In this document: piece after piece, positions 1 through 64,000 of the stretch
Layout: the number at the start of each line of letters is the position of its first letter
How positions within the stretch are numbered: the first letter of the stretch is position 1
From: Centipeda artemidis DSM 19719
GTDB lineage: Bacteria; Bacillota; Negativicutes; Selenomonadales; Selenomonadaceae
Assembly: GCF_000426665.1 (NCBI RefSeq)
Contig: NZ_AUFU01000014.1
Location: 1-64,000 of the forward strand
Length of the DNA: 64,000 bases
Direction of reading: 5' to 3'
Translations under genes and position numbers: made by a program
The notes under the pieces: model-generated
What the model saw: the letters and a program-made list of their open reading frames with translations, nothing else
What the model was told of the DNA's origin: nothing
Database searches by the model: none

Positions 1-129
1 TGTCTACGTGTTACTCACCCGTTTGCCACTAAGCTCATAAAAGCAAGCTTTCATTCGCTCCGTTCGACTTGCATGTGTTAAGCACGCCGCCAGCGTTCGT
101 CCTGAGCCAGGATCAAACTCTCCGTAAAA
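1..129 (-). rRNA. rrs: 16S ribosomal RNA, 5' end (partial)
   Basis: The reverse complement of roughly 103-124 is the universal start of bacterial 16S rRNA (AGAGTTTGATCCTGGCTCAG), followed by the conserved GACGAACGCTGGCGGCGTGC block and the V1 loop, then GTGAGTAACACGTAGACA at the window edge. Only the first ~130 nt lie inside the window; the gene runs off the left end. The mature 5' end is estimated from the usual distance to the AGAGTTTGAT block and could be off by a few bases. The V1 sequence and the GTAGACA ending look Negativicutes-like, but this is a weak taxonomic signal by itself. Confidence 0.97.
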
Positions 130-311
130 GAAGAGCCTCTCTAGACTCATTAATGTCATTCTGTAAAAGAATTGTTTTCGTTGACCAAATTATCAACGAT
201 GTTGCATCTGGCTTCGGTTAGATATTACTCTAACCTCTCTGCATTGTGTAGTTTTCAGGGTACATCTCGTGCGCCTCGAGAGCCTCTAGCCTTCATCAGC
301 GCGACTGTCAT

Positions 312-340
312 AATATAACACAACGGCTTTTCTTCGTCAA
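312..340 (-). promoter_or_regulatory. Promoter of the rRNA operon
   Basis: On the minus strand a TTGACG -35 (340-335) is separated by exactly 17 nt from a TATATT -10 (317-312), close to the sigma-A optimum. Transcription would begin near 305 and give a leader of about 175 nt before the mature 16S end. No gene lies in the leader. Confidence 0.75.
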
Positions 341-342
341 GT

Positions 343-371
343 CCCTTTTTCAAGTTTTTTGAAAATAAGGG
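343..371 (-). terminator. Possible hairpin after the atpZ-like gene
   Basis: An imperfect inverted repeat (CCCTTTTTCAA against TTGAAAATAAGGG) lies just past the stop codon at 390. On the minus strand it is not followed by a T run, so it is a poor classical terminator. It is the only structure between this gene and the rRNA promoter. Confidence 0.35.
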
Positions 372-389
372 ATCGTTCCATTCATTTCG

Positions 390-671
390 TCATACGATTT
401 TATATGCTTTAAGTTGTCGATAGATGGAATAGCCTGCCGCAGGGAATCCGAGGAGGATCCCGAGGATGGTGCAGACGCGCCCCGTACCGAGTATATCATC
501 CGCATTTTTCCCAATGAAGATGAAGATGCCGAGAAATACGACGAGATAGATGCCGATGCCGGAAAGCACTCCAAAGGCGCGCAGGGCATCGACGATCCCC
601 GATGACGCGGTGTTGGACTTTTTTCCGTCCGGTGCCGCATCTTCGTTTTTAGTACTCTTCGTTTTCTGCAT
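390..671 (-). CDS. AtpZ/AtpI-like small membrane protein
   Basis: A 93-residue protein with a charged N-terminus of about 35 residues and two hydrophobic segments separated by a short loop (IGKNADD). This matches the AtpZ/AtpI-like family associated with F-type ATP synthase, thought to help c-ring assembly or Mg/Ca transport. The start at 671 is preferred because GGAG lies 7 nt upstream; a start at 707 would add 12 residues without a ribosome site. The gene overlaps the end of wecB by 23 nt. In many Firmicutes a wecB homologue is followed by atpI and the atp operon, but here an rRNA operon follows. The family call rests on size, topology and neighbourhood. Confidence 0.7.
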   Translation of the reverse strand: MQKTKSTKNEDAAPDGKKSNTASSGIVDALRAFGVLSGIGIYLVVFLGIFIFIGKNADDILGTGRVCTILGILLGFPAAGYSIYRQLKAYKIV

Positions 672-1818
672 GGAATGGCTCCGGCGGGGTATGACGATGT
701 CCCGCATGGTAGAGTATTGCCTCTATGATACGCTGCGCCGCCCTCCCGTCGCCATAGGGATTCACGGCCTCCGCCATCGCGGCATACGCCGTCGTATCTG
801 TGAGAAGACGCATCGTCTCGTTGAACACGCGATCCTCCGCCGTACCGATGAGGTGCACGGTTCCTGCCGCGACTGCCTCGGGGCGTTCGGTCGTATCGCG
901 CAGGACGAGTACAGGTTTGCCGAGTGCGGGCGCTTCCTCTTGGATGCCGCCCGAGTCGGTGAGCACGATGTCGACGCGCGCCATGAGGTTGGCAAACGGC
1001 TCGTAGTCGAGCGGATCGATGAGGTGGACGCGCGGGAGATGCCCCAGCTCCTCCTGCACGATCTCGCGCACCTTTGGATTGCGATGCACGGGGAAAACGA
1101 CCTCCACGTCCGAGAGTCCGTCCACGATGTCATGAATGGCACGGTAAACGTGCCGCATCGGCTCGCCGAGATTTTCGCGGCGATGCGTGGTAACAAGCAA
1201 CACACGGTTATTTGCAAAATCGACCTGCGAGAGTTCCGGCGAAAGCATATAGTCCGGGCGCACGGTATGATGGAGGGCATCAATGACGGTATTGCCCGTC
1301 ACGAAGATGCGCCGCTCGGGAACCCCCTCCGCCGCGAGGTTGTCGTGCGCCGTTGCGGTAGGTGCAAAATGAAGGGTCGCGATACCGCCCGTGAGCCGCC
1401 GATTCATCTCCTCGGGGAACGGCGAATAGATGTCATGCGTACGCAGTCCCGCCTCGACATGCCCGACGGGAATCTGATGATAGTACGCAGCAAGCGCCCC
1501 CGCAAAGGTTGTCGTCGTATCACCGTGGACAAGCACGAGATCCGGGCGATCCTTTTGGAATACTTCGTTGATGCCCATCATCGCTCGTGTCGTGATGTCA
1601 AAGAGGGTCTGCCCCGCCGCCATGATATTGAGGTCATAATCCGGCACGATGTGGAAAAGATGCAGTACCTGATCCAGCATCTCGCGATGCTGCGCCGTGA
1701 CCAGCGTTTTCGTTTCGATTTCGTCCGAATGCTGCATGAGCTCCATGACGACGGGCGCCATCTTGATCGCTTCGGGGCGCGTGCCAAAAATCGACATCAC
1801 TTTGATTTTGCCGATCAT
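649..1818 (-). CDS. wecB: UDP-N-acetylglucosamine 2-epimerase (non-hydrolysing)
   Basis: A 389-residue protein that begins with the family signature GTRPEAIKMAPV and carries HGDTTT, VGHVEAGLRT, FPEEMNR, VTTHRREN, TDSGGIQEEAP and the RDTTERPE stretch, all characteristic of WecB/MnaA. It interconverts UDP-GlcNAc and UDP-ManNAc in the cytoplasm for cell-envelope polysaccharides. The length is normal for the family. The start follows GAGGAGTG. It lies directly downstream of wecA, so the two probably serve the same surface glycan. Sharing of its product with the nearby Pel locus is possible but not shown. Confidence 0.96.
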   Translation of the reverse strand: MIGKIKVMSIFGTRPEAIKMAPVVMELMQHSDEIETKTLVTAQHREMLDQVLHLFHIVPDYDLNIMAAGQTLFDITTRAMMGINEVFQKDRPDLVLVHGDTTTTFAGALAAYYHQIPVGHVEAGLRTHDIYSPFPEEMNRRLTGGIATLHFAPTATAHDNLAAEGVPERRIFVTGNTVIDALHHTVRPDYMLSPELSQVDFANNRVLLVTTHRRENLGEPMRHVYRAIHDIVDGLSDVEVVFPVHRNPKVREIVQEELGHLPRVHLIDPLDYEPFANLMARVDIVLTDSGGIQEEAPALGKPVLVLRDTTERPEAVAAGTVHLIGTAEDRVFNETMRLLTDTTAYAAMAEAVNPYGDGRAAQRIIEAILYHAGHRHTPPEPFHAENEEY

Positions 1819-1855
1819 GCTCTATTTTCACTCCTCTCGGAATGTCATACACGAT

Positions 1856-2902
1856 TTATTTCTGCTGCGCGTCGAGACGCAAAATGCCGAGCTTGCGAGC
1901 GCCGATAAAAACTGCCGCCGCAACGATGATGATGATAAGCAGCGCCGCCTGCGTACTCACCGCCGTCAGTGCAAGCGCGCACAGTCCAAAAAGAGCGCTC
2001 ACAACGTACATGAGCAGTACTGCCTGTTTCTGCGTAAAGCCGTGTGCGAGCAGCCGATGGTGCAGATGCCCCTTGTCCGGCTTAAAGATCGGGCGGTGAT
2101 TGCGCGCGCGCCGCACAATGGCGAACGTCGTGTCAAGGATGGGCAGACCAAGCGCTAAGATCGGCACAATAAGCGCAATCGTCGCTGCGCTTTTGACCGC
2201 GCCAATGACGGAGATCCCCGCAAGCATAAACCCGAGGAACATACTCCCCGTGTCGCCCATGAAGATGCGCGCGGGGTTGAAGTTATAGTACAGGAAGCCG
2301 ATCGCCGCCCCCGCAAGTGCCGCCGTGATCATTGCTACGAAGGGAATGCCCTCCTCCATCGCAACGAGGAAGATCGTCACCGCCGCGATTGAGGACACCC
2401 CCGCGGCGAGTCCATCGAGCCCGTCGATGAGGTTCACGGTATTCGTCAGTCCAACCACCCAAAAAATGGTCGCAGGAATCGCGAAATACTCGAGATAGAT
2501 AAAATCGCCGAGCGGATCCGTAATCACGTCGATGCGCACGTCAAAGCCAATGACGAGAACGCACGCGGCGAAGATTTGCCCCAGGAGTTTCACCTTTGCC
2601 GGGAGATCCCGGTAATCGTCGATGATTCCGATGGCGACAATGATCGTCCCGCCTGCGAGCAGCCCCCACAGACTGGTCATGAGCTCCGGCGAAAGGTCGG
2701 AAATACTCATCTGCACGAGCACAGACACCATAAAGGCGGCATAAATGCCAATGCCGCCGATGCGCGGAATGGGACGCACATGCACCTTGCGCGCATCGGG
2801 TGCGTCAAGTGCACCCGTGCGCCGCGCAAAAGAAATGACGACGGGCGTCAAAAACAGCGCGACACCGAGCGCTATCATAAATGCTAGGACATGATCGGGC
2901 AT
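1856..2902 (-). CDS. wecA: Undecaprenyl-phosphate GlcNAc-1-phosphate transferase (WecA/TagO family)
   Basis: A 348-residue polytopic membrane protein with about ten hydrophobic segments. Motifs of the polyprenyl-phosphate N-acetylhexosamine-1-phosphate transferase family are visible: KVHVRPIPRIGG near residue 40, the acidic IIDDYRDLPAKVK, NLIDGLDGLAAG, and NPARIFMGDTGS. It starts lipid-linked glycan synthesis by moving GlcNAc-1-P from UDP-GlcNAc to undecaprenyl phosphate at the inner face of the inner membrane. The start follows AAGGAGAG. Pairing with wecB suggests a WecA/TagO role, not MraY, which would sit in a dcw cluster. Confidence 0.93.
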   Translation of the reverse strand: MPDHVLAFMIALGVALFLTPVVISFARRTGALDAPDARKVHVRPIPRIGGIGIYAAFMVSVLVQMSISDLSPELMTSLWGLLAGGTIIVAIGIIDDYRDLPAKVKLLGQIFAACVLVIGFDVRIDVITDPLGDFIYLEYFAIPATIFWVVGLTNTVNLIDGLDGLAAGVSSIAAVTIFLVAMEEGIPFVAMITAALAGAAIGFLYYNFNPARIFMGDTGSMFLGFMLAGISVIGAVKSAATIALIVPILALGLPILDTTFAIVRRARNHRPIFKPDKGHLHHRLLAHGFTQKQAVLLMYVVSALFGLCALALTAVSTQAALLIIIIVAAAVFIGARKLGILRLDAQQK

Positions 2903-2971
2903 GTAGTCTTGCTCTCCTTACATTACAGCAGGATATAATTCCTTTCATCTTACCGCAGAGCGCGTCGGCTG

Positions 2972-3373
2972 TCAATCGCGCCGTGCCGTACCCGCTAAAA
3001 ATCTCCGGGCAAGCGCAACGGCGGCAAAATCGTCCACCGGCACGGTCGGCGTCAACAGCCCGCGCGGCACGAGCCGCCGCCAGCCGCGGGGCGGGTTCTC
3101 CGCCCAGTACAGCCGCCGCCCCTCCTCCGTCGTGCGGTATTCGTCCACAAGTGTCACCGCGCCGACCTGCGCCTCGATCCGCGCCTTTGTCGCCGCGCTC
3201 GTCGTACCGTCCCCCATGATGATGCGTGGCGCATATTCCGCTGCGAGCTCGGATACCCGCGTCTCTAAGGCTCCGGTCGGCACGATCTCATGCAGGAGGA
3301 TGTCTCCCTGCGGCGAGAGCACGGCGATACCGCATTTATCCCGCCCGGGATCGATGGCAAGAACGGTACTCAC
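2972..3373 (-). CDS. YqgF/RuvC-like RNase H-fold protein
   Basis: A 133-residue protein with the RNase H-fold opening strand AIDPGRDKCGIAVL and a later IIMGDGTTS strand, typical of the YqgF/RuvC-like nuclease superfamily (pre-16S rRNA processing or Holliday-junction resolvase-like). It is probably not the housekeeping YqgF itself, because the second half is divergent. The start is GTG, overlapping the stop of the DUF3084 gene (GTGA), so translation is likely coupled. Its substrate cannot be told from sequence. Confidence 0.72.
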   Translation of the reverse strand: MSTVLAIDPGRDKCGIAVLSPQGDILLHEIVPTGALETRVSELAAEYAPRIIMGDGTTSAATKARIEAQVGAVTLVDEYRTTEEGRRLYWAENPPRGWRRLVPRGLLTPTVPVDDFAAVALARRFLAGTARRD

Positions 3374-4542
3374 TGCGGCGTCTCGTTTTCGATCTTAAAC
3401 GTGAGGCGCAACGGTCCCATCGCATCCGTATCACCTGCGGCATATGCCGAGATGACGACAGTGGACGTACGCCCCTGAAGTTCCTGCACCAGTCCGTAAA
3501 ATTCTGCCCCCTCGATGACGCCGACCGTCCCGCGGATCGGGTCGGGGAGGATTCCCTTTGCAGATGCTGCCGCGTTGACCTCGCGCAGGAATGCCATCAC
3601 CGTCTGCTCCGCCCCCTGTGCGCGCATGGTCTCCGGCGTATAGACACGCGCTGCGATCAGCTCGCCGTCGCGGTAGATGATACTGTTCGGATAGAGCTCA
3701 ATCGACGCGCGGATCTCGTCGCCGCGCACGAGGTTGCCCGCCGCGACAATACGCACGATCATCCCCGTCTTGCTCTCCTCGATCGCACGCACGGCGGCGT
3801 CGTATTCTGGTTGATAGATCCAGATATCTTGATCCGTCTTATTTTCCCCAAGACGTGCGGAGATATTGCGCGTACCGAGCTGCGCGAGCCCCGCCATGCC
3901 GCGCTCGACCTCCTCATGGCTGAGCCCTGCGGGAATGATGCCGCTCGCGATGATCTCGCCCGCCCGGTAGGTGATGTCCCCCTCGCGCAGGCTCAAAATA
4001 TTTTGCCGCAGCGCATTCGCACGTATGCCCAGTTCCTTAATATCGGTGAGAAGGGTTTCATTTTCCCCGCTGAGCCGCCCATTGAGCGAGATCAGCCCCT
4101 CTTTTTCCAACGCAAGACGGCGGTTGCCCTCCGACAGTCGCTCCGATTCCTCTGTGAGCCCTAGGCGTTCGCCCTCGAGCCGCGCAATCTCGTCCTCCGA
4201 CTGCTTCAGCTCCCCCTGCGCACGCTCCTGATCCGACTGTGCCTGCGTGAGCGCATCCGCCGTCCGCGTAAGCGCCGCCTGCGTCTCAGCCATCATCCTG
4301 TTCAGACGCTCCATGCCAAAGAGCGCCGTCCGTACATTCTCTGAGACCGCCGCCATCACGCCGAACGTCACCGTCGTAATGCAGACGCCTGTAAAAACCG
4401 TCACAACGACCGCTGTGTGGCGCGGGCGCAGCCCAAAGATCGAAAGCCGCCGCTTGCCGATGCGCGTACCGAGCCGGTCGCCGATGAAGGCGATGACCCC
4501 GCCCACAACGGCGAGCACGAGAATGAGCGTAATACCGTACAT
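3370..4542 (-). CDS. DUF3084 protein, membrane-anchored with coiled coil
   Basis: A 390-residue protein with two N-terminal membrane segments (residues ~3-20 and ~45-68) flanking a conserved basic loop (GDRLGTRIGKRRLSIFGLRP), then a long coiled coil (~75-185) rich in Q, E and L, then a mixed C-terminal domain. This architecture is that of the DUF3084 family found in Negativicutes and cyanobacteria; its function is unknown. The start follows AAGGTGA. It lies between lptG and a YqgF-like gene, so an envelope role is plausible but not demonstrated. Confidence 0.85.
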   Translation of the reverse strand: MYGITLILVLAVVGGVIAFIGDRLGTRIGKRRLSIFGLRPRHTAVVVTVFTGVCITTVTFGVMAAVSENVRTALFGMERLNRMMAETQAALTRTADALTQAQSDQERAQGELKQSEDEIARLEGERLGLTEESERLSEGNRRLALEKEGLISLNGRLSGENETLLTDIKELGIRANALRQNILSLREGDITYRAGEIIASGIIPAGLSHEEVERGMAGLAQLGTRNISARLGENKTDQDIWIYQPEYDAAVRAIEESKTGMIVRIVAAGNLVRGDEIRASIELYPNSIIYRDGELIAARVYTPETMRAQGAEQTVMAFLREVNAAASAKGILPDPIRGTVGVIEGAEFYGLVQELQGRTSTVVISAYAAGDTDAMGPLRLTFKIENETPQ

Positions 4543-4587
4543 AGTGCCGTCACCTTAATTACAAATCTATAGCCTTTCAGGAAAATA

Positions 4588-5697
4588 TTAGTGCGAGGCG
4601 CGCCGAAAGAGAATTGCCCCCGCAATTATGCCGACGATATTCGGAATCCACACGGCAAGCATCGGCGGCAGAACACCGCCGCGTGCGAACGCGTTGCCCA
4701 TCGTCATGAGCGCATAGTAAAAGAAAATGATGATAACGCTCATCGCAAAGCCCGCCGACGACGAGTTGCGCGTCGGCTGAATCCCGAGCGGCACACCGAT
4801 GAGTGTAAAGATGAGACTCGCCATCGGTACGGAGACGCGCTGATAGAGCTCCGCCTCGAGCTTGTTCGTATTTACATACTGCGTCTGCATCAGCGCAATC
4901 TGACGGCGCAGTTCGCGCATTGTCATCTCCTCCGGTGATTTCTGCTCACGGATGATCTGACGCGGGTCTTTCTGCACGGGCAGCACCTGCGTCTCGAACC
5001 GCATATGCCGCTCCATATGTTCGTCCGCAATGTCGTAGACGTCCCCGCTGTGCATGATCCACTCTTTGCCCGTCCACTCCGCATACTCCGCGTTCTCCAC
5101 ATGCGAGACCTTACCGTCGTCGCCGAACACCTGCAGGCTGACATTCGTGAGCCGCTGTTGTTCCGCATCGTACGCACGCGCATAGACCAGACGACGGATC
5201 TGCCCGTCCGTGATCTCCTTGATGATGACATGCTCCTGCGACTTCATCCCGGAGTTGCCTTCGATCTCATAGTAAATGACATTCCGGTACGCCGTATTCG
5301 CACGCGGTACAACGTATTCGTTGAAGAGAATCGCGCCCACACTGACCACGAAGCCAAGCAGTACCGCCGGCGTCGCAATGCGCGTAAAATTGATGCCGCA
5401 GGACTTCATCGCCGTGATCTCACTCGCTGACGAGAGCTTGCCGAACGTCAGGAGACTCGCAAGCAGCATCGACATTGGGAATGTCCACATGACGACGCCC
5501 GGCAGACTGAATACGAAAATCTTGATCACCGACGGCAGCGACGCCCCATAGTCCGTAATGTACTGCGCAATGCGAAAGAGCGTCCCCGAGCCGATGAAGA
5601 CCGCCGAGAACGCGCAGATGGCGAACAGGAACGAAACAAAGACCTCGCGAAAAATGTATTTGTCGAGAATCCGGATTTTCAGACGCACGTGAAACAT
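4588..5697 (-). CDS. lptG: LptF/LptG family LPS-export permease
   Basis: A 369-residue protein with three N-terminal membrane helices, a large soluble periplasmic domain (~135-260, beta-jellyroll region) and three C-terminal helices, the YjgP/YjgQ topology. Recognisable sequences are RILDKYIFREV at the N-terminus and LIGVPLGIQPTRNSSSAGFA near residue 310. With LptB it would extract LPS from the inner membrane, consistent with a diderm cell. The first ATG lies only 2 nt after GGAGG, so an in-frame GTG three codons later (5688) may be the real start. It has its own promoter and heads the wecA-wecB operon. Confidence 0.92.
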   Translation of the reverse strand: MFHVRLKIRILDKYIFREVFVSFLFAICAFSAVFIGSGTLFRIAQYITDYGASLPSVIKIFVFSLPGVVMWTFPMSMLLASLLTFGKLSSASEITAMKSCGINFTRIATPAVLLGFVVSVGAILFNEYVVPRANTAYRNVIYYEIEGNSGMKSQEHVIIKEITDGQIRRLVYARAYDAEQQRLTNVSLQVFGDDGKVSHVENAEYAEWTGKEWIMHSGDVYDIADEHMERHMRFETQVLPVQKDPRQIIREQKSPEEMTMRELRRQIALMQTQYVNTNKLEAELYQRVSVPMASLIFTLIGVPLGIQPTRNSSSAGFAMSVIIIFFYYALMTMGNAFARGGVLPPMLAVWIPNIVGIIAGAILFRRASH

Positions 5698-5738
5698 GCC
5701 CTCCGATCACTTCCAAAACTTTTGGTCATATACGCTTT

Positions 5739-5767
5739 ATTCTAGCATTTTCCTACGCTGTTGACAA
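5739..5767 (-). promoter_or_regulatory. Promoter of lptG operon
   Basis: On the minus strand TTGTCA (5767-5762) and TAGAAT (5744-5739) are 17 nt apart, giving a start near 5732 and a leader of about 35 nt. It lies immediately after the terminator of the glycosidase gene. Confidence 0.75.
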
Positions 5768-5773
5768 GGATAC

Positions 5774-5808
5774 AAAAAGGAACGCTGCACCAATTCATGC
5801 ATCGTTCC
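5774..5808 (-). terminator. Terminator of the GH114-like gene
   Basis: On the minus strand an 11-bp stem (GGAACGATGCA / TGCAGCGTTCC, one mismatch) with an 8-nt loop is followed by TTTTTG. It separates the glycosidase from lptG. Confidence 0.85.
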
Positions 5809-5841
5809 CTTGTTTAGCATTTCAAAATTGACCTGCGGCGC

Positions 5842-6912
5842 TCAGTGTCCCTCTTTCTCATAGAAATAATCGTACGCATCGATGACGTCGAGGAATGCGC
5901 CGTCGAATCCTGCGGCGATGATCTTATCGAGGTACCCGTCCGCCGATCCGTAGAGGAGATCCTGCCAGGCGCGTGTCCAATACCGAACCTTGTAATTGCC
6001 CTCCCAGTCGTCGTTCATCTCATCGATCCAGACGGGCAGGTGCTTGTTCCATTCGTCCTTCCAATAGATGCGGTAATCCTCCGCCTCACCAACGCTCATG
6101 TAGGCAAAGACGAGGCGACGACCGCCGTTTGCCTTGACCTTCAGTGCCTCGACATCCTCTTTCGTGAGCGGGGCATCGTTATAGACAAGATCGATGATAA
6201 GGAGATCGTAGTCCGTGCGGCGCAGCTTCTCTATATAGTCCTCTTTGCTGCGAAACCGCGCAGGGTTCAGCAGCGCGATGAAGTTGCGCACGTCACCGAG
6301 CGAATGCACGTCGCGTGCATTCGCATCGACGATCGTACCGAAGGGAATCTCATCCAGTTCGCGTCGCGAGGCGGCAAAGCCGATGAAGCCTGCCTCTTTA
6401 TTCTTGCGCTGCGAGCCGCGCACGGCGCTGTCCTTATGTGTATAGTCGATGTTGAACACGGGACGGTGCGCTTCGCGTACGAGGCGCAGATTGCGCCGCT
6501 GCTCCGCCTGCTCTTCTGCCGGCGGGGGCAGGTCGTCCTCCATATCCCAACCGTAGAAAAAATCCTCGATGAGCGCGCCGTCAACTGCGTTGAGCAGACG
6601 CTCCACACGATCGCGCGGATGCGTCTCGTCCGGTGCATAGATGCCCGTACCACCGTTCGTAATAAACATAAAGTTCCGTCCGGCAGCGGCGTCTGCATAA
6701 TCATTCATTTCGACGATGAGATCTTCCATCGCCGCGCGGTAGTCGATGCTCTCCGCCTTTGCTTCCGCAGCTTCCTGTTCCGCTCGGCGCTGCTCCGCTT
6801 GTTTCATCTCGCGTTCTGCCCCCGCGTGCATCTCGAAAAAGGAGCAGCAGAACATCCCTGCAATGCCAAGCCCCATGAGAACCGCGAGCGCACAAAAAAT
6901 CTTTTTCACCAT
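5842..6912 (-). CDS. GH114-like (endo-alpha-1,4-polygalactosaminidase/TM1410 family) glycoside hydrolase
   Basis: A 356-residue exported protein. The start at 6912 is chosen because GGGAG lies 4 nt upstream and it gives a clean signal sequence (VKKIFCALAVLMGLGIAG); upstream in-frame codons lack a ribosome site. The C-terminal half contains hallmarks of the TM1410/GH114 TIM-barrel family: FAYMSVGEAEDYRIYW, WIDEMNDDWEGNYKVRYW, and AGFDGAFLDVIDAYDYF with candidate catalytic acids. Characterised family members cleave galactosaminogalactan, and the related hydrolase domain of P. aeruginosa PelA cleaves Pel. It lies just downstream of the pel operon but behind a terminator. I infer that it supplies the PelA-type hydrolase activity missing from the locus deacetylase; substrate is unproven. 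Confidence 0.8.
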   Translation of the reverse strand: MVKKIFCALAVLMGLGIAGMFCCSFFEMHAGAEREMKQAEQRRAEQEAAEAKAESIDYRAAMEDLIVEMNDYADAAAGRNFMFITNGGTGIYAPDETHPRDRVERLLNAVDGALIEDFFYGWDMEDDLPPPAEEQAEQRRNLRLVREAHRPVFNIDYTHKDSAVRGSQRKNKEAGFIGFAASRRELDEIPFGTIVDANARDVHSLGDVRNFIALLNPARFRSKEDYIEKLRRTDYDLLIIDLVYNDAPLTKEDVEALKVKANGGRRLVFAYMSVGEAEDYRIYWKDEWNKHLPVWIDEMNDDWEGNYKVRYWTRAWQDLLYGSADGYLDKIIAAGFDGAFLDVIDAYDYFYEKEGH

Positions 6913-7091
6913 TCCGCTCCCGCCTTGTCCGCCGCACAATCCTCTGCAGCAAACATATACAAACAAACTAAACCTCAGAGTTCTGTAGTCATTCGATAGG
7001 GCATGATAAAATTCCTTCTTTTTCTGAATAAAATCATCCCAAAACTCCTTGTTTTTTCCGAAAAAGTCATGCAAAACAAGAAATTTTAGGC

Positions 7092-7131
7092 AAAAAAATA
7101 GGGTTTGCCTATTCGCATAACCCCTATTTTT
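7092..7131 (-). terminator. Terminator of the pel operon
   Basis: On the minus strand AAAAATAGGG and CCCTATTTTT pair around an 18-nt loop, and the 3' arm runs into seven Ts. It ends the pel transcript after the outer-membrane protein gene and separates it from the glycosidase. The rest of 6913-7158 shows no convincing promoter. Confidence 0.8.
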
Positions 7132-7158
7132 CAGTATTCCTTGGTTGAATCTTCTCCG

Positions 7159-9171
7159 TTAAAAGCTGCGGGAGAACGTGAGCGCTACGCCCCATCCGTG
7201 GTATCGCTCATGCGGGTTCGATCGGTAGAAATACCGTTCCGCGTCGAGCGACAATGCTTCACGGTCGCTAATACGCAGGTCATATCCGACTTGCACGGAG
7301 GTACGCATTTGATCCTCGCCGTTTTCACTATTCAGCGGCGAGATGAATGTCCCCTTCGAGCGCCGATGATGCAGCATAAGGCGCGCCCGCCGGTTCTTTG
7401 AAAGTTCACGCGTCATGCCGATTCCGTAATAGTGCGTAAACGTATTATCGCTGTGCTGCTCCGCGGCCGTCTTGTAAATAGGGGCGCCGCGCAGCTCATA
7501 CATGACATATGCTTTGAACGAATCTTTCTTTGTGTACCGCTTGGTATAGAAGATCCCGAGAAGACCTTCCGCCCCTTCGTGATATACCTCCCTGCTTTCC
7601 TTCGAACGTCCTGTAAATACATTTGTCCGCAGGAATGCCGTCAACCGGTCATTTTTAGCAGCATGAAGGTACCGCACCTCGCCCTCGTAGCGATCTGCAG
7701 GATGCACCGTCGGCGGATCATGCAGATCCATATCGAGCGTATAGTCGTATTTCCCGCGAATCGCATAGGCAAGACGATAATACCACGAATCCGTTTCGTT
7801 GATTTTCCGGCGTATCGTGATGTTCGGCGTCCAGTTCCATCCCTCGCCGAAACGCGTGAGCGCGGCAACCGTATCCGGCACCACGGCGTTATCATGAATC
7901 TGCGCCATGCCCGTCGGCAAATTAACCGAGAGTCCGTAACGGACATCATATCGGTCGTGTTTGTTCCATAAACCGAGATCGACCGTCGTATCGGTAAATC
8001 CCGAGACATGTCCCTGCTTCTTGCCCGTGCGAGAGACGACATACGCGGTACTGACACCGAACTCGAGCTTTCCGTCCGAATAGCTGTAGGAAACGGGGTG
8101 GTAGCGCTGATGCCCAACGCCGCCCTCTCCGCCGTGCCATGCGTAATACTCGATGCCCACCTGTGCGCTGCGCCCCGCAGCCCATCGTGCGAGCTGACGC
8201 ATGGCGGCCGCGTGGTCGCGCTCGGCGAGGGCAAGGTCTGCCTCGCTTTCCGTGCGCGCGGTGCGCGCTTCGCCGACATAAAGTGCCGCCGCGGTAAGAT
8301 CTTTATAGGCCTGATTGAGCTCTTCGTCCGCGTCACGCACTTCTTCCAAAGCGTCTGCGTAATCGCCGCGCGCAGCTTCCTCAGCGTCTTCCGCCGTCTC
8401 AAGGGCGGCGCGCAGCTCCTCGGCGCGCTGTTCTGCGTAGGAAAGTCTCGCCGCTGCACGGTCAAGTGCAACCTGCGCCGCACTGTCCCGTACCTCCGCC
8501 GCCGTACCGGCATCCGCGGCGGGTGCCGCCCCGGATGCCGCCTCCTCCTGCGCGGGGAGTGTATAGAGTCCCTGCTCGAGCTGCTCCATCAGCGGGTAAT
8601 CATAGCCCGCCTGCTGTGCGGCATCCGCAACACGGCGGCGCATCTCATCGGAGGAGATGAGGAGTTTTATCGCATCGTCTCCGCCCGCCGTCCCTGCGGC
8701 TGCGGCACTTGCAGCTTCCGCCGCAGCCTCTGCCGCATCATATTCTGCCTGCGCCGCTTCGAGCTCGGCTGTATAGCTCTCTGCTTCCCGGCGGCGTACC
8801 GCCGTCTCTGCGGTGCGCACGGCGACCATGTTTTCCGTCTCTTTAACACGCTCACGCGCATCGGATGCGCGCATCCGCGCATCGGCGAGTGCTGTCTGCG
8901 TATTTTTATGCTCGTCCTCGGCAGCGGCAACCTCTTCATCCGCCGTTTTCACATAGTCCTCTGCCGTACGCAGATCCTGCTCCGTTTGATGCAGATCGGC
9001 AACGGCGGCGCGATGATCCTCCACTTCCTGTGCAGCGGAGCGCAGGCGGTCGAACTCGCCCTGCACATCGTGCAGAACATCCACAGCCCCGACGGGCGAA
9101 GGCTGCAAAAAAATACTCAGGACGCCGAGCGAAGTGAGGAGCGCCTTATTTTTATAATTGCATCGCTTCAC
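7159..9171 (-). CDS. Outer-membrane beta-barrel with long periplasmic coiled coil; candidate Pel exporter
   Basis: A 670-residue protein, not a recognised family. It has a signal peptide (cleavage probably after PSPVGA near residue 29), then an Ala/Glu-rich coiled-coil region to about residue 330, interrupted near 155-225 by an Ala/Gly-rich stretch. The last ~340 residues alternate polar and aromatic residues in strand-like blocks (for example VGIEYYAWHG, YRLAYAIRGKYDY, KAYVMYELRG) and end in GVALTFSRSF, the terminal Phe expected of an outer-membrane barrel. The start is GTG overlapping the pelG stop (GTGA), so it is the last gene of the pel operon. No pelB or pelC homologue is present, so I infer that it replaces them as exporter, the coiled coil standing in for PelB TPRs. 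Not experimentally supported. Confidence 0.75.
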   Translation of the reverse strand: MKRCNYKNKALLTSLGVLSIFLQPSPVGAVDVLHDVQGEFDRLRSAAQEVEDHRAAVADLHQTEQDLRTAEDYVKTADEEVAAAEDEHKNTQTALADARMRASDARERVKETENMVAVRTAETAVRRREAESYTAELEAAQAEYDAAEAAAEAASAAAAGTAGGDDAIKLLISSDEMRRRVADAAQQAGYDYPLMEQLEQGLYTLPAQEEAASGAAPAADAGTAAEVRDSAAQVALDRAAARLSYAEQRAEELRAALETAEDAEEAARGDYADALEEVRDADEELNQAYKDLTAAALYVGEARTARTESEADLALAERDHAAAMRQLARWAAGRSAQVGIEYYAWHGGEGGVGHQRYHPVSYSYSDGKLEFGVSTAYVVSRTGKKQGHVSGFTDTTVDLGLWNKHDRYDVRYGLSVNLPTGMAQIHDNAVVPDTVAALTRFGEGWNWTPNITIRRKINETDSWYYRLAYAIRGKYDYTLDMDLHDPPTVHPADRYEGEVRYLHAAKNDRLTAFLRTNVFTGRSKESREVYHEGAEGLLGIFYTKRYTKKDSFKAYVMYELRGAPIYKTAAEQHSDNTFTHYYGIGMTRELSKNRRARLMLHHRRSKGTFISPLNSENGEDQMRTSVQVGYDLRISDREALSLDAERYFYRSNPHERYHGWGVALTFSRSF

Positions 9172-10628
9172 ACAAGATCATCCCCTTCCCTTTTCCCGCA
9201 GAGCAGCCGCGAAAGCCGCGTGAGCATTCCATTCGGCGGACGGTAAAAGACCGGACGCGCGCAGTAGACAAAATAATTGATGCGTTTGCAGAAATACTGC
9301 ATCCGCAGGAATGCTCCAATAAAGACAATAGCAGATGCGAGGAAGAATGTAAAGCCGTAACTGACCTCGCCGAAAAATTGTCCGCCCACGCCGAATACAA
9401 TCTGCGCGAAAAACAGTCCGCCCGTGACGAGAAGCGCGCCGCGCTGATCCTCGAAATAGAGGAGCAGTGTATAGACGACCTGCGCCGCTGCGACAAAGAA
9501 CGCACCGAGTACGATGAGATTATACATATTGACCGAACCGAACGAAAGTCCGACAAACGGCAGGAAATAATTGCCAAGGCCAAGAAAAACAACGGTAAAT
9601 ACAAGCTGGAACTCCACGATATTCCGCAGCTCATACCACAGCGTACGCAGCAGATCAATGCGCGCGTCCTCGATGTCGCGGAAATTGCCCCGCTTCGTAA
9701 TATAGGTAAAGTAGACAGCGTAGCGCTCGTAGAAATTCAGCTCTGCCGACACTGTAAACATAACCATAACGGGCATGATTGACAGGAACGCAAAGAAGGT
9801 CGCGACATCATAGGTCGGCGCACAGCGGTACGTGCCGTCGATGAGGATGCCGTCGGGGCCAAGCCAGATGATGAAGTTCGGCATGTAAAGTGCGGCAGTA
9901 TAAAAAAGTCCGATGAAGAACAGTTTCGGGTGCATCTCGAAATACGGCAGAAAGCGGAACGCAAGCCCCTTTTTCGTATAGCCGAAATAGCGCAGGATGT
10001 GTGCCAAAAAGAGCGTCAAAATGACTGCGCTGCCGATATTCATGGCGAGCAGCGATCCGTCGACCGCCGGAAGCAGCCCCGTCCAAAGGACAAGGAAGCA
10101 GAGTGCGACCGAGATAAACACGCCTGCGAGATAGCTGAAAAAGAGTGCCTTATAGTTCTTTACCGCCGTAAGATATACGCCCTGCAGCCAGATGCCCGTC
10201 ATCTGCATGAAGAAAATATAGGTCAGCAGTTTCGTCGAAAAAGCGATCGGCTTATTCCAAAAGAAGAGGACAGCGATGATCGTTCCGAACGGGAGCGTCA
10301 CCGCAGCGATACCAAAAAGGGATGCGGCGATATCCCGATGTTCCCCCCCGTAGAGCAGGTCGGCGAGATAGCGCGTGATGATCATGACAAATCCGCTCGA
10401 GAGGACATGCGAAAATACAAAGGAATAGATCACGGACGCGGTATAGAGCTGCATCTCCGCCTGCGGCACTTCGAATGTGCGGAACATCATCTGTACGGCA
10501 AGCACCATCCCTGCCATCAATACAAAAGGTCCCGTCGTGACGATGGCAGAGTAGCCGTATGCCTTCATATATCCGGCAGCAGAGCGCTCCCGGAACAGTT
10601 TTTTTAGCTCAAAGCCGATGCCCGCCAT
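9168..10628 (-). CDS. pelG: PelG, inner-membrane polysaccharide transporter
   Basis: A 486-residue protein with about twelve membrane helices, opening with MAGIGFELKKLFRE, the conserved N-terminus of PelG, and carrying further PelG-like stretches (WLQGVYLTAVKNYKALF, FYERYAVYFTYITKRGNFRDIE, LLRTLWYELRNIVEFQ). PelG belongs to the MATE/polysaccharide-transporter clan and is thought to move the Pel chain across the inner membrane with PelD, PelE and PelF. It starts 1 nt after pelF and overlaps the downstream outer-membrane protein gene. Confidence 0.95.
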   Translation of the reverse strand: MAGIGFELKKLFRERSAAGYMKAYGYSAIVTTGPFVLMAGMVLAVQMMFRTFEVPQAEMQLYTASVIYSFVFSHVLSSGFVMIITRYLADLLYGGEHRDIAASLFGIAAVTLPFGTIIAVLFFWNKPIAFSTKLLTYIFFMQMTGIWLQGVYLTAVKNYKALFFSYLAGVFISVALCFLVLWTGLLPAVDGSLLAMNIGSAVILTLFLAHILRYFGYTKKGLAFRFLPYFEMHPKLFFIGLFYTAALYMPNFIIWLGPDGILIDGTYRCAPTYDVATFFAFLSIMPVMVMFTVSAELNFYERYAVYFTYITKRGNFRDIEDARIDLLRTLWYELRNIVEFQLVFTVVFLGLGNYFLPFVGLSFGSVNMYNLIVLGAFFVAAAQVVYTLLLYFEDQRGALLVTGGLFFAQIVFGVGGQFFGEVSYGFTFFLASAIVFIGAFLRMQYFCKRINYFVYCARPVFYRPPNGMLTRLSRLLCGKREGDDLV

Positions 10629-10629
10629 C

Positions 10630-12054
10630 CTAGTCCCTCTTTTCCCGTGCGTAGATGTCGCGGTACGAATTGATAAATTTCTCGTAGGTGTAGCTCTGCT
10701 TCACACGCTCATATCCGATCTCGGCCATGCGGCGGCGCAGCGGCGCGTCTTTTGCCATGCGGACAATACCGCGCGACATCTCCTCGTAGTCCATCGCGGG
10801 GACGACGATTCCCGCGTCGCCCATGTCGTCGACGCCCTCCCCGTAAAGGAGTTCGCGGCAGCACCCGACATCCGTTGTAACAAAGGGGCGATGCGCCGCG
10901 AGCCCTTCGAGGACGGCGAGCGGCTGTCCTTCGCTGATACTTGAAAGCAGCAGGAGATCAACCTCGGCGAGGCGTTCGGCAACATTGACCGATCCTGTGA
11001 ACGTGACGTCCTCAAGACGCAGGGTCTCGATCGTCCGTTGGCACAACTCGTAGTATTCGGGATCCTCCTCGTACTGCCCCATGATGAGGAGTTTCGCATC
11101 CGGGATGGACTGCTTCACGAGGAAGAACGCGCGCAGCATGGTCACAATGTCCTTGATCGGCACGACGCGCACGACGGCGCCGATGACGATGCCGCTCTCG
11201 GTCGCTTCCTCCTTAAGCGCGATATGTGCGAATCGCTCCATATGAATACCGTTTGGGACGATGGCGATCTTCTCCGGCGCGCAGCCAAGCGCAATCTCCG
11301 TATCCGCATTTTTCTGAAAGAGCGTGAACACGCGATCCGCCCCCGCATAGGCAAGACCCGCGAGGTTATAGAAATACTGGATCCAAACGGATTTGAAATC
11401 GCCCTCCGCCCATTTGCACTTGAGGATCTCCTCCTCGCGTTCACGGGAGTAAATGCCGTGCTCCGTGATGAGAAACGGCTTGCGATAAACGCGCGACGCA
11501 ACGCCGCCGACAACGCCGCAGTAGCCCGTGGCGACGCTGTGATAAATATCCGCCTCCGGGAAGTCCTGCTGCAGGATGTAAAAGAGCGGCAGGAGCATGG
11601 AGCGGATGGTCCAAAAGAAATCCGTAAACGGCAGATGATCATAGTGCTCGCGGTAGACGCGCTCGATGATGTCGAAGAAGTCCGCGCTCATGAAAATCCC
11701 CATGGCGTCGTGCCGCATACGGTCGCTGCGGAAAATGCCGAGCAGGACGTCCAGATCGAGCGGCACATTGCCGACAACAAGCTCATAAAGGCATACTTTT
11801 TCCTGCGGTGTGAGCGGCTTCTCATTGCGTGACGGCGCACGCAGCGCAAGGATCTCATCGAGGAAGAGCTCACGCACCTCCACGAGGTTCTTTGGTAGGT
11901 TATAGCGAAAATCCCCGCGCTGCTTCATCTCCGCACCAATGGAGTAGACGACGAACTCATGCTCGGGCAGCCCCTCGATGAGCATCTGCACCCATGAGGA
12001 GACACCGCCGACCACATAGGGATACGAGCCTTCGACCAAAAGACAGATACGCAT
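10630..12054 (-). CDS. pelF: PelF, GT4-family glycosyltransferase
   Basis: A 474-residue cytosolic glycosyltransferase. The N-terminus CLLVEGSYPYVVGGVSSWV and the mid-region SVATGYCGVV and LITEHGIYSREREEEI are PelF hallmarks. The GT-B C-terminal domain has the EX7E motif (E375 in ISEGQPLAVLEG to E383). PelF polymerises Pel from a UDP-hexosamine donor. SD AAAGGAGG precedes the ATG. It is embedded in the pelE-pelA-pelF-pelG series. Confidence 0.96.
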   Translation of the reverse strand: MRICLLVEGSYPYVVGGVSSWVQMLIEGLPEHEFVVYSIGAEMKQRGDFRYNLPKNLVEVRELFLDEILALRAPSRNEKPLTPQEKVCLYELVVGNVPLDLDVLLGIFRSDRMRHDAMGIFMSADFFDIIERVYREHYDHLPFTDFFWTIRSMLLPLFYILQQDFPEADIYHSVATGYCGVVGGVASRVYRKPFLITEHGIYSREREEEILKCKWAEGDFKSVWIQYFYNLAGLAYAGADRVFTLFQKNADTEIALGCAPEKIAIVPNGIHMERFAHIALKEEATESGIVIGAVVRVVPIKDIVTMLRAFFLVKQSIPDAKLLIMGQYEEDPEYYELCQRTIETLRLEDVTFTGSVNVAERLAEVDLLLLSSISEGQPLAVLEGLAAHRPFVTTDVGCCRELLYGEGVDDMGDAGIVVPAMDYEEMSRGIVRMAKDAPLRRRMAEIGYERVKQSYTYEKFINSYRDIYAREKRD

Positions 12055-12069
12055 GTGCCCCCTCCTTTC

Positions 12070-13881
12070 TCACTTAAAACGGATCTCAGCCGTCGGTTCC
12101 TTTACCTCGACGATATATGCCGCCTGGCCAATGTTTTCGACGGTGCATCCCGCGACCGCCTCCGGCTTTTTATGCGTGCGCAGAATATAGCGCGGCGGCA
12201 CACGGTAGTTCCAAGAGATGATACGCATCTCGTCCCCTTCGCGCTCGATACGGCAGTCGAGATCGAAATACGCGCCGAGCATCGCCGCGGCTTCCGAAAC
12301 CGTCGCGCCGCGCAGCCACGGGTACTGCTCCTGCGTGAACTTCATAAAGGCATCCATGCCCTCGTTCATCTCACGCCATGTCGTATGGGCGCTTTCCTCG
12401 TAAAAGATCTCGTCGGGATGGACGAAATGCGAGACGATCCCCTGGGTATTGATTACGTTTACGATATCCCAAAGCATGTCCCCGCGCACAATATAGCCGG
12501 AACTGACGCGCGGAAATTCGTAGCTCCCGTCCGCATTACGCTGAAAGTCCTGATAGTAGGCGCGGTCCTCGGGCATCCCCATATAGAGCGCCGCGATGAT
12601 CTTCAGATCCGGGAACACCTCTTTGAGCGCCTCCTTGCCCTCGGGACTGAGGATGTTGGACGGCGGCACATAGGTACGTATTGCGTAGTCCGGATATGCC
12701 GAGGCAATATAGCGGCGCAGTTCGCGCAGAGACTCCTTCATATCCTCGGGACTTGCCCACGGCGTATAGTCCAGATGTTCCTGATTGTACCCTGCGGGCG
12801 CGAGCGGCTGATGGTTATAGCCGTGGATACCGAGCTCACCGCCGGATTTGAGGAGTTCGCGTCCGTACGCGATGAGATAGCTGCGCGTGTAGCGGTCGCT
12901 CATCGGGGCAAACGGTCCTTTGACCTGGTTGCCGTACGTCTCAATGACAACACCTGTGTACTTAAACCCGTAGCGTTTGGCATTGGCGAGCATCTGCGGC
13001 CACCATACATTGCGGTAAAAATCCGCCGTCGTCAGGTGAACCTCGTCGTAGAGGCGCGGGAAGATCCCCACGGGGACGGGCGCGGGAAAATCGTCAATAA
13101 TAAAGACCTTTGCCCCCACAGTTGGATAGACATAGGTGTCCGACGTCAGGCTCAGTATCCCCGCAAGGAGCCCGACATTCGGCTTATCCGCCATGCGCTG
13201 CCCGTTATAAACGACGTATTTCCCTGCTCCTGAGGGCATCTCCCAAACCAGCGGCGTCCCATCGTCCGCCGCCGCATGGATCTGCACCGCCGAGTCAAGT
13301 GACACCGCCGCCGTCGTCGTCTGATATGACCGCCCGCTGACGCCGATCGACTGTACCCCGAAGATGATGTCCGAGGTCATATGAATGCCCTCACGCGTAT
13401 AAGACTCGCCAAATCGGTGGACACCGATGCGCTCGGCAAAGCCTGCGGGTACCCCCGTATCGGAAAGCCCGTCGAGAAAGAGTGCCGTGCCGCCGTCCGC
13501 GACATACTGTTCGATCTGCGGCAGAGCGGCAACCGCGCCGATATTTCCTGTGGTCACAAGCACGCCCATATAGCGGCGGTCGATCTCCGGGACGGCGCCG
13601 ATCTCCGCCGCGAGCGTCGCTTTTTTCTGCTCCCGGATGAACCGCTCCAGATAATGTTTCAGGAACATGCTGCGCAGATTCATCGGATCATAGAGGATGA
13701 GGAACGTCTCCCGTTCGAGCGCCTTGTCCTCTTCCGAGCCCTCGACAAGCGCGCCGTTTGCGCCAAAGTTTTCATGGATATTCGTGCTGAGCTTCATAAA
13801 GCCGTCCGTGCGGTTGTACTGGAAGAACAGCCCCAGCAAAAACACAATCAGAAAGGCGGCGATAAAATTCCGTTTATACAT
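12070..13881 (-). CDS. pelA: PelA-type polysaccharide deacetylase (DUF2194, hydrolase domain absent)
   Basis: A 603-residue protein with one N-terminal membrane anchor (~6-22), a flavodoxin-like/reductase-fold region (~55-240) and a carbohydrate-esterase-4-like domain. Deacetylase motifs are visible: acidic pair D263-D264 in FIIDDFPAP, H353-x3-H357 in GIHGYNHQ, YVPPSN, and VSHFVHPDE. It would partly deacetylate the Pel polymer in the periplasm. The N-terminal glycoside hydrolase found in proteobacterial PelA is missing, as in Gram-positive pel operons (PelA-DA form). The start at 13881 lies in ATGTATAA, overlapping the pelE stop by 8 nt. A separate GH114-like gene lies ~5 kb downstream. Confidence 0.9.
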   Translation of the reverse strand: MYKRNFIAAFLIVFLLGLFFQYNRTDGFMKLSTNIHENFGANGALVEGSEEDKALERETFLILYDPMNLRSMFLKHYLERFIREQKKATLAAEIGAVPEIDRRYMGVLVTTGNIGAVAALPQIEQYVADGGTALFLDGLSDTGVPAGFAERIGVHRFGESYTREGIHMTSDIIFGVQSIGVSGRSYQTTTAAVSLDSAVQIHAAADDGTPLVWEMPSGAGKYVVYNGQRMADKPNVGLLAGILSLTSDTYVYPTVGAKVFIIDDFPAPVPVGIFPRLYDEVHLTTADFYRNVWWPQMLANAKRYGFKYTGVVIETYGNQVKGPFAPMSDRYTRSYLIAYGRELLKSGGELGIHGYNHQPLAPAGYNQEHLDYTPWASPEDMKESLRELRRYIASAYPDYAIRTYVPPSNILSPEGKEALKEVFPDLKIIAALYMGMPEDRAYYQDFQRNADGSYEFPRVSSGYIVRGDMLWDIVNVINTQGIVSHFVHPDEIFYEESAHTTWREMNEGMDAFMKFTQEQYPWLRGATVSEAAAMLGAYFDLDCRIEREGDEMRIISWNYRVPPRYILRTHKKPEAVAGCTVENIGQAAYIVEVKEPTAEIRFK

Positions 13882-14779
13882 GATGCGCGATCCCCTCATC
13901 CCAGAACCGAATGACGTTCAGCGCCTCAATGGAGAGCCGGATCGGGCACGCCTTGAGTTCTCGTATTTTCTCCTGCATGAGCGCGGGACGATGCGTTGCT
14001 TGATAGAGCTCGATATAGAGGAGATAGGGCTGCTCCGCCGTCGGAAAATGCGCAAGAAAAGCGCGGCATGTTTCCTCTGCCGCTGCATAACGCTCCAGCC
14101 GGATCTCCTGCCGTACCTTCTGCACATACAGCTCAGGGCGATCCGGCTGCAGTGCGATCAGGCGTGCAAGCACCGCCACGTGCTCCGCCGCCTTTTGTAG
14201 GCGTGAGAGGCGATCGATAAAACGCTGCTGCGTATATTCGCCGAGCGCCTCAGCATAGGCTTCGAGGTGCTGAACCTCGTCCGGCTCTTCTTTCACACGC
14301 CGTTCAAGCGTATAGAGACGCTCCTCGAGTGTATCGAGCTGTGACGTGATCATCGTGATGGCATAATGCGCAATCTCGCGATCCTCGTCGTGAATTGCCT
14401 GCTGCAGGACGAGCGGGTTCTGCAGAACATCGCGCTTGATGGTCTCGGTAAAGAGCCTGCGTTTCACTTCGGGATCATCGACAAGCACCGAATCGTTCAG
14501 CGGCACGACATTCGCGTCGATGCGCATGAGGTCGGTAAAGATCACTTCCTTGTTCTGGAGCTTGTCGCCGACATCCGCCGGCCCTTGAAGACGGGCGGCC
14601 AGGAGAAATTTTGCCCCGATCAGGGTCAAGAGACCAAAGACAGGGATCAAGAGCACAATACCTGTCTCCGCCGCATTCTGCACAGGCTTCTTCCTGCGCC
14701 GGTTCACAGCGAAAAAGATCCCCGTGACGAGCAAATGAATGAGGATTTCCCACCAGTAAAACTGCATCACCGCATTCAT
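13874..14779 (-). CDS. pelE: PelE-like membrane TPR protein
   Basis: A 301-residue protein with two N-terminal membrane helices (~7-25 and ~38-60) flanking a basic loop, then an all-helical region with TPR-like repeats (~110-290, e.g. HVAVLARLIALQPDRPELYV and AAEETCRAFLAHFPTAEQPY). This is the size and topology of PelE, which pairs with PelD in the inner-membrane synthase complex. It overlaps the upstream pelD fusion by four bases and the downstream pelA gene by eight, so all three are likely translationally coupled. Sequence identity to PelE cannot be judged here; position and architecture carry the call. Confidence 0.82.
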   Translation of the reverse strand: MNAVMQFYWWEILIHLLVTGIFFAVNRRRKKPVQNAAETGIVLLIPVFGLLTLIGAKFLLAARLQGPADVGDKLQNKEVIFTDLMRIDANVVPLNDSVLVDDPEVKRRLFTETIKRDVLQNPLVLQQAIHDEDREIAHYAITMITSQLDTLEERLYTLERRVKEEPDEVQHLEAYAEALGEYTQQRFIDRLSRLQKAAEHVAVLARLIALQPDRPELYVQKVRQEIRLERYAAAEETCRAFLAHFPTAEQPYLLYIELYQATHRPALMQEKIRELKACPIRLSIEALNVIRFWDEGIAHHV

Positions 14780-16959
14780 GATGCCACCCGTATGCTCGCG
14801 ACGCCCTTTTCCTTCAGGCGCTCCTGCACCATGGCAACGATCTTGTCGGTCACGTCGGTCAGCAAAATCTGCGCCACACTGCCGACCTGACCGATATAAT
14901 CCTCAGCGCGGACAACGCCCGTAAGCTTTCCATCGAGCGCCTGCCAGTCGCCGTTTGCCACGTCGAGGTTCAAGTAGACGAGCGACATTGCCGTCTGCGG
15001 TGCTGCGGCGCGCTCCTCCAGCTCCTCAACGATGCGCCGGTACTGCTCTTCGCGCAGAATACGGCTTGTCCCGGGAAGGAAGCGCTTCTCCTGCACTGCC
15101 TGCTCATAGAAATAGGCATGACCGATCGCCGTCGCGATCAGGCGCGCCGTCATGGAGAGCAGGTTCTGCCGATAGAACGTCCAAAGGTCAAAATCAAGCG
15201 CATGAAGTTCCACGACCGCGATGACCTCATCCTCGTAGATAATGGGCGCAGCGATGTCCGGCATCCCCGCCTTGAGCTGACGATTCACAAAGAGGCGCTT
15301 GTCCGCAATCATCTCGCGCAGATACGGCGTCTCCTCCACCTTGAGCGAGCGCGGGAGATCCTCAACCGCAGAGCCGCGGCGGATCTTTTGACGGAAATAC
15401 CACGGATTCGATCCTTTGACATAGAGGACGACATTCTCCGCCTCCATAATCTCCGCCGTGACCGCAACCGCCTGTGTAAAGACGTTCTCCGGCTCCACGC
15501 TGTCAAGGCGCTTGACGATGCGGTAAACGCGCCCGATGCTGTCGTTGGAATTCGTGATCTGACGATAGAGTTTGTCCTTGATCTCAATGCTCTCCTGGTA
15601 CATGGCATGCAGGAACTCATAGCGCTCGAGCGCGCGGCTGCGCTTGTAGCGCTCGTCCTCCAGCTCGCGGTCACGCGTATCCGTAATATATCCCGTGAGA
15701 ACTCCCATAAAGAGATAGGACGCAAAATGCAGTAAATATTCCGGTAAATAGAGCAGAGAAACAACATCCGTCCCGCCGATCAGCAGCGAATAGCCCAGCA
15801 GCAGGCTTGCAAGCCCTACGGCGGGAAGGGAATGCTGCTTGCCGTAAAGAAGTCCAAGAACCGCGATGTAAATATAGTTAAAGTCCATACGGATCATACT
15901 GTTGACGGTGTTGCCCTGCCATACGACAATGCCCGCAGCCGCGGCAAACAGCCCTGCATGTTCCAAATAAGGCAGGATCTTGTTCCACAGTTCTTTGCGT
16001 TGATCCGCCGCCTGTACGGCGGCATCACGCTTTGCCTTTTCTTTGAGGTAATTTTGGTACCAGTCGTAGGTGCGCCGAAGACCTTCGGCAAGCGGCACAT
16101 TCACGCGCCATCCAAGCTCATTGCGGCAGACGGAATTATCCAGGACTGCACGCCCAAAGGACAGTGCCGGATTCTCCGGTGCCCCCATAAAACTTGTGGG
16201 ACGCACGGGGAATATCTCTGCGGCACATTTTTCAAACGCCGCATAGGACACTGCCGTATTCGACGATATATTAACAACATCCGCAGCATGGTTGCGCTCC
16301 GCCGCACTGTATATCGCATAGGCGGCATCGTCAATGTAAAGAAAATCGCGCGTCTCATCGGGCGATCCGAAAAACTCGTAGGACTTGCCAAGAAGTGCCT
16401 GCATGATAAATTTTGCAACAAAGCCATGCGTTGGCAGCTGTCCCGGGCCATATATTGTCGATAAGCGCAGCACAGTCACACGAAGGTCAAAATTCTGTCC
16501 CCAGCGGCGTGCATACTCCTCGTTTACATATTTCTGCATCGCACGCAGATGCCCCGCCGTCTCCCCATCTTTTCCGGGATCCTTGGCATCCGCAGCGAAC
16601 ACGGAACCCGTCGATATCAAGAGAAACTTCCCCACATGGTATTTCGTAGACAGCGCGAGCATATGAGCGAGCCCCGGAAAATTCACGCCCGCATTCTCTA
16701 GGTACGCCCCGCTCTCAAGCGCGGTTGAGCGCTCTGCAAGATGCAGAACCACATCAAAATTGCGCACACGAAAAACTTCCTCACAGCGCTCGTCCAACAC
16801 ACTGTAAGGATAAAAACGATGTTTTGCCTTGAGCGGTTCCATCGGCTCGGAAGTTCCGTCGTCGATGATGTGGACTTCCCATCCCTCTTTGGCAAAACAC
16901 GCAGCGGCTGCGCGTCCAAGGAAGCCATACCCGCCCGTCAATAAAACTCGTTTTTCCAT
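14776..16959 (-). CDS. pelD: SDR epimerase-like domain fused to PelD (c-di-GMP receptor)
   Basis: A 727-residue fusion. Residues 1-~308 form an extended short-chain dehydrogenase/epimerase fold (GGYGFLG at 9-15, ISTGS at 115-119, LSTIYGPGQ at 166-174). Aligning to the usual YxxxK puts RAMQK (139-143) there, so the catalytic Tyr appears replaced by Arg. Residues ~332-424 hold four membrane helices, ~490-615 a GAF domain, and the C-terminus a degenerate GGDEF domain in which GSVAQ (693-697) replaces GGDEF but the I-site RxxD is kept as R684-A-E-D687, exactly five residues upstream. This matches PelD, the inner-membrane c-di-GMP receptor that activates PelF. The start at 16959 follows GAGAGGA; an ATG at 17013 has no ribosome site. 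Confidence 0.9.
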   Translation of the reverse strand: MEKRVLLTGGYGFLGRAAAACFAKEGWEVHIIDDGTSEPMEPLKAKHRFYPYSVLDERCEEVFRVRNFDVVLHLAERSTALESGAYLENAGVNFPGLAHMLALSTKYHVGKFLLISTGSVFAADAKDPGKDGETAGHLRAMQKYVNEEYARRWGQNFDLRVTVLRLSTIYGPGQLPTHGFVAKFIMQALLGKSYEFFGSPDETRDFLYIDDAAYAIYSAAERNHAADVVNISSNTAVSYAAFEKCAAEIFPVRPTSFMGAPENPALSFGRAVLDNSVCRNELGWRVNVPLAEGLRRTYDWYQNYLKEKAKRDAAVQAADQRKELWNKILPYLEHAGLFAAAAGIVVWQGNTVNSMIRMDFNYIYIAVLGLLYGKQHSLPAVGLASLLLGYSLLIGGTDVVSLLYLPEYLLHFASYLFMGVLTGYITDTRDRELEDERYKRSRALERYEFLHAMYQESIEIKDKLYRQITNSNDSIGRVYRIVKRLDSVEPENVFTQAVAVTAEIMEAENVVLYVKGSNPWYFRQKIRRGSAVEDLPRSLKVEETPYLREMIADKRLFVNRQLKAGMPDIAAPIIYEDEVIAVVELHALDFDLWTFYRQNLLSMTARLIATAIGHAYFYEQAVQEKRFLPGTSRILREEQYRRIVEELEERAAAPQTAMSLVYLNLDVANGDWQALDGKLTGVVRAEDYIGQVGSVAQILLTDVTDKIVAMVQERLKEKGVASIRVAS

Positions 16960-17112
16960 CGTCACGATCCTCTCATACCGCGCTCTATCGGCGACTACAA
17001 AAACATCGCTCATATTGATATTATCGTCTGTTTTCTCAGATAATAAAGGACTTATATCCTATTTTATTTCATCTCCAAAGAGTACTGTAAAACCTGATTA
17101 TAGATATTTGTT

Positions 17113-17141
17113 ATTGTATATGAAAACGAATAAACAATCAA
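17113..17141 (-). promoter_or_regulatory. Promoter of the pel operon
   Basis: On the minus strand TTGATT (17141-17136) and TACAAT (17118-17113) are 17 nt apart. The start would be near 17106, leaving an AT-rich leader of about 147 nt. The leader holds a weak hairpin (AGGA/TCCT within ~17045-17070) but no recognisable riboswitch. Confidence 0.7.
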
Positions 17142-17172
17142 GAAAATCAGTGTTAAGGAATTATCCTTGCAT

Positions 17173-17203
17173 AAAAAAACGGCCGCACAATGTGCAGCCG
17201 CCC
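17173..17203 (-). terminator. Terminator of the propionate operon
   Basis: On the minus strand a GC-rich stem (CGGCTGCACA / TGTGCGGCCG, tight loop) is followed by seven Ts. It ends the transcript after the biotin carrier gene. Confidence 0.88.
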
Positions 17204-17228
17204 TTTTATGCAATTTTATCGCGGTGAA

Positions 17229-17624
17229 TTAGCCGACCGTGACGAGCGGGTCGCCCGCCTTGACCGACTGACCGGCACTGACGCTGATCGCGCTGACCGT
17301 GCCGTCGCTGACCGCAGGGATCTCGTTCTGCATCTTCATCGCCTCGAGGATGAGGAGTGTGTCGCCTGCCTTGACAGCCTGGCCGACCGAGACTTTCACG
17401 TCAATGATCTTGCCCGGCATCGGAGCTGCGATCGTGCCTGCGCCTGCGGGAGCCGCTGCCGGTGCCGGCGCTGCGGGTGCCGGAGCGGGCGCTGCCGCGG
17501 GAGCGGGAGCCGCCGCACGCGGTGCGGGAGCCGCTGCGCGCGGAGCTGCCGATGCGCCGCCGCGTACTTCTTCGACCTCTACGTCATAGGCGGTGCCGTT
17601 GACAGTGATGTTGAACTTTTTCAT
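17229..17624 (-). CDS. mmdC: Biotin carboxyl carrier subunit of methylmalonyl-CoA decarboxylase/carboxyltransferase
   Basis: A 131-residue protein with an N-terminal strand-rich segment, an Ala/Pro linker (~30-62) and a C-terminal biotinyl domain with the biotin-attachment motif EAMKM. It carries the carboxyl group removed from methylmalonyl-CoA. The start at 17624 (MKKFNITV) follows a GGAGG site inside the longer reading frame. It is the last gene of the propionate operon. Whether the complex is a Na+-pumping decarboxylase or a transcarboxylase cannot be decided from this subunit. Confidence 0.92.
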   Translation of the reverse strand: MKKFNITVNGTAYDVEVEEVRGGASAAPRAAAPAPRAAAPAPAAAPAPAPAAPAPAAAPAGAGTIAAPMPGKIIDVKVSVGQAVKAGDTLLILEAMKMQNEIPAVSDGTVSAISVSAGQSVKAGDPLVTVG

Positions 17625-17675
17625 GTGTGATTCCTCCAACGTGTTTATTCCAAAGTCCCCGGTAGATGGGATTCC

Positions 17676-17813
17676 TTAGATACTGCTGCGATTTGCAATC
17701 GTCCAGATCTCTGCCGGCTTAATGCTGACAGCGACGACCTTGCTGCCCATCGCCGACTGAACGGCGGCGGTGATGGCGGCGATAATTTCCGGTGCAACGC
17801 TGCTGTTAGCCAT
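17676..17813 (-). CDS. Small decarboxylase subunit, 45 residues (MmdE/delta C-terminus-like)
   Basis: A short frame begins MANSSVAPEIIAAITAAVQ and ends NRSSI, with AGGAGGGATAGC just before the ATG. The helical stretch followed by GSKVVAVSIKP and a Trp resembles the C-terminal tail of OadG/MmdD delta subunits, and the size is close to the ~55-residue epsilon subunit described for the Veillonella methylmalonyl-CoA decarboxylase. It lacks the N-terminal membrane helix of a full delta subunit. It lies between the carboxyltransferase (19 nt upstream) and the biotin carrier, which supports a role in holding the complex together. Confidence 0.78.
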   Translation of the reverse strand: MANSSVAPEIIAAITAAVQSAMGSKVVAVSIKPAEIWTIANRSSI

Positions 17814-17831
17814 GCTATCCCTCCTAAGGAA

Positions 17832-19361
17832 TTAGAGCGGAATGTTGCCGTGCTTCTTCGTCGGGTTCGCCTCACGCTTGCTCGAGAGTGCGTTGAGCGC
17901 CGTGATGATGTACGGACGCGTCTCGCTCGGCGTGATGACCATATCGACGTAGCCGCGCTCTGCCGCCTTGTACGGCGTCGCAAATTCCTTGATATATTCT
18001 GCTGTGCGCGCTTCCTTATCCGGATCCTTACGGAAGATGATGTTGGCTGCGCCCGCAGGTCCCATAACGGCAATCTCGGACGTCGGCCATGCCATGACCT
18101 GATCCGCACCGAGCTCACGGTTGCACATTGCGATGTAGGAACCGCCGTATGCCTTGCGCGTGATGACCGTCACCTTGGGCACGGTTGCTTCGCTGTATGC
18201 GTAGAGCATCTTTGCGCCGTGACGGATGATGCCGTTGTACTCCTGGTTGACACCCGGGAGGAAGCCCGGAACATCGACGAGGTTGACGAGCGGAATATTG
18301 AACGCATCGCAGAAGCGGATGAAGCGCGAGGACTTGCAGGAAGCGTCAACGTCAAGGCAGCCTGCCATGACATTCGGCTCGTTCGCGATGATGCCAACCG
18401 CGCGGCCGTCGAAACGTGCGAAGCAGCAGATGATGTTCTTTGCATAGTGCTCGTGCACTTCGTAGAACTCGCCGTTGTCGACGATGCTGCGGATGACGTC
18501 CTTCATGTCATACGGTGCGTTCGGGTTGTCCGGCACAACGGAGTTGAGCGACTCGTCCTGACGATCCGGATCATCGCCCGTATCGACGCGCGGGGTCTCT
18601 TCCATGTTGTTGCTCGGGAGGAAGGAGAGGAGATAGCGGATCTGCTCGATGCAGTCCTCATCGTTCTCCGTTGCGAAATGCGCAACACCGGAGCGGCTGT
18701 TGTGCGTCATCGCACCGCCGAGTTCCTCTGCCGTAACCTCTTCCGCCGTGACGGATTTGATAACCGCAGGGCCCGTGATGAACATCTGGCTCGTGTTCTT
18801 CACCATGTAGATGAAATCCGTGAGTGCCGGGCTGTAAACGGCGCCGCCCGCGCAAGGTCCCATGATAACGGAGATCTGCGGGATCACGCCCGAAGCCTTC
18901 GTGTTGCGGTAGAAGATGCCGCCGTAGCCGGAGAGTGCGTCGACCGCCTCCTGGATACGCGCGCCGCCGGAATCGTTGATGCCGACGCACGGTGCGCCCA
19001 TCTTCATCGCGAGATCCATGACCTTCCAAATCTTGTGGGCGTGTTTCTCACCGAGCGAGCCGCCCTCGACGGTGAAGTCCTGTGCGAACGCATAGACGAG
19101 ACGACCGTTGACCGTGCCGTAGCCCGTAACGACGCCCTCGCCGGGCAGTTCCTTCTCCTCCTGCCCGAAGTTCGTGCAGCGATGCTTCACGAACAGATCG
19201 AGCTCGACGAAGCTGCTCTCGTCAAAGAGCAGGTTGAGACGCTCGCGCGCCGTCAGCTTCCCTTTGGCGTGCTGCTTCTCGATGCTCTTTGCGCCGCCGC
19301 CCTGCATGACATGCTCTTTTTTCTTGAGCATCTCATCAATTTTTTCCTGGACTGTGGACAT
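17832..19361 (-). CDS. mmdA: Methylmalonyl-CoA decarboxylase alpha subunit / carboxyltransferase
   Basis: A 509-residue member of the acyl-CoA carboxyltransferase family (crotonase-like fold in two halves). Family motifs include KGKLTARERLNLL, INDSGGARIQEAV, MGPCAGGAVYSPA in the N-half and LVDVPGFLPGVNQE, TRKAYGGSYIAM, MGPAGAANIIF in the C-half. It moves the carboxyl group from (S)-methylmalonyl-CoA to biotin on the carrier subunit, giving propionyl-CoA. The second of two adjacent ATGs (19361) is better spaced from AGGAGG. The Na+-transporting membrane beta subunit is not in this operon. It could also be described as the 12S subunit of a transcarboxylase. Confidence 0.94.
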   Translation of the reverse strand: MSTVQEKIDEMLKKKEHVMQGGGAKSIEKQHAKGKLTARERLNLLFDESSFVELDLFVKHRCTNFGQEEKELPGEGVVTGYGTVNGRLVYAFAQDFTVEGGSLGEKHAHKIWKVMDLAMKMGAPCVGINDSGGARIQEAVDALSGYGGIFYRNTKASGVIPQISVIMGPCAGGAVYSPALTDFIYMVKNTSQMFITGPAVIKSVTAEEVTAEELGGAMTHNSRSGVAHFATENDEDCIEQIRYLLSFLPSNNMEETPRVDTGDDPDRQDESLNSVVPDNPNAPYDMKDVIRSIVDNGEFYEVHEHYAKNIICCFARFDGRAVGIIANEPNVMAGCLDVDASCKSSRFIRFCDAFNIPLVNLVDVPGFLPGVNQEYNGIIRHGAKMLYAYSEATVPKVTVITRKAYGGSYIAMCNRELGADQVMAWPTSEIAVMGPAGAANIIFRKDPDKEARTAEYIKEFATPYKAAERGYVDMVITPSETRPYIITALNALSSKREANPTKKHGNIPL

Positions 19362-19468
19362 CATATCCCTCCTGATGTTTATATGTGGAATCTACGGCAG
19401 TGCGGCGGGGATGAGTCGCGCTCTGCCGGGGAATCGCCCAATGAAATGATATGCGTAGAAGAGCCGCC

Positions 19469-19885
19469 TCAGCGATCCTCATGCTCGCAGATCTCAAGGA
19501 GAACGCCCTTCGTCGCTTTCGGATGAAGGAACGCAATCTTTGCGCCGCCCGCACCGATGCGCGGCTTCTCGTCGATCATGCGGACGCCCTTTGCCATGAG
19601 GTCGGCAATTGCGTTCTCGATATTGTCGACACGCAGAGCGACATGCTGGATGCCCTCGCCGCTGCGCTCGATGTACTTCGTGATCGGGCTGTCCGGCGCC
19701 GTGCCGATCAGGAGCTCAATTTCGCTGCCGTTCGGGGTCGGATGGAACGTCGTCGTGACTTTCTGCTCGGCGACCGTCTCCTGATTCGTGCAGGGGATGC
19801 CGATGACATCCGACCAGAACGATTTGCCCTCTTCGAGGTCTTTCACTGCGACACCGATGTGATCGATTCCCAAAACCTTGAACAT
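19469..19885 (-). CDS. mce: Methylmalonyl-CoA epimerase
   Basis: A 138-residue glyoxalase-fold protein. Metal-ligand positions expected of the family are visible: His in DHIGVAVKDLEEG, His in GIQHVALRVDNIENA and Glu in GVLLEICEHE. It interconverts the R and S forms of methylmalonyl-CoA, linking the mutase to the decarboxylase. The start follows AGGAGGATTAACA. Length and motifs are typical. Confidence 0.95.
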   Translation of the reverse strand: MFKVLGIDHIGVAVKDLEEGKSFWSDVIGIPCTNQETVAEQKVTTTFHPTPNGSEIELLIGTAPDSPITKYIERSGEGIQHVALRVDNIENAIADLMAKGVRMIDEKPRIGAGGAKIAFLHPKATKGVLLEICEHEDR

Positions 19886-19944
19886 TGTTAATCCTCCTCA
19901 TCAAGGAAATGCCCGCGCAGAGTGATCCGGCGCTCGGTATTTCC

Positions 19945-20883
19945 CTATGACAACATTTCGGCCATGACCTCGCCCACTACGGTGTAGGGGTCTGTCTCAT
20001 GTGCCTTGATCTGCGCCACATACGCGTCGAGCCGTCCGGTACTGACGATTCGTTTTTCGATATGGCGCCCCACCCCCGCATGGAGGATGTCGAGCATCTC
20101 GTCGCGTGTACGGCGTGTCCGCCGTTCCGTGAGGACGCCGTTTCCTTCGATATGGGCGCGGTGTTCTTCGAGCGTGTCCACCAGATCCTCGATTCCTTCG
20201 CTGCGGTTGGCAACGACTTTGCGGATCGGCGGCCGCCAGTCTGACATATGATCGTCAAGATCCAGCATCATATTGATTTCGCGGACGAGTTTATCCGCAC
20301 CGTCAAGATCGGACTTGTTGACGGCGAACACATCGCCGATCTCCAAGATGCCCGCCTTAATGGCCTGAATATCGTCGCCCATACCGGGGATCAAAACGAC
20401 CATGGTAGTGTCCGCCGCCCGCACAATGTCCACCTCGGACTGCCCGACACCGACGGTCTCGACAAAGATGATATCTTTGCCGAACGCATCCATGACCTTT
20501 ACCGCGTCAGCAGTCTTGTGCGAAAGCCCGCCAAGGCTGCCGCGCGTTCCCATACTGCGGATAAATACGCCCTCGTCGAGCGTCAGGTCGTTCATACGGA
20601 TGCGGTCGCCCAAGATGGCGCCGCCGGAAAAGGGGCTTGTGGGGTCGACGGCGATGATGCCGACAGTTTTCCCGCGTTTGCGGTATTCCTTGGCAATCTT
20701 ATCCGTCATGGTGCTTTTCCCAGCACCGGGGGGTCCCGTAATGCCGAGGACATAGGCGTGTCCCGTGTGTGGATAAAGAGCCTTCATGATGTCCGTCGCG
20801 CTCTCGCGCTCGTTCTCAATCGCCGTAATGGCGCGTGAGAGGGCAAGGCGATTGCCGCGCAGCACTTCGGCGGCGATATCCAT
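19945..20883 (-). CDS. meaB: Methylmalonyl-CoA mutase-associated GTPase MeaB
   Basis: A 312-residue G3E-family GTPase with Walker A GPPGAGKST (~residue 50), VDPTSPFSGGAILGDRIRM, ETVGVGQSEVD and the NKSD guanine-specificity motif. MeaB gates adenosylcobalamin loading into methylmalonyl-CoA mutase and protects the enzyme from inactivation. The start follows GGAGGCGGGTAAT. It is preceded by a strong intercistronic stem-loop that separates it from the mutase subunits. Confidence 0.95.
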   Translation of the reverse strand: MDIAAEVLRGNRLALSRAITAIENERESATDIMKALYPHTGHAYVLGITGPPGAGKSTMTDKIAKEYRKRGKTVGIIAVDPTSPFSGGAILGDRIRMNDLTLDEGVFIRSMGTRGSLGGLSHKTADAVKVMDAFGKDIIFVETVGVGQSEVDIVRAADTTMVVLIPGMGDDIQAIKAGILEIGDVFAVNKSDLDGADKLVREINMMLDLDDHMSDWRPPIRKVVANRSEGIEDLVDTLEEHRAHIEGNGVLTERRTRRTRDEMLDILHAGVGRHIEKRIVSTGRLDAYVAQIKAHETDPYTVVGEVMAEMLS

Positions 20884-20927
20884 ATTACCCGCCTCCTTCG
20901 CGTCGCTGCTTCCATCAAAACATGTCA

Positions 20928-20964
20928 GGTGGATGGCAGTGAAGAGATTCCGCTGCCATCCACC
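20928..20964 (-). other. Intercistronic stem-loop between mutase and meaB
   Basis: A perfect 12-bp inverted repeat (GGTGGATGGCAG / CTGCCATCCACC) with a 13-nt loop lies in the 100-nt gap between the B12-binding subunit and meaB. There is no T run on the minus strand, so it is more likely an mRNA processing or stability element than a terminator. Confidence 0.7.
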
Positions 20965-20982
20965 TTTCTAAAAATGCGTTTG

Positions 20983-21378
20983 TTACGCTTTTACATGTGC
21001 CTTGATGAAGTCAACAATCGCGCTGGTCGGCGTTCCGGGTGTAAAGACTTCTGCGACGCCCGCCTGTTTGAGTGCGGGGATATCGCCCTCGGGAATCACT
21101 CCGCCGCCGATGATCAGGACATCCTTCATTCCCTTGGAGCGGACGAGATCCACAACCTTCGGGAAGAGATGCGGGTGCGCTCCAGAGAGGATGCTCATCG
21201 CGATGACGTTGACGTCTTCCTGCAGAGCTGCTTCTGCGATCTCCTCGGGCGTCTGACGAAGCCCCGTGTAGACGACTTCGAATCCGGCGTCGCGCAGTGC
21301 GCGTGCAACGACCTTCGCGCCGCGGTCATGCCCATCAAGACCGGGTTTCGCAACGAGTACTCTGATTTTCTCTGCCAT
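20983..21378 (-). CDS. mcmB: Methylmalonyl-CoA mutase, cobalamin-binding subunit
   Basis: A 131-residue stand-alone B12-binding domain with the DxHxxG signature in [12 protein letters not shown], followed by SILSGAH and [11 protein letters not shown], the standard Rossmann-like corrinoid-binding pattern. It carries adenosylcobalamin for the catalytic subunit encoded just upstream, as in two-subunit mutases of archaea and some Firmicutes; most bacterial mutases have this domain fused. The start at 21378 follows AGGAGGAATATAAAA; upstream in-frame codons belong to the intergenic region. Confidence 0.95.
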
Positions 21379-21415
21379 TTTTATATTCCTCCTGAACCTT
21401 GCATTCACCAATTCA

Positions 21416-23062
21416 TTACAGGTTGACGTGTGCTTCGTATTCGCCGAAGACTTCGCGCATCACGCCGCAGATCTCGCCGAGCGTTGCGTAGGTCTTGACC
21501 GCTGCGAGAATATGCGGCATGAGGTTCTCGTCCTCGTCCGCACAGGCGTTCTTCAGATCCGCCAGAGCAGCCTGAACGGCGGCGTTGTCACGCTTTGCCT
21601 TCATAGCCTCAACCTTGGCCTTCTGTTTCTCGCCGACAGAAGCGTCAACCTTGAGCAGGTTCTTCGGAGCTTCCTCTTCCACCTGGAATTTGTTGACACC
21701 GACGATGACGCGCGCGCCGGACTCAACATCCATCTGCCACTTGTAAGCGCTGTCCTGAATTTCCTTCTGGATATAGCCCTTCTCGATCGCCGCAACAGCG
21801 CCGCCGATATCATCAATCTTCTTGATGTATTCCCATGCCTCCGCCTCAATGCGGTTCGTCATGGCCTCTACATAATAGGAGCCTGCGAGCGGATCGATGA
21901 CGTCGGCAAGTCCGCTCTCATACGCAACGATCTGCTGCGTGCGGAGTGCGACCATAACCGATTCCTCCGTCGGAAGCGCGAGCGCTTCGTCGCGGGAGTT
22001 CGTGTGCAGCGACTGCGTGCCGCCCATAACCGCGGCTGCGGTCTGGAGCGCAACGCGGACGATGTTGTTGTTTGGCTGCTGCGCGGTCAGCATGGAGCCG
22101 GCCGTCTGTGTATGAACGCGGAGCATCATGGACTTAGGTTTCTGCGCGTGGAAACGCTCTTTCATGACCTTCGCCCAGACGCGGCGGGAGGCACGGAACT
22201 TCGCAACTTCTTCGAGCACATTGTTGTGCGCATTCCAGAAGAAGGAGAGACGTCCCGCAAAGTCGTCGACGCTGAGACCTGCCTTGATGGCGGCTTCAAC
22301 ATAGGCGATGCCGTCCGCAATGGTGAATGCAATTTCCTGCGACGCGGTGGAACCCGCCTCGCGGATGTGATAGCCGGAGATGGAAATGGTGTTCCAGTTC
22401 GGCACGTTCTTGGAGCAATATTCGAAAATGTTCGTGATGAGACGCATGGACGGACGCGGCGGGAAAATATAGGTACCGCGTGCCGCGTATTCTTTCAGAA
22501 TATCGTTCTGAATGGTCCCTTTGAGTTTGTCCGCGGAGACGCCCTGCTTCTCTGCCACAGCGATATACATCGCGAGCAGAACGGAAGCCGGTGCGTTGAT
22601 CGTCATGGACGTGGAGACTTTGCCGAGGTCGATCTGATCGAAGAGGATCTCCATATCGGCAAGCGAATCGATCGCAACGCCGACCTTTCCGACCTCGCCC
22701 TCAGCGATGGTATCCGTGGAATCGTAGCCGATCTGCGTCGGGAGATCAAACGCGCAGGAAAGCCCCGTCGCACCGCTTTCGATGAGGTAGCGATAGCGCT
22801 TGTTGGATTCCTCCGCTGTGGAGAAGCCCGCGTACATACGCATGGTCCAGAAGCGCCCGCGGTACATCGTCGGCTGAACGCCACGGGTATAGGGATAAAC
22901 GCCGGGGAAACTGAGATCCTCCGCGTAGTCCGTCTCCTTGATGTCGAGCGGGGTGTAAAGCCCCTGCGCCGGAATGTTCGGGCGCGCGGGGAACTTTGCG
23001 GTTGCCTTCTCTACGTTGGCATTGTACTGGTCAAGCTCCGCCTGGATTTTCTCATTGCTCAT
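21416..23062 (-). CDS. mcmA: Methylmalonyl-CoA mutase, catalytic subunit
   Basis: A 548-residue TIM-barrel subunit with typical mutase sequences: [51 protein letters not shown], and [19 protein letters not shown]. It isomerises succinyl-CoA to (R)-methylmalonyl-CoA in the fermentative direction. The protein ends where the B12 domain would begin; that domain is the next gene. The start follows AGGAGG. It is transcribed from the promoter upstream of the CoA transferase. Confidence 0.97.
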
Positions 23063-23097
23063 TTGGATTTTTTCCTCCTATGCTCTTTTCAGTTTTT

Positions 23098-23130
23098 GCG
23101 CTTTGTGCGCTAAAGTGCTTTTTGCACTTT
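23098..23130 (-). other. Tandem small stem-loops between CoA transferase and mutase genes
   Basis: The 76-nt gap contains AAAGTGC/GCACTTT (7 bp, loop AAAAA) and next to it GCGC/GCGC (4 bp) on the transcript. No T run follows in the reading direction. They may affect mRNA stability between cistrons. Confidence 0.45.
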
Positions 23131-23138
23131 TTATCTTT

Positions 23139-24635
23139 TTATTTCTGCATCGACCCCGTTGTTACGAAGCGCTGATGGAAGGAAAGCGCCTCATCGAGCA
23201 GATGCGGTGTCTGTGCGCCCTTGGTTGCCGCAAGCGCACGGTTGTAGTAATCGAGCAGAATCGGACGATAGTCCGGATGTGCACAGTTGTTGATGATCTC
23301 GAGTGCACGCTGCCGCGGGGATTTGCCGCGCAGATCCGCAACGCCCTGCTCCGTGATGACGACGTCAACGTCGTGTGCGCCGTGGTCAATGTGTGCGCAG
23401 AACGGAACAATGGACGAGATCTTGCCGCCCTTTGCCTCGGACGTCGTGTAAAAGATCGTGAGGTAGGCGTTGCGCGCGAAATCGCCGCTGCCGCCGATGC
23501 CGTTCATCATCTTCGTGCCCGTGACATGGGTGGAATTGACGTTGCCGTAGATATCGACTTCGATCGCGGTGTTCATCGCGATGACGCCGAGACGACGGAC
23601 AACCTCGGGGTTGTTCGAGATCTCCTGCGGACGGAGCATCATGATCTTCTTGTACTTGTCGATGTCCTTGTAGAAGCGCTGCAGCCCTTCCGGAGAGGGA
23701 GAGAACGCCGTGCCGGATGCAAACTTCAGCTTGCCGGCATCCGCAAGGTCGAACATGCCGTCCTGAATGACCTCGGTATAGACCTCAAGATCCGTGAAGT
23801 CAGAGTTGACAAAGCCTGCGATAACGGCGTTTGCCACGTTGCCGACGCCCGACTGGAGCGGGAGAAGTCCCTTGGGCATACGACCTGCCGCGATCTCCTT
23901 CTTGAGAAGCTCGACCGTGAACGCCCCCATCTTGCGCGAGGCATCGTCGAGCGGTGCGAGCGCACGCGTCTTGTCGGTGATGTCACAGGGGACGATGTAC
24001 TTGATCTTCTCGAGCGGGCACGGAATGAAGTTCGTGCCGATACGGTCGCCCGCCTTCGTGATGGGAATCGGCAGACGGTTCGGAGGATCGAGCGGGATAT
24101 AGATGTCGTGCATTCCGACCAGCTCCATGGGCTGGCTGGTGTTGACTTCGACGATGACCACATCCGCGGTCTGCACATAGGACGGGGTGTTGCCGACCGA
24201 GGTCGAGGGGATGATGCCCTCCTCGGTGATCGCAACCGCCTCAATGAGCGCGACGTCGATCTTGCCCAGGAAGCCCTCGCGGCTCTGCTGCGCGACTTCC
24301 GAAAGGTGCATATCGATGTAGTTCACTGCTCCCGAATTGATCTGATTGCGCAGCGGCGTGTTCGTCTGATAGGGCAGACGCTGCTCAATGCCGTTTGCCT
24401 CGGCGAGCGCGCCGTCCAGCTCGGGACCTGTGGATGCGCCTGTCCAAAGATTGACCTTGAACGGGCTCTTCTTCATCCGCTCCGCGATGGCGAGGGGCAC
24501 TGCCTTCGGATAGCCGGACGGCGTAAAGCCGCTCGCACCGATGGTCATGCCGTCCTTAAAATACTCGGCAGCTACTTCCGCACTCACGATTTTGTCCGCA
24601 AGGGACTTAGGTACGCGATCGGAAATATCGATCAT
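23139..24635 (-). CDS. Succinate (propionyl-CoA:succinate) CoA transferase
   Basis: A 498-residue protein of the acetyl-CoA hydrolase/transferase family (Cat1/ScpC/AarC type). Family features seen are GASGFTPSGYPKAVP near residue 35, the EVNTSQPMELVGMHDIY stretch, and the C-terminal block GIGGSGDFARNAYLTIF with VPFCAHIDHGAHDVDVVITEQGVADLRG. It activates succinate using CoA from propionyl-CoA, closing the cycle without ATP cost. As the first gene of the propionate operon its role is well supported, though acetate could also serve as acceptor. The start follows GGGAGGTTTTTCT. Confidence 0.92.
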   Translation of the reverse strand: MIDISDRVPKSLADKIVSAEVAAEYFKDGMTIGASGFTPSGYPKAVPLAIAERMKKSPFKVNLWTGASTGPELDGALAEANGIEQRLPYQTNTPLRNQINSGAVNYIDMHLSEVAQQSREGFLGKIDVALIEAVAITEEGIIPSTSVGNTPSYVQTADVVIVEVNTSQPMELVGMHDIYIPLDPPNRLPIPITKAGDRIGTNFIPCPLEKIKYIVPCDITDKTRALAPLDDASRKMGAFTVELLKKEIAAGRMPKGLLPLQSGVGNVANAVIAGFVNSDFTDLEVYTEVIQDGMFDLADAGKLKFASGTAFSPSPEGLQRFYKDIDKYKKIMMLRPQEISNNPEVVRRLGVIAMNTAIEVDIYGNVNSTHVTGTKMMNGIGGSGDFARNAYLTIFYTTSEAKGGKISSIVPFCAHIDHGAHDVDVVITEQGVADLRGKSPRQRALEIINNCAHPDYRPILLDYYNRALAATKGAQTPHLLDEALSFHQRFVTTGSMQK

Positions 24636-24695
24636 AGAAAAACCTCCCTCTTGCTACACCGACCAGTTCTCTTGGCGGCTGCTCTTCTGATACAT

Positions 24696-24737
24696 CTATG
24701 GCACCGCGCCTGAACACTCGTAATCCATCCAAAACAT
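24696..24737 (-). CDS. Possible 13-codon upstream ORF in the propionate leader
   Basis: In the ~185-nt leader a short frame (MFWMDYECSGAVP) starts at an ATG with GGAGG 10 nt upstream and ends in TAG, about 60 nt before the CoA transferase. Its ribosome site lies in a small hairpin (GAGG/CCTC). Translation is unproven. Confidence 0.3.
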   Translation of the reverse strand: MFWMDYECSGAVP

Positions 24738-24826
24738 GAGGTAAAAACCTCCGTGGAGAGTAGATGTAAACGCTTTGAATAGTTACGAGTTATCATAGCT
24801 GCATATGCCAATTATATCTGTCCCTT

Positions 24827-24855
24827 AGAATATCACGAAAAAAAATTACCGTCAA
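24827..24855 (-). promoter_or_regulatory. Promoter of the propionate operon
   Basis: On the minus strand TTGACG (24855-24850) and TATTCT (24832-24827) are 17 nt apart. The -35 lies in the 3' arm of the rex terminator and the spacer contains its T run. Transcription would start near 24820. Confidence 0.75.
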
Positions 24856-24869
24856 GATTGTATTGACGG
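24838..24869 (-). terminator. Terminator of the valS-folC-rex operon
   Basis: On the minus strand CCGTCAA / TTGACGG form a 7-bp stem with a 7-nt loop, followed by TAATTTTTTTT. It lies about 40 nt after the rex stop codon and overlaps the -35 region of the next promoter. Confidence 0.82.
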
Positions 24870-24907
24870 CATTTTCTGTGATTTGTGAAAAAAAGTGCAC
24901 GCAAGCG

Positions 24908-25585
24908 CTATTCTATATTATTTTTCTCTGACAATTCTTCATCTTCAAACGCGATATGTGTGAGCGAATAAGACAGACTGCTGAGTCCGACGGACAGATC
25001 CTCACTGATCAGCGGAATGTTTTCCGGCACAGCGAGCTTCACGGGAGCGAAGTTCCAAATCCCCCGTATCCCCGCTCCTACCAGTCTGTCGGCAACTTCC
25101 TGTGCATGCGCGGCAGGCACGGCGATGACGCCGATCTGAACGCCGCGTTCGGCGACGATCTCGGGGAGGTACGCAATGTCCTCGACACGCCGCTCGCCGA
25201 GCCGCGTACCGATGACGACGGGATTCACGTCAAAGAGTGCGGCGATGCGAAAACCAAGGCGCGTGATCCCCTGATAGTTCGCAAGTGCAACGCCGAGATG
25301 TCCCATGCCGACGATGGCAATATTAAACCGCTGGTCAAGCCCCAGAATCCCGCCGATATTTTCCTTGAGTTCAGCGACGTAATACCCAACGCCTTTTTTT
25401 CCGAACTGACCAAAGACCGCAAGGTCTTTGCGAATCTGTTCGGGATTGACGGAGGTACGCCTGCCGATCTCCTCGGAGGAGGTAATCTCCACCCCCTCAT
25501 CCGCAAGCAGACGCAGGCAGCGGTAGTACCGTGGAAGCCTGTCCACCGTTGCCTTCGAGATTGAACTGTTTTCCTGCATACTCAT
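24908..25585 (-). CDS. rex: Redox-sensing transcriptional repressor Rex
   Basis: A 225-residue protein with an N-terminal winged helix (~10-80, RLPRYYRCLRLLADEG, SVNPEQIRKDLAVFGQFGKKGVGY) and a C-terminal Rossmann domain (VGMGHLG) that senses NADH/NAD+. Rex represses fermentation genes when NADH is low. The start overlaps the stop of the upstream ligase gene (ATGA). The next operon downstream is propionate fermentation, an expected Rex target, but I found only a half-site (TTGTGA near 24885) and no full operator. Confidence 0.97.
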   Translation of the reverse strand: MSMQENSSISKATVDRLPRYYRCLRLLADEGVEITSSEEIGRRTSVNPEQIRKDLAVFGQFGKKGVGYYVAELKENIGGILGLDQRFNIAIVGMGHLGVALANYQGITRLGFRIAALFDVNPVVIGTRLGERRVEDIAYLPEIVAERGVQIGVIAVPAAHAQEVADRLVGAGIRGIWNFAPVKLAVPENIPLISEDLSVGLSSLSYSLTHIAFEDEELSEKNNIE

Positions 25586-26928
25586 CCTTCCTTCCGTTCC
25601 CCCGCGATCGCGTGCACCGCCGCCGTCATTGCGGCAAGCATCCACAGCAGCATGGAGGACGGAATGTTAAACAACAGGTGATCGGTGAGCCCGTTAAGAG
25701 CGACGGAGCAAAATGCAAGCCCCAGGCCGAGGCTAAGCCCGTCAATAAATTTATCACAGCGCCACGCCTCGAGCCCCGCACGCACGTCGGCGAGCGTTTT
25801 CCACGCCCGCTCATGCACGGCGAGCTGCGCTTCCCACGGCGGCGTATCGCGCTTTGTGCGCAGAGCAAGCACGAGCGTCCCGAAAAAGAACCACAGGAAC
25901 GCGAGCGCCCCGGGGATGCCGATCTCTGCGGCGTAGTTCAGATACATATTGTGCGCGTGTACGATCTGCACGGGCGCGCCCTGCAAGTAAAAATCGTAAT
26001 CGGGATAGACCATGAAGTACATCCCCCACCCGATGCCGAGAAAGGGATGGTCTAAAATCATCGCGACAGTGCTCTCCCAGAACGCGAGACGCATCTCCGA
26101 AGAGGTATCAATGCGCGTAAATACCGAGAGCAGCCGATCCGTCAGCACAGGGTCAAAGGCAAGAACAAGCCCGCAAATCACCGCAATTCCCGCGAGGATG
26201 CGCAAATCACGCAAGATGCCATAGCCTGCAAGCACCGCGGCAATGACAAGGCACGCGCCGCGCGCATAGGTCATGCCAAGGCACGCGAGTGCTGCGATGA
26301 GAAGGACAATTGCAAGGATGCGCAGCCAACGCTGAAGCCCGGTCATGAGACCAACCGCGATACAGGCAACGATGTCGAGATAGCCCGCGAGGATATTCGG
26401 ATTTTCCCATGTGGAAAAAACCCGTTTCGACAGCTCCGGGAAGGACTCGCCGTCCACCCATTTCATCGCGGAGATATCAATGCCGAAAATGAACTGATAG
26501 AATCCGTAAAGGATGACAATCCCTGCGGCAATTGCCATGACGAGCACCGTACGCCGCAGCGACGCCGTGTCGCGCAGCGTTTGCCCTGCGAGGAGGTAGG
26601 TCAGCGCATAGACCGGGACAAGGTGATAAAAGTTGTAGAAACTGAACGCCTTATCCGGTGCAGCGGCGACGGATGCCAATGCGATGACGACAAAGAGAAG
26701 CGCGGGCGCATCGTACGGCAGCCGCCGCAGCCGGAACTCCGGATCGATGCGCAGCCGAAGCGCAAGTGCCCCGCATCCGACGAGCAGGACTGCCATCGCA
26801 GCGAGCGGTACGAGAGGGATGAGGAAAGCCTCCGCGAGCACTGCATAACGCATGACGGCGCCCATGCGTGCCCCCCATCGGCGACGCCGCCGGAAGCGGC
26901 GGCGCTGCTTGACGTAATCCTCCGCCAT
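25582..26928 (-). CDS. Wzy/WaaL-like O-antigen ligase or polymerase
   Basis: A 448-residue membrane protein with about ten to twelve helices and the Wzy_C-type signature around HAHNMYLNYAAEIGIPGAL, preceded by STWENPNILAGYL and FLGIGWGMYF. Such proteins polymerise or transfer lipid-linked glycans at the periplasmic face. The start at 26928 (MAEDYVKQ) has an excellent GGGGAGGTGA site and lies 4 nt after folC. Its placement between folC and rex is not functionally informative. Substrate is unknown. Confidence 0.82.
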   Translation of the reverse strand: MAEDYVKQRRRFRRRRRWGARMGAVMRYAVLAEAFLIPLVPLAAMAVLLVGCGALALRLRIDPEFRLRRLPYDAPALLFVVIALASVAAAPDKAFSFYNFYHLVPVYALTYLLAGQTLRDTASLRRTVLVMAIAAGIVILYGFYQFIFGIDISAMKWVDGESFPELSKRVFSTWENPNILAGYLDIVACIAVGLMTGLQRWLRILAIVLLIAALACLGMTYARGACLVIAAVLAGYGILRDLRILAGIAVICGLVLAFDPVLTDRLLSVFTRIDTSSEMRLAFWESTVAMILDHPFLGIGWGMYFMVYPDYDFYLQGAPVQIVHAHNMYLNYAAEIGIPGALAFLWFFFGTLVLALRTKRDTPPWEAQLAVHERAWKTLADVRAGLEAWRCDKFIDGLSLGLGLAFCSVALNGLTDHLLFNIPSSMLLWMLAAMTAAVHAIAGERKEG

Positions 26929-26932
26929 CCGC

Positions 26933-28234
26933 TCACCTCCCCGCTGCGCGCAGGAGTTTGCGCACGCCGCCGACAAGATAGAGCGACCCACAAGCGACGA
27001 GCAGTGCATCGCCGTGTGCGCGCCGCTCCGCCTCAACGAGCGCCGTCTCCACATCACCGCAGGCAACGGTGTCGAGTCCCATCGCGGCGGCGACGGCAGC
27101 GACGACATCCGCTCCCGCCGCACGCTCGGAGTTTGGCCGTACCGTGACGACCACATCCCCGGGACGCAGGAGCGTACTGAGCATCGTGTCGATGTCCTTG
27201 TCCTTGAGGATGCCAAGCACAAAGACACGCTGCTCCTTCGGGAAATAACGGTCAAGACTCGCCCGCAGCGCCGCCATGCCCGCCGGATTATGCGCGCCGT
27301 CCACAACGGCGTCCCCCGCCGCCCATGATCGAATCTCAAAGCGCGCGGGATGCCGCACATGTGCCAGCGCCGTCCGCAGCGCCTCTTCCGTAATGCGCGC
27401 ATCATCGCGCTCGAGGAGCTTTGCCGCCATGATGACGAGGGCGGCATTCTCCGCCTGATAGGTTCCTGCAAGTGAGAGCTCAAACGGCGCAGGCTCACGG
27501 CAGACAAGCGAATGAAACGCAACGCGCTGCCCTCCGCCCGCCGGGAAAATCATATCGGCAGAAAAGTCCTCGCCATAGACAAAGACGTCCGCCGTCATCT
27601 CCTCCGCACGCGCTTGGATGATCTCAAGAGGCTTGCCCGACGCCGCCGTGATCACAGGCACGCCCTCCTTGATAATGCCCGCTTTGTGCTCGGCGATGCC
27701 CGCGAGCGTACCGCCGCAGCGGTCGGCGTGATCCATGGCGACATTTGTAATGATGGTCAGCATCGGCTCTATGACATTTGTCGAATCGAGCAGACCGCCG
27801 AGCCCCGTCTCAATGACGGCGATCTCCACCTTCTCCTCGGCAAAATAGAGGAACGCGAGCGCCGTCAGCGCCTCGAACTGCGTCGGGTGCTCATGTCCCT
27901 CCGCGGTCATCTCGTCCGCCGCCGCACGCACGCGCGTTAAGAGCGCGGCAAACCGCTCCTCGGAGATGTCCTCTCCGCCGACGCTCATGCGCTCCGTATA
28001 GGAAATGAGATGCGGCGACATATAACGTCCGCAGCGAATCCCTGCGGCGCGGTACACGGCATCCATCATCTGTGTCACGGAGCCCTTGCCATTCGTTCCC
28101 GCGATGTGGATGCTCCGGTACGCACGCTCGGGATGCCCCAGCCGCGCGCAGAGTTCCTCCATGCGCGACAGCCCCAAACGGATGCCGAACGTATTCAGTT
28201 CGTCCAGATATGCCAGTGACTCTTGATAGTCCAT
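26933..28234 (-). CDS. folC: Folylpolyglutamate synthase / dihydrofolate synthase
   Basis: A 433-residue Mur-ligase-fold protein with the P-loop AGTNGKGSVTQM (~residue 45), YMSPHLISYTERM, TGLGGLLDSTNV, TNVAMDHAD and the C-terminal VDGAHNPAGM motif. It adds glutamate to folates in the cytoplasm. The start follows GAGGTACGCCG, 9 nt after valS. The valS-folC arrangement is common in Firmicutes. Other folate-related genes (fhs, folD) lie 15 kb away. Confidence 0.96.
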   Translation of the reverse strand: MDYQESLAYLDELNTFGIRLGLSRMEELCARLGHPERAYRSIHIAGTNGKGSVTQMMDAVYRAAGIRCGRYMSPHLISYTERMSVGGEDISEERFAALLTRVRAAADEMTAEGHEHPTQFEALTALAFLYFAEEKVEIAVIETGLGGLLDSTNVIEPMLTIITNVAMDHADRCGGTLAGIAEHKAGIIKEGVPVITAASGKPLEIIQARAEEMTADVFVYGEDFSADMIFPAGGGQRVAFHSLVCREPAPFELSLAGTYQAENAALVIMAAKLLERDDARITEEALRTALAHVRHPARFEIRSWAAGDAVVDGAHNPAGMAALRASLDRYFPKEQRVFVLGILKDKDIDTMLSTLLRPGDVVVTVRPNSERAAGADVVAAVAAAMGLDTVACGDVETALVEAERRAHGDALLVACGSLYLVGGVRKLLRAAGR

Positions 28235-28243
28235 CGGCGTACC

Positions 28244-30907
28244 TCAGAGCTTTACGAGATCCGCAAGGCGAGTTCTGAGGAGCGTGATTTTCTCCTCATA
28301 GCCCGCGAGTTTCTCGCGCTCCGCCGCAACGACCTGTGCGGGCGCTTTGGAGGTAAAGCCCGCGTTGGCGAGCTTGCCCGACAAGCGCGCGATCTCCTTT
28401 TCGAGATTCGTCTGCTCCTTTTCAAGGCGCGCGCGCTCCTTCGGGACGTCAATCAACCCCGCGAGCGGCAGATAGACCGCCGCGCCCGCGAGTGCCCCCG
28501 TCACCGCATTCTCCGGATCGGATGCGTCCGCCGCGAGGAACGTCACGGACGAAGCGGAGGCAAGTGCGAAGAAATAGTCCTCGTGCGCCGCAAAGACCTC
28601 CCGCAGCGCCCCGTCCGTCACGCGCAGGATGAGCTCGCTCTTCTTGCCCGGGGGCGTGCTGAGCTCGGCGCGCAGGTTGCGCACGGTCTTAATGACCTCC
28701 ATGACGGCGGTCATATCGCGCTCCGCCGCCGCATCGAGGTCGCTCTCATGCCCCGCCGGCCAGTGTGCCGTCATGATGCTCTCGCCCTCATGCGGCAGCT
28801 TTTGCCAAATCTCCTCCGTGAGGAACGGCATGAAGGGATGCAGGAGACGCAGCGTCCGCTCGAGCACGGTGCGCAGCACATAGAGCGCCGTATTCTTCGC
28901 GCGGACATTCTCTTTATCGTAGAGCCGCGCCTTCGTCAGCTCGATGTACCAATCGCAGAACTCGCTCCAGAGGAACTCATAGATCGTGCGCCCCGCCTCG
29001 CCGAGCTCGTATTTCTCGAGGTTCGCCGTCACGTCGCGCGCCGTCACCGCACAGCGCGAGAGAATCCAGCGGTCGGCGAGCGTATAGTCCTCCGCCGCGG
29101 GGACGAAGGAGGTGTCCGCCCCCTCGAAATTCATCAGCATGTAGCGCGATGCGTTCCATATCTTATTGGCAAAATTACGCGCCGCCTCGACGCGCTCCCA
29201 GTAAAAACGCATATCGTTGCCCGGCGTATTGCCTGTGATGAGCATGAACCGGAGCGTGTCCGCGCCGTATTTCTCAATGACCTCGACGGGATCGATGCCG
29301 TTGCCAAGGGACTTTGACATCTTGCGTCCCTCGCTGTCGCGCACGAGCCCGTGGATGAATACGTCGCGGAACGGCACGTCGCCGCCGAAGCGCAGCCCCA
29401 TCATGACCATGCGCGCCACCCAGAAGAAGATGATGTCGTAGCCCGTGACGAGCGCCGCCGTCGGGTAAAAATGACGCAGATCCTTCGTATCGTCCGGCCA
29501 TCCCATCGTCTCAAACGGCCAAAGCCCCGAGCTGAACCATGTGTCGAGGACGTCCTCGTCCTGCCGGATCTTCGTCGAGCCGCAGTGCGCGCACGCCGTC
29601 AAATCCTCACGCGAAACGCTCGTCTCGCCGCAGTCGTCGCAGTGCCACGCGGGGATGCGGTGTCCCCACCAAAGCTGACGCGAGATGCACCAGTCGCGGA
29701 TATTCTCGAGCCAGTTTTCATAAATCTTCGTAAAGCGATCGGGCACAAAGCGGATACGCCCGTCCCGCACCGCCGCGATCGCGGGCTCTGCAAGTTCCTC
29801 CATGCGGACGAACCACTGCTTTGAGACGAGCGGCTCGATCGTCGTGCCGCAGCGTGAGCAGTGTCCGACCGCGTGCTCATGTCCCTCGGTCGAAACAAGT
29901 GCGCCGATCTCCTCGAGCTCCTTCACGAGCGCCTTGCGGCAGGCATAGCGATCCATGCCCTCATAATGCCCCGCGCCCGCGGTCATCTTCCCTTCCGTAT
30001 CGATGACGATGATCTGCGCCAGATTGTGCCGCAGTCCCATCTCAAAGTCGTTCGGGTCGTGCGCCGGCGTCACCTTGACCGCGCCCGTCCCAAATGCGGG
30101 ATCGACATAGGCGTCGGCAAAGAGCGGGATGCGCCGTCCCACGACGGGCAGAATCAGCGTTTTCCCGACGAGATGTTTGTACCGTTCATCGTCCGGGTGT
30201 ACCGCGACGCCCGTATCGCCGAACATCGTCTCGGGGCGCGTGGTTGCGATCTCGACGTACTCGTCCGTCCCCTCGATCGCATAGCGCAGATGCCAGAGAT
30301 GCCCCTCTTCCGTCTCGTGGTTCACCTCGATGTCGGAGATCGCCGTCGTGCAGGACGGGCACCAGTTCGTGATGCGCGTGCCTTGATAGATGAGCCCCTG
30401 CTCGTAGAGACTGACGAACGCCTCGCGCACCGCACGCGAACATCCCCCGTCCATCGTGAACCGCTCGCGCGCCCAGTCACAGGACGAACCGAGCATCCGC
30501 AGCTGATACATGATGCGGTCGCCGTACTGCTCCTTCCACGCCCACACGCGCTCGAGGAACTTCTCGCGCCCGAGGTCGAACCGCGTCGTCCCCTCCGCGC
30601 GCAGCGACTCCTCGACCTTTGCCTGCGTCGCGATGCCCGCATGGTCGCAGCCCGGCACCCAGATGACGTTCTTCCCGCGCATCCGCTGATACCGCACGAG
30701 GATATCCTGCAGAGTATTGTCGAGTGCATGCCCCATGTGGAGCTGTCCCGTCACATTCGGCGGCGGGATGACGACGCTGTACGGTTCGCGGCTCTCGTCC
30801 GCCTCTTGATGAAAAAATCCGTGATCTTCCCAATACGCATACCATTTCCGCTCAAAGGAAGCGGGATCGTAGTTCTTCGGAATATTGGCGCCCTGCTCTT
30901 CTGACAT
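28244..30907 (-). CDS. valS: Valyl-tRNA synthetase
   Basis: An 887-residue class I synthetase with the HIGH-type motif PNVTGQLHMGHALDNTLQD (~residue 50), WVPGCDHAGIATQ, a zinc-binding editing/insert region with CxxC pairs (ACAHCGSTK), the KMSKSLGNGIDP motif (~525) and the C-terminal coiled-coil arm (PKERARLEKEQTNLEKEIARL) of ValS. The start follows GGGAGG. A terminator-like hairpin lies in its short leader. Confidence 0.98.
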   Translation of the reverse strand: MSEEQGANIPKNYDPASFERKWYAYWEDHGFFHQEADESREPYSVVIPPPNVTGQLHMGHALDNTLQDILVRYQRMRGKNVIWVPGCDHAGIATQAKVEESLRAEGTTRFDLGREKFLERVWAWKEQYGDRIMYQLRMLGSSCDWARERFTMDGGCSRAVREAFVSLYEQGLIYQGTRITNWCPSCTTAISDIEVNHETEEGHLWHLRYAIEGTDEYVEIATTRPETMFGDTGVAVHPDDERYKHLVGKTLILPVVGRRIPLFADAYVDPAFGTGAVKVTPAHDPNDFEMGLRHNLAQIIVIDTEGKMTAGAGHYEGMDRYACRKALVKELEEIGALVSTEGHEHAVGHCSRCGTTIEPLVSKQWFVRMEELAEPAIAAVRDGRIRFVPDRFTKIYENWLENIRDWCISRQLWWGHRIPAWHCDDCGETSVSREDLTACAHCGSTKIRQDEDVLDTWFSSGLWPFETMGWPDDTKDLRHFYPTAALVTGYDIIFFWVARMVMMGLRFGGDVPFRDVFIHGLVRDSEGRKMSKSLGNGIDPVEVIEKYGADTLRFMLITGNTPGNDMRFYWERVEAARNFANKIWNASRYMLMNFEGADTSFVPAAEDYTLADRWILSRCAVTARDVTANLEKYELGEAGRTIYEFLWSEFCDWYIELTKARLYDKENVRAKNTALYVLRTVLERTLRLLHPFMPFLTEEIWQKLPHEGESIMTAHWPAGHESDLDAAAERDMTAVMEVIKTVRNLRAELSTPPGKKSELILRVTDGALREVFAAHEDYFFALASASSVTFLAADASDPENAVTGALAGAAVYLPLAGLIDVPKERARLEKEQTNLEKEIARLSGKLANAGFTSKAPAQVVAAEREKLAGYEEKITLLRTRLADLVKL

Positions 30908-30924
30908 CTATTTCGTTCCTCCCG

Positions 30925-30959
30925 AAAAAAGCGCCCCGTCCCGAGGGGGACGAGGGCGC
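30925..30959 (-). terminator. Terminator-like hairpin in the valS leader
   Basis: On the minus strand a strong stem (GCGCCC-CGTCCC type arms 30959-30947 and 30942-30931, one bulge) with loop CCTC is followed by six Ts, ending only ~18 nt before the valS start. Because the valS promoter lies upstream at 31027-30999, the hairpin could act as an attenuator, or simply as terminator of the preceding YhcH-family gene. Confidence 0.75.
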
Positions 30960-30998
30960 CCGCACATCGTCGTTTATTTTGGTATGAAATACTACGTA

Positions 30999-31027
30999 AG
31001 AGTAGCACAAAACAATATTTTTTGCAA
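30999..31027 (-). promoter_or_regulatory. Promoter of valS operon
   Basis: TTGCAA (31027-31022) and TACTCT (31004-30999) are 17 nt apart on the minus strand, in an AT-rich stretch immediately after the YhcH-family stop codon. The leader would be ~85 nt, too short for a T-box. Confidence 0.6.
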
Positions 31028-31030
31028 GGA

Positions 31031-31501
31031 TCACGACGTCATGAGAGACGAATGAACCTTAACGACCGCCTTGCGGATCTCCATCGGCTCGCCTGCTGCG
31101 ACCGTCGGGCGGTGGATTTCCCCCGGCGCAAAGATCGTCACCGTCCCCGGCACGGCGTCGATATACTCCGGATCGGGCGTCCCGCGGTAAAAGATCAGAT
31201 CGCGCTCGGGGATGCGCGCCGCGACCTCTCCCTCTGTGCCCTGCGGCGCATAGTGCAGCCGCTCCGCTCCGCGCGCGAGGTACTGCACATCGTAGTACTG
31301 CTCGTGCGCCTCCGCACGCTGATCGCCGTACCGCCGCGTCACCGCGTCGAACACATCCGCGTACATATCCTCGCCTGCAATCTCCACGCGCCCCGTCTGC
31401 ATATTTGCAATATCGCGCAGATGCAGCACCTGCAGCGCCTTTTGAATCGGCGCCGGCAGCGACTTATCCTTCACCATTTCCTTTAGTTGTCCGGTTTGCA
31501 T
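31031..31501 (-). CDS. YhcH/YjgK/YiaL family protein
   Basis: A 156-residue cupin-fold protein with family features: the motif EAHEQYYDVQYLARGAERL, YYDVQ and the metal-ligand-containing FAPGEIHRP (~residue 122). E. coli members include the sialic-acid anomerase NanQ and other sugar-operon proteins of unclear role. It is monocistronic here with its own promoter and no sugar genes nearby, so the substrate is unknown. The start follows AAGGAGGATTAACAT. Confidence 0.88.
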   Translation of the reverse strand: MQTGQLKEMVKDKSLPAPIQKALQVLHLRDIANMQTGRVEIAGEDMYADVFDAVTRRYGDQRAEAHEQYYDVQYLARGAERLHYAPQGTEGEVAARIPERDLIFYRGTPDPEYIDAVPGTVTIFAPGEIHRPTVAAGEPMEIRKAVVKVHSSLMTS

Positions 31502-31609
31502 ATGTTAATCCTCCTTAATTAATCTCTATATTACGACCGCCGCAGCAGCTTTCCGCATACTGCCAAACCATATTCGTAGAAACACCATGTCAAGTGCCTC
31601 TTAAACTTC

Positions 31610-31638
31610 ATTCTAGCGAATCACACGCTTTCATGCAA
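31610..31638 (-). promoter_or_regulatory. Promoter of the YhcH-family gene
   Basis: TTGCAT (31638-31633) and TAGAAT (31615-31610) are 17 nt apart on the minus strand, about 110 nt upstream of the start codon. Confidence 0.65.
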
Positions 31639-31708
31639 GATAAAATCATCCGCTATAAACATTCGATATTTTTGCATATTCTTTTTTTCTGTTCCACCCG
31701 AATCCATC

Positions 31709-31738
31709 TTGACAAATTCCATTCCCCTATAATAGAAT
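31709..31738 (+). promoter_or_regulatory. Promoter of the cobalamin-riboswitch transcript
   Basis: TTGACA (31709-31714) and TAGAAT (31733-31738) with an 18-nt spacer precede the riboswitch by about 30 nt. An alternative TATAAT at 31728 is too close to the -35. Confidence 0.72.
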
Positions 31739-31767
31739 AAACACGCCCTATAAAATTATAAATCTAT

Positions 31768-31932
31768 ATTGGAGCAGGTGTCCTTTGGACTTAATAGGGA
31801 ATTCGGTGTGAAGCCGAAGCGGTCCCGCCACCGTAAGGAAGAGCAATGCTGTATGATGTCACTGGGGAGATCGTCTCCTTGGGAAGGCGCAGCTGCGCGA
31901 TGATTCCGAGCCGGGAGAACTGCCTGTTTGAC
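31768..31932 (+). promoter_or_regulatory. Cobalamin riboswitch aptamer
   Basis: The conserved elements occur in order: AGGTG near 31776, TTAATAGGGAATTCGGTG, a short P3 loop, AAGCGGTCCCGCCACCGTAA, then CACTGG, TTGGGAAGGCGC, GATGATTCCGAGCCGGGAGA and the closing CTGCCT near 31924. This is the full B12-box architecture (core plus peripheral domain). It controls the exported small protein and the BtuB-like receptor downstream. The following ~60 nt lead to an intrinsic terminator that would be the expression platform. Confidence 0.95.
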
Positions 31933-31990
31933 GCTCACCGCCTGACCCACGAGCGATGGGGAGGAGAGCCGCGCCCACAGCGGCGGTATG

Positions 31991-32025
31991 ACGGCATTTT
32001 CCTGCGTGGAGAACGCCGTTTTTTT
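31991..32025 (+). terminator. Riboswitch-controlled intrinsic terminator
   Basis: ACGGCATTTTCC and GGAGAACGCCGT pair with a 5-nt loop and are followed by seven Ts, ending 30 nt before the first gene. It should form when cobalamin is bound and stop transcription. Confidence 0.85.
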
Positions 32026-32054
32026 GTGAGATTTTTCCAAAAGGGGGTGAGGAA

Positions 32055-32459
32055 ATGCGTTTATACAGGATGTTGTTCTTTGCTCTTCTGCTTGTCCTGT
32101 GCACAGGCGGCAGAGGAATGGCGGCAGAGGTCTCCGGCGATCCGATGATGCTCGAATGGACGACGACAAAGGTGTGGCTGTCCGGGGGAGACCTCTGCGT
32201 ATCAGGTACCTTCGAGAATCGCCGCGACGACATCACCGTCACGGCGCTGAACGACTTCACCATGCAGATCACATTCACGCGCGCCGACGGCACAACCTAC
32301 CAATTCATCGGCACACCAAAGCGTCTGCCCATGTGCAAAGTCCCTGCGGGTGAGACAAAGCGTCTGACACTGAACTTCGGTTCGTTCGAGGGTCAGTGGA
32401 AAACATGGGTCACAGAACAAAACTACGAATTCTCTTACATCAACGGAGCGCGGTGGTAA
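32055..32459 (+). CDS. Small exported protein in the B12-regulated operon (unknown function)
   Basis: A 134-residue protein with a signal peptide (RLYRMLFFALLLVLCTGGRG, cleavage probably after GMAA) and a ~110-residue all-beta domain (VWLSGGDLCVSGTFENRRDD, MQITFTRADGTTYQF, GETKRLTLNFGSF). The pattern of short alternating strands resembles an Ig-like fold, similar to BsuPI- or FxLYD-type domains, but I do not recognise a family. Two Cys could form a disulfide. It lies directly behind the cobalamin riboswitch and 38 nt upstream of the receptor, so it is likely B12-repressed and periplasmic. The start follows GGGGGTGAGGAA. Confidence 0.85.
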   Translation: MRLYRMLFFALLLVLCTGGRGMAAEVSGDPMMLEWTTTKVWLSGGDLCVSGTFENRRDDITVTALNDFTMQITFTRADGTTYQFIGTPKRLPMCKVPAGETKRLTLNFGSFEGQWKTWVTEQNYEFSYINGARW

Positions 32460-32497
32460 TCCGCAGACCCTAGAAACATTGAGGAGGAACTATCGGT

Positions 32498-34954
32498 ATG
32501 AAGAAGAAACAGCTGTCCGCGCTCGTCGCTATAGCACTCATATCCATTGGCGGAGGGCACGACACCGTCTACGCGGCGCATGACGAGAATCTCAACGAGT
32601 ATACGCTGGACGATGTCGTTGTCAGCGCTGAGCGTACGAAGGATCAATTCGGCGATACGATCACCGAGCAGTCCTATTATCGTACGGGCGGTGACGTCAA
32701 AGTCATCACACGCGAGGAGATCGAGAAACGTCATTATCTTGATCTGACCGAGGCGATCAAGCGCATCCCGGGCATCACGTTCCAGAATCCCGGCTACCGC
32801 GGCGGCGAGTACGGTTACGAGTTCTACAACAACGGCATTTCGATCAACGGGGATACGCGTGTGATTATTCTCATCGACGGACGGCGTGTGGACAATCTCA
32901 CAAGTACGCGTGTCGGAGATACCAGTACCTCCGGCACCAAGTCGACAGGTGTCAATCTCGATCAGATGCTCGGTATCGAGAGCGTGGATAAGATCGAGGT
33001 CATCAAAGGCCCGGGCGCATCCGTTTATGGTCCTGATGCGACGGGCGGTGTCATCAACATCATCACGCGCAAAGGCGGCGAAAAGCAACGCGGAACGCTT
33101 GACCTTTCCACTGGCGCGTGGCATAAACATAACTATGCGCTCACGCTCTCGGGCAATGCATTCTCTCCGCATGACCTGCGCTACTTCTTTACTGCGAGCC
33201 GTAATATGAGCGGCGATACGAAATTTGTAGACGGCGAATCAGGCATCACGGGCACGCTCGGCGGATCAGAGTTCAAAGAGGACGCACTGAATATCCGTCT
33301 CGACAAAAAGCTCGGTGACAAACAGAACCTCAAACTCTGGTATAACTTCAAGCAGGGCAAGGATGGCTATCCCATCGCAACTCCTGCACAAAAATATTGG
33401 AACGAGTCTGATTGGAACCGAATCATTTTTAACGCTGCCGTTGGTCAACTTGATGCAAACAATGCCATCAAGGGCGCGATCGACCCAAATGATCACATTT
33501 GGAAGCCGGAGCGGACGCTCGCGGGAGCAACGCGGAATCCCGGCTACCGCAATCTCTTTGCGCTCGACGGGCAAGTGTACCGCTCTTTCAGCAGATTTAA
33601 GAACAACGATTGGGAGCTGACATGGACGTTCCATAAGGAGAATGGTATGGAGAGCTTTGTGCGGCTCTACGATCAGAACCATCGTTACGCCAACAGAGAC
33701 TATTATCGGTGGCGTTTGGGAAATAAGAGCGCCACCGATTTGGCAAACGAATATCATGCAGCATTCCCGCACGGCGCAACGAACGAGCAGCTGCAAGAGT
33801 GGATTCGAGAAAACCTCGCCCCCTTCCCGGGCGGGGATCAAAACAGAGTCAAAGAATGGCTTGCAAAAACAGGCGGTACGGCAAAAGAACCGACAAGCTG
33901 GCAGGAGGAACGGAACCGCGGGGTGCAAGTTCAATATGCGAAGGCACTTGGCAAAAATGACGTAATCGCAAGTCTCACCTATGATCGCGCCAAAAACTTC
34001 TCCAAGAGTCTCCGCAACAACGGTACGGTTCGGCAATCGCACACAACGCGCAGCTCGATTCTCGGCTATGTGCAGGATAAGATTCATGTCTCAGATAAGT
34101 TTGACATTACGCCTGCCCTGCGCTACTCCTACTATTCTTCTTATGAATCAACAACGACAGGCGACGCTGTACAAGGCAAAGGAAAGTCGCATCTCATCAC
34201 GCCCGCACTCAATATCCAGTATACATTCAACTACTCCACCAGCCTTTATTTTGGTTGGACAAAGATTTACCGTCCGCTGCGCCAAGGTGATTATACGGAG
34301 GTCAACGGCGTCTTCAACACGCCTCTTGAAGATGAACGCGGGAATGTATGGACAATCGGTGTTCAAAAAGAATTCTCCGAGCGGACATCAGCGGCAGTTC
34401 ATTATGATTGGACGCGCATGAGCAATGCCGTCGCAACACTTCCCATCTGGGACGGAACAGAATTCAGCAGTACGGCGGTCAACGCGCGTGAGGATAAAAA
34501 ATCCTTTAACCTAACCTTTGACCACAAGTTTAATAAACATGTAACGATGAGTGCCTCCTACTCCCATATGTTGGACAAATGGTCAGCAAAATCCGGCTGG
34601 ATACTCGATCCGAACTGGGGATATCAAGGAGGACATGATATCAATACGCAGATCAACCGTCTGCGCCCGGCAAATCACTATGCTTTAAATCTGTCCTATG
34701 AAAAAGGCAGACTTTATACGGGGCTGCTTGCCAACTGGTATACAGGGGCGAGCCGCAATGCCTTTACAAGCAGCCGGTTCCTCATCCTCGACTGGAATCT
34801 CAACTACGAAGTCACAAAGGATTTGACGGCGTATATGGTCATCAACAATCTGACAAACCAAGGCTACGAGACGTCGTTCAATTCATGGACGGGCATCGGC
34901 GGCGCTGCAATGCCGGGACGCAGTTGGATGATCGGCGCGCGGTACAATTTCTAA
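32498..34954 (+). CDS. TonB-dependent outer-membrane receptor, BtuB-like
   Basis: An 818-residue protein with signal peptide (to about AHA at 25-28), a TonB-box-like DDVVVSAER near the mature N-terminus, a plug domain (VITREEIEKRHYLDLTEAI, RVIILIDGRRVDN, IEVIKGPGASVYGPDATGGVINIITRKGG) and a C-terminal barrel ending in ARYNF with the terminal Phe. Control by a cobalamin riboswitch makes corrinoid the likely ligand. It is larger than E. coli BtuB (~600), with long extracellular loops near 290-480. A terminator follows it. Confidence 0.93.
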   Translation: MKKKQLSALVAIALISIGGGHDTVYAAHDENLNEYTLDDVVVSAERTKDQFGDTITEQSYYRTGGDVKVITREEIEKRHYLDLTEAIKRIPGITFQNPGYRGGEYGYEFYNNGISINGDTRVIILIDGRRVDNLTSTRVGDTSTSGTKSTGVNLDQMLGIESVDKIEVIKGPGASVYGPDATGGVINIITRKGGEKQRGTLDLSTGAWHKHNYALTLSGNAFSPHDLRYFFTASRNMSGDTKFVDGESGITGTLGGSEFKEDALNIRLDKKLGDKQNLKLWYNFKQGKDGYPIATPAQKYWNESDWNRIIFNAAVGQLDANNAIKGAIDPNDHIWKPERTLAGATRNPGYRNLFALDGQVYRSFSRFKNNDWELTWTFHKENGMESFVRLYDQNHRYANRDYYRWRLGNKSATDLANEYHAAFPHGATNEQLQEWIRENLAPFPGGDQNRVKEWLAKTGGTAKEPTSWQEERNRGVQVQYAKALGKNDVIASLTYDRAKNFSKSLRNNGTVRQSHTTRSSILGYVQDKIHVSDKFDITPALRYSYYSSYESTTTGDAVQGKGKSHLITPALNIQYTFNYSTSLYFGWTKIYRPLRQGDYTEVNGVFNTPLEDERGNVWTIGVQKEFSERTSAAVHYDWTRMSNAVATLPIWDGTEFSSTAVNAREDKKSFNLTFDHKFNKHVTMSASYSHMLDKWSAKSGWILDPNWGYQGGHDINTQINRLRPANHYALNLSYEKGRLYTGLLANWYTGASRNAFTSSRFLILDWNLNYEVTKDLTAYMVINNLTNQGYETSFNSWTGIGGAAMPGRSWMIGARYNF

Positions 34955-34981
34955 TGCGCCGCGGCATATAGACCGCTCCCT

Positions 34982-35014
34982 AGGGGCTGTTGCATGATGC
35001 AATAGCCCCTTTTT
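34982..35014 (+). terminator. Terminator after the BtuB-like gene
   Basis: AGGGGCTGTTGCAT pairs with ATGCAATAGCCCCT around a very short loop, followed by TTTTT. It lies between the receptor and the ABC transporter genes, which therefore depend on read-through or another promoter. Confidence 0.88.
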
Positions 35015-35070
35015 GAGCAGCGCAAACACATACGCCGCCCCCGTAACGCCGTATTTTTGAGGTATATCTC

Positions 35071-36087
35071 ATGTATAAATTGTTATTGCCGGCGCTGTGC
35101 GCCCTTCTCCTCGCCGCCTGTGCGCCGATCGTCCGCGTCAATGAAAATGCGGCGCAGACACCCGCGCCGGCGGATGTGTCGCCGCGCGCCGGCTATCCCG
35201 TGACGATCGAGAACATCGACGCCAAGGGCAACCCGGCGACGGACACATACGACGCCCCGCCCCGCCGCATCGTCGCCGTGTGGCAGAACTCTATCGAGAC
35301 GCCGCTCGCGCTCGGTGCGGGCGATCGTCTCATCGCGGGCATGGGCGTCCCCGATCGAAAATATCTCAGCCCCGCATATCAAGAGGCCTATGACCGCATT
35401 CCCTATACGAGCCTTGAAAATCTTGACGTCGAAACCGTCCTCATGATGGAACCGGATCTCATCATCGGATGGGCGTCAACCTTCTCCCCGAAGGTGCTGC
35501 GCGGTACGGATTTTTGGCATGCGCGCGGGATTCACACCTACATCGCCCCCTCCTCGTCCGCCGCACGCGCAAGAAAAACCATCGACGACGAGTGCCGGGA
35601 TATTCTGAACCTCGGTAAAATCCTCGGGCATCCGGCGCGCGCAGAGGAACTCGTCCGCGCCATGCGCAGCGAAATCGCTTTCGTCGCGGAGCAGACGCGT
35701 GACGCTGCGCGCCGCCCGCGCGCCCTTGTCATCGAGCCGATGGGCAGAGATATCCGCGCGTACGGGGACAACTCCCTCGCAGGTGATATCCTGCGCGCGC
35801 TGCACGCGGAAAATCTCGGCGCGGACGGGTTGAATCTCAGCCTCGAACAGATCATCGAGATGGATCCGGATGCGATTTTCCTCGTCGTCGTGGAGTCGGA
35901 TTACGACCGCGCGGCGGAAATCAAAGCGCGCTTCTGCGACACTCCCGCGCTGCGCGGCCTCTCCTGTATCCGCGCGGGGCGCGTCGATACGCTCCCCCTC
36001 TACACGGTTTACAGTGCCGGCACGCGCACGTACGACGGCATCCGAATCATCGCCGCAGGGCTTTACCCGTCACTTTATAAGGAGTAA
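35071..36087 (+). CDS. Corrinoid/metallophore ABC substrate-binding lipoprotein, BtuF-like
   Basis: A 338-residue protein with a lipobox (LLLAAC, acylated Cys at 17) and a class III periplasmic-binding fold (RRIVAVWQNSIETPLALGAGDRLIAG, LMMEPDLIIGWASTF, LEQIIEMDPDAIFLVV). It would deliver ligand to the FecCD-type permease encoded 5 nt downstream. The neighbouring B12 riboswitch makes cobalamin the first guess, but the terminator in between leaves this open. The start follows TTGAGGTATATCTC. Confidence 0.88.
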   Translation: MYKLLLPALCALLLAACAPIVRVNENAAQTPAPADVSPRAGYPVTIENIDAKGNPATDTYDAPPRRIVAVWQNSIETPLALGAGDRLIAGMGVPDRKYLSPAYQEAYDRIPYTSLENLDVETVLMMEPDLIIGWASTFSPKVLRGTDFWHARGIHTYIAPSSSAARARKTIDDECRDILNLGKILGHPARAEELVRAMRSEIAFVAEQTRDAARRPRALVIEPMGRDIRAYGDNSLAGDILRALHAENLGADGLNLSLEQIIEMDPDAIFLVVVESDYDRAAEIKARFCDTPALRGLSCIRAGRVDTLPLYTVYSAGTRTYDGIRIIAAGLYPSLYKE

Positions 36088-36092
36088 AATAT

Positions 36093-37148
36093 ATGCGGAA
36101 CTTTTTTCAAAAATGGGGCGTGCTCGGCGTCTGTCTCCTGCTCCTCCTGCTGCTCTGCGCGGCGATCTTCTGGGCGCTCGGCATCGGTACGGTGCATCTG
36201 CCCGCAGAGGCCATTTGGAGCGCGGTCGGCGCACAGTTCGCGAGCGGCACGCCCGTCGACGCGCCGGGTAAAGGTCCGGTACACGACATTGTTTGGCTCC
36301 TGCGCCTGCCGCGCCTTCTCCTCGCCGTCGCCATCGGCGCGGGACTCTCGGTCTGCGGCGTCATCATGCAGGCGATTGTAAAGAACCCGCTCGCCGATCC
36401 CTACATTCTCGGCATCTCTTCGGGCGCTTCGCTTGGAGCGACCGCCGCCGTTCTCCTCGGCGTCGGCGCGGCGTTCGGCGAGAACGCGGTCGGCGTCTCG
36501 GCATTCGTCGGCGCGTTCGCCATATCGCTCGGCGTGCTCTTCATCGCAAACCTCGGCGGCCGTGCCAACGCGGTGAAGCTCCTGCTCGGCGGCATGGCGC
36601 TCAGCGCCGTGTGCAGCGCGTTCTCAAGCTTTATCATCTATTTCGCCAACAACAAGGACGGCATTCAAACCGTCACCTACTGGCTGATGGGCAGTCTCGC
36701 GGGCGCGAACTGGGATACGCTTCCCGTCATCGGCGGTATTGTCGTCCTCGCCGTTCTCTTCTTTTGGACGCAGAGCCGCATCCTCAATCTCATGCTGCTC
36801 GGCGACGAATCCGCCGTCACGCTCGGCAAGGATCTCCACGGCTATCGGCAGGCATACCTGCTCGTGAGCGCGCTCATCGTCGGCTTCGCGGTCTATGCGG
36901 CGGGCATGATCGGTTTCGTCGGTCTCGTCGTTCCCCACGTCGTCCGTATGCTCATCGGCACAGATCATAAGCGGCTCATCCCCGTGGCCGCGCTCTCCGG
37001 CGCCGTCTTTCTCGTCGTCGCCGACGGGCTGTGCCGCGTAATCATCCCGCGCACGGAGCTGCCGATCGGCATCCTCATCTCGATGATCGGCGCCCCCTGC
37101 TTCATCTATCTCATGGTGAAACGCACCTACGGATTTGGAGGAAACTGA
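36093..37148 (+). CDS. FecCD/BtuC-type ABC permease
   Basis: A 351-residue membrane protein with about ten helices. BtuC-family signatures include LRLPRLLLAVAIGAGLSVCGVIMQAIVKNPLADPYILGIS split over residues ~65-105 and, near the C-terminus, GMIGFVGLVVPHVVRM. It forms the inner-membrane channel for a corrinoid, heme or siderophore. The start follows AAGGAGTAAAATAT and the stop is 1 nt from the ATPase start. Confidence 0.93.
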   Translation: MRNFFQKWGVLGVCLLLLLLLCAAIFWALGIGTVHLPAEAIWSAVGAQFASGTPVDAPGKGPVHDIVWLLRLPRLLLAVAIGAGLSVCGVIMQAIVKNPLADPYILGISSGASLGATAAVLLGVGAAFGENAVGVSAFVGAFAISLGVLFIANLGGRANAVKLLLGGMALSAVCSAFSSFIIYFANNKDGIQTVTYWLMGSLAGANWDTLPVIGGIVVLAVLFFWTQSRILNLMLLGDESAVTLGKDLHGYRQAYLLVSALIVGFAVYAAGMIGFVGLVVPHVVRMLIGTDHKRLIPVAALSGAVFLVVADGLCRVIIPRTELPIGILISMIGAPCFIYLMVKRTYGFGGN

Positions 37149-37149
37149 T

Positions 37150-37929
37150 ATGGAAATACTCGCGGAGGCCGTGAAGCTCTTCATCGGTAAGCAGGCGATT
37201 CTCAAAGGGATGGATTTTCATCTGCACGATAAGGAGTTTCTCGGCATCATCGGACCGAACGGCAGCGGCAAGAGCACGTTTCTCAAATGCATTTACCGCG
37301 TGCAGCGTCCGAGCGAGGGAACGATCTCGCTTGACGGGCGTCCGATCGATGATTTTTCCTATCGGGAATCGGCGCAGCGACTCTCGGTGGTCGCACAGCA
37401 CAATTTTTACAGCTTTGACTTCCCCGTGCTCGATGTGGTACTCATGGGGCGCTCTCCGCACAAGAAGCTACTCGAGCGCGACAATCTGCGCGACTATGAG
37501 CTCGCACGCAAGGCGCTGGGGGTGGTCGGCATGGCGGCGTTCGAGGAGCGCAGCTTCTCCAGTCTCTCCGGCGGCGAGCAGCAGCGCGTCATCCTCGCGC
37601 GTGCGCTTGCACAGCAGACGGAGTGCATGATCCTCGACGAGCCGACAAACCACCTGGACATCAAGTATCAACTCCAGATCATGGACATCGTAAAGGGGCT
37701 CGGTCTGACCGTTGCCGCCGCCATCCATGATCTCAACATCGCCGCGCTCTACTGCGACCGCCTCATCGCGATTAAGCAGGGTCAAGTCGTCGGTCTCGGC
37801 ACGCCGCGCGAGCTCCTCACGGAGGAGTTTATCTACGATCTCTACGAGGTGCGCTCCACTGTCAGCATCCACCCCGATACGGGTCGGCTGAACATCGTAT
37901 ATCTGCCGCAGTACGAGGAGCATCCGTAA
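37150..37929 (+). CDS. ABC transporter ATPase, BtuD/FepC-type
   Basis: A 259-residue ATPase with Walker A GPNGSGKST (~40), signature LSGGEQQRV (~138), Walker B ILDEPTNHLD (~160) and H-loop AAIHDLN. It powers the BtuC-like permease. The start at 37150 lies 8 nt after GGAGG; an upstream in-frame codon overlaps the permease. It ends the operon at a bidirectional terminator. Confidence 0.93.
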   Translation: MEILAEAVKLFIGKQAILKGMDFHLHDKEFLGIIGPNGSGKSTFLKCIYRVQRPSEGTISLDGRPIDDFSYRESAQRLSVVAQHNFYSFDFPVLDVVLMGRSPHKKLLERDNLRDYELARKALGVVGMAAFEERSFSSLSGGEQQRVILARALAQQTECMILDEPTNHLDIKYQLQIMDIVKGLGLTVAAAIHDLNIAALYCDRLIAIKQGQVVGLGTPRELLTEEFIYDLYEVRSTVSIHPDTGRLNIVYLPQYEEHP

Positions 37930-37938
37930 CCGGTGCGC

Positions 37939-37987
37939 AAAAAAGACTGCCGCACATTGGTCAACACCTTTGTGCGGCAGTCTTTTA
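37939..37987. terminator. Bidirectional terminator between convergent TonB/ABC loci
   Basis: AAAAGACTGCCGCACA and TGTGCGGCAGTCTTTT form a perfect 16-bp inverted repeat with a 14-nt loop. The arms end in A and T runs, so it works for both the plus-strand ABC operon and the minus-strand receptor operon. Confidence 0.93.
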
Positions 37988-38004
37988 TTGTGCGCGATAT
38001 TTTT

Positions 38005-39924
38005 TTAGAAATTATATGTCGCGCCGAGGACGAAGTGCCGGGCGGGCATAGCGTAGGCGCCGCGCTGCGCGCCAAAGCCGATGCCAATGGATTCATAGGC
38101 TTCGTTTGTGAGGTTATAGCCTTTCAGATAGACCTTGAACGCATCGCTCACCCGATAATTCACACCGAGGTCGAGGGTAAGATAACTTGTATCGGTGAAC
38201 CGCTCGATGCTCCGCCCCGTGACGTAGTTCAGATCCGCATCCGCGCTCCAACGGTTCATCGTGTAGGAGAGCCCAAGGTTATACCCGTTCGGACGTGTAT
38301 TCGTCGAAAGATAGTTTTTGTTCGTATCCGTCGATTCGACATGCGCATAGCTATAGGCGGCGCGCACCGTCCATGCATTGCTTGCGCGGTAGCGCGCGCT
38401 CAGCTCCATACCGCGGCGATCCTCGTTGTCCACATTGTAATAGCGCGTATAAACGTTCCACGACCAGTTGAGTGCATCTTTTACCTTGCTCTTATAGATG
38501 CTCGCCGAGACGTTCCACTTGCGCGAGAGCTGGCTTTCCGCCCCGAGGGTATAGGTCTGTGATTTCTCCTGCTTGAGATTTGGATTGCCCTTCATATACG
38601 GGGTGTCGGCATAGCGCATTTTAAGCGTTGGATTATTGACTGCCTGCCCCCATGAGAAATAGACGTGTGTATTGCGTCCAAATTTTTTATTCAAGCTGAT
38701 ATGAGAGGCGACATCGCCGCCGAAGTCACTGTGATGCTCGTACCGCGTGCCGAGTTTCAGCGCATACCCGCCGCCAAGCTGCCAGTCGTCCTCAGCAAAG
38801 ATCGCCTTCGTTGTCGCGGACGCGTTCATCTCCGATCCGTCGTTGTTCTCATAGATGCTTTCCTTCGCCCACAGGAATCCGCCCACGAGCATATTCTTAT
38901 CGCCCAACATCCAAAGTTTTTGTCCTTCAAAGCTGTTGCGGCGCAGCTTATGATTATACGGCGCGCCAAACGGCGAATCCGCTGTGGATTCATTGCGATA
39001 ATAACGCAGGAACGTCCCCTCGCCGTCCTTCTCCGAGCCGAACATATAGGTGATGCCATAGGCGGTATCCAGCGTTTCCTGACGCCCCGTGTAGGTGGGT
39101 TCGCCGGTCTTTGGGTTCTTTAACAAAACACCGAATCCATCGTCCATTTCGTGCCGTGAAAAGTCAAAGCTCAGTCGGTCATTGCCAATGATGCGGTCAT
39201 AACCGATCGTATAGTCCGTATGCTTGATGTCACTGTTGCCAAAGGTGCGCGTGTCTCCGTCCGCGTTCCGGTAGCGGAAATCATGACTGCGCTCATGCGC
39301 AGCGCTTGCCTTGATGCTGTTTTTCGCATCACCGCCGGTCACATAGACGCCCGCACGCTTTTCCCCCCACGCGCCGAGCTGCATGTTCAGCGATCCGGAC
39401 GGCTTGCCCGTCTTGGCGCGCTTTGTGATGATGTTGATGACGCCCGAGACGGCGCGCTCGCCGTAGAGCGAGGAGTTCGGCCCGCGCACGATCTCAATGC
39501 GCTCGACGTTCTCCATCGGCACTTGATCCACGTTGACCGCATTGTCGTCGCCGCTGACCATGAGATGATCCCAGTTGACCTTCTTACCGTCGACCATGAC
39601 GAGGACGCGCGTATCGCCGTTGATGATCGGATAGGCGGCAAAGCCCTTCTTGACGACGTTGATGTTCGCCCCCGCCAGAGCATCCGAGACGCTCTTATAG
39701 TTGCCGCGCTCGATCTGCGCCTCACTGATGAGCGTGACGTCGGCGGGGACATCGGCGATCTGCGTGTCGCTGCGGCTCGCCGTGACGATAACATCGGCGA
39801 GGCTGTAGGTTTCAAGATCTCCCGATTCCGCCTCAGCGGCATAAACGTACACCGAAGGTGGGCAAACAGATGCTCCTACCGTGAGTGCGCCCGCGATGAG
39901 CCCGCGCAGTACATTCTTCTTCAT
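38005..39924 (-). CDS. TonB-dependent outer-membrane receptor
   Basis: A 639-residue receptor with signal peptide (cleavage near YVYAAEA), TonB-box-like LADVIVTASR, a plug domain (VPADVTLISEAQIERG, DTRVLVMVDGKKVNW, IEIVRGPNSSLYGERAVSGVINIIT) and a barrel ending FVLGATYNF with terminal Phe. It is the last gene of a permease-ATPase-binding protein-receptor operon. No riboswitch lies upstream, so the ligand (corrinoid, heme, siderophore) cannot be assigned; the plug resembles heme/corrinoid receptors only in general. Confidence 0.92.
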   Translation of the reverse strand: MKKNVLRGLIAGALTVGASVCPPSVYVYAAEAESGDLETYSLADVIVTASRSDTQIADVPADVTLISEAQIERGNYKSVSDALAGANINVVKKGFAAYPIINGDTRVLVMVDGKKVNWDHLMVSGDDNAVNVDQVPMENVERIEIVRGPNSSLYGERAVSGVINIITKRAKTGKPSGSLNMQLGAWGEKRAGVYVTGGDAKNSIKASAAHERSHDFRYRNADGDTRTFGNSDIKHTDYTIGYDRIIGNDRLSFDFSRHEMDDGFGVLLKNPKTGEPTYTGRQETLDTAYGITYMFGSEKDGEGTFLRYYRNESTADSPFGAPYNHKLRRNSFEGQKLWMLGDKNMLVGGFLWAKESIYENNDGSEMNASATTKAIFAEDDWQLGGGYALKLGTRYEHHSDFGGDVASHISLNKKFGRNTHVYFSWGQAVNNPTLKMRYADTPYMKGNPNLKQEKSQTYTLGAESQLSRKWNVSASIYKSKVKDALNWSWNVYTRYYNVDNEDRRGMELSARYRASNAWTVRAAYSYAHVESTDTNKNYLSTNTRPNGYNLGLSYTMNRWSADADLNYVTGRSIERFTDTSYLTLDLGVNYRVSDAFKVYLKGYNLTNEAYESIGIGFGAQRGAYAMPARHFVLGATYNF

Positions 39925-39942
39925 GATAATCCTCCCAATTCC

Positions 39943-40944
39943 CTAGTCCGCGAGGGCATCCAGCCCCGCGGCAATATCTTCAAGCGCCGTGATCGTGCGC
40001 CCGTTCCCATTGTTCACATCGGCGTAGGAAACGACGATGATGTGGTTCTCGCGGATCGCCCGCATATTCCTTAGATTCTCATCCGCGCGCAGCTCGGCGC
40101 GCGCCTCCTCCGCGGAGATATTCTTCGGATTCACATAGATAACGACGTCGGGGGCAAAGCCGAGCACACGCTCGGGTCCAACGCCGTTCATCTGCCGCTC
40201 CGTCACATTGTCCGCGCCTGCCCGCCGCGCGATGTCGTCGATGATGTATGTGGCGCCGTAGAGACTATAGAGACTGCTCCCGTGCGCCTGCAGGATCATC
40301 GCCGTATACCTTTTGCCCCGTGCGCGCGTCCGCTCCTCAATCGCTGCGGAACGCGCCCTCAGTCCCGCAGCATAGGCGGCGGCACGTTCCTCCACCGCAA
40401 ACATCCGCCCCATATCCTCAATGAACGGATAGACCGTGCCGTCGAGCGTCGGATGCCCTTTGCGCACGGTGGCGGGGACGACGTAGCATCCGATGCCCTT
40501 GCGGAAATAATTGTGCACGTCGCCGAGCGCGTCGGGCGTGAAGTGATGCGACCAGCCGATGATGAGATCGGGGCGCAGCGCCGTCACCTCCTCGCGGCTC
40601 GGCATATAGGGCGCGCCGAGAATCGGCAGGGCGGCGTAAGCGTCCCTATAGACAGGCGGCTCCTCCCCATACGGCGCGATCGCGCCGACGATTCGATCCG
40701 CGATGCCGAGGTCGATCATCAGCTCCGCCGCCCCGGGATAAGTGACGAGGACACGCTCCGGCACATGCACGAGTGTGAACGTCGTCGGGTGCCCGTCGCT
40801 GTCCGCCGTGACGAACGTCTCGCCGCCCGGCGTGCCCGCCGCCTCCTCAGCCCCGCGCCCCTCCGTATAGGAGAGAAAGAGAACCAGCGCGGTGACGGCG
40901 AGGAGCGGCAGCAGACAGAGCGCTGCGCGCAGCCGCCGCCTCAT
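39943..40944 (-). CDS. ABC substrate-binding protein, FecB/BtuF-type
   Basis: A 333-residue protein with an N-terminal hydrophobic helix (~8-26) after RRRLR, no lipobox Cys, and a class III binding-protein fold (ERVLVTYPGAAELMIDLGIADRIVGA, ALRPDLIIGWSHHF, VLGFAPDVVIYV). The helix may be a membrane anchor or a signal peptide. The start overlaps the ATPase stop (ATGA). It is the partner of the permease and ATPase upstream. Confidence 0.88.
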   Translation of the reverse strand: MRRRLRAALCLLPLLAVTALVLFLSYTEGRGAEEAAGTPGGETFVTADSDGHPTTFTLVHVPERVLVTYPGAAELMIDLGIADRIVGAIAPYGEEPPVYRDAYAALPILGAPYMPSREEVTALRPDLIIGWSHHFTPDALGDVHNYFRKGIGCYVVPATVRKGHPTLDGTVYPFIEDMGRMFAVEERAAAYAAGLRARSAAIEERTRARGKRYTAMILQAHGSSLYSLYGATYIIDDIARRAGADNVTERQMNGVGPERVLGFAPDVVIYVNPKNISAEEARAELRADENLRNMRAIRENHIIVVSYADVNNGNGRTITALEDIAAGLDALAD

Positions 40945-41717
40945 GATGCATACGCTCCCGTGCGATAGTCGACGAGCGGCAAGCCCTCTGCATCGTAGGC
41001 GACATGCGCCGCAACGCCGTAGACACTTTGCAGCAGCTCCTCTGTAATCACCTCGCGCGGCGCGCCGATCTCTACGATTTCCCCCGCCTTCATGACGACA
41101 AGCAGATCGGCGAACATCGCCGCGAGGTTGAGATCGTGGAGCGCCGCGATGACGCCGATGCCGAGCCCTTTGACGAGGCGCAGCAGATGCAGTTGGTACT
41201 TTACATCGAGATGGTTCGTCGGTTCGTCGAGGATGAGCAGGCGCGGCTCCTGCACGAGACAGCGTGCGAGCATGACGCGCTGCTGCTCGCCGCCCGAGAG
41301 CTCGTTGAAACTGCGCGCCGCCGCGTCCGCCATGCCGACCTTATCGAGCGCGGCGCGGACGAGTGCAAAGTCCTCCGCCGTGTCCTCCTCAAAGCTCTCC
41401 TTGTACGGGGCGCGCCCCATGAGCGCGATCTCCTCCACGGAGAAATCAAAGTCCACCGCGTGGAACTGCCCCATCACGCCAATCTCCTGCGCCGCCGCGC
41501 GCAGCGGGATGTCGGCGATGGGCATGCCGTCGAAGTAGACCGTGCCTTCTTGAATCTGATGTACGCGGTAGAGGTGTTTGAGCAGCGTGGACTTGCCGCA
41601 GCCGTTGGGGCCGAGAAGCGCAACAAAACGGTCGGCGGGCAGCACGGCGGAGATGCCGTGGAGAATCTCTTTTGTTCCGATGCAGAATTTCAGCCCCTCA
41701 ATGCGAATCTCCTTCAT
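40941..41717 (-). CDS. ABC transporter ATPase, FepC/BtuD-type
   Basis: A 258-residue ATPase with Walker A GPNGCGKST, signature LSGGEQQRV, Walker B ILDEPTNHLD and H-loop ALHDLN. The start at 41717 follows GGAGG by 5 nt and overlaps the permease end region. It is closely similar in layout to the ATPase at 37.1 kb. Confidence 0.93.
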   Translation of the reverse strand: MKEIRIEGLKFCIGTKEILHGISAVLPADRFVALLGPNGCGKSTLLKHLYRVHQIQEGTVYFDGMPIADIPLRAAAQEIGVMGQFHAVDFDFSVEEIALMGRAPYKESFEEDTAEDFALVRAALDKVGMADAAARSFNELSGGEQQRVMLARCLVQEPRLLILDEPTNHLDVKYQLHLLRLVKGLGIGVIAALHDLNLAAMFADLLVVMKAGEIVEIGAPREVITEELLQSVYGVAAHVAYDAEGLPLVDYRTGAYAS

Positions 41718-41718
41718 A

Positions 41719-42744
41719 TCAGCCTCCGAAATTCCCGCCGCTGCCAAAGAGCAGCTTCATGAAGAGCGGCGCGCCGATGAGCGCGGTGATGATGCCGATG
41801 GGCAGATCGCCCGAGGGGAGAAGTGTCCGCGCGATGAGATCTGCGACGATGAGGAAGATCGCCCCAATGAGGAGCGCCGCGGGGAGCAGCCGCCGATGCG
41901 ACGCCCCCGTAAAGGCGCGCACGAGATGCGGCACGACGAGCCCCACGAAACCAATGATGCCGCAGGTCGCGACTAGGACGCCCGTCAGGAGCGCAAGCAG
42001 CGCCATATAGCGGCGCCGTTTCGCGCTCGCATCGATGCCGAGTGTCGTCGCCAGCTCCTCGCCGAGGAGGAGCACGTCCAGCGTGCGCAGCTGCGAGAGG
42101 AAGTACACGGCGAGCGTGCTCACAATGAGGACGGGCAGAAAGAGACTGCGCCATTTCGCATCGGCGAGCGATCCCATCGTCCAAAATGCCGCGGACTGCA
42201 TCCCCTCCGCATCCGCCGCCATGTAGACGATGAAATTCGTCGCGGCAACGCAGAGTGCGCTGATCGCCGCGCCCGCGAGCACGAGTTTCACCGTCGAGAC
42301 GCGCCGCCGGATCCCCGCGAGCATGAGCACGGCGAGTGTTGCGAGAATCGCGCCGAGAAACGCCGCCCCCGGTACGCCGAACGGGATCGTCCCAGAGCCG
42401 AGGAGGATTGCGAGCGTCGCTCCGACGGACGCGCCCGAGGCGATGCCGAGGATGAACGGTTCGGCAAGCGGGTTCTGCACGGACGCCTGCATCACAACAC
42501 CCGCAAGCGCAAGCCCCGCGCCCGCCGTCATTGCAAGCAGTACACGCGGCACGCGCAGTTCCCAGATGATGTCCGTCACCGCGGGATCGATGGACGGCTC
42601 ATGCCCCATCAGCTTCGCCGTCACAACGGCGAGTGTATCGGATGTGGGAACGGCGACGCTGCCCGCAGAGACCGCATAAAGCGCGATGATTGCGAGCACT
42701 GCCGCGAGTACGGGCGGCGCTGTCAGTATACGCCTCATATGCAC
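41719..42744 (-). CDS. FecCD-type ABC permease
   Basis: A 341-residue, ~10-helix permease with the FecCD signature (ELRVPRVLLAMTAGAGLALAG, SVQNPLAEPFILGIASGAS) and C-terminal GIIGFVGLVVPHLVRA. The GTG at 42744 is better spaced from AAAGGAG than an ATG two codons later. First gene of the second uptake operon. Confidence 0.93.
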   Translation of the reverse strand: MHMRRILTAPPVLAAVLAIIALYAVSAGSVAVPTSDTLAVVTAKLMGHEPSIDPAVTDIIWELRVPRVLLAMTAGAGLALAGVVMQASVQNPLAEPFILGIASGASVGATLAILLGSGTIPFGVPGAAFLGAILATLAVLMLAGIRRRVSTVKLVLAGAAISALCVAATNFIVYMAADAEGMQSAAFWTMGSLADAKWRSLFLPVLIVSTLAVYFLSQLRTLDVLLLGEELATTLGIDASAKRRRYMALLALLTGVLVATCGIIGFVGLVVPHLVRAFTGASHRRLLPAALLIGAIFLIVADLIARTLLPSGDLPIGIITALIGAPLFMKLLFGSGGNFGG

Positions 42745-42795
42745 GAGTGCTCCTTTCTCCCATATGCCGCATCAAAACAAGGCAGTTCTTAAATA

Positions 42796-42808
42796 TGAAC
42801 AATATTCA
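42796..42808. promoter_or_regulatory. Palindrome in the promoter of the second uptake operon
   Basis: TGAACAATATTCA is a 13-nt interrupted palindrome (TGAA/TTCA) lying just downstream of the -10. It could be an operator, for example for a metal regulator, but does not closely match the Fur 7-1-7 box. Confidence 0.3.
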
Positions 42809-42815
42809 CCTTTGC

Positions 42816-42844
42816 AGAATAAAGTATTTCACAGCAACTGTCAA
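42816..42844 (-). promoter_or_regulatory. Promoter of the second TonB/ABC operon
   Basis: A near-consensus TTGACA (42844-42839), 17-nt spacer and TATTCT (42821-42816) on the minus strand, start near 42809, ~65 nt before the permease. Confidence 0.82.
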
Positions 42845-42906
42845 TGAAAATCCGTCTCATAAGATATAATAGTTTTATTCTGTCGATTTTAATATAGGTG
42901 GTATAG

Positions 42907-42956
42907 AAAAAGGGCTTACTGATTGTGTGCAAAAAGTACCTTTATGCAGTAAGCCC
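42907..42956 (-). terminator. Terminator of fhs
   Basis: On the minus strand GGGCTTACTG and CAGTAAGCCC form a perfect 10-bp stem with a 25-nt loop, followed by TTTTTC. It lies ~20 nt after the fhs stop codon. Confidence 0.87.
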
Positions 42957-42973
42957 ACCTTATATTTATTTTT

Positions 42974-44641
42974 TTAGAATAGCCCGGTAATCACGCCGTC
43001 CTCGCTGATGTCCATGTCCATCGCGGCGGGATGTTTCGGCAGTCCCGGCATGGTGAGGACGTTCCCTGTGAGTGCGACGACGAAGCCCGCGCCACAGGAG
43101 GCGCGCAGTTCGCGCACGGTGATGCGAAAGTCCGTCGGGCGTCCGAGACGCGCAGGATCATCCGAAAAGGAATACTGCGTCTTTGCCATGCAGACGGGCG
43201 TCTCCGTCATGCCGATCCGCTCCATCTCGGCGAGTTGTTTCCGTGCCTCGGGTGTAAAGTCAACGCCGTCCGCGCCGTAGATTTCCCGTGCGATTGTTTC
43301 GATCTTCTCAACGATGGAGCGGTTCGTATCGTAAATCGTCCGGAAGTCGGCGGGTTTTTGAAGCGCTGTCTCCACGGCGTCCGCGAGGGCAAGTCCGCCC
43401 GCGCCGCCCTCTGCCCAGACCTCGGAGCGAACGGCGGGCGCGCCGAGCGCCGCGCATAGCTCCTCGAGCAGTGCCAGCTCCGCCTCGGTGTCGGTCGGGA
43501 ACACGTTGACCGCGACGACGGCAGGCAGTCCGAACTTGCCGATGTTCTCAATGTGCTTTTCGAGATTCGCCGCGCCGCGCCGCAGCGCGTCGAGGTTTTC
43601 TGTGCCGAGTGCGTCTTTTGCCACACCGCCGTTCATCTTGAGCGCGCGCACCGTCACGACGATGACGACCGCGTCGGGCGTGAGCCCCGCCATGCGGCAT
43701 TTGATGTCAAAGAATTTCTCCGCGCCGAGATCAGCGCCGAAGCCCGCCTCGGTGACAACGTAATCGGCAGATTTCAGCGCGTATTTGGTCGCCATGACGC
43801 TGCTGCACCCGTGCGCGATGTTCGCGAAGGGGCCGCCGTGGATGAGAGCGGGCGTGCCCTCGATGGTCTGCACGAGGTTGGGGTACACCGCGTCCTTAAA
43901 GAGGAGTGCGAGTGCGCCCGTCGTGCCGAGTTCCTCCGCGCAGACGGGACGTCCGCCGCGCGTGTAGCCGATGAGGATGCACCCGAGGCGGCGTTTCATG
44001 TCCGATATGCCGTCCGCGAGACAGAGGATCGCCATCATCTCCGAGGCGACCGTGATGTCAAAGCCCGACTCGCGCGGGACGCCGTGCGCCGTGCCGCCAA
44101 GACCGAGCGTGATGTGCCGCAGAGCGCGGTCGTTGACGTCGAGCACGCGCTTCCACACGATGCGCCTGACGTCAAGGTCGAGCGTGTTCCCCTGCTGGAT
44201 GTGGTTGTCAATGAGCGCAGCGAGCAGATTATGCGCCGTCGTGACGGCGTGGAAGTCGCCCGTGAAGTGGAGGTTGATGTCCTCCATCGGCACGACCTGC
44301 GCATAGCCGCCGCCCGCCGCGCCGCCCTTCATGCCGAAACAGGGGCCGAGTGAGGGTTCGCGCAGAGCGACGATCGTTCGCTTCCCCCGGCGGTGCAGGG
44401 CGTCGGCAAGTCCGACGCTCGTCGTTGTCTTGCCCTCACCCGCGGGGGTCGGGTTGATCGCGGTCACGAGGATGAGTTTGCCGTCGGGATTATTTTTTAC
44501 GGCGTCAAGCGCGGCGCGCCCGATCTTCGCCTTGTATTTTCCATACGGTTCGAGATGATCGGCGCGGATGCCGATGCTTTCGGCGATCTCCGCGATGGGG
44601 CGCATTTTCGCTGCGCGTGCGATTTCGACGTCGGTTTTCAT
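42974..44641 (-). CDS. fhs: Formate-tetrahydrofolate ligase
   Basis: A 555-residue protein with the P-loop [14 protein letters not shown] (~residue 65), [36 protein letters not shown] spanning ~90-125, and [19 protein letters not shown]. It makes 10-formyl-THF from formate and ATP. The start at 44641 follows AAGGAGAG. With folD 280 nt upstream it feeds one-carbon metabolism. Confidence 0.97.
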
Positions 44642-44713
44642 GTTGGTGCTCTCCTTTACCAAATTTGACCGAATTTAAGCGATTTTTTTACCCACGATGT
44701 AAGGCGCGCGTAG

Positions 44714-44746
44714 ATCGCGGGAGGGCGCGGCAGCGCGGCGCCCCTA
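44714..44746. repeat. Dispersed hairpin repeat, copy 1
   Basis: The 33-nt core (atcgcgGGAGGGCGC ... GCGCCCCTAC) matches two copies near 49.4-49.6 kb. Its arms GGGCGC/GCGCCC can pair. It lies in the 279-nt fhs-folD gap (44642-44920), which otherwise shows nothing recognisable. Confidence 0.75.
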
Positions 44747-44920
44747 CAAGGCGTGCATATTGAATTTCCTCTTCCCACGATGTTGGGCGCACGTTGAGCG
44801 GTTGTTCTCCCGCAATGTGTACCGCCGTAGTTGATATGCCGTTTGGGCGTCCGCCGCAGCCATTTTTAAGCCCCGCTTTTTTGGCAAGGCGGATGCCCGA
44901 ACGGCGCCGGAACATATGAC

Positions 44921-45775
44921 TCACCCCTGCTGTAGCTTAACTGCCTCAACAACATTATTCATAAGCATTGCGACAGTTAAGAGCCCCACGCCGCCCGGCA
45001 CGGGCGTGATCGCTCCTGCGATCTCCGACACAGCATCAAAATCCACGTCGCCGACGAGTTTTTTCGGGGCGATGCGGTTGATGCCGACGTCGATCACGGT
45101 TGCGCCCGGCTTCACCATATCCGCGGTCACAAAGCCCGGACGCCCGACTGCCGCGACGAGAATATCCGCCTCACGTGCGACTGCCGCGAGGTTCTGTGTG
45201 CGCGAGTGGCAGACCGTCACGGTCGCGTTCCGCTCGAGGAGAAGATGCCCCATCGGCTTGCCGACGATGTTGCTGCGCCCGATGATGACGGCGTGCGCCC
45301 CCTCGATGGGGATGCCCGCGAGTTCGAGCATACGGATACAGCCCGCAGGCGTGCAGGGGCGCAGTCCCGGCGCGCCGAGCACGAGCCGCCCTGCGTTCAT
45401 GGGGTTGAACCCGTCCACGTCCTTGCGCGGGTCGATACGCTCCAGCACTTCCTCTTCATAGGCGCGCAGCCCCTCCGGCAGAGGAAGCTGCACGAGAATC
45501 CCATGCACGGATGCGTCTGCGTTCAGGGCATCGATGCGCGTGATCAGCTCCTCCTTTGCCGTATCGGCAGGCAGGGCGATGTGATCCGAGATGATGCCGA
45601 GCTCCGCACACGCCTTTTGCTTGTTGCGGACGTAGACCTCCGAGGCGGGATCAGCGCCGACGATGACGACGGCGAGCCGCGGGTGAACGCCCTCCGCCTT
45701 GAGCTCCGCGACCGCGCGTCCCGCGTCCTCTTTGATTTTCGCGGCAAATTCCTTGCCCGACAGTATGCGTGCCAT
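44921..45775 (-). CDS. folD: Methylene-THF dehydrogenase / methenyl-THF cyclohydrolase
   Basis: A 284-residue protein with VGADPASEVYVRNKQKAC (catalytic Lys region), ILVQLPLPEG, PCTPAGCIRML, IIGRSNIVGKPM and the C-terminal PVPGGVGLLTVAMLM, all FolD signatures. It interconverts methylene-, methenyl- and formyl-THF. The start follows GAGGAGAGCAT. It forms an operon tail behind the quinone genes. Confidence 0.97.
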   Translation of the reverse strand: MARILSGKEFAAKIKEDAGRAVAELKAEGVHPRLAVVIVGADPASEVYVRNKQKACAELGIISDHIALPADTAKEELITRIDALNADASVHGILVQLPLPEGLRAYEEEVLERIDPRKDVDGFNPMNAGRLVLGAPGLRPCTPAGCIRMLELAGIPIEGAHAVIIGRSNIVGKPMGHLLLERNATVTVCHSRTQNLAAVAREADILVAAVGRPGFVTADMVKPGATVIDVGINRIAPKKLVGDVDFDAVSEIAGAITPVPGGVGLLTVAMLMNNVVEAVKLQQG

Positions 45776-45796
45776 ATGCTCTCCTCTTTTTCAGTT

Positions 45797-46657
45797 CTAT
45801 ATATAGTAACTCATCCACGCGAACGCGCAAACGGCGATCGATACGATGCCGTTCCGCATGAAATACGTCTGCGTCACGCGTGAAAAATCCGTAGGACTCG
45901 CGATGCGGTGCTGATAGACGAGTGTCGCCGCCGCGATCAGGACGCCGACAAAATACGGCCAATGCAGCCGGCACATAATGCCGACGGCGACGAATCCGAC
46001 AATCGACAGCACATGCGCGATGCGTGCGATGCGGAACGCCCCCGCCGCGCCGTAGGAGACGGCGAGGGAGTGCAGTCCTTGACTGCGGTCGAACTCCTCA
46101 TCCTGCGCGCCGTACATTGCGTCGAACGCACCGATCCAGAGGGCGACGGCGAGACAGAGCACGACCATCGGCGCCGCGATCTCCCCCGTCACCGCAACCC
46201 AGCCGCCCGCAGGCGCCATCGCGATCGCGATGCCAAGGAAGAGGTGTACCCAGCCCGTCACGCGCTTGAGGAACGGGTAGACGAGAAAGGGCAGCGCGGC
46301 GATCGGCAGGAGATAGATGCAAATGGGATGCAGCTGCAATACCGCAAATACAAGCACAAGGAGGCACACGCCTATAAAGACGAGCGCCTCCCGTTTGCTC
46401 ACGCGTCCCTGCACCATCGCGCGGTACGCGAGGCGGGGCTGCTGCCTGTCATATTTCAGATCGGCGAGATTGTCGAGGACGAGCGCCGCCGACCGCGCCG
46501 CCGTGATGGCAAGGACGATCCAGCCGAGGTCTCCCGGACGCGGATGTCCGTCCGCAGCGAGCAGCGCCGCCATGAGTGCGAACGGCAGCGAGAACACCGT
46601 ATGATGAAAAGCGGTGTTGTTCGCATGCGCCCGAATCCGTTCGATCAGTCGGTTCAA
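45797..46657 (-). CDS. UbiA-family prenyltransferase (MqnP/UbiA-like)
   Basis: A 286-residue membrane protein with eight to nine helices and two Asp-rich motifs: DNLADLKYD (~62-70) and YGAQDEEFD (~185), positions that bind the prenyl-diphosphate magnesium. It attaches a polyprenyl chain to an aromatic acid during quinone synthesis. Start is TTG overlapping the ubiD stop (TTGA). Together with the UbiD-like gene it suggests the late, futalosine-type menaquinone steps (MqnP and MqnL), though the classical UbiA function cannot be excluded. Confidence 0.85.
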   Translation of the reverse strand: MNRLIERIRAHANNTAFHHTVFSLPFALMAALLAADGHPRPGDLGWIVLAITAARSAALVLDNLADLKYDRQQPRLAYRAMVQGRVSKREALVFIGVCLLVLVFAVLQLHPICIYLLPIAALPFLVYPFLKRVTGWVHLFLGIAIAMAPAGGWVAVTGEIAAPMVVLCLAVALWIGAFDAMYGAQDEEFDRSQGLHSLAVSYGAAGAFRIARIAHVLSIVGFVAVGIMCRLHWPYFVGVLIAAATLVYQHRIASPTDFSRVTQTYFMRNGIVSIAVCAFAWMSYYI

Positions 46658-48114
46658 TCGAGTCCAAACTCCTTCCAGCGCGCCGTGACGCGCGCCTTGA
46701 TCTCATCGCTCATCGTGATCTCGTCCGGCCACTCGCGCGCGTGCCCCTCGGACGGCCATGTCTTGGTCGCGTCGATGCCGAGCTTTGAGCCCCACTGCGC
46801 CATGGGCGAGGAGTGGTCGAGTACATCGAGCGGCCCCTGCACGATCTCAAGGTCATATTTCGCGTCGATGTTGTTAAAGACGCGCCACCAGACTTCCTTC
46901 ATGTCCTGCACGTTGACGTGCGCGTCCACGACGATGATCATCTTGACGTTCATCATCTGCCCCATGCCCCACAGCGCGTGCATGACCTTGCGCGCGTGCA
47001 TCGGGAACTGCTTTTTGATGGAGACGACGATGCAGTCGTGGAACACGCCCTCGAGCGGCATGTTGACGTCGACGATCTCCGGCAGCATCTGTTTCAGCAG
47101 CGGGAGGAAAATGCGCTCGGTTGCCTTTGCGATAAAGCAGTCCTCCATCGGCGGCTTGCCGACGACGGTCGCGGCGTAGACGGGATCTCTGCGGTGCGTG
47201 ATCGCCGTGATGTGAAAGACGGGATAGTCGTCGGCGAGCGAGTAGTAGCCCGTGTGGTCGCCGAACGGCCCCTCGCGCCGCCGCTCCTCCGTGTCGACAT
47301 AGCCCTCAAGGATGATCTCCGCCGTCGCGGGCACTTCGAGATCGACGGTCACGCATTTCACGAGCTCGACGGACTTGTGCCGCAGGAAGCCCGCGAACAC
47401 CATCTCGTCGATGTCGCGCGGCAGCGGCGCGGTCGCGGCGTAGGTGAGGACGGGATCGGTGCCGATGGCGACCGCCGCCTCGATGCGCGTGCCGCCGCGC
47501 TCCTTCGTATCGCGAAAGTTCTCCGCGCCGTTCTTGTGGATGTGCCAGTGCATCCCCGTCGTGCGGCTGTCATATTTTTGCAGGCGGTACATGCCGACGT
47601 TGCGCTTGCCCGTCGCGGGGTTCTTCGTAAAGACGAGCGGCAGTGTGACGAAGGGGCCGCCGTCGTCCGGCCAGCATTTCAGGATGGGGATATTGTCGAG
47701 GCTCGGATTCTCGGTCTCGATCACTTCCTGACAGGGCGCATTTTTCACATATTTCGGGAAATTAATCGCCTTGCGCGCCATCGGGATGAGCGTCATGAGG
47801 TTCATCTTGTTTTGGAGGGAGATGTGCGGGATTTTGAGCAGCTCGGTCAGCTCGTCCGCCACGTCGTCGAGTTTTTCCACGCCGAACGCGAGCGCCATGC
47901 GCTCGTAGCTGCCGAACGCGTTCATGAGGACGGGCATGGTCGAGCCCTTGACGTTCTCAAAGAGGAGGGCGACGTTTTTCTCCCCCTCCAGTTTCGATAT
48001 GCGGTCGGTAATCTCGGTGATCTCGAGCTCCGGGTCGACCTCCGCCGTGATGCGTCTCAAGAGGCCGCGCTGTTCGAGCACGTCGATGAATTCGCGTAGA
48101 TCTTTATACGCCAA
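46654..48114 (-). CDS. UbiD-family decarboxylase (menaquinone pathway, MqnL-like)
   Basis: A 486-residue protein with UbiD signatures: NMPLEGVFHDCI, REGPFGDHTGYYS (~295) and MHWHIHKNGAENF. It removes the carboxyl group of the prenylated aromatic acid using prenylated FMN. TTG start after AGGAGGGATTTCC. The overlap with the prenyltransferase and the polyprenyl synthase at 50-51 kb support a quinone role. The flavin prenyltransferase UbiX is not in the window. Confidence 0.9.
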   Translation of the reverse strand: MAYKDLREFIDVLEQRGLLRRITAEVDPELEITEITDRISKLEGEKNVALLFENVKGSTMPVLMNAFGSYERMALAFGVEKLDDVADELTELLKIPHISLQNKMNLMTLIPMARKAINFPKYVKNAPCQEVIETENPSLDNIPILKCWPDDGGPFVTLPLVFTKNPATGKRNVGMYRLQKYDSRTTGMHWHIHKNGAENFRDTKERGGTRIEAAVAIGTDPVLTYAATAPLPRDIDEMVFAGFLRHKSVELVKCVTVDLEVPATAEIILEGYVDTEERRREGPFGDHTGYYSLADDYPVFHITAITHRRDPVYAATVVGKPPMEDCFIAKATERIFLPLLKQMLPEIVDVNMPLEGVFHDCIVVSIKKQFPMHARKVMHALWGMGQMMNVKMIIVVDAHVNVQDMKEVWWRVFNNIDAKYDLEIVQGPLDVLDHSSPMAQWGSKLGIDATKTWPSEGHAREWPDEITMSDEIKARVTARWKEFGLD

Positions 48115-48132
48115 GGAAATCCCTCCTAGATG

Positions 48133-49077
48133 TTATTTGCGCAGGATGTACCGCACGATGAGGTAGCCGACGCCGTAAAGCGCGATCATCGGCACGGCGA
48201 TCATCGACTGGGTAAAGACGTCCGGCGTCGGCGATATGACGGCGGCGACGACGAACGAGAGGAAAATGACGATGCGGGCATATTTCCGCAGAAATTTAGA
48301 CGAGATAAAGCCCATTTTGCCGAGAATCGTGATGATGAGTGGCAGTTCAAAGACAAAGCCGAACGGCAGGACAAACATAATGACAAATTCGAAGTAGCGG
48401 TTGACGGAAAAGAGCGCCTCGAGTTCGGAGTTGCCAAAACCCTTGAAAAAGAGAATCGCGGCGGGGAACACGAGGAAGAACGAGAACGCGAGCCCGAGGA
48501 AGAAGAGCACGACCGAGACCGGCACAACGATCCCGAGGACGATGCGCTCCGCGCGCGTGAGTGCGGGCAGGAAGAACCGCCACACATGGTAAAATATGAC
48601 GGGCAGCGCGAGAAGAAAGCCCACGACGACGGCGATCTTGATGTAGGTGAAGAACGCTTCGGCGGGCTGCATGTAGTAGAGCTTTCCGACCGGACGGGTC
48701 AGATAATGCATGATGTCTTCGATGAAGTAATAACCGACGCTGCTCCCGACGGCGACGGCGATCAGGCACTTGATGAGGCGCGATCGCAGCTCCGTCAGAT
48801 GCGCGATGAGCGACATGCTCCCCTCGTCGTCGTCCTCCGTCTCTGCGGCGGGTGACGGGAGCGGCGGTTCCTCCCCGCTCGTCGGATCGGGTTCCGCGAT
48901 CGGAGGAGTGTCCTCCGTGGACGGCACATCGTCAGGAGACGAGATTGTCTCGGGTGTCTGTGCCGCCTGTTCCGCAGCCGCCGCCGCCCGCCGCTGCGCG
49001 GCGATCATGGCGTCGCGCTCCTCCGGTGTGGCGGGGCAGGAGACAGGCGCCTCGGGCGTTTTCGATTCCTCAGACAT
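48133..49077 (-). CDS. tatC: Twin-arginine translocase subunit TatC with acidic N-terminal extension
   Basis: A 314-residue protein. Residues ~88-314 are a normal six-helix TatC (HLTELRSRLIKC, LYYMQPAEAFFTYIK, FVLPFGFVFELPLI). The first ~87 residues are Pro/Glu/Asp/Ala-rich and probably disordered, which is unusual because TatC usually starts at the MSLIAHLTELR level. An internal start there is possible but has no better ribosome site. It follows tatA by 3 nt. Confidence 0.95.
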   Translation of the reverse strand: MSEESKTPEAPVSCPATPEERDAMIAAQRRAAAAAEQAAQTPETISSPDDVPSTEDTPPIAEPDPTSGEEPPLPSPAAETEDDDEGSMSLIAHLTELRSRLIKCLIAVAVGSSVGYYFIEDIMHYLTRPVGKLYYMQPAEAFFTYIKIAVVVGFLLALPVIFYHVWRFFLPALTRAERIVLGIVVPVSVVLFFLGLAFSFFLVFPAAILFFKGFGNSELEALFSVNRYFEFVIMFVLPFGFVFELPLIITILGKMGFISSKFLRKYARIVIFLSFVVAAVISPTPDVFTQSMIAVPMIALYGVGYLIVRYILRK

Positions 49078-49080
49078 AGA

Positions 49081-49299
49081 TTAGCTCTTCGTTTCCGTCT
49101 TTCCGTCCGCGGGGAGCGTCTTTGTCTCCGCCGTGACATTGATCTCGGATTTTTCCCGGTCTTGTTCGTTGTTCGCGGATTTGAACTCCTTGATGCTCTT
49201 GCCGAGCGCCTTGCCGATGTCCGGCAGGCGGCCGGGGCCAAAGACGACCAGTCCGATGATGAGAATGAGTACGAGTTCGGGTACGCCGAGTCCAAACAT
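49081..49299 (-). CDS. tatA: Twin-arginine translocase subunit TatA
   Basis: A 72-residue protein with one N-terminal membrane helix (FGLGVPELVLILIIGLVVFG), the FGPGRLPDIGKALGKSIKEF hinge and amphipathic helix, and a short polar tail. It forms the Tat pore with TatC. The start follows GGGAGGGGAACA. Confidence 0.94.
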   Translation of the reverse strand: MFGLGVPELVLILIIGLVVFGPGRLPDIGKALGKSIKEFKSANNEQDREKSEINVTAETKTLPADGKTETKS

Positions 49300-49404
49300 G
49301 ATGATTGTTCCCCTCCCAAGGCGTGAAGTGAGATTTTTTCAAAACTTTCACTTCACTCTATTCTTCCTAAAAATAATACAACTTGTTATATCGTTAAACA
49401 TTTT

Positions 49405-49480
49405 GGCTGCCGGACGTTACGCCGCCGTGAATCGCAGGAGGGCACGGCGGCGCCGTGCCCCTACGGGGGCGGCATAACGA
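49405..49480. repeat. Dispersed hairpin repeat, copy 2
   Basis: Begins ggctgccggacgttacgccg, then the core ATCGCAGGAGGGCACGGC with arms GGGCACGGC/GCCGTGCCC (perfect 9-bp stem) and CCCCTACGGG, ending gcggcata. It lies in the 364-nt gap 49300-49663 between the two tatA-like genes. No gene is seen in this gap. Confidence 0.8.
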
Positions 49481-49537
49481 GGTACTTCACACGCGATGTC
49501 GCGGTGAATCTCCATGCCGACATGATGTGATACTGTT

Positions 49538-49611
49538 GGCTGCCGGACGTTACGCCGCCGCATATCGCAGGAGGGCGCAGCAGCGCGGCGCCCCTACGGG
49601 AGCGGCATAGC
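49538..49611. repeat. Dispersed hairpin repeat, copy 3
   Basis: Same leading 22 nt and core as copy 2, 133 bp away in direct orientation, but the stem arms are GGGCGC/GCGCCC, as in copy 1. The change in both arms keeps pairing. Confidence 0.8.
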
Positions 49612-49663
49612 GAGAGATGTTTCGCTTGCGATGCGATGCCGCCATATATCGGCAGAACCATTA

Positions 49664-50044
49664 CTATCCGTTCTTTTGTGCGGGTTCTGCAGTCTCTGCG
49701 GCGGTGGGCTGCTCTCCCGCCGTTTCCGCCTGCGCTGCACGATGTGCCGCGACGGCTGCCGCCGCGCTCTCCATGGTCGCGGGAGCGGGCTGTGCCGTCT
49801 CCTGCACAGGCTGTGCGGTCTGTATAGGCTGCGCCACGGGCGGTTGTTGTGCCGGCTGCGGCGCGGGTGCGGCGGGCGGCGGATCGGGTGCGTTAATCGC
49901 CTGTGTCAGGGCGTTCGACGCTTTGCGGAACTCGCGGAGTCCCTTGCCGAGCGACCGCCCCACCTCGGGCAATTTACCGGGACCGAACACGATCAGTCCC
50001 ACAACGAGGATTAAAATGAGTTCGGGGACACCGATACCAAACAT
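49664..50044 (-). CDS. Second TatA/TatB-like protein with Pro/Ala/Gln-rich tail
   Basis: A 126-residue protein with the TatA/B N-terminal helix ([28 protein letters not shown]) and amphipathic helix ([18 protein letters not shown]), then a low-complexity Ala/Pro/Gln tail from residue ~50. The tail length is closer to TatB than TatA. The start at 50044 follows GAAGG; a GTG at 50053 adds three residues. It lies upstream of the first tatA with two repeats between. Confidence 0.88.
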
Positions 50045-50180
50045 GAATGACACCTTCTTTTATGATAAACGATTGTTACAGAGCGTAATCAAGAACAGCG
50101 CGCATACCGTGCCCTCCTGCAATATATAGCGGCATGTCTTCACGACGACACGACGATGCGCCCCTCTCTGCTTCGCCCTC

Positions 50181-51155
50181 TCAAAACTCTCTGCGTCCGA
50201 TGAAATCCGCCGCCATGAGGCACGTTTCCCTGATGCGCGGGTCGAGCGATGCGGGGAGCGCCTCCTTCGCTCGCGCGAGGTAGGCATCCGCCTGCTCCTG
50301 CGCGTAGTCCACGCCGTCCGTACTGCGAACGAGTACGAGCGCGCGTGCGACCTCCTCCTCCGACATCTTCGGATTCGTAATAAGCGCCGTGAGCTCGGCG
50401 CGCTCCTTTTCGCCGAGCACCGAGAGCGCGCGGATGACGGGCAGGGTCACATAGCCCTGCGCGAGATCGCGCCCTGCAGGCTTTCCGATGCGCTCGGCGG
50501 TCTGTTGGAGGTCGAGCAGGTCGTCCGTAATCTGGAACGCCATGCCGATCGCGTGCCCGTACCGAGCAAAATTCGCCGTATCCTCCGCGCTCATCCCGCC
50601 GATGCCCGCGCCGAGCTCGCAGCAGATCTCAAGGAAGTCCGCCGTTTTCTTCCGAATACGCTCATAGTAGGCGTCCTCGCTCGCCGGCACCTGATAGACC
50701 GTATGATCCTGCAGGATCTCCCCCTCGCTGAGCGTACAGACAAGGTCGGCGAGACGCATATAGATATGCGAGGAATACCCGACCCGCGCGACCTGCTTAA
50801 AGGCGCGCGCAAAGATATAGTCGCCGCTCAGAATGGCGACCTGATTGCCCCATTTTGCATTTGTCGTTGCCGACCCGCGCCGCGTATCCGCCTCGTCGAT
50901 CACATCGTCATGCACAAGGGACGCCGTGTGAATCAGCTCGAGTGCAACCGCAATCGGCATCGCGCGGTCGCGGTCAAAGTCCGCACCTGCGCGCGCCGCG
51001 AGCAGGAACAGAGCGGGACGCAGCCGCTTCCCACCGGAGGAAACGAGATGCGCACCGATGTCGCTTACGAGAGCCGAATCCGAAGAAAGCGCCGCCTCCA
51101 GCGCCGCCTCGAGTACGGTGAGGTCTTCCTCTATGACATCAAACATGTCGTTTTT
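50181..51155 (-). CDS. Polyprenyl diphosphate synthase (heptaprenyl/octaprenyl type)
   Basis: A trans-isoprenyl diphosphate synthase with GGKRLRPAL, first Asp-rich LVHDDVIDEADTRRG and second MAFQITDDLLDLQ, the markers of medium/long-chain enzymes. It makes the side chain of menaquinone. The start is uncertain: the TTG at 51155 has an ideal AGGTGAT 6 nt upstream; the ATG at 51146 has none, and a farther TTG at 51203 has none. Length 324 residues with the TTG at 51155. Confidence 0.9.
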   Translation of the reverse strand, partial: KNDMFDVIEEDLTVLEAALEAALSSDSALVSDIGAHLVSSGGKRLRPALFLLAARAGADFDRDRAMPIAVALELIHTASLVHDDVIDEADTRRGSATTNAKWGNQVAILSGDYIFARAFKQVARVGYSSHIYMRLADLVCTLSEGEILQDHTVYQVPASEDAYYERIRKKTADFLEICCELGAGIGGMSAEDTANFARYGHAIGMAFQITDDLLDLQQTAERIGKPAGRDLAQGYVTLPVIRALSVLGEKERAELTALITNPKMSEEEVARALVLVRSTDGVDYAQEQADAYLARAKEALPASLDPRIRETCLMAADFIGRREF

Positions 51156-51281
51156 CAATGTCTTATCACCTACAGTAACGCGATCCGCAGCGCGGCGCGG
51201 CAACTCTCTTCATTGATATTTCTAATACCCGCAGGCATAAACCTCATCACATTCTATCATATTGCCGCTATACCGTCAAAA

Positions 51282-52844
51282 TTATTTCTTCTGCAAAACG
51301 AGCGCGCTGCCGACACTGCGCTCCGTCCCGTCCGAGGGGAAATTCTGCACCTTGCCGTCCGCATAGAGTGCCGAGGAGCCGCCGCCGTCGAGGTTCACGG
51401 CGTCCCGTACGCCCCGCTTTACAAGGAACTCCGCGAACTCCGTCAGCGTCAGCCCATGGCTGTGCGACTGCCGCCCGTCAACCACGGCAAAGAAAATCAT
51501 CCCCTTTTTCGTTACGCCGACCGCACTGCGCGGCGCGCGTCCGTAACGGATGTCACCGGGAAACTGCTCGTCCCCTGCCGTCACATGTATTTGCCCATTT
51601 TCGACGAGCCGAGGACCTGCGCCGACGACCTGCACGGCGCGGTCGAACGCCCCTGTTAGATGCTCCGTCAGTGTCACAGGGTCACCAACGCGCACGCCCG
51701 CCGAGGCGAACGCGTCCATTGAGGAGCCGTGTACCGAGACGACATAACCGTCCGACGGGATCACGGAGTCGTTCGTATTGATCTCTGTCACGCGCCCGTT
51801 CCGCACAACGTACTCCAGCCCGTAGGGATTCGTCCCCGTCGTTCTGCCATAGGCGCGGTTATAGATGATAAGATTATTCTCCCCGCGTTCGGCGTCGACA
51901 CCCGAGACGGGCAGCGTCGTTTGGTCGATCTTCACCGTTCCATTATAGGATACAATGCCGAAGATAAAGGAGCCGTCCTCCATCACGCCAAATGCGGAGC
52001 GATCGAAATACGTCGTTCCAACGACGCTCCCGTCAATCTTCGTCACGCCGATGAGTTCGCCGTTCGGTGCAAAATAGGACGCGTTGATCGCCGCGGCCGC
52101 GTTCGTGGCGCGCGCGATGCCGCTCACCGTTTGCCGCCCGGGGATATAGCCGCGCGCAAGTGCCGGCCGCACGCTGTAAAGCTGCGGGTCAGCCGCGAGG
52201 AAGTACGCCGTCACGAGACCATCCTCATCTTGCCATACCTGCGTCGTCAGCTCAAGTCCCTGCCCGAGATTCGTGACGCGATTGATGGGCAGTATGCGTC
52301 CCTCGCTCACCGCGCGCGGATCTACGCTGCCGAGCAGTCCGTGCTCCTGAAGCACTTTGATATAGGCAGGAAGTTCCTGCGGCGGTATGCCGGTCTCCGC
52401 AGGTTTTTCCACCGGCTTTTGCACAGGTTTTGCCGAGGGCTTTTCCTCGGATTTTTCCATCCCCTCGGGCGCAACGTCAACAAAAATGCGGAATGGATTG
52501 GTCAGGTTTCCAATCCGGTACGACATCCCCTTCGCCATCGTAACGGTGACATAGAAATGCCCGTTGCGCTTTGCATAGGAGACAGACTGAATGCGCTTTG
52601 TCCGAATCGCTGACCGATTGAGTTTTGCTGCATCCACATCCGCAAAGTCGAGCGTCAGTTCACGTCCATCCTCGGAAATATTCGCATGGTAGATCGGCAT
52701 CTCCGTGAGGTCGAACACGATGCGGTCACGCGCTGTGCCCGATGACGAGCGCAGTCCGGTCAGATCTGCCGCCGCATGTACATAAGAAGCTGCCGCAAGC
52801 ATCAGCGCCGCAGCAAGCACAAGGATTTTCTTCAAAACACGCAT
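51282..52844 (-). CDS. Exported AMIN-domain / phosphodiester glycosidase (NAGPA) protein
   Basis: A 520-residue protein with signal peptide (RVLKKILVLAAALMLAA, cleavage near SYVHA), an AMIN-like domain (~30-130, LDFADVDAAKL, NPFRIFVDV), a Pro/Lys linker (~135-160) and a C-terminal NAGPA domain (AINASYFAPNGELIG, FFAVVDGRQSHSHGLTL, AVNLDGGGSSALY). Such proteins cleave GlcNAc-1-phosphodiesters or process exopolysaccharides; AMIN suggests peptidoglycan or envelope anchoring. The short start (GGAG 7 nt away) is preferred, but an in-frame ATG at 52913 has a strong AGGAGG and would add 23 residues spanning a terminator hairpin. Confidence 0.85.
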   Translation of the reverse strand: MRVLKKILVLAAALMLAAASYVHAAADLTGLRSSSGTARDRIVFDLTEMPIYHANISEDGRELTLDFADVDAAKLNRSAIRTKRIQSVSYAKRNGHFYVTVTMAKGMSYRIGNLTNPFRIFVDVAPEGMEKSEEKPSAKPVQKPVEKPAETGIPPQELPAYIKVLQEHGLLGSVDPRAVSEGRILPINRVTNLGQGLELTTQVWQDEDGLVTAYFLAADPQLYSVRPALARGYIPGRQTVSGIARATNAAAAINASYFAPNGELIGVTKIDGSVVGTTYFDRSAFGVMEDGSFIFGIVSYNGTVKIDQTTLPVSGVDAERGENNLIIYNRAYGRTTGTNPYGLEYVVRNGRVTEINTNDSVIPSDGYVVSVHGSSMDAFASAGVRVGDPVTLTEHLTGAFDRAVQVVGAGPRLVENGQIHVTAGDEQFPGDIRYGRAPRSAVGVTKKGMIFFAVVDGRQSHSHGLTLTEFAEFLVKRGVRDAVNLDGGGSSALYADGKVQNFPSDGTERSVGSALVLQKK

Positions 52845-52875
52845 AACAAACTCCAAACTAGAAATCGCAGTCTCA

Positions 52876-52906
52876 AAATAAAAAGAGAGCTGCCCAAAAA
52901 CAGCTC
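52876..52906 (-). terminator. Terminator after flgJ, overlapping the NAGPA leader
   Basis: On the minus strand GAGCTG/CAGCTC (extendable to 8 bp with a mismatch) is followed by TCTTTTTATTTT. It sits between flgJ and the NAGPA gene and inside the longer in-frame reading of the latter. Confidence 0.72.
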
Positions 52907-52951
52907 CCTTCATCACAGCGTCCTCCTAAGGACGTTTTCTCTCTTGCTTCG

Positions 52952-53398
52952 TTATTTCTTCAAGGCGGTCGGAGCAAGCTGCTTGTACATCATATCCGCG
53001 ATGCCAATGCCGCCGCTCTTTGATACCTCGTTCATCAGCTCGGTATCCCGCATATCCTCAAAGATATTCATTGCGTTGGACTTTTTCCCGAACAGACCGC
53101 CCTCAGGGACAGTCGCCCGCATCTGCTTATACATCATGCTGAGGAACATCGCCTCAAATCCCTCGCATGCCTCGCGCAGTTTCTTCGCCTGCACGTCTGC
53201 GTCCGTCATCGTTCGGACGAATCCCTGCGTCTCCGGCGTGGTTTTTGCGGGTGTCGCATCCGCAGCGGCGGCTTTGCGTTGCAGCTCCTCCAATGTCGAT
53301 TGGAACGATTTCTCCTCGGCGTTCGTACGCGCCGCATCGTAGGAGGTGCCCGCAGCACCGCTCGTGAGCGCGGGACTGCCGATCGGCTGTATCGTCAT
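52952..53398 (-). CDS. flgJ: FlgJ-like rod-binding protein without muramidase domain
   Basis: A 148-residue protein with the rod-binding domain sequence LREACEGFEAMFLSMMYKQMRATVP (~65-95) and GIADMMYKQLAP near the end. E. coli FlgJ (~310) carries an extra C-terminal muramidase; it is absent here, as in many Firmicutes and alpha-proteobacteria. It caps the flagellar rod in the periplasm. The start follows GGAGGAAAAGATC. Last flagellar gene of the operon. Confidence 0.9.
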   Translation of the reverse strand: MTIQPIGSPALTSGAAGTSYDAARTNAEEKSFQSTLEELQRKAAAADATPAKTTPETQGFVRTMTDADVQAKKLREACEGFEAMFLSMMYKQMRATVPEGGLFGKKSNAMNIFEDMRDTELMNEVSKSGGIGIADMMYKQLAPTALKK

Positions 53399-53411
53399 GA
53401 TCTTTTCCTCC

Positions 53412-54524
53412 TTAGATAATCTCAAGCTCTGCGTGTAGTGCACCTGCCGCCTTCATCGCCTGCAGTATGGAAATCGTATCGCGCGGGGTCGCGCCCACGG
53501 TATTGAGTGCACCCACGATATCGCTGACATTCGTCGTCGCGGGCAGAACGATGGTGCTGCCCTTTGCCTCGGAGACCGATACGTCGGGGTTCTCCGTCAC
53601 AACCGTGTTCCCGTAGCTGAATGGTCCCGGCTGCGATACATCGGGGTTCGCCTGAATGCGGATCGTAATGCCGCCCTGCGTGATGGCAACCGCATCCACG
53701 GAAACGTCGCCGCCCATGATAATCGTACCTGTGCGCTCGTTGACCACGACGCGCGCCATATTATCGGGACGGATCGGCAGCTCCTCGAGCGATGCGATGA
53801 AACTGACCACATTCCCGCGGTAATAGGACGGGATCGAAACGTCCACGCGCCCTGCATTCGCAGCCTGCGCGATGTTCCCATACTGTGCGTTGATCGCCCC
53901 CGCGACCCGCGACGCCGTTGTAAAATCCGCGCGAGAGAGCGAGATCGAGATGCGCCCGTCGCCGCCGATGTCGTCCTCCACCGTACGCTCGACAATGCCC
54001 GCATTCACTGCGATCCCGACCGTTGGGAACGCCGCCTGCACGTTGCTGCCGCCGCTGCCTGCGGTAAAGCCGCCCGTAGAAACCGCCCCCTGCGCGACGA
54101 CGTAGACCTCGCCGTTGCCCGCCTTGAGCGGCGTCTGGAGCAACGTGCCGCCGCGCAGACTCTTCGCATCGCCGATGGAGGAGACGGTTACGTCGAGCGC
54201 ATCGCCTTCGCGGACGAAGGGCGGCAGTGTCGCCGTCACCATGACCGCCGCCGCGTTCTTGAGCTTGATCGAGCTCGTGTTGACGTTGATGCCGTAGCTG
54301 ATGAGCATGTTCGCAATCGACTGGAGCGTCTCGCCCGAGCTGGAGCCGTCGCCCGTGCCGTTGAGCCCGACGACGAGCCCGTAGCCCATGAGCTGGTTGG
54401 AACGCACGCCCTGCACCTTCGAGATGTCCTTGAGACGCGTGACTGCGGATTCCGCCGATGCGATGCCCGGAAACGTTCCGAACACAAGGGCGAGGAGGAG
54501 CAGTGCTGCTGCAAATTTCTTCAT
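53412..54524 (-). CDS. flgI: Flagellar P-ring protein FlgI
   Basis: A 370-residue secreted protein with signal peptide (AAALLLLALVFGTFPGIA), SNQLMGYGLVVGLNGTGD, MVTATLPPFVREGDALDVTVSSIGDAKSLRGGTL split across ~95-130, and ARVVVNERTGTIIMGGDV, all FlgI signatures. It forms the bushing ring in the peptidoglycan layer, evidence for a diderm flagellum. SD GGGGAGGGAG. Confidence 0.97.
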   Translation of the reverse strand: MKKFAAALLLLALVFGTFPGIASAESAVTRLKDISKVQGVRSNQLMGYGLVVGLNGTGDGSSSGETLQSIANMLISYGINVNTSSIKLKNAAAVMVTATLPPFVREGDALDVTVSSIGDAKSLRGGTLLQTPLKAGNGEVYVVAQGAVSTGGFTAGSGGSNVQAAFPTVGIAVNAGIVERTVEDDIGGDGRISISLSRADFTTASRVAGAINAQYGNIAQAANAGRVDVSIPSYYRGNVVSFIASLEELPIRPDNMARVVVNERTGTIIMGGDVSVDAVAITQGGITIRIQANPDVSQPGPFSYGNTVVTENPDVSVSEAKGSTIVLPATTNVSDIVGALNTVGATPRDTISILQAMKAAGALHAELEII

Positions 54525-54540
54525 AAGAACTCCCTCCCCT

Positions 54541-55143
54541 TTAGAACAAGATATTGAAGATCTGGGTCAGAATGCCCTGCCGCTGTTTTGCATTGAGCGG
54601 TCCCTTGCCGTCGAAGCGTACCGTCGCATCGGCAACGCGTGTCGAGAGCACGGTGTTCGTTGCGGAGATGTCCTCCGGGCGGCACATGCCGCGGAACGTG
54701 ATCTTGTGCTCATTGCGGTTCTGCCAGATGGACTGCGTCCCCTCAAGGATGAAGTTCCCTGCAGGCGTGATCTCCGTAATGGTCACGGTCACGTTGCCGA
54801 TCGTTCGGTTCGTCGAGGACGCGGAGCCCTTTGCGTTGAATTTATCGGATCCGCTCGCCGACGCTGCCTTGAGGAAGTCAAAAATGCCGACACCCGCACC
54901 GATCGAAACGGAGCCGCTTTTCTCATTCGCCGACGATCGCGTCGCCGATGTCGTTGTGGTCTCACTGATGATGATGGTCACAATATCGCCGACATTCATC
55001 GCACGGTGATCCGCGAAAACATTCCGTGTCGGGTAGCCGCTCGGATTTTTCCACAGGGACTCCGCCGAGACGGCGGGTGCAATGCTCCCGACCGCAAAGG
55101 CGGCGGCAAGCATCCCTGCAAGCCATTTCCTTTTACTCATCAT
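54541..55143 (-). CDS. flgH: Flagellar L-ring protein FlgH (no lipobox)
   Basis: A protein of about 200 residues with a signal peptide (KWLAGMLAAAFAVGSIAPAVSA), then SLWKNP, NVGDIVTIIISE, FNAKGSASSTNR, LEGTQSIWQNRNEHKITFRGMCRPEDIS stretches of FlgH. Family members are usually lipoproteins; here the cleavage site is AVSA-ES and no Cys follows, so it is probably not acylated. The start at 55143 (or the next ATG, 55140) follows GGGAGGAGAAC. Upstream it overlaps the flgA end region if the longer frame is used. Confidence 0.94.
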   Translation of the reverse strand: MMSKRKWLAGMLAAAFAVGSIAPAVSAESLWKNPSGYPTRNVFADHRAMNVGDIVTIIISETTTTSATRSSANEKSGSVSIGAGVGIFDFLKAASASGSDKFNAKGSASSTNRTIGNVTVTITEITPAGNFILEGTQSIWQNRNEHKITFRGMCRPEDISATNTVLSTRVADATVRFDGKGPLNAKQRQGILTQIFNILF

Positions 55144-55171
55144 GTTCTCCTCCCGAACTCCCGTTGTCCCG

Positions 55172-55936
55172 TTACCCCGAAATCTGTACCGTCTCTGCGT
55201 CAATCACCTTGCCGCGCAGGATCTTCCCTGAGCGTACATTGCGCACGCGGATCATGTAGCCGATGCGGCCGCCCTCCATCGCCGCCCCCTCGGCACGAAC
55301 AACGATGCCGTTCGTGTTGAAAATGAGCGTGACCGGATTTCCCACACGGATCACGAGCGGCATCGCCAAAAAGTTTGGCGTAATCACCGTATCCTTGCGA
55401 ATCCAGCGTCCCGCAACGCGTCCCCCGAGCTTTGAAAAATCCGTCAGCGTTACGGCGGGTAGGGTATCCACCGCGCGCTCTTCGATCCGCGCATTCGCGG
55501 GGCTGATCTCCGCCTCCTGACGGATGTCCGTCATGGCGACGAGCACGCGGTCATAGACCGTTACGCGATAGTAATTCGTCGTTTTCCGCTGCAATACACC
55601 GTCTATATAGACCGAAATCAGTGCCGGGAAATCTCTGCCGTAGGGAATGCCGCGCGGAAATTCTACCGTCGCTGTCACCTCGCCTGCCGGGAGGTGCATT
55701 GTGTTTGTCGATCGCTGCAAATGCAGCTCATGCCGTCGTGTTTCTCCGCTCTCCGTAAGCGTCTCTTCGATTTTTTTCTCTGCGAGCGTTGAAATCTGCA
55801 CGGCGGAAAGCACGTTTGGAAACTGCTCTCCCACCGTGTCGTACGGGACGGCAGCGACCGTCTGCGCGGGCAAAAAAGCGAATAAGCCACTCCATAGGAA
55901 TAGAATGGCTGTGATGATTCTAATTTGAATGCTCAA
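55172..55936 (-). CDS. flgA: FlgA, P-ring assembly chaperone
   Basis: A 254-residue exported protein with signal peptide (RIITAILFLWSGLFAFLPAQTVAA) and a C-terminal SAF domain (PANARIEERAV, LGGRVAGRWIRKDTVITPNFL, NPVTLIFNTNGIVVRAEGAAM). FlgA guides FlgI assembly in the periplasm. TTG start overlapping the flgG stop (TTGA). Length is typical. Confidence 0.9.
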   Translation of the reverse strand: MSIQIRIITAILFLWSGLFAFLPAQTVAAVPYDTVGEQFPNVLSAVQISTLAEKKIEETLTESGETRRHELHLQRSTNTMHLPAGEVTATVEFPRGIPYGRDFPALISVYIDGVLQRKTTNYYRVTVYDRVLVAMTDIRQEAEISPANARIEERAVDTLPAVTLTDFSKLGGRVAGRWIRKDTVITPNFLAMPLVIRVGNPVTLIFNTNGIVVRAEGAAMEGGRIGYMIRVRNVRSGKILRGKVIDAETVQISG

Positions 55937-56727
55937 CGCTTGAGCGTATTTGCAATCTCGAGCATCGAATCAGACGTCGTGATTGCCTTGGAATTGGACT
56001 CGTACGCACGCTGTGAGATGATCATCTCGACCATTTCCTCAACGATCTGCACATTGCTCATCTCGAGTGTCCCCTGCGTGAGCGTTCCCGTTCCGTCAAG
56101 ACCGGGCGTCGACTCGATCGCCTCGCCCGATGCGTCGGAGACGACGAAGAGATTCTTGCCGATAGAGGTCAGTCCTGCAGGGTTCACGAAACGTGCAAGT
56201 GTGATCTGTCCTGCTTCCTGCTGCTGCGTCTGCCCCGCCTCACGGTAAGAGACGCGCCCGTCGCCGGAGATCGTGATGGACTCCGACGGCGCATTCTCAC
56301 CGATTTGAATGCCGTCCGCAATCAGATAACCGTCCGTCGTAACCATGCGGCGGTTGCTGTCGAGCTTCCACGTGCCGTCACGCGTATATGCAGTCGAACC
56401 GTCCGGCAGCGTGACGCGGAAGAAGCCCTCGCCCTGAATGCCGATGTCGGTCGGGTTGTCCGTCGTCTGGAGCGCCCCCTGTGTGAAGATACGCTGCGTC
56501 GCGGCGACGCGCGTGCCGAGACCGATCTGCAGTGCCGTCGGGTACTGCGAATCCGTGCCGTTCCGTGCGCCCGCCTCGCGGAGCGTCTGGTAGACGAGAT
56601 CCTGGAACTCCGCGCGCACCTTCTTGCCGCCGTGGGTGTTGACGTTCGCGATGTTGTGCGCCACGATGTCCATATGTGCCTGCTGCGCCTTCATGCCGGA
56701 CGCTGCAGACCAAAGTGCTCTCATCAT
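55933..56727 (-). CDS. flgG: Flagellar distal rod protein FlgG
   Basis: A 264-residue axial protein with MMRALWSAASGMKAQQAHMDIVAHNIANVNTHG split at the N-terminus and the C-terminal NVQIVEEMVEMIISQRAYESNSKAI, the conserved rod/hook termini. LQIGLGTRV and FTQGALQTTDNPTDIGIQGEGFF mark FlgG. It continues the rod through the P and L rings. SD GGAGGGGGATACC. It has its own candidate motility promoter. Confidence 0.94.
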   Translation of the reverse strand: MMRALWSAASGMKAQQAHMDIVAHNIANVNTHGGKKVRAEFQDLVYQTLREAGARNGTDSQYPTALQIGLGTRVAATQRIFTQGALQTTDNPTDIGIQGEGFFRVTLPDGSTAYTRDGTWKLDSNRRMVTTDGYLIADGIQIGENAPSESITISGDGRVSYREAGQTQQQEAGQITLARFVNPAGLTSIGKNLFVVSDASGEAIESTPGLDGTGTLTQGTLEMSNVQIVEEMVEMIISQRAYESNSKAITTSDSMLEIANTLKR

Positions 56728-56773
56728 AGTCGGTATCCCCCTCCAAGAGAAGTATTTTTCCTGCTTGTACTCT

Positions 56774-56803
56774 ATTATATCGAAATCTTTTCCGGTTTTC
56801 TTA
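56774..56803 (-). promoter_or_regulatory. Candidate sigma-D (motility) or sigma-A promoter of flgG
   Basis: On the minus strand TAAG (56803-56800), 16 nt and TCGATAT (56783-56777) resemble the B. subtilis sigma-D pattern TAAA-N16-CCGATAT. It overlaps a TATAAT (56779-56774). Confidence 0.4.
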
Positions 56804-56810
56804 AATGCAT

Positions 56811-57611
56811 TTAACTCGTGCGCCCGACATCATTGACCGCCTTATCAAGCAGCGAATCCTGCGTCTGCACGGCGCGCGAACCTGCCTCATAGACGCGATA
56901 GTTGTTGATGAGCTCGACCATCTCGGTAACGACGCTCGTGTTTGACATCTCGAGCAGCCCCTGCTCGATCGTCCCGGTCGCCTGCGTGGGGCGCGCGCCC
57001 TCCTGCGGACGGTAGAGGTTGTCCCCCTGCTTAATGACCGCGTCGGGTGCGTCGAACTGCACAAAGCCGAGCTGTGCGATCTCCGCATTCCCCACATAGA
57101 TGCGCCCGTCACCGGAGACATTCACGCGCGTCGCGTCCGCGGGGATATTGATGGGACGCCCCTGCGCCGAGAGCACCGCCTGCCCGCGTACGTTCTGCAG
57201 CTGCCCGCTCGCCGAGCGGTAAAAGCTGCCGTCGCGCGTGTAGCGCGGTCCCTGCGGGGTATCGATAACGAAGTAGCCCTCGCCCGAGATGGCAAAATCG
57301 TAGGTGTTGCCCGTTGTCTGAAGCGCGCCCTGCAAATGATCAGTCGCGATCTCATCTACCGCAGAACCGAGTCCAAGCATACCGACGCGTGGGGCGCCAT
57401 GCCCCAGCCGAAAGCCCTTAAAGCTCGTCACATCCGTGTCCGCCGTATAGTCGTTGATGCGGCGCAAGAGCATCGGTTCGAACTCGCGGATCGCCATATC
57501 GTCACGCTTAAAGCCCGTATTCGACGCGTTCGCAAGGTTGTTCGCGATCATGTCCGTGTGCTTGGTCTCCGTGATCATGCCGGACGCCGCGATATAAAGA
57601 CCTCTCCACAT
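56811..57611 (-). CDS. flgF: Flagellar proximal rod protein FlgF
   Basis: A 266-residue axial protein with YIAASGMITETKHTDMIANNLANASNTGFK at the N-terminus and NTSVVTEMVELINNYRVYEAGSRAVQTQDSLL at the C-terminus (given in parts here), and DHLQGALQTTGNTYDFAISGEGYF typical of FlgF/FlhO. Start at 57611 (MWRGLY) after GAGGGAT. Order mbl-flgF-flgG equals mbl-flhO-flhP of B. subtilis. Confidence 0.92.
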   Translation of the reverse strand: MWRGLYIAASGMITETKHTDMIANNLANASNTGFKRDDMAIREFEPMLLRRINDYTADTDVTSFKGFRLGHGAPRVGMLGLGSAVDEIATDHLQGALQTTGNTYDFAISGEGYFVIDTPQGPRYTRDGSFYRSASGQLQNVRGQAVLSAQGRPINIPADATRVNVSGDGRIYVGNAEIAQLGFVQFDAPDAVIKQGDNLYRPQEGARPTQATGTIEQGLLEMSNTSVVTEMVELINNYRVYEAGSRAVQTQDSLLDKAVNDVGRTS

Positions 57612-57678
57612 AACTATCCCTCTTTTTCCCGAAAGTTTTCCTTCTCGTATAAAATTCGCCGCAGAGAAAAATTTTCCT

Positions 57679-58707
57679 CTATTTTTTCCTGCCGAATGTC
57701 GTATTCGTCGCCTTGCCGTCAAATTTGTCAAAGATGTCGAGTGCCTTGCCGCACCCCATCGCAACGCAGGACATAGGATCATCCGCGACAAGCGTCGGCG
57801 TCCCCGTCTCGCGCTGAATCAGCTCCGCCATGCCGTAGAGGAGTGCGCCGCCGCCCGTGAGGACAATGCCGCGATCCATGATGTCCGCCGCAAGCTCCGG
57901 CGGCGTATCCTCGAGCACCTTTTTCACACAGTCAACAATGCGCATCACGGATGTCTCAATCGCAGCCGATGCCTGTGCCGTCGAGATCGTGACCGTCTTC
58001 GGCAGCCCCGAAAGGAGATCGCGCCCGCGAATGTCCATCTGTTCGCGCCGTGCCGCCGTATGTGCCGCGCCGACCCGCGTCTTGATCTCCTCCGCTGTGC
58101 GTTCGCCGATGAGCAGGTTGAACTCACGCTTCACATACGCGATGATATCCTCGTCGAACGTGTCGCCCGCCATGCGCAGGCTCTCGCTTGTCACGATGCC
58201 GCCGAGACTGATGACAGCAATATCGGTCGTACCGCCGCCGATGTCGACGACCATCGAGCCCTGTGCCTCCACGATGTCGAGTCCCGCGCCCATCGCCGCC
58301 GCGAGCGGCTCCTCGATGAGCTGAATGTGCCGCGCCCCCGCCTGCTCGGCGGCCTCCTGCACGGCACGCTGCTCGACCATCGTCACCCCCGAGGGGATAC
58401 AGATCATGATGCGCGGGCGGAAGACGATGCTGCGCCCGACGACTTTTTCGATGAAGAAGCGGAGCATACTCTCCGTGATGTCGTAATCCGCGATCACACC
58501 GTCGCGCAGCGGGCGTATGGCAACGATGTTGCCGGGCGTGCGTCCGATCATGCGGCGCGCATCCTCGCCGATGGCGAGCACCTGATTCGTGTCGCGGTTG
58601 ACGGCGACGACGGACGGTTCCTTGAGGACGATGCCCTTGCGTTTCACATAGACGAGGACGTTTGCCGTCCCGAGGTCGATTCCTATATCCATTGACATGC
58701 CGAACAT
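57679..58707 (-). CDS. mbl: MreB-family actin (Mbl-like)
   Basis: A 342-residue actin homologue with the phosphate-1 motif GIDLGTANVLVYVK, DIGGGTTDIAVISLGGI, IEEPLAAAMGAGLDI and GIVLTGGGALLYGM. It forms membrane-bound filaments guiding cell-wall elongation. It lies just upstream of flgF, like mbl in bacilli. SD AGGAGG 10 nt from the ATG at 58707; an in-frame ATG three codons later is also possible. Confidence 0.95.
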   Translation of the reverse strand: MFGMSMDIGIDLGTANVLVYVKRKGIVLKEPSVVAVNRDTNQVLAIGEDARRMIGRTPGNIVAIRPLRDGVIADYDITESMLRFFIEKVVGRSIVFRPRIMICIPSGVTMVEQRAVQEAAEQAGARHIQLIEEPLAAAMGAGLDIVEAQGSMVVDIGGGTTDIAVISLGGIVTSESLRMAGDTFDEDIIAYVKREFNLLIGERTAEEIKTRVGAAHTAARREQMDIRGRDLLSGLPKTVTISTAQASAAIETSVMRIVDCVKKVLEDTPPELAADIMDRGIVLTGGGALLYGMAELIQRETGTPTLVADDPMSCVAMGCGKALDIFDKFDGKATNTTFGRKK

Positions 58708-58742
58708 GTACGGAAATCCTCCTAATAATTACGGTTCAAAAA

Positions 58743-59216
58743 TCAATTGTCCTCATCCTCGACCACGAATTGTTCGGGGACGGGCGTCACGGCAGTGCGG
58801 ATCTCTTCGAGCGATTTCTCAAGCGACTCCATGTATTCCTCTTCGAGCGTCTTGTTGTCCCATTTGCACTTTTTCCCGTAGTTCAAAATGCCGTCGAGAT
58901 AAGGAATCGCCATTTCCGAGACATACGCCTTTGAGACCTCGGCTGCGGTCATGTAAGCATCCTTCGTACGCAGCTCGAACGCGATGCGGTCGATGTAATG
59001 CTCCCCTTCAATAACATAAGCAAGCGAGCGCAGCCGCAGGCTCATCTCGCGTGCGGTCACAGCGTCGCGCGATGTCGCCGAGCGATCCGCTGCGATCTTC
59101 TCAAAAATAGCCCACGCCTCATCGCACAGATTCCCGACCGTGGCAAGCACCCGGTCGCGCGCACGCTTCTTGCGCCAAAGCACTTCGCGGACGGTCGGCT
59201 TTTTCTGCTCTCCCAT
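58743..59216 (-). CDS. Unknown helical cytosolic protein heading the mbl-flg operon
   Basis: A 157-residue charged, mostly helical protein (VREVLWRKKRARDRVLATVGNLCDEAWAIFEK split, RELRSLAYVIEGE-like stretch, KTLEEEYMESLEKSLEEI at the C-terminus). No membrane segment, no recognised family. An ATG at 59264 is in frame but lies inside the TATAAT -10 of the only good promoter, so it cannot be used; the next ATG at 59216 is taken. It precedes mbl by 35 nt, so it is likely co-transcribed. Confidence 0.75.
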   Translation of the reverse strand: MGEQKKPTVREVLWRKKRARDRVLATVGNLCDEAWAIFEKIAADRSATSRDAVTAREMSLRLRSLAYVIEGEHYIDRIAFELRTKDAYMTAAEVSKAYVSEMAIPYLDGILNYGKKCKWDNKTLEEEYMESLEKSLEEIRTAVTPVPEQFVVEDEDN

Positions 59217-59262
59217 GCCTGCTTCCCCATTTCCTTTGGTACAATCTCTATCAAGTCTTTCC

Positions 59263-59291
59263 ATTATATGATTTTCCCCCTGCCGCGTCAA
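59263..59291 (-). promoter_or_regulatory. Promoter of the mbl-flagellar operon
   Basis: TTGACG (59291-59286), 17 nt, TATAAT (59268-59263) on the minus strand; start near 59256. Strong sigma-A match, divergent from the plus-strand promoter 44 nt away. Confidence 0.82.
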
Positions 59292-59334
59292 TCTATAATT
59301 ATGCGCCGATCACCGCGCCCACCACGTAAAATAT

Positions 59335-59364
59335 TTGCATTACCGGGGCGATTCAATGTAAAAT
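59335..59364 (+). promoter_or_regulatory. Promoter of the GNAT-deoB-pdp-cdd operon
   Basis: TTGCAT (59335-59340), 18 nt, TAAAAT (59359-59364); start near 59371, leader ~28 nt. Confidence 0.6.
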
Positions 59365-59398
59365 AGCAAAAAGAGTTCTTTCATAAAAGGAGTATATG

Positions 59399-59944
59399 AT
59401 GGCGGAAATCCTAAGAGAAAGTGCGCGTCTCTTCCTGCGCCGCGCAGAGCCGGAGGACATCGACTACATCTGCGCGCTGCAGGAAGCGGCGGACAATCGC
59501 GACTACATCGTGCCGTTCTCCCGCGCGGATCACGAGACGATCATTTTACAGGGCAAGGCGGCGATTGATCTCATCGTCGTGGAGAAGGAGACGCTCGTGC
59601 GTGTCGGCTACCTCCACGTCGGCGGGCTGCTGCTCGAATCGAAGGAGCAGGAGTGGACGCACGTCGTCGTCGAGAAGAAGGGCTGCGGCTACGGGCATGA
59701 GACGATGCGGCTCCTGAAGGCATGGGCGTTTGACGTCTGCGGCGCCCACCGCGCATGGCTTGACTGCAAGGACTACAACGCGCGCGCGCTGCACCTCTAC
59801 GAGTCCGAAGGCATGGTGCGCGAGGCGCTGATCCGCGAGACGCTGCTGCATAACGGCGTCTACGAGAACCTCGTTGTGCTCGGCATCCTCGACCGCGAGT
59901 ACCGCGCGCGGCGGCGGTCAGGTCTTGAACTAGAAGGGATTTGA
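59399..59944 (+). CDS. GNAT-family N-acetyltransferase
   Basis: A 181-residue GNAT protein (RimJ/RimL-like): ARLFLRRAEPEDIDYI at the N-terminus, VVEKKGCGYGHETMRLLKAWAFDV containing the acetyl-CoA-binding loop, and ARALHLYESEGMVRE at the C-terminus. Substrate unknown. The second of two adjacent ATGs (59399) is 6 nt from AAAGGAG. It overlaps deoB slightly upstream of its ATG, so it is co-transcribed with the nucleoside genes; the functional link is unclear. Confidence 0.88.
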   Translation: MAEILRESARLFLRRAEPEDIDYICALQEAADNRDYIVPFSRADHETIILQGKAAIDLIVVEKETLVRVGYLHVGGLLLESKEQEWTHVVVEKKGCGYGHETMRLLKAWAFDVCGAHRAWLDCKDYNARALHLYESEGMVREALIRETLLHNGVYENLVVLGILDREYRARRRSGLELEGI

Positions 59945-59949
59945 GTTCC

Positions 59950-61134
59950 ATGAAAAACACAGGCATCAAACGCGTTTTCCTCATCGTGCTCGACAGCTTC
60001 GGCATCGGGGCTGCCCCCGACGCGGCGAAGTTCGGCGACGCGGCGACGTGCAGCACGCTGCGCTCCGTCACCGAGAGCGGACTGTTCCCCGCAAAGAATC
60101 TCCGAAAGCTCGGGCTTTACAACATCGATGGCGTAACCTGCGGCAGAGTTCATGATGCACCCGCGGGAGCATACGCACGCCTGCGCGAGCTCTCGCGCGG
60201 CAAGGATACGACCATTGGGCATTGGGAGATGGCAGGCATCGTGCGCAATGAACCGCTGCCAACCTATCCGGGCGGCTTCCCCGAGGACGTCATCGCGCAG
60301 CTCGAAGCGGCGTTCGGACGGAAGGTTCTCTGCAACAAGCCCTACTCGGGCACGCAGGTCATCCACGACTACGGACAGGAGCATGAGGAGACGGGTGCGC
60401 TCATCGTCTACACCTCCGCAGACAGTGTGCTCCAGATCGCGGCGCACGAGGACTGCGTTCCCGTCGAGCAGCTCTATGCCTATTGCCGCAAGGCACGCGA
60501 GATCATGTGCGGCTCACACGCCGTCGGACGCATCATCGCGCGCCCCTTCATCGGCGCGTATCCGAACTACGAGCGCACGCCGCGCCGCCACGACTTTTCC
60601 CTCGAACCGACGGGCGAGACGATCCTCGACGCGCTGAAGCACGCGGGCAAGGACGTGATCGGCGTCGGGAAGATTTCGGACATCTTCGCGGGGCGCGGGC
60701 TGACGCGCTCGCTCGGTGTGAACGAAAGCAATACGGACGGCATGAGGAAAACAATTTCTCTCGTGGACGAGGATTTCACCGGACTCTCCTACATCAACCT
60801 CGTCGACGGCGACATGATCTACGGACACCGCCGCGACGTGGAGGGCTACGCGCACGCGATGCAGGAGTTCGACGACTGGCTCGGCACATTCCTCCCGCGC
60901 ATGAGGGAGAGCGACGTTCTCATGATCACCGCCGACCACGGCTGCGACCCCGGCGCGGCGGGCACGGATCACACGCGCGAGTATGTCCCGCTCCTCGTCT
61001 GCGGCGCCTACATCGTGCCGCGCAGTCTCGGCACATATCCGACCTTTGCCATGATCGGCGCGAGCATCGCGGACATGTTCGACGTGCCGCTCACGACCAA
61101 GGGCGAGAGTTTCCTCCCCTCCATCTTGATCTAG
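59950..61134 (+). CDS. deoB: Phosphopentomutase
   Basis: A 394-residue alkaline-phosphatase-superfamily enzyme with LIVLDSFGIGAAPDA, GHWEMAGI, LMITADHGCDP and THTR-like TDHTREYVPLL metal motifs. It interconverts (deoxy)ribose 1- and 5-phosphate in nucleoside catabolism. The ATG at 59950 is preferred over an in-frame TTG at 59941. Followed 9 nt later by pdp. Confidence 0.97.
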   Translation: MKNTGIKRVFLIVLDSFGIGAAPDAAKFGDAATCSTLRSVTESGLFPAKNLRKLGLYNIDGVTCGRVHDAPAGAYARLRELSRGKDTTIGHWEMAGIVRNEPLPTYPGGFPEDVIAQLEAAFGRKVLCNKPYSGTQVIHDYGQEHEETGALIVYTSADSVLQIAAHEDCVPVEQLYAYCRKAREIMCGSHAVGRIIARPFIGAYPNYERTPRRHDFSLEPTGETILDALKHAGKDVIGVGKISDIFAGRGLTRSLGVNESNTDGMRKTISLVDEDFTGLSYINLVDGDMIYGHRRDVEGYAHAMQEFDDWLGTFLPRMRESDVLMITADHGCDPGAAGTDHTREYVPLLVCGAYIVPRSLGTYPTFAMIGASIADMFDVPLTTKGESFLPSILI

Positions 61135-61143
61135 AGGTGCGCC

Positions 61144-62466
61144 ATGAATATGTATGACCTCATCACGGTGAAAAAGCGCGGCGGCGCGCTCGTGTGCGAC
61201 GAACTCTCCTACATGATCGGCGGCTATGTTGCGGGCGAAATCCCCGACTATCAGATGTCCGCCATGCTGATGGCAATTTATTTCAACGGAATGACGCCCG
61301 AGGAGACCACGAACCTCACGAAAATCATGGCGGCGTCGGGCGACCGCATCGACCTCTCCGCCATCGACGGCATCAAGATCGACAAGCATTCGACGGGCGG
61401 CGTCGGCGACAAGACAACGCTCATCGTGAGCCCCATTGTCGCGGCGTGCGGCTGCTATGCGCCGAAGATGTCGGGGCGCGGGCTCGGACATACGGGCGGC
61501 ACGGTGGATAAGCTCGAATCCATCCCCGGATTCCGCACCGACCTCACGCAGGAAGAGTTCCTCGCCGTCGTGCGCGACTGCCGCATGAGTCTCATCGCGC
61601 AGGCAGGGACGCTCGCGCGCGCGGACAAGCTGCTCTACGCTCTGCGCGACGTAACAGCGACCGTCGACAGTATTCCCCTAATCGCATCGTCCATCATGAG
61701 CAAGAAGCTCGCCTGCGGCGCTGACGCCGTTCTCCTCGACGTGAAGGTCGGGCGCGGTGCGTTCATGAAGACCGCCAAGGAGGCGCGCACGCTCGCCGCC
61801 CTCATGGTTGACATCGGTCGGGGCGCGGGACTCCCGACCGCCGCGCTCCTCACGAACATGGACGTCCCGCTCGGCAATGCCGTCGGCAACAGCCTTGAGG
61901 TCATCGAGGCAATGGCGGTACTGCGCGGCGCAGGTCCCGCCGATCTGCGCGAGGTCTCCCTTTCTCTCGCCGCGGAAATGCTGCGTCTGGCGGGCATCGG
62001 CACGCGCGAAGAGTGCCGCACCCGCGCGGAAGCTGCCGTTGCGGACGGATCGGCATTCGAGACCTTTGCCCGCATGACGGCGGCACAGGGCGGCGACACC
62101 GCCGTGCTCGACGATCCGCGCAAATTCCCGCAGGCAAAGCATCAATGCGTACTCACCGCAAAAGAGACCGGCTATATCGCGCGCCTCGACGCCGAGACCG
62201 TCGGTCGTGCCGCCGTCCTCCTCGGGGCGGGGCGCGCGGACAAAAACGCCGCGATTGACCATGCTGCGGGCATCTATCTCGATAAGAAATACGGCGATCC
62301 TGTCACAATGGGCGATGCACTCGCAACACTCTATGCCGAGAGCGAGGAGCGGCTCACGGCGGGCCTCGCCCGTCTCGGAGACGCCTATGCCATAGATGCC
62401 GTATCGCCTGCACCGCAGAAACTCATCTACGGCACGGTGGACGCGGAGGGGTATCATGACCGATAG
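61144..62466 (+). CDS. pdp: Pyrimidine-nucleoside phosphorylase
   Basis: A 440-residue protein with MYDLITVKKRGGALVCDEL, SGRGLGHTGGTVDKLESIPGF (given in two parts: SGRGLGHTGGT and DKLESIPGF), LDVKVGRGAFMK and DAKTVG-like elements of the Pdp/DeoA family. It splits uridine, thymidine and deoxyuridine to base and sugar-1-phosphate, the substrate of DeoB. The length matches family norms. Start after AGAGGTGCGCC; stop overlaps cdd by 11 nt. Confidence 0.96.
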   Translation: MNMYDLITVKKRGGALVCDELSYMIGGYVAGEIPDYQMSAMLMAIYFNGMTPEETTNLTKIMAASGDRIDLSAIDGIKIDKHSTGGVGDKTTLIVSPIVAACGCYAPKMSGRGLGHTGGTVDKLESIPGFRTDLTQEEFLAVVRDCRMSLIAQAGTLARADKLLYALRDVTATVDSIPLIASSIMSKKLACGADAVLLDVKVGRGAFMKTAKEARTLAALMVDIGRGAGLPTAALLTNMDVPLGNAVGNSLEVIEAMAVLRGAGPADLREVSLSLAAEMLRLAGIGTREECRTRAEAAVADGSAFETFARMTAAQGGDTAVLDDPRKFPQAKHQCVLTAKETGYIARLDAETVGRAAVLLGAGRADKNAAIDHAAGIYLDKKYGDPVTMGDALATLYAESEERLTAGLARLGDAYAIDAVSPAPQKLIYGTVDAEGYHDR

Positions 62467-62866
62467 AGAACTCGTCGCGGCGGCGACACGCTTTCGCGAA
62501 AATGCCTATGCGCCATACTCCCGGTTCGCCGTCGGCGCTGCGCTCCTTGCGCGCAGCGGGCGCGTCTACGGCGGCGTGAACGTCGAGAACGCCTCCTATC
62601 CTGTCGGTATCTGTGCGGAGCGCGCGGCGATCGCCCGCGCCGTCACGGACGGGGAGCGCGCTTTCGACGCGCTTGCCGTCGTTGCCGATACACCGGATGT
62701 CTGCGCCCCCTGCGGCATGTGCCGGCAGGTGATGGCGGAGTTTCCCATCCGCCGCGTCATCCTCGCGAACCTGCGCGGCGATATGCATGTCTTCTCGCCT
62801 TCCGAACTGCTCCCGCACGCCTTTGGCGCGGCGGCGCTCCCTGCAAAGGAGGAATCCCCCACATGA
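62456..62866 (+). CDS. cdd: Cytidine deaminase
   Basis: A 136-residue homotetrameric-type deaminase: YAPYSRFAVGAALL, GICAERAAI (Cys and catalytic Glu of the CAE motif) and PCGMCRQVM (zinc Cys pair). It converts cytidine to uridine for Pdp. The start at 62456 follows GGAGGGG and the stop overlaps the response-regulator start (ATGA). Confidence 0.96.
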   Translation: MTDRELVAAATRFRENAYAPYSRFAVGAALLARSGRVYGGVNVENASYPVGICAERAAIARAVTDGERAFDALAVVADTPDVCAPCGMCRQVMAEFPIRRVILANLRGDMHVFSPSELLPHAFGAAALPAKEESPT

Positions 62867-63231
62867 AAATCCTCATCGTTGACGACTCGCGTCTCGTCCG
62901 GCTCAAGCTGCGCGCGGAGCTCTCCGACCGCGGTCACACCGTCGTCGAGGCTGCGAATGGCGAAGAGGCGCTGAAACAGGCAGAGAGTGATCTGCCCGAC
63001 GGCGTCTTTCTCGACGTCATACTGCCCGGCATCGACGGATGCGAAACTCTCCGTCGCCTGCGGGCGGTGCACCCCCGGCTCCCCGTCGTCATGATCTCGA
63101 CCGACGCGTCGGAGGAGAACGTCGCCCGCGCCCACGCAAGCGGCGCGCTCATGTTCATCCAAAAGCCATATGCCGACCACGAGATCACAACAGCGCTCGC
63201 CAAGATACGCGCGTATCGGGAGGAATCATGA
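62863..63231 (+). CDS. Single-domain response regulator (CheY-like)
   Basis: A 122-residue receiver domain: DD acid pocket in ILIVDDSRLVR, phospho-acceptor Asp in VFLDVILPGIDG, Thr in MISTDASEE and Lys in FIQKPYADH. No output domain. Start after AAAGGAGG overlapping cdd. It overlaps the downstream CheX-like gene (ATGA), so the two are translationally coupled. Confidence 0.95.
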   Translation: MKILIVDDSRLVRLKLRAELSDRGHTVVEAANGEEALKQAESDLPDGVFLDVILPGIDGCETLRRLRAVHPRLPVVMISTDASEENVARAHASGALMFIQKPYADHEITTALAKIRAYREES

Positions 63232-63680
63232 GCGAGTTGTTCGGTGCATATACGGCATCATTCCTGCATGGGCTCTCGGTCTATGCACATGTCGAGGCAT
63301 CCATGTCCGCACAGCCTGCGGACACGCCGCCCCCATACATCACCCTGTCCCAGCGTCTCACGGCGGACGGTCTGCCCTTCATCGCGGGACTTGCCATGCC
63401 TGCGGATGCGTTCTATGCGATCGCGGCGGGCTACAGCGGCGTCTGTCTCGACACTGCCGAGGAGCTCGCCGTCGATGCCGCAGGGGAACTCTTCAACGTC
63501 ATCAACGGACATTTTTCCTCCGAGATGCGCGCGTGCGGACATGCTGTCTCTATCGAAGAGCCGCCGCGTCACGTATATGCCGCCCCGCTGCCGGAGAGCG
63601 GCACCCTCCGATGCGACGCTGCAAGTCCGTTCGGTACGATGCACATTATCGCCGCGCAGGAAGAATTTCTCCCTGCCTGA
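63228..63680 (+). CDS. CheX/CheC-like chemotaxis phosphatase
   Basis: A 150-residue protein with the CheC/CheX-type catalytic pattern E-x-x-N in AAGELFNVINGHF (~85-97), which in this family dephosphorylates CheY-P. The N-terminal helix and ~130 residues match CheX length. Being coupled to a CheY-like gene supports a phospho-CheY phosphatase role. The rest of the sequence is divergent, so exact subfamily is unsure. Confidence 0.72.
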   Translation: MSELFGAYTASFLHGLSVYAHVEASMSAQPADTPPPYITLSQRLTADGLPFIAGLAMPADAFYAIAAGYSGVCLDTAEELAVDAAGELFNVINGHFSSEMRACGHAVSIEEPPRHVYAAPLPESGTLRCDAASPFGTMHIIAAQEEFLPA

Positions 63681-63711
63681 GCGCAGCCCGCTTTTTTGAA
63701 AGGAGCTCATC

Positions 63712-64000
63712 TTGACTGCCCTATTCGATCTCGATCTCCATACGCTCTTAGATCTTCTCCTCGTCCCGGTCTGCATCGTCTGCGCCGCGCTCACCGTCGG
63801 CATCATCGCCGACCGCTTGATCCGCCGCTATGTCAACCGCCACCTCGCGGTGGAGGAAAGCACTTGGAAATATGTGCTCATCCGCTCCATGCACGGCGTG
63901 CCGATTTTTTTCAGCTTCATCATCGGTCTCTACTGGGCGATCGACGCCGTGGAGATCTCGCCGACGCTCACAAAATTATTTTCCTATCTGCTCTTTACGA
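63712..64000 (+). CDS. Mechanosensitive-channel-like membrane protein, N-terminus (partial)
   Basis: A TTG start with AAAGGAGC 5 nt upstream opens a frame that runs off the window. The visible 96 residues contain one helix (LLLVPVCIVCAALTVGIIADR) and the beginning of another (VPIFFSFIIGLYWAID), with RRYVNRHLA between, like the N-terminus of MscS-family proteins. Only partial evidence; the channel domain is outside. Confidence 0.6.
   Translation, partial: MTALFDLDLHTLLDLLLVPVCIVCAALTVGIIADRLIRRYVNRHLAVEESTWKYVLIRSMHGVPIFFSFIIGLYWAIDAVEISPTLTKLFSYLLFT

Follow-up and report, generated by a model that had tools for sequence, protein, structure and literature searches.

The minus strand of the window, the 64,000-nucleotide stretch of Centipeda artemidis DSM 19719 DNA analyzed here, carries a Gram-positive-type pel operon encoding a pseudo-epimerase–PelD fusion, PelE, PelA deacetylase, PelF, and PelG. 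The PelG gene is followed by a gene for a protein with an acidic coiled coil and a predicted 16-stranded barrel, named BAR, and then by a GH191-like hydrolase gene. We consider it likely that this locus is a Gram-positive kind of Pel operon fitted to a two-membrane cell, with BAR doing the work of both PelB and PelC. BAR probably lets Pel out, because related barrels sit in clusters for other sugar polymers; this export route is predicted from sequence comparisons.

Organization of the pel locus

The following features were assigned in the window:

17097..17141, minus strand: promoter-like sites upstream of the operon (9-10/12 matches)
14776..17013, minus strand: PelD with an N-terminal SDR epimerase-like domain, a membrane segment, a GAF domain, and a degenerate GGDEF-like end (domain match, motif, alignment)
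13874..14779, minus strand: PelE-like protein with TPR (TPR_14, 24.6 bits, cut-off 23.5; position and conservation)
12070..13899, minus strand: PelA deacetylase of the PelADA type, CE26-like (DUF2194, 428 bits; match to 9zau, E 1.7e-77)
10630..12054, minus strand: PelF glycosyltransferase, GT4 (NF038011, 361 bits, cut-off 100)
9168..10628, minus strand: PelG inner-membrane exporter (PF16933, 417.5 bits)
7159..9171, minus strand: BAR (GTG start overlapping the pelG stop; conserved family; predicted coil and 16 strands)
7092..7131, minus strand: terminator-like hairpin and T run, lying between the BAR and hydrolase genes (fold -13.9 kcal/mol)
5842..7074, minus strand: GH191/GH114-like endo-α-1,4-galactosaminidase, circularly permuted (profile and structure matches)

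A preliminary description of this locus proposed the order pelD-pelE-pelA(deacetylase)-pelF-pelG on one strand with overlapping starts. The gene map bears out both order and strand, with a PelA deacetylase that has no hydrolase domain, and the junctions are tight: PelD/PelE and PelG/BAR overlap by 4 nt, and PelF and PelG are spaced by 1 nt. The latter two genes are adjacent, and their homology is confirmed by profile searches. The hydrolase gene (7074-5842) lies within the range described and is a member of the conserved cluster. The terminator placed at 7131-7092 has a credible hairpin and T run, though it is absent from the output of a terminator scan of the stretch. Upstream of the operon, a promoter-like site does occur at 17141-17113 (9/12 matches; two overlapping sites ending at 17097 have 10/12); its designation as strong is not established, because the stretch contains 14 such sites versus 7.5 (sd 3.2) in shuffled sequences.

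The host was also described as having an outer membrane, in agreement with an LptF/LptG domain protein at 5697-4588 (Pfam) and a 137-bit match to Omp85 in the host genome. Neither pelB nor pelC was detected elsewhere in this genome (99.86% complete), and across 16 Negativicute genomes (the host and 15 relatives) we found no PelB (PF24604) and no PelC homologue, the proteobacterial control records being positive in 4/4 and 2/2 cases, respectively. The coiled-coil outer-membrane barrel that had been proposed in place of PelB/PelC is a real gene kept with the operon across Negativicutes. Thus, the original observation is confirmed and its interpretation supported; beyond it, the BAR family is not Pel-specific, the hydrolase is permuted and part of the cluster, and PelD carries a pseudo-epimerase.

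Core Pel proteins

The epimerase-like domain of PelD retains the Rossmann motif TGGYGFLG and has lost the catalytic Tyr and Lys of Y-x3-K. Its GGDEF-like end has no PF00990 match; motif and alignment place an RxxD I-site at R702 and D705, and PelD is thus a predicted c-di-GMP receptor. Among PelD proteins of at least 600 aa in the Negativicute and other sets, RxxD is present in 27/27 aligned Negativicute and 40/41 other sequences, as well as in 2/2 fusobacterial ones; one sequence (L152) has no residues at the RxxD position. The host genome contains six GGDEF matches elsewhere, and the Pel operon is probably controlled by c-di-GMP.

The PelA deacetylase keeps its catalytic and metal positions D269, D270, H359, H363, R464, H494, and D496, which correspond to D262, D263, H350, H354, R458, H488, and D491 of Bacillus cereus PelADA (motif-matched in the 9zau alignment and the published text). 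Among proteins of at least 590 aa, these seven positions are identical in 30/30 Negativicute and 41-43/43 other deacetylases; the bare FPR pattern occurs in just 3/30 Negativicute deacetylases, and the aligned Arg is nonetheless present in all 30.

Architecture of BAR

BAR has a signal-peptide-like N-terminus, two long acidic helices (residues 33-158 and 221-328), a C-terminal outer-membrane barrel (333-669) with 16 strands in the AF2 model, and a C-terminal Phe. The same strand number is given for PelB, BcsC, and PgaA in the available part of PMC12141448. BAR matched none of PF24604, TPR, and PF05420 in Pfam, and its barrel aligned to four PelB barrels with a probability of 4% at best, using small profiles of little power. 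A fold search returned BcsC and PelBC among the best matches; it was dropped as proof of function, since unrelated barrels score within Z 1 of PelB and BcsC.

The BAR stalk is acidic, its 296 aa carrying a net charge of -37. Pel-linked stalks and barrels have a more acidic average composition than their counterparts next to other synthases, a difference that is suggestive at most, since neither the p-values (0.005, 0.001) nor the Fisher test allow for relatedness among the sequences. We also considered a PelB-like anionic lumen, which is unsupported because the strand residues facing inward in the window barrel, as estimated from alternating positions, comprise 14 acidic and 18 basic ones, and because acidic residues exceed basic ones in 13 of 25 family members (equal in 3, fewer in 9).

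Distribution of BAR

When the window BAR alone was used as query, matches were obtained in 19/60 relatives. The BARc profile was built from the surveyed genomes themselves. BAR was found in 58 of 59 Negativicute genomes with PelG over the cut-off versus 9 of 321 others; these counts were read off hit listings by eye, at a threshold of 100 bits set after the hit list was seen, and the 321 genomes include two with PelG below the cut-off (G079, G247). Hits between 42 and 100 bits, confined to G286 and G288, are second fragments of genes that the count already included, and were not scored. The single PelG-positive genome without BAR (G262) is 81% complete. In the genus of the window, 6/14 genomes have both BAR and PelG, and 8/14 have neither. 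Weak hits outside Negativicutes score at most 37.7 bits and extend to model position 353 at the furthest; they reflect the coil and were rejected as BAR.

Among named pel loci, sorted into Negativicute and other by record titles, BAR occurs in 29/30 Negativicute loci, being the next labelled gene after PelG in 28, and in 0/43 others, mostly Bacilli; loci with no PelG or with less than 2 kb after it were excluded (6/36 Negativicute, 1/44 other), the 44 include two metagenome bins titled Actinobacteria and Bacillota, and many named loci are contigs of surveyed genomes, so that the locus and genome counts are not independent. Overlaps of 4 nt between pelG and BAR are frequent, and in one genome PelG, coil, and barrel form a single 1135-aa frame. 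In G016 and G236, BAR is unlinked from the pel operon, which has no adjoining BAR.

BAR homologues also accompany GT2-PilZ/MBOAT, GT2/BcsB, and GT2/deacetylase clusters, at seven loci in six Negativicute genomes, of which only G046 is within the 16 searched for PelB/PelC. Pfam was run on five of these loci; L177 and L179 were placed by shared arrangement and by barrel identity (66% to L178 and 86% to L184, respectively). At L179 and L184, the deacetylase-like gene and BAR are separated by roughly 1 kb that contains an opposite-strand ORF. BcsC (PF05420) was detected in 0/12 genomes, including these six, with a positive Escherichia coli control. Two further BAR genes (L176, L183) have no synthase in the stretch opened, and no neighborhood recurs in the loci opened besides the four kinds of synthase cluster. 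Because BAR homologues share clusters with other polymer synthases, none with BcsC, BAR appears to provide Negativicutes with a general outer-membrane exit for their synthase-dependent exopolysaccharides.

A circularly permuted GH191-like hydrolase

The hydrolase (residues counted from the first possible start codon, at 7074, although translation may begin near 6912) matches both fold halves of GH191 enzymes (TM1410, Env-GH191; PMC12054363), but in swapped order: profile positions 251-334 align to 9euz_A 61-140 and positions 39-171 to 9euz_A 147-276, i.e., the halves of the (β/α)8 barrel are exchanged. The structural match to TM1410 covers the C-terminal part alone, starting at residue 226 or 260. 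Catalytic residues E170 and D396, matching E225 and D156 of TmGH191, are kept and invariant in 18/18 sequences, the register being taken from the profile alignment and the GH191 literature. The hydrolase is thus a circularly permuted GH191 enzyme with its catalytic pair intact and a predicted galactosaminidase activity. The GH166 domain of PelA was considered as its family and rejected, as a single half matches weakly (5tcb, E 1.5e-4) and GH191 far more strongly. TM1410, the nearest solved relative, was inactive in published tests (PMC12054363). In the GH191 literature searched, circular permutation is unmentioned, and the string "permut" is absent from PMC12054363. A permuted GH191 would be a new scaffold for an enzyme family cleaving Pel.

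Proposed export route and alternative explanations

We propose that PelF would polymerize GalNAc inside the cell, PelG would carry the chain over the inner membrane, and PelA would deacetylate it in part. The acidic helical stalk of BAR may then guide the cationic chain to its exit via the barrel, BAR being a stand-in for PelB plus PelC, and the hydrolase may trim or release chains. The same family would presumably serve other synthase-dependent polymers of Negativicutes, replacing the TPR-barrel exporters PelB, BcsC, and PgaA. We give even chances to a broader reading, taken as a whole, in which BAR represents a distinct class of acidic-stalked outer-membrane polysaccharide exits that dock on the synthase/exporter in at least four chemically different Negativicute systems, with a stalk that spans the periplasm and replaces both the TPR scaffold and the accessory lipoproteins. 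If BAR is such a shared class, diderm Firmicutes would have fitted monoderm-type polymer machines with a single shared exit.

An unlikely alternative, though the most serious one, is that BAR acts in the outer membrane as a tether or scaffold, holding the synthase complex or the polymer at the surface much as OmpM-type tethers would, its coiled coil reaching to peptidoglycan, and that a different porin, encoded at an unlinked site, lets the polymer out. OmpM is described in the accessible portion of PMC10628300 as both tether and channel of diderm Firmicutes, and the lumen without clear anionic character and the unlinked BAR genes of some genomes fit this possibility. However, BAR has no match to the S-layer-homology domain in Pfam, it recurs in four kinds of synthase cluster and in no other neighborhood among the loci opened, and the searches for a PelB- or BcsC-type porin (0/16 and 0/12 genomes) returned none. 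It is less probable still that the locus makes a non-Pel polymer, such as a hexosamine chain with other linkages or modifications, and that BAR serves as its exit. Such a product would agree with the identity of just 32-35% between PelF and proteobacterial PelF (among the 30 plasmid matches listed), with the lost Tyr/Lys of the PelD epimerase domain, and with the inactivity of TM1410; against it, the closest characterized system is of the B. cereus type, reported to make a Pel-like polymer (PMC7112168), the catalytic residues of deacetylase and galactosaminidase are kept, and the host encodes a GalE above the cut-off elsewhere in its genome. We regard as very improbable that the barrel is a passenger porin gene that came to lie beside an ancestral pelG and was kept by linkage. 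Any conserved neighbor could originate this way, as gene order is inherited and the counted genomes are related, but BAR is missing together with PelG in 8/14 genomes of the genus, joins clusters of unrelated synthases, is fused in frame to PelG once and often overlaps its gene, and persists unlinked in G016 and G236.

An export role for BAR, if true, would define a biofilm export route for Selenomonas and its kin. According to the available part of PMC13339959, S. sputigena strains have PelF/PelG homologues, and S. lamontii, which has none, formed no surface biofilm and differs from S. sputigena in other genes as well; the accessible text of PMC9848294 reports lower pelF/pelG expression in co-culture with Fusobacterium nucleatum. 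A common exit free of TPR would explain how a two-membrane Firmicute exports polymers from machines known in one-membrane relatives, and would bear on the evolution of diderm Firmicute envelopes.

Comparison with known systems

The available portions of PMC9601211 and PMC12141448 describe outer-membrane export of synthase-dependent polymers via TPR proteins whose barrels have 16 to 18 strands. Titles and abstract openings in our literature search, which took in few subscription papers, included none on BAR, on Pel exit in Negativicutes, or on such barrels beside synthases. BAR equals the cellulose and PNAG exporters BcsC and PgaA in predicted strand number, has BcsC among its best fold matches in a tie with other porins, and in some genomes shares a cluster with a GT2 synthase; however, it has a coiled-coil stalk where these have TPR. 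With PelB/PelC of Pseudomonas aeruginosa it shares the expected job and the combination of a predicted 16-stranded barrel and a helical periplasmic part in one chain, whereas it differs in having neither a PF24604/TPR match, nor detectable sequence homology, nor, by estimate, an anionic lumen; no PelC was found.

Fusobacterial pel loci (Cetobacterium, F. vincentii; L084, L085, L092) also belong to diderm hosts and have a stand-alone barrel-like gene after PelG, and the F. vincentii hydrolase is permuted in the same way as that of the window. In contrast, the fusobacterial barrel protein is coil-less, has 305-316 aa, and shows no detectable homology to BAR (profile alignment probability 0.1% for three barrels, with small profiles of little power); fusobacterial PelG carries a lipobox-like segment and repeats, and PelD has no epimerase domain there.

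The closest overall likeness is to pelDEADAFG of B. cereus (PMC7112168), which shares with the window locus the core order, the hydrolase-free deacetylase, and the RxxD I-site. Epimerase–PelD fusions like that of the window are reported in Brevibacillus, streptococci, clostridia, and actinobacteria (PMC7112168). Long Bacilli-type PelG proteins are instead fused to CotH in 3/3 cases examined. Unlike the B. cereus operon, the window locus belongs to a host with an outer membrane and includes BAR.

Gene content of the pel locus

Seven genes run in one direction on the minus strand of the window, and profile searches assigned them as follows:

17013 to 5842 (-): the whole run, opening with PelD (N-terminal epimerase-like domain and GAF domain), followed by a TPR protein at the PelE position, a DUF2194 deacetylase (PelADA), PelF (361 bits, cut-off 100) and PelG (417 bits)
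7159 to 9171 (-): barrel protein, termed BAR with its homologues (acidic coiled coil and predicted outer-membrane barrel); sole profile match PF13557, weak (24.7 bits)
5842 to 7074 (-): last gene, a GH114/TM1410-type hydrolase

The one-strand order D-E-ADA-F-G and the PelF/PelG homology proposed in the preliminary description are both borne out by these searches, and the identity of the operon as Pel-type is secure. The deacetylase matches 9zau (E 1.7e-77), a code that appears in a paper on the Bacillus cereus PelADA (PMC13254593); seven catalytic or metal positions of that enzyme, matched by motif, are identical in 30/30 aligned Negativicute deacetylases. The junctions within the operon are tight, with a 4-base overlap between the barrel start and the pelG stop. 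The hairpin with a T run previously claimed to follow the barrel gene was observed between the barrel and hydrolase genes, and because it precedes the latter, the hydrolase gene may form a separate transcription unit. This gene is present in 34 of 40 relatives' loci, mostly directly after the barrel gene and three times ahead of PelD.

Co-occurrence of BAR with pel genes

PelG scored over its cut-off in 59 of 380 genomes of the class Negativicutes, and BAR reached at least 100 bits in 58 of these 59 versus 9 of the 321 others (Fisher p 1e-57, kinship ignored); the single PelG-positive exception is an 81%-complete genome. In the genus of the window, 6 of 14 genomes encode both proteins and 8 encode neither. 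BLAST-labelled BAR was found in 36 of 40 fetched PelG loci, while the remaining four comprise an in-frame PelG-BAR fusion (L054), only the coil where the contig ends (L055), plus two genomes with BAR on another contig (G016, G236). Among 80 named loci found by PelF, 30 Negativicute loci with room after PelG and 43 other loci were counted: BAR occurs in 29/30 (28 directly after PelG as the next labelled gene) versus 0/43, and many named Negativicute loci share the 4-nt PelG/BAR overlap. Across 398 genomes sampled from the phylum, matches to the barrel part are confined to Negativicutes.

Several variants were observed. The L054 fusion (8899-12303, genome G046) is a single 1135-aa frame in which a signal-peptide-like segment lies where PelG meets BAR; G046 has a second BAR adjoining a GT2-PilZ synthase (L182). 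In L058 (10194-14025, G031), the BAR gene is divided into two frames by an ORF of 476 aa that may be an insertion element. The rearranged locus L080 (G025) has PelG, then the hydrolase and two deacetylase-like frames, then BAR. In many Selenomonadaceae BAR proteins (e.g., L176, L187), the signal-peptide-like segment is preceded by an Arg-rich motif, RMSRKRRR or RMTRKRLR, in single or multiple copies; the window BAR has none.

Predicted structure of BAR

The AlphaFold2 model of BAR, built on an alignment of 25 sequences (mean pLDDT 80, pTM 0.63), comprises a disordered start, two helices (residues 33-158 and 221-328) and a barrel spanning 333-669 with 16 strands, counting 388-392 and 395-404 as one. 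At the standard helix rise of 1.5 A per residue, the helices would be ~190 and ~160 A long; they may pack as a hairpin stalk, although residues 158-222 are mostly below pLDDT 50. Foldseek returned BcsC (9b8h, 6tzk), PelBC (9h80) and 4y25 amid many porins; 4y25, titled polysaccharide secretin, is presumably PgaA. The model resembles PelB (VIA Z 18.6, rmsd 5.6, 310 aligned) and BcsC (Z 18.5, rmsd 4.5, 290 aligned), but BamA and CymA score level with them. BAR is therefore modeled as an outer-membrane barrel of exporter size whose fold does not single out export, and no sequence link to the PelB barrel was detectable.

BAR as a candidate polysaccharide exit

The preliminary description placed BAR in lieu of PelB/PelC, and neither was detected in the host genome: the PelB barrel family (4/4 control records positive) and the PelC profile (2/2 controls positive) were each found in 0/16 Negativicute genomes, including the host. 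The BcsC barrel was found in 0/12 genomes, including all six with BAR in non-Pel clusters (E. coli control positive); among those six, the PelB search covered one, G046.

Strong BAR matches outside pel loci were opened for neighbors, G126 excepted, and seven in six genomes lie in polymer-synthesis clusters; Pfam scans covered five of these (L178, L180, L181, L182, and L184). BAR adjoins a GT2 protein with PilZ in L180 and L182, the latter cluster additionally containing MBOAT and AlgX-like proteins, with the BAR stop overlapping the synthase start. In L177 and L178, BAR follows a BcsB-type gene and a GT2 gene, in clusters with DUF2334 and GGDEF proteins. In L179, L184 and L181 its cluster includes GT2 genes as well as deacetylase-like ones; for L181 and L184 the distance to the GT2 is 3.6-4.1 kb, and the L181 deacetylase match falls under its Pfam cut-off. 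No synthase was found within the stretches opened around BAR in L176 and L183, and the L185 stretch is too short to judge. BAR is not confined to Pel. Chiefly because of this association with several polymer synthases, we regard BAR as an exopolysaccharide exit: it is likely the exit of the window's Pel operon, and the seven non-Pel loci support a putative role as a general exit for Negativicute exopolysaccharides. The uncharacterized clusters L178 (GT2, BcsB, DUF2334, and GGDEF genes) and L181 (GT2 and a deacetylase-like gene) may make new polymers.

PelD and the permuted hydrolase

The PelD C-terminus carries RxxD (R702, D705) five residues ahead of GSVAQ, by alignment a degenerate GGDEF; the PF00990 profile gave no match to this GGDEF-like end. 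RxxD is kept in 27/27 Negativicute PelD proteins of at least 600 aa, 40/41 from other hosts and 2/2 fusobacterial ones, and the host genome has six GGDEF matches above cut-off outside PelD. The epimerase-like domain of the window PelD has lost Tyr-x3-Lys, a pattern present in this segment in 2/27 Negativicute versus 41/41 other PelD proteins; the genome has a GalE gene at another site, its match exceeding the cut-off. The accessible text of PMC7112168 reports an epimerase-PelD fusion that looks active in Brevibacillus and is altered in clostridia, streptococci and actinobacteria; it contains neither the word Negativicutes nor Selenomonas.

The hydrolase model (pLDDT 88) has a full TIM barrel by secondary structure and matches unrelated TIM barrels over 129-403; with TM1410, sequential aligners matched the C-terminal part only (1.8-2.6 A). 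Its C-terminal half corresponds to the N-terminal half of TM1410 and vice versa. The catalytic pair of TmGH191, D156/E225, has its counterparts in D396 and E170 (numbered from the start codon at 7074), invariant in 18/18; the enzyme thus shares the GH191 pair with the order of halves swapped. In the accessible text of PMC12054363, the source of that pair, one GH191 enzyme cleaves Pel and TM1410 is inactive in the published tests. The F. vincentii pel hydrolase is likewise permuted, its second match being weak.

Comparison with other export systems

The window BAR has a stalk net charge of -37 and a barrel charge of +7. Stalk charge per 100 residues averages -11.4 in 25 Pel-linked proteins versus -7.3 in the seven beside other synthases, and barrel net charge -5.2 versus +7.7. 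Whereas the PelB interior is described as negatively charged in the accessible text of PMC12141448, inward strand residues show acidic excess in only 13/25 BAR proteins; charge-based guidance of the cationic chain, if it occurs, would more likely involve the stalk.

A Sulfitobacter plasmid pelFG locus (L088, 6325-12400) has an OPX-type polysaccharide biosynthesis/export gene upstream, and no PelB-like gene is annotated in that stretch. PelG exceeds 650 aa in 27/44 non-Negativicute loci, an N-terminal extension explaining the length in at least L150. All three long PelG proteins examined, from Paenibacillus-type hosts (L127, L131, and L138), are fused to a lipobox-like segment followed by a CotH kinase domain (Pfam). 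At its end, fusobacterial PelG (L084 10409-12520, L085 10415-12733) has a hydrophobic stretch, a lipobox-like motif (LSGC or LGGC) and repeats rich in Gly, Asp and Asn; a separate small barrel-like gene follows. We thus hypothesize that the position after PelG is where each envelope type adds its own outer module.
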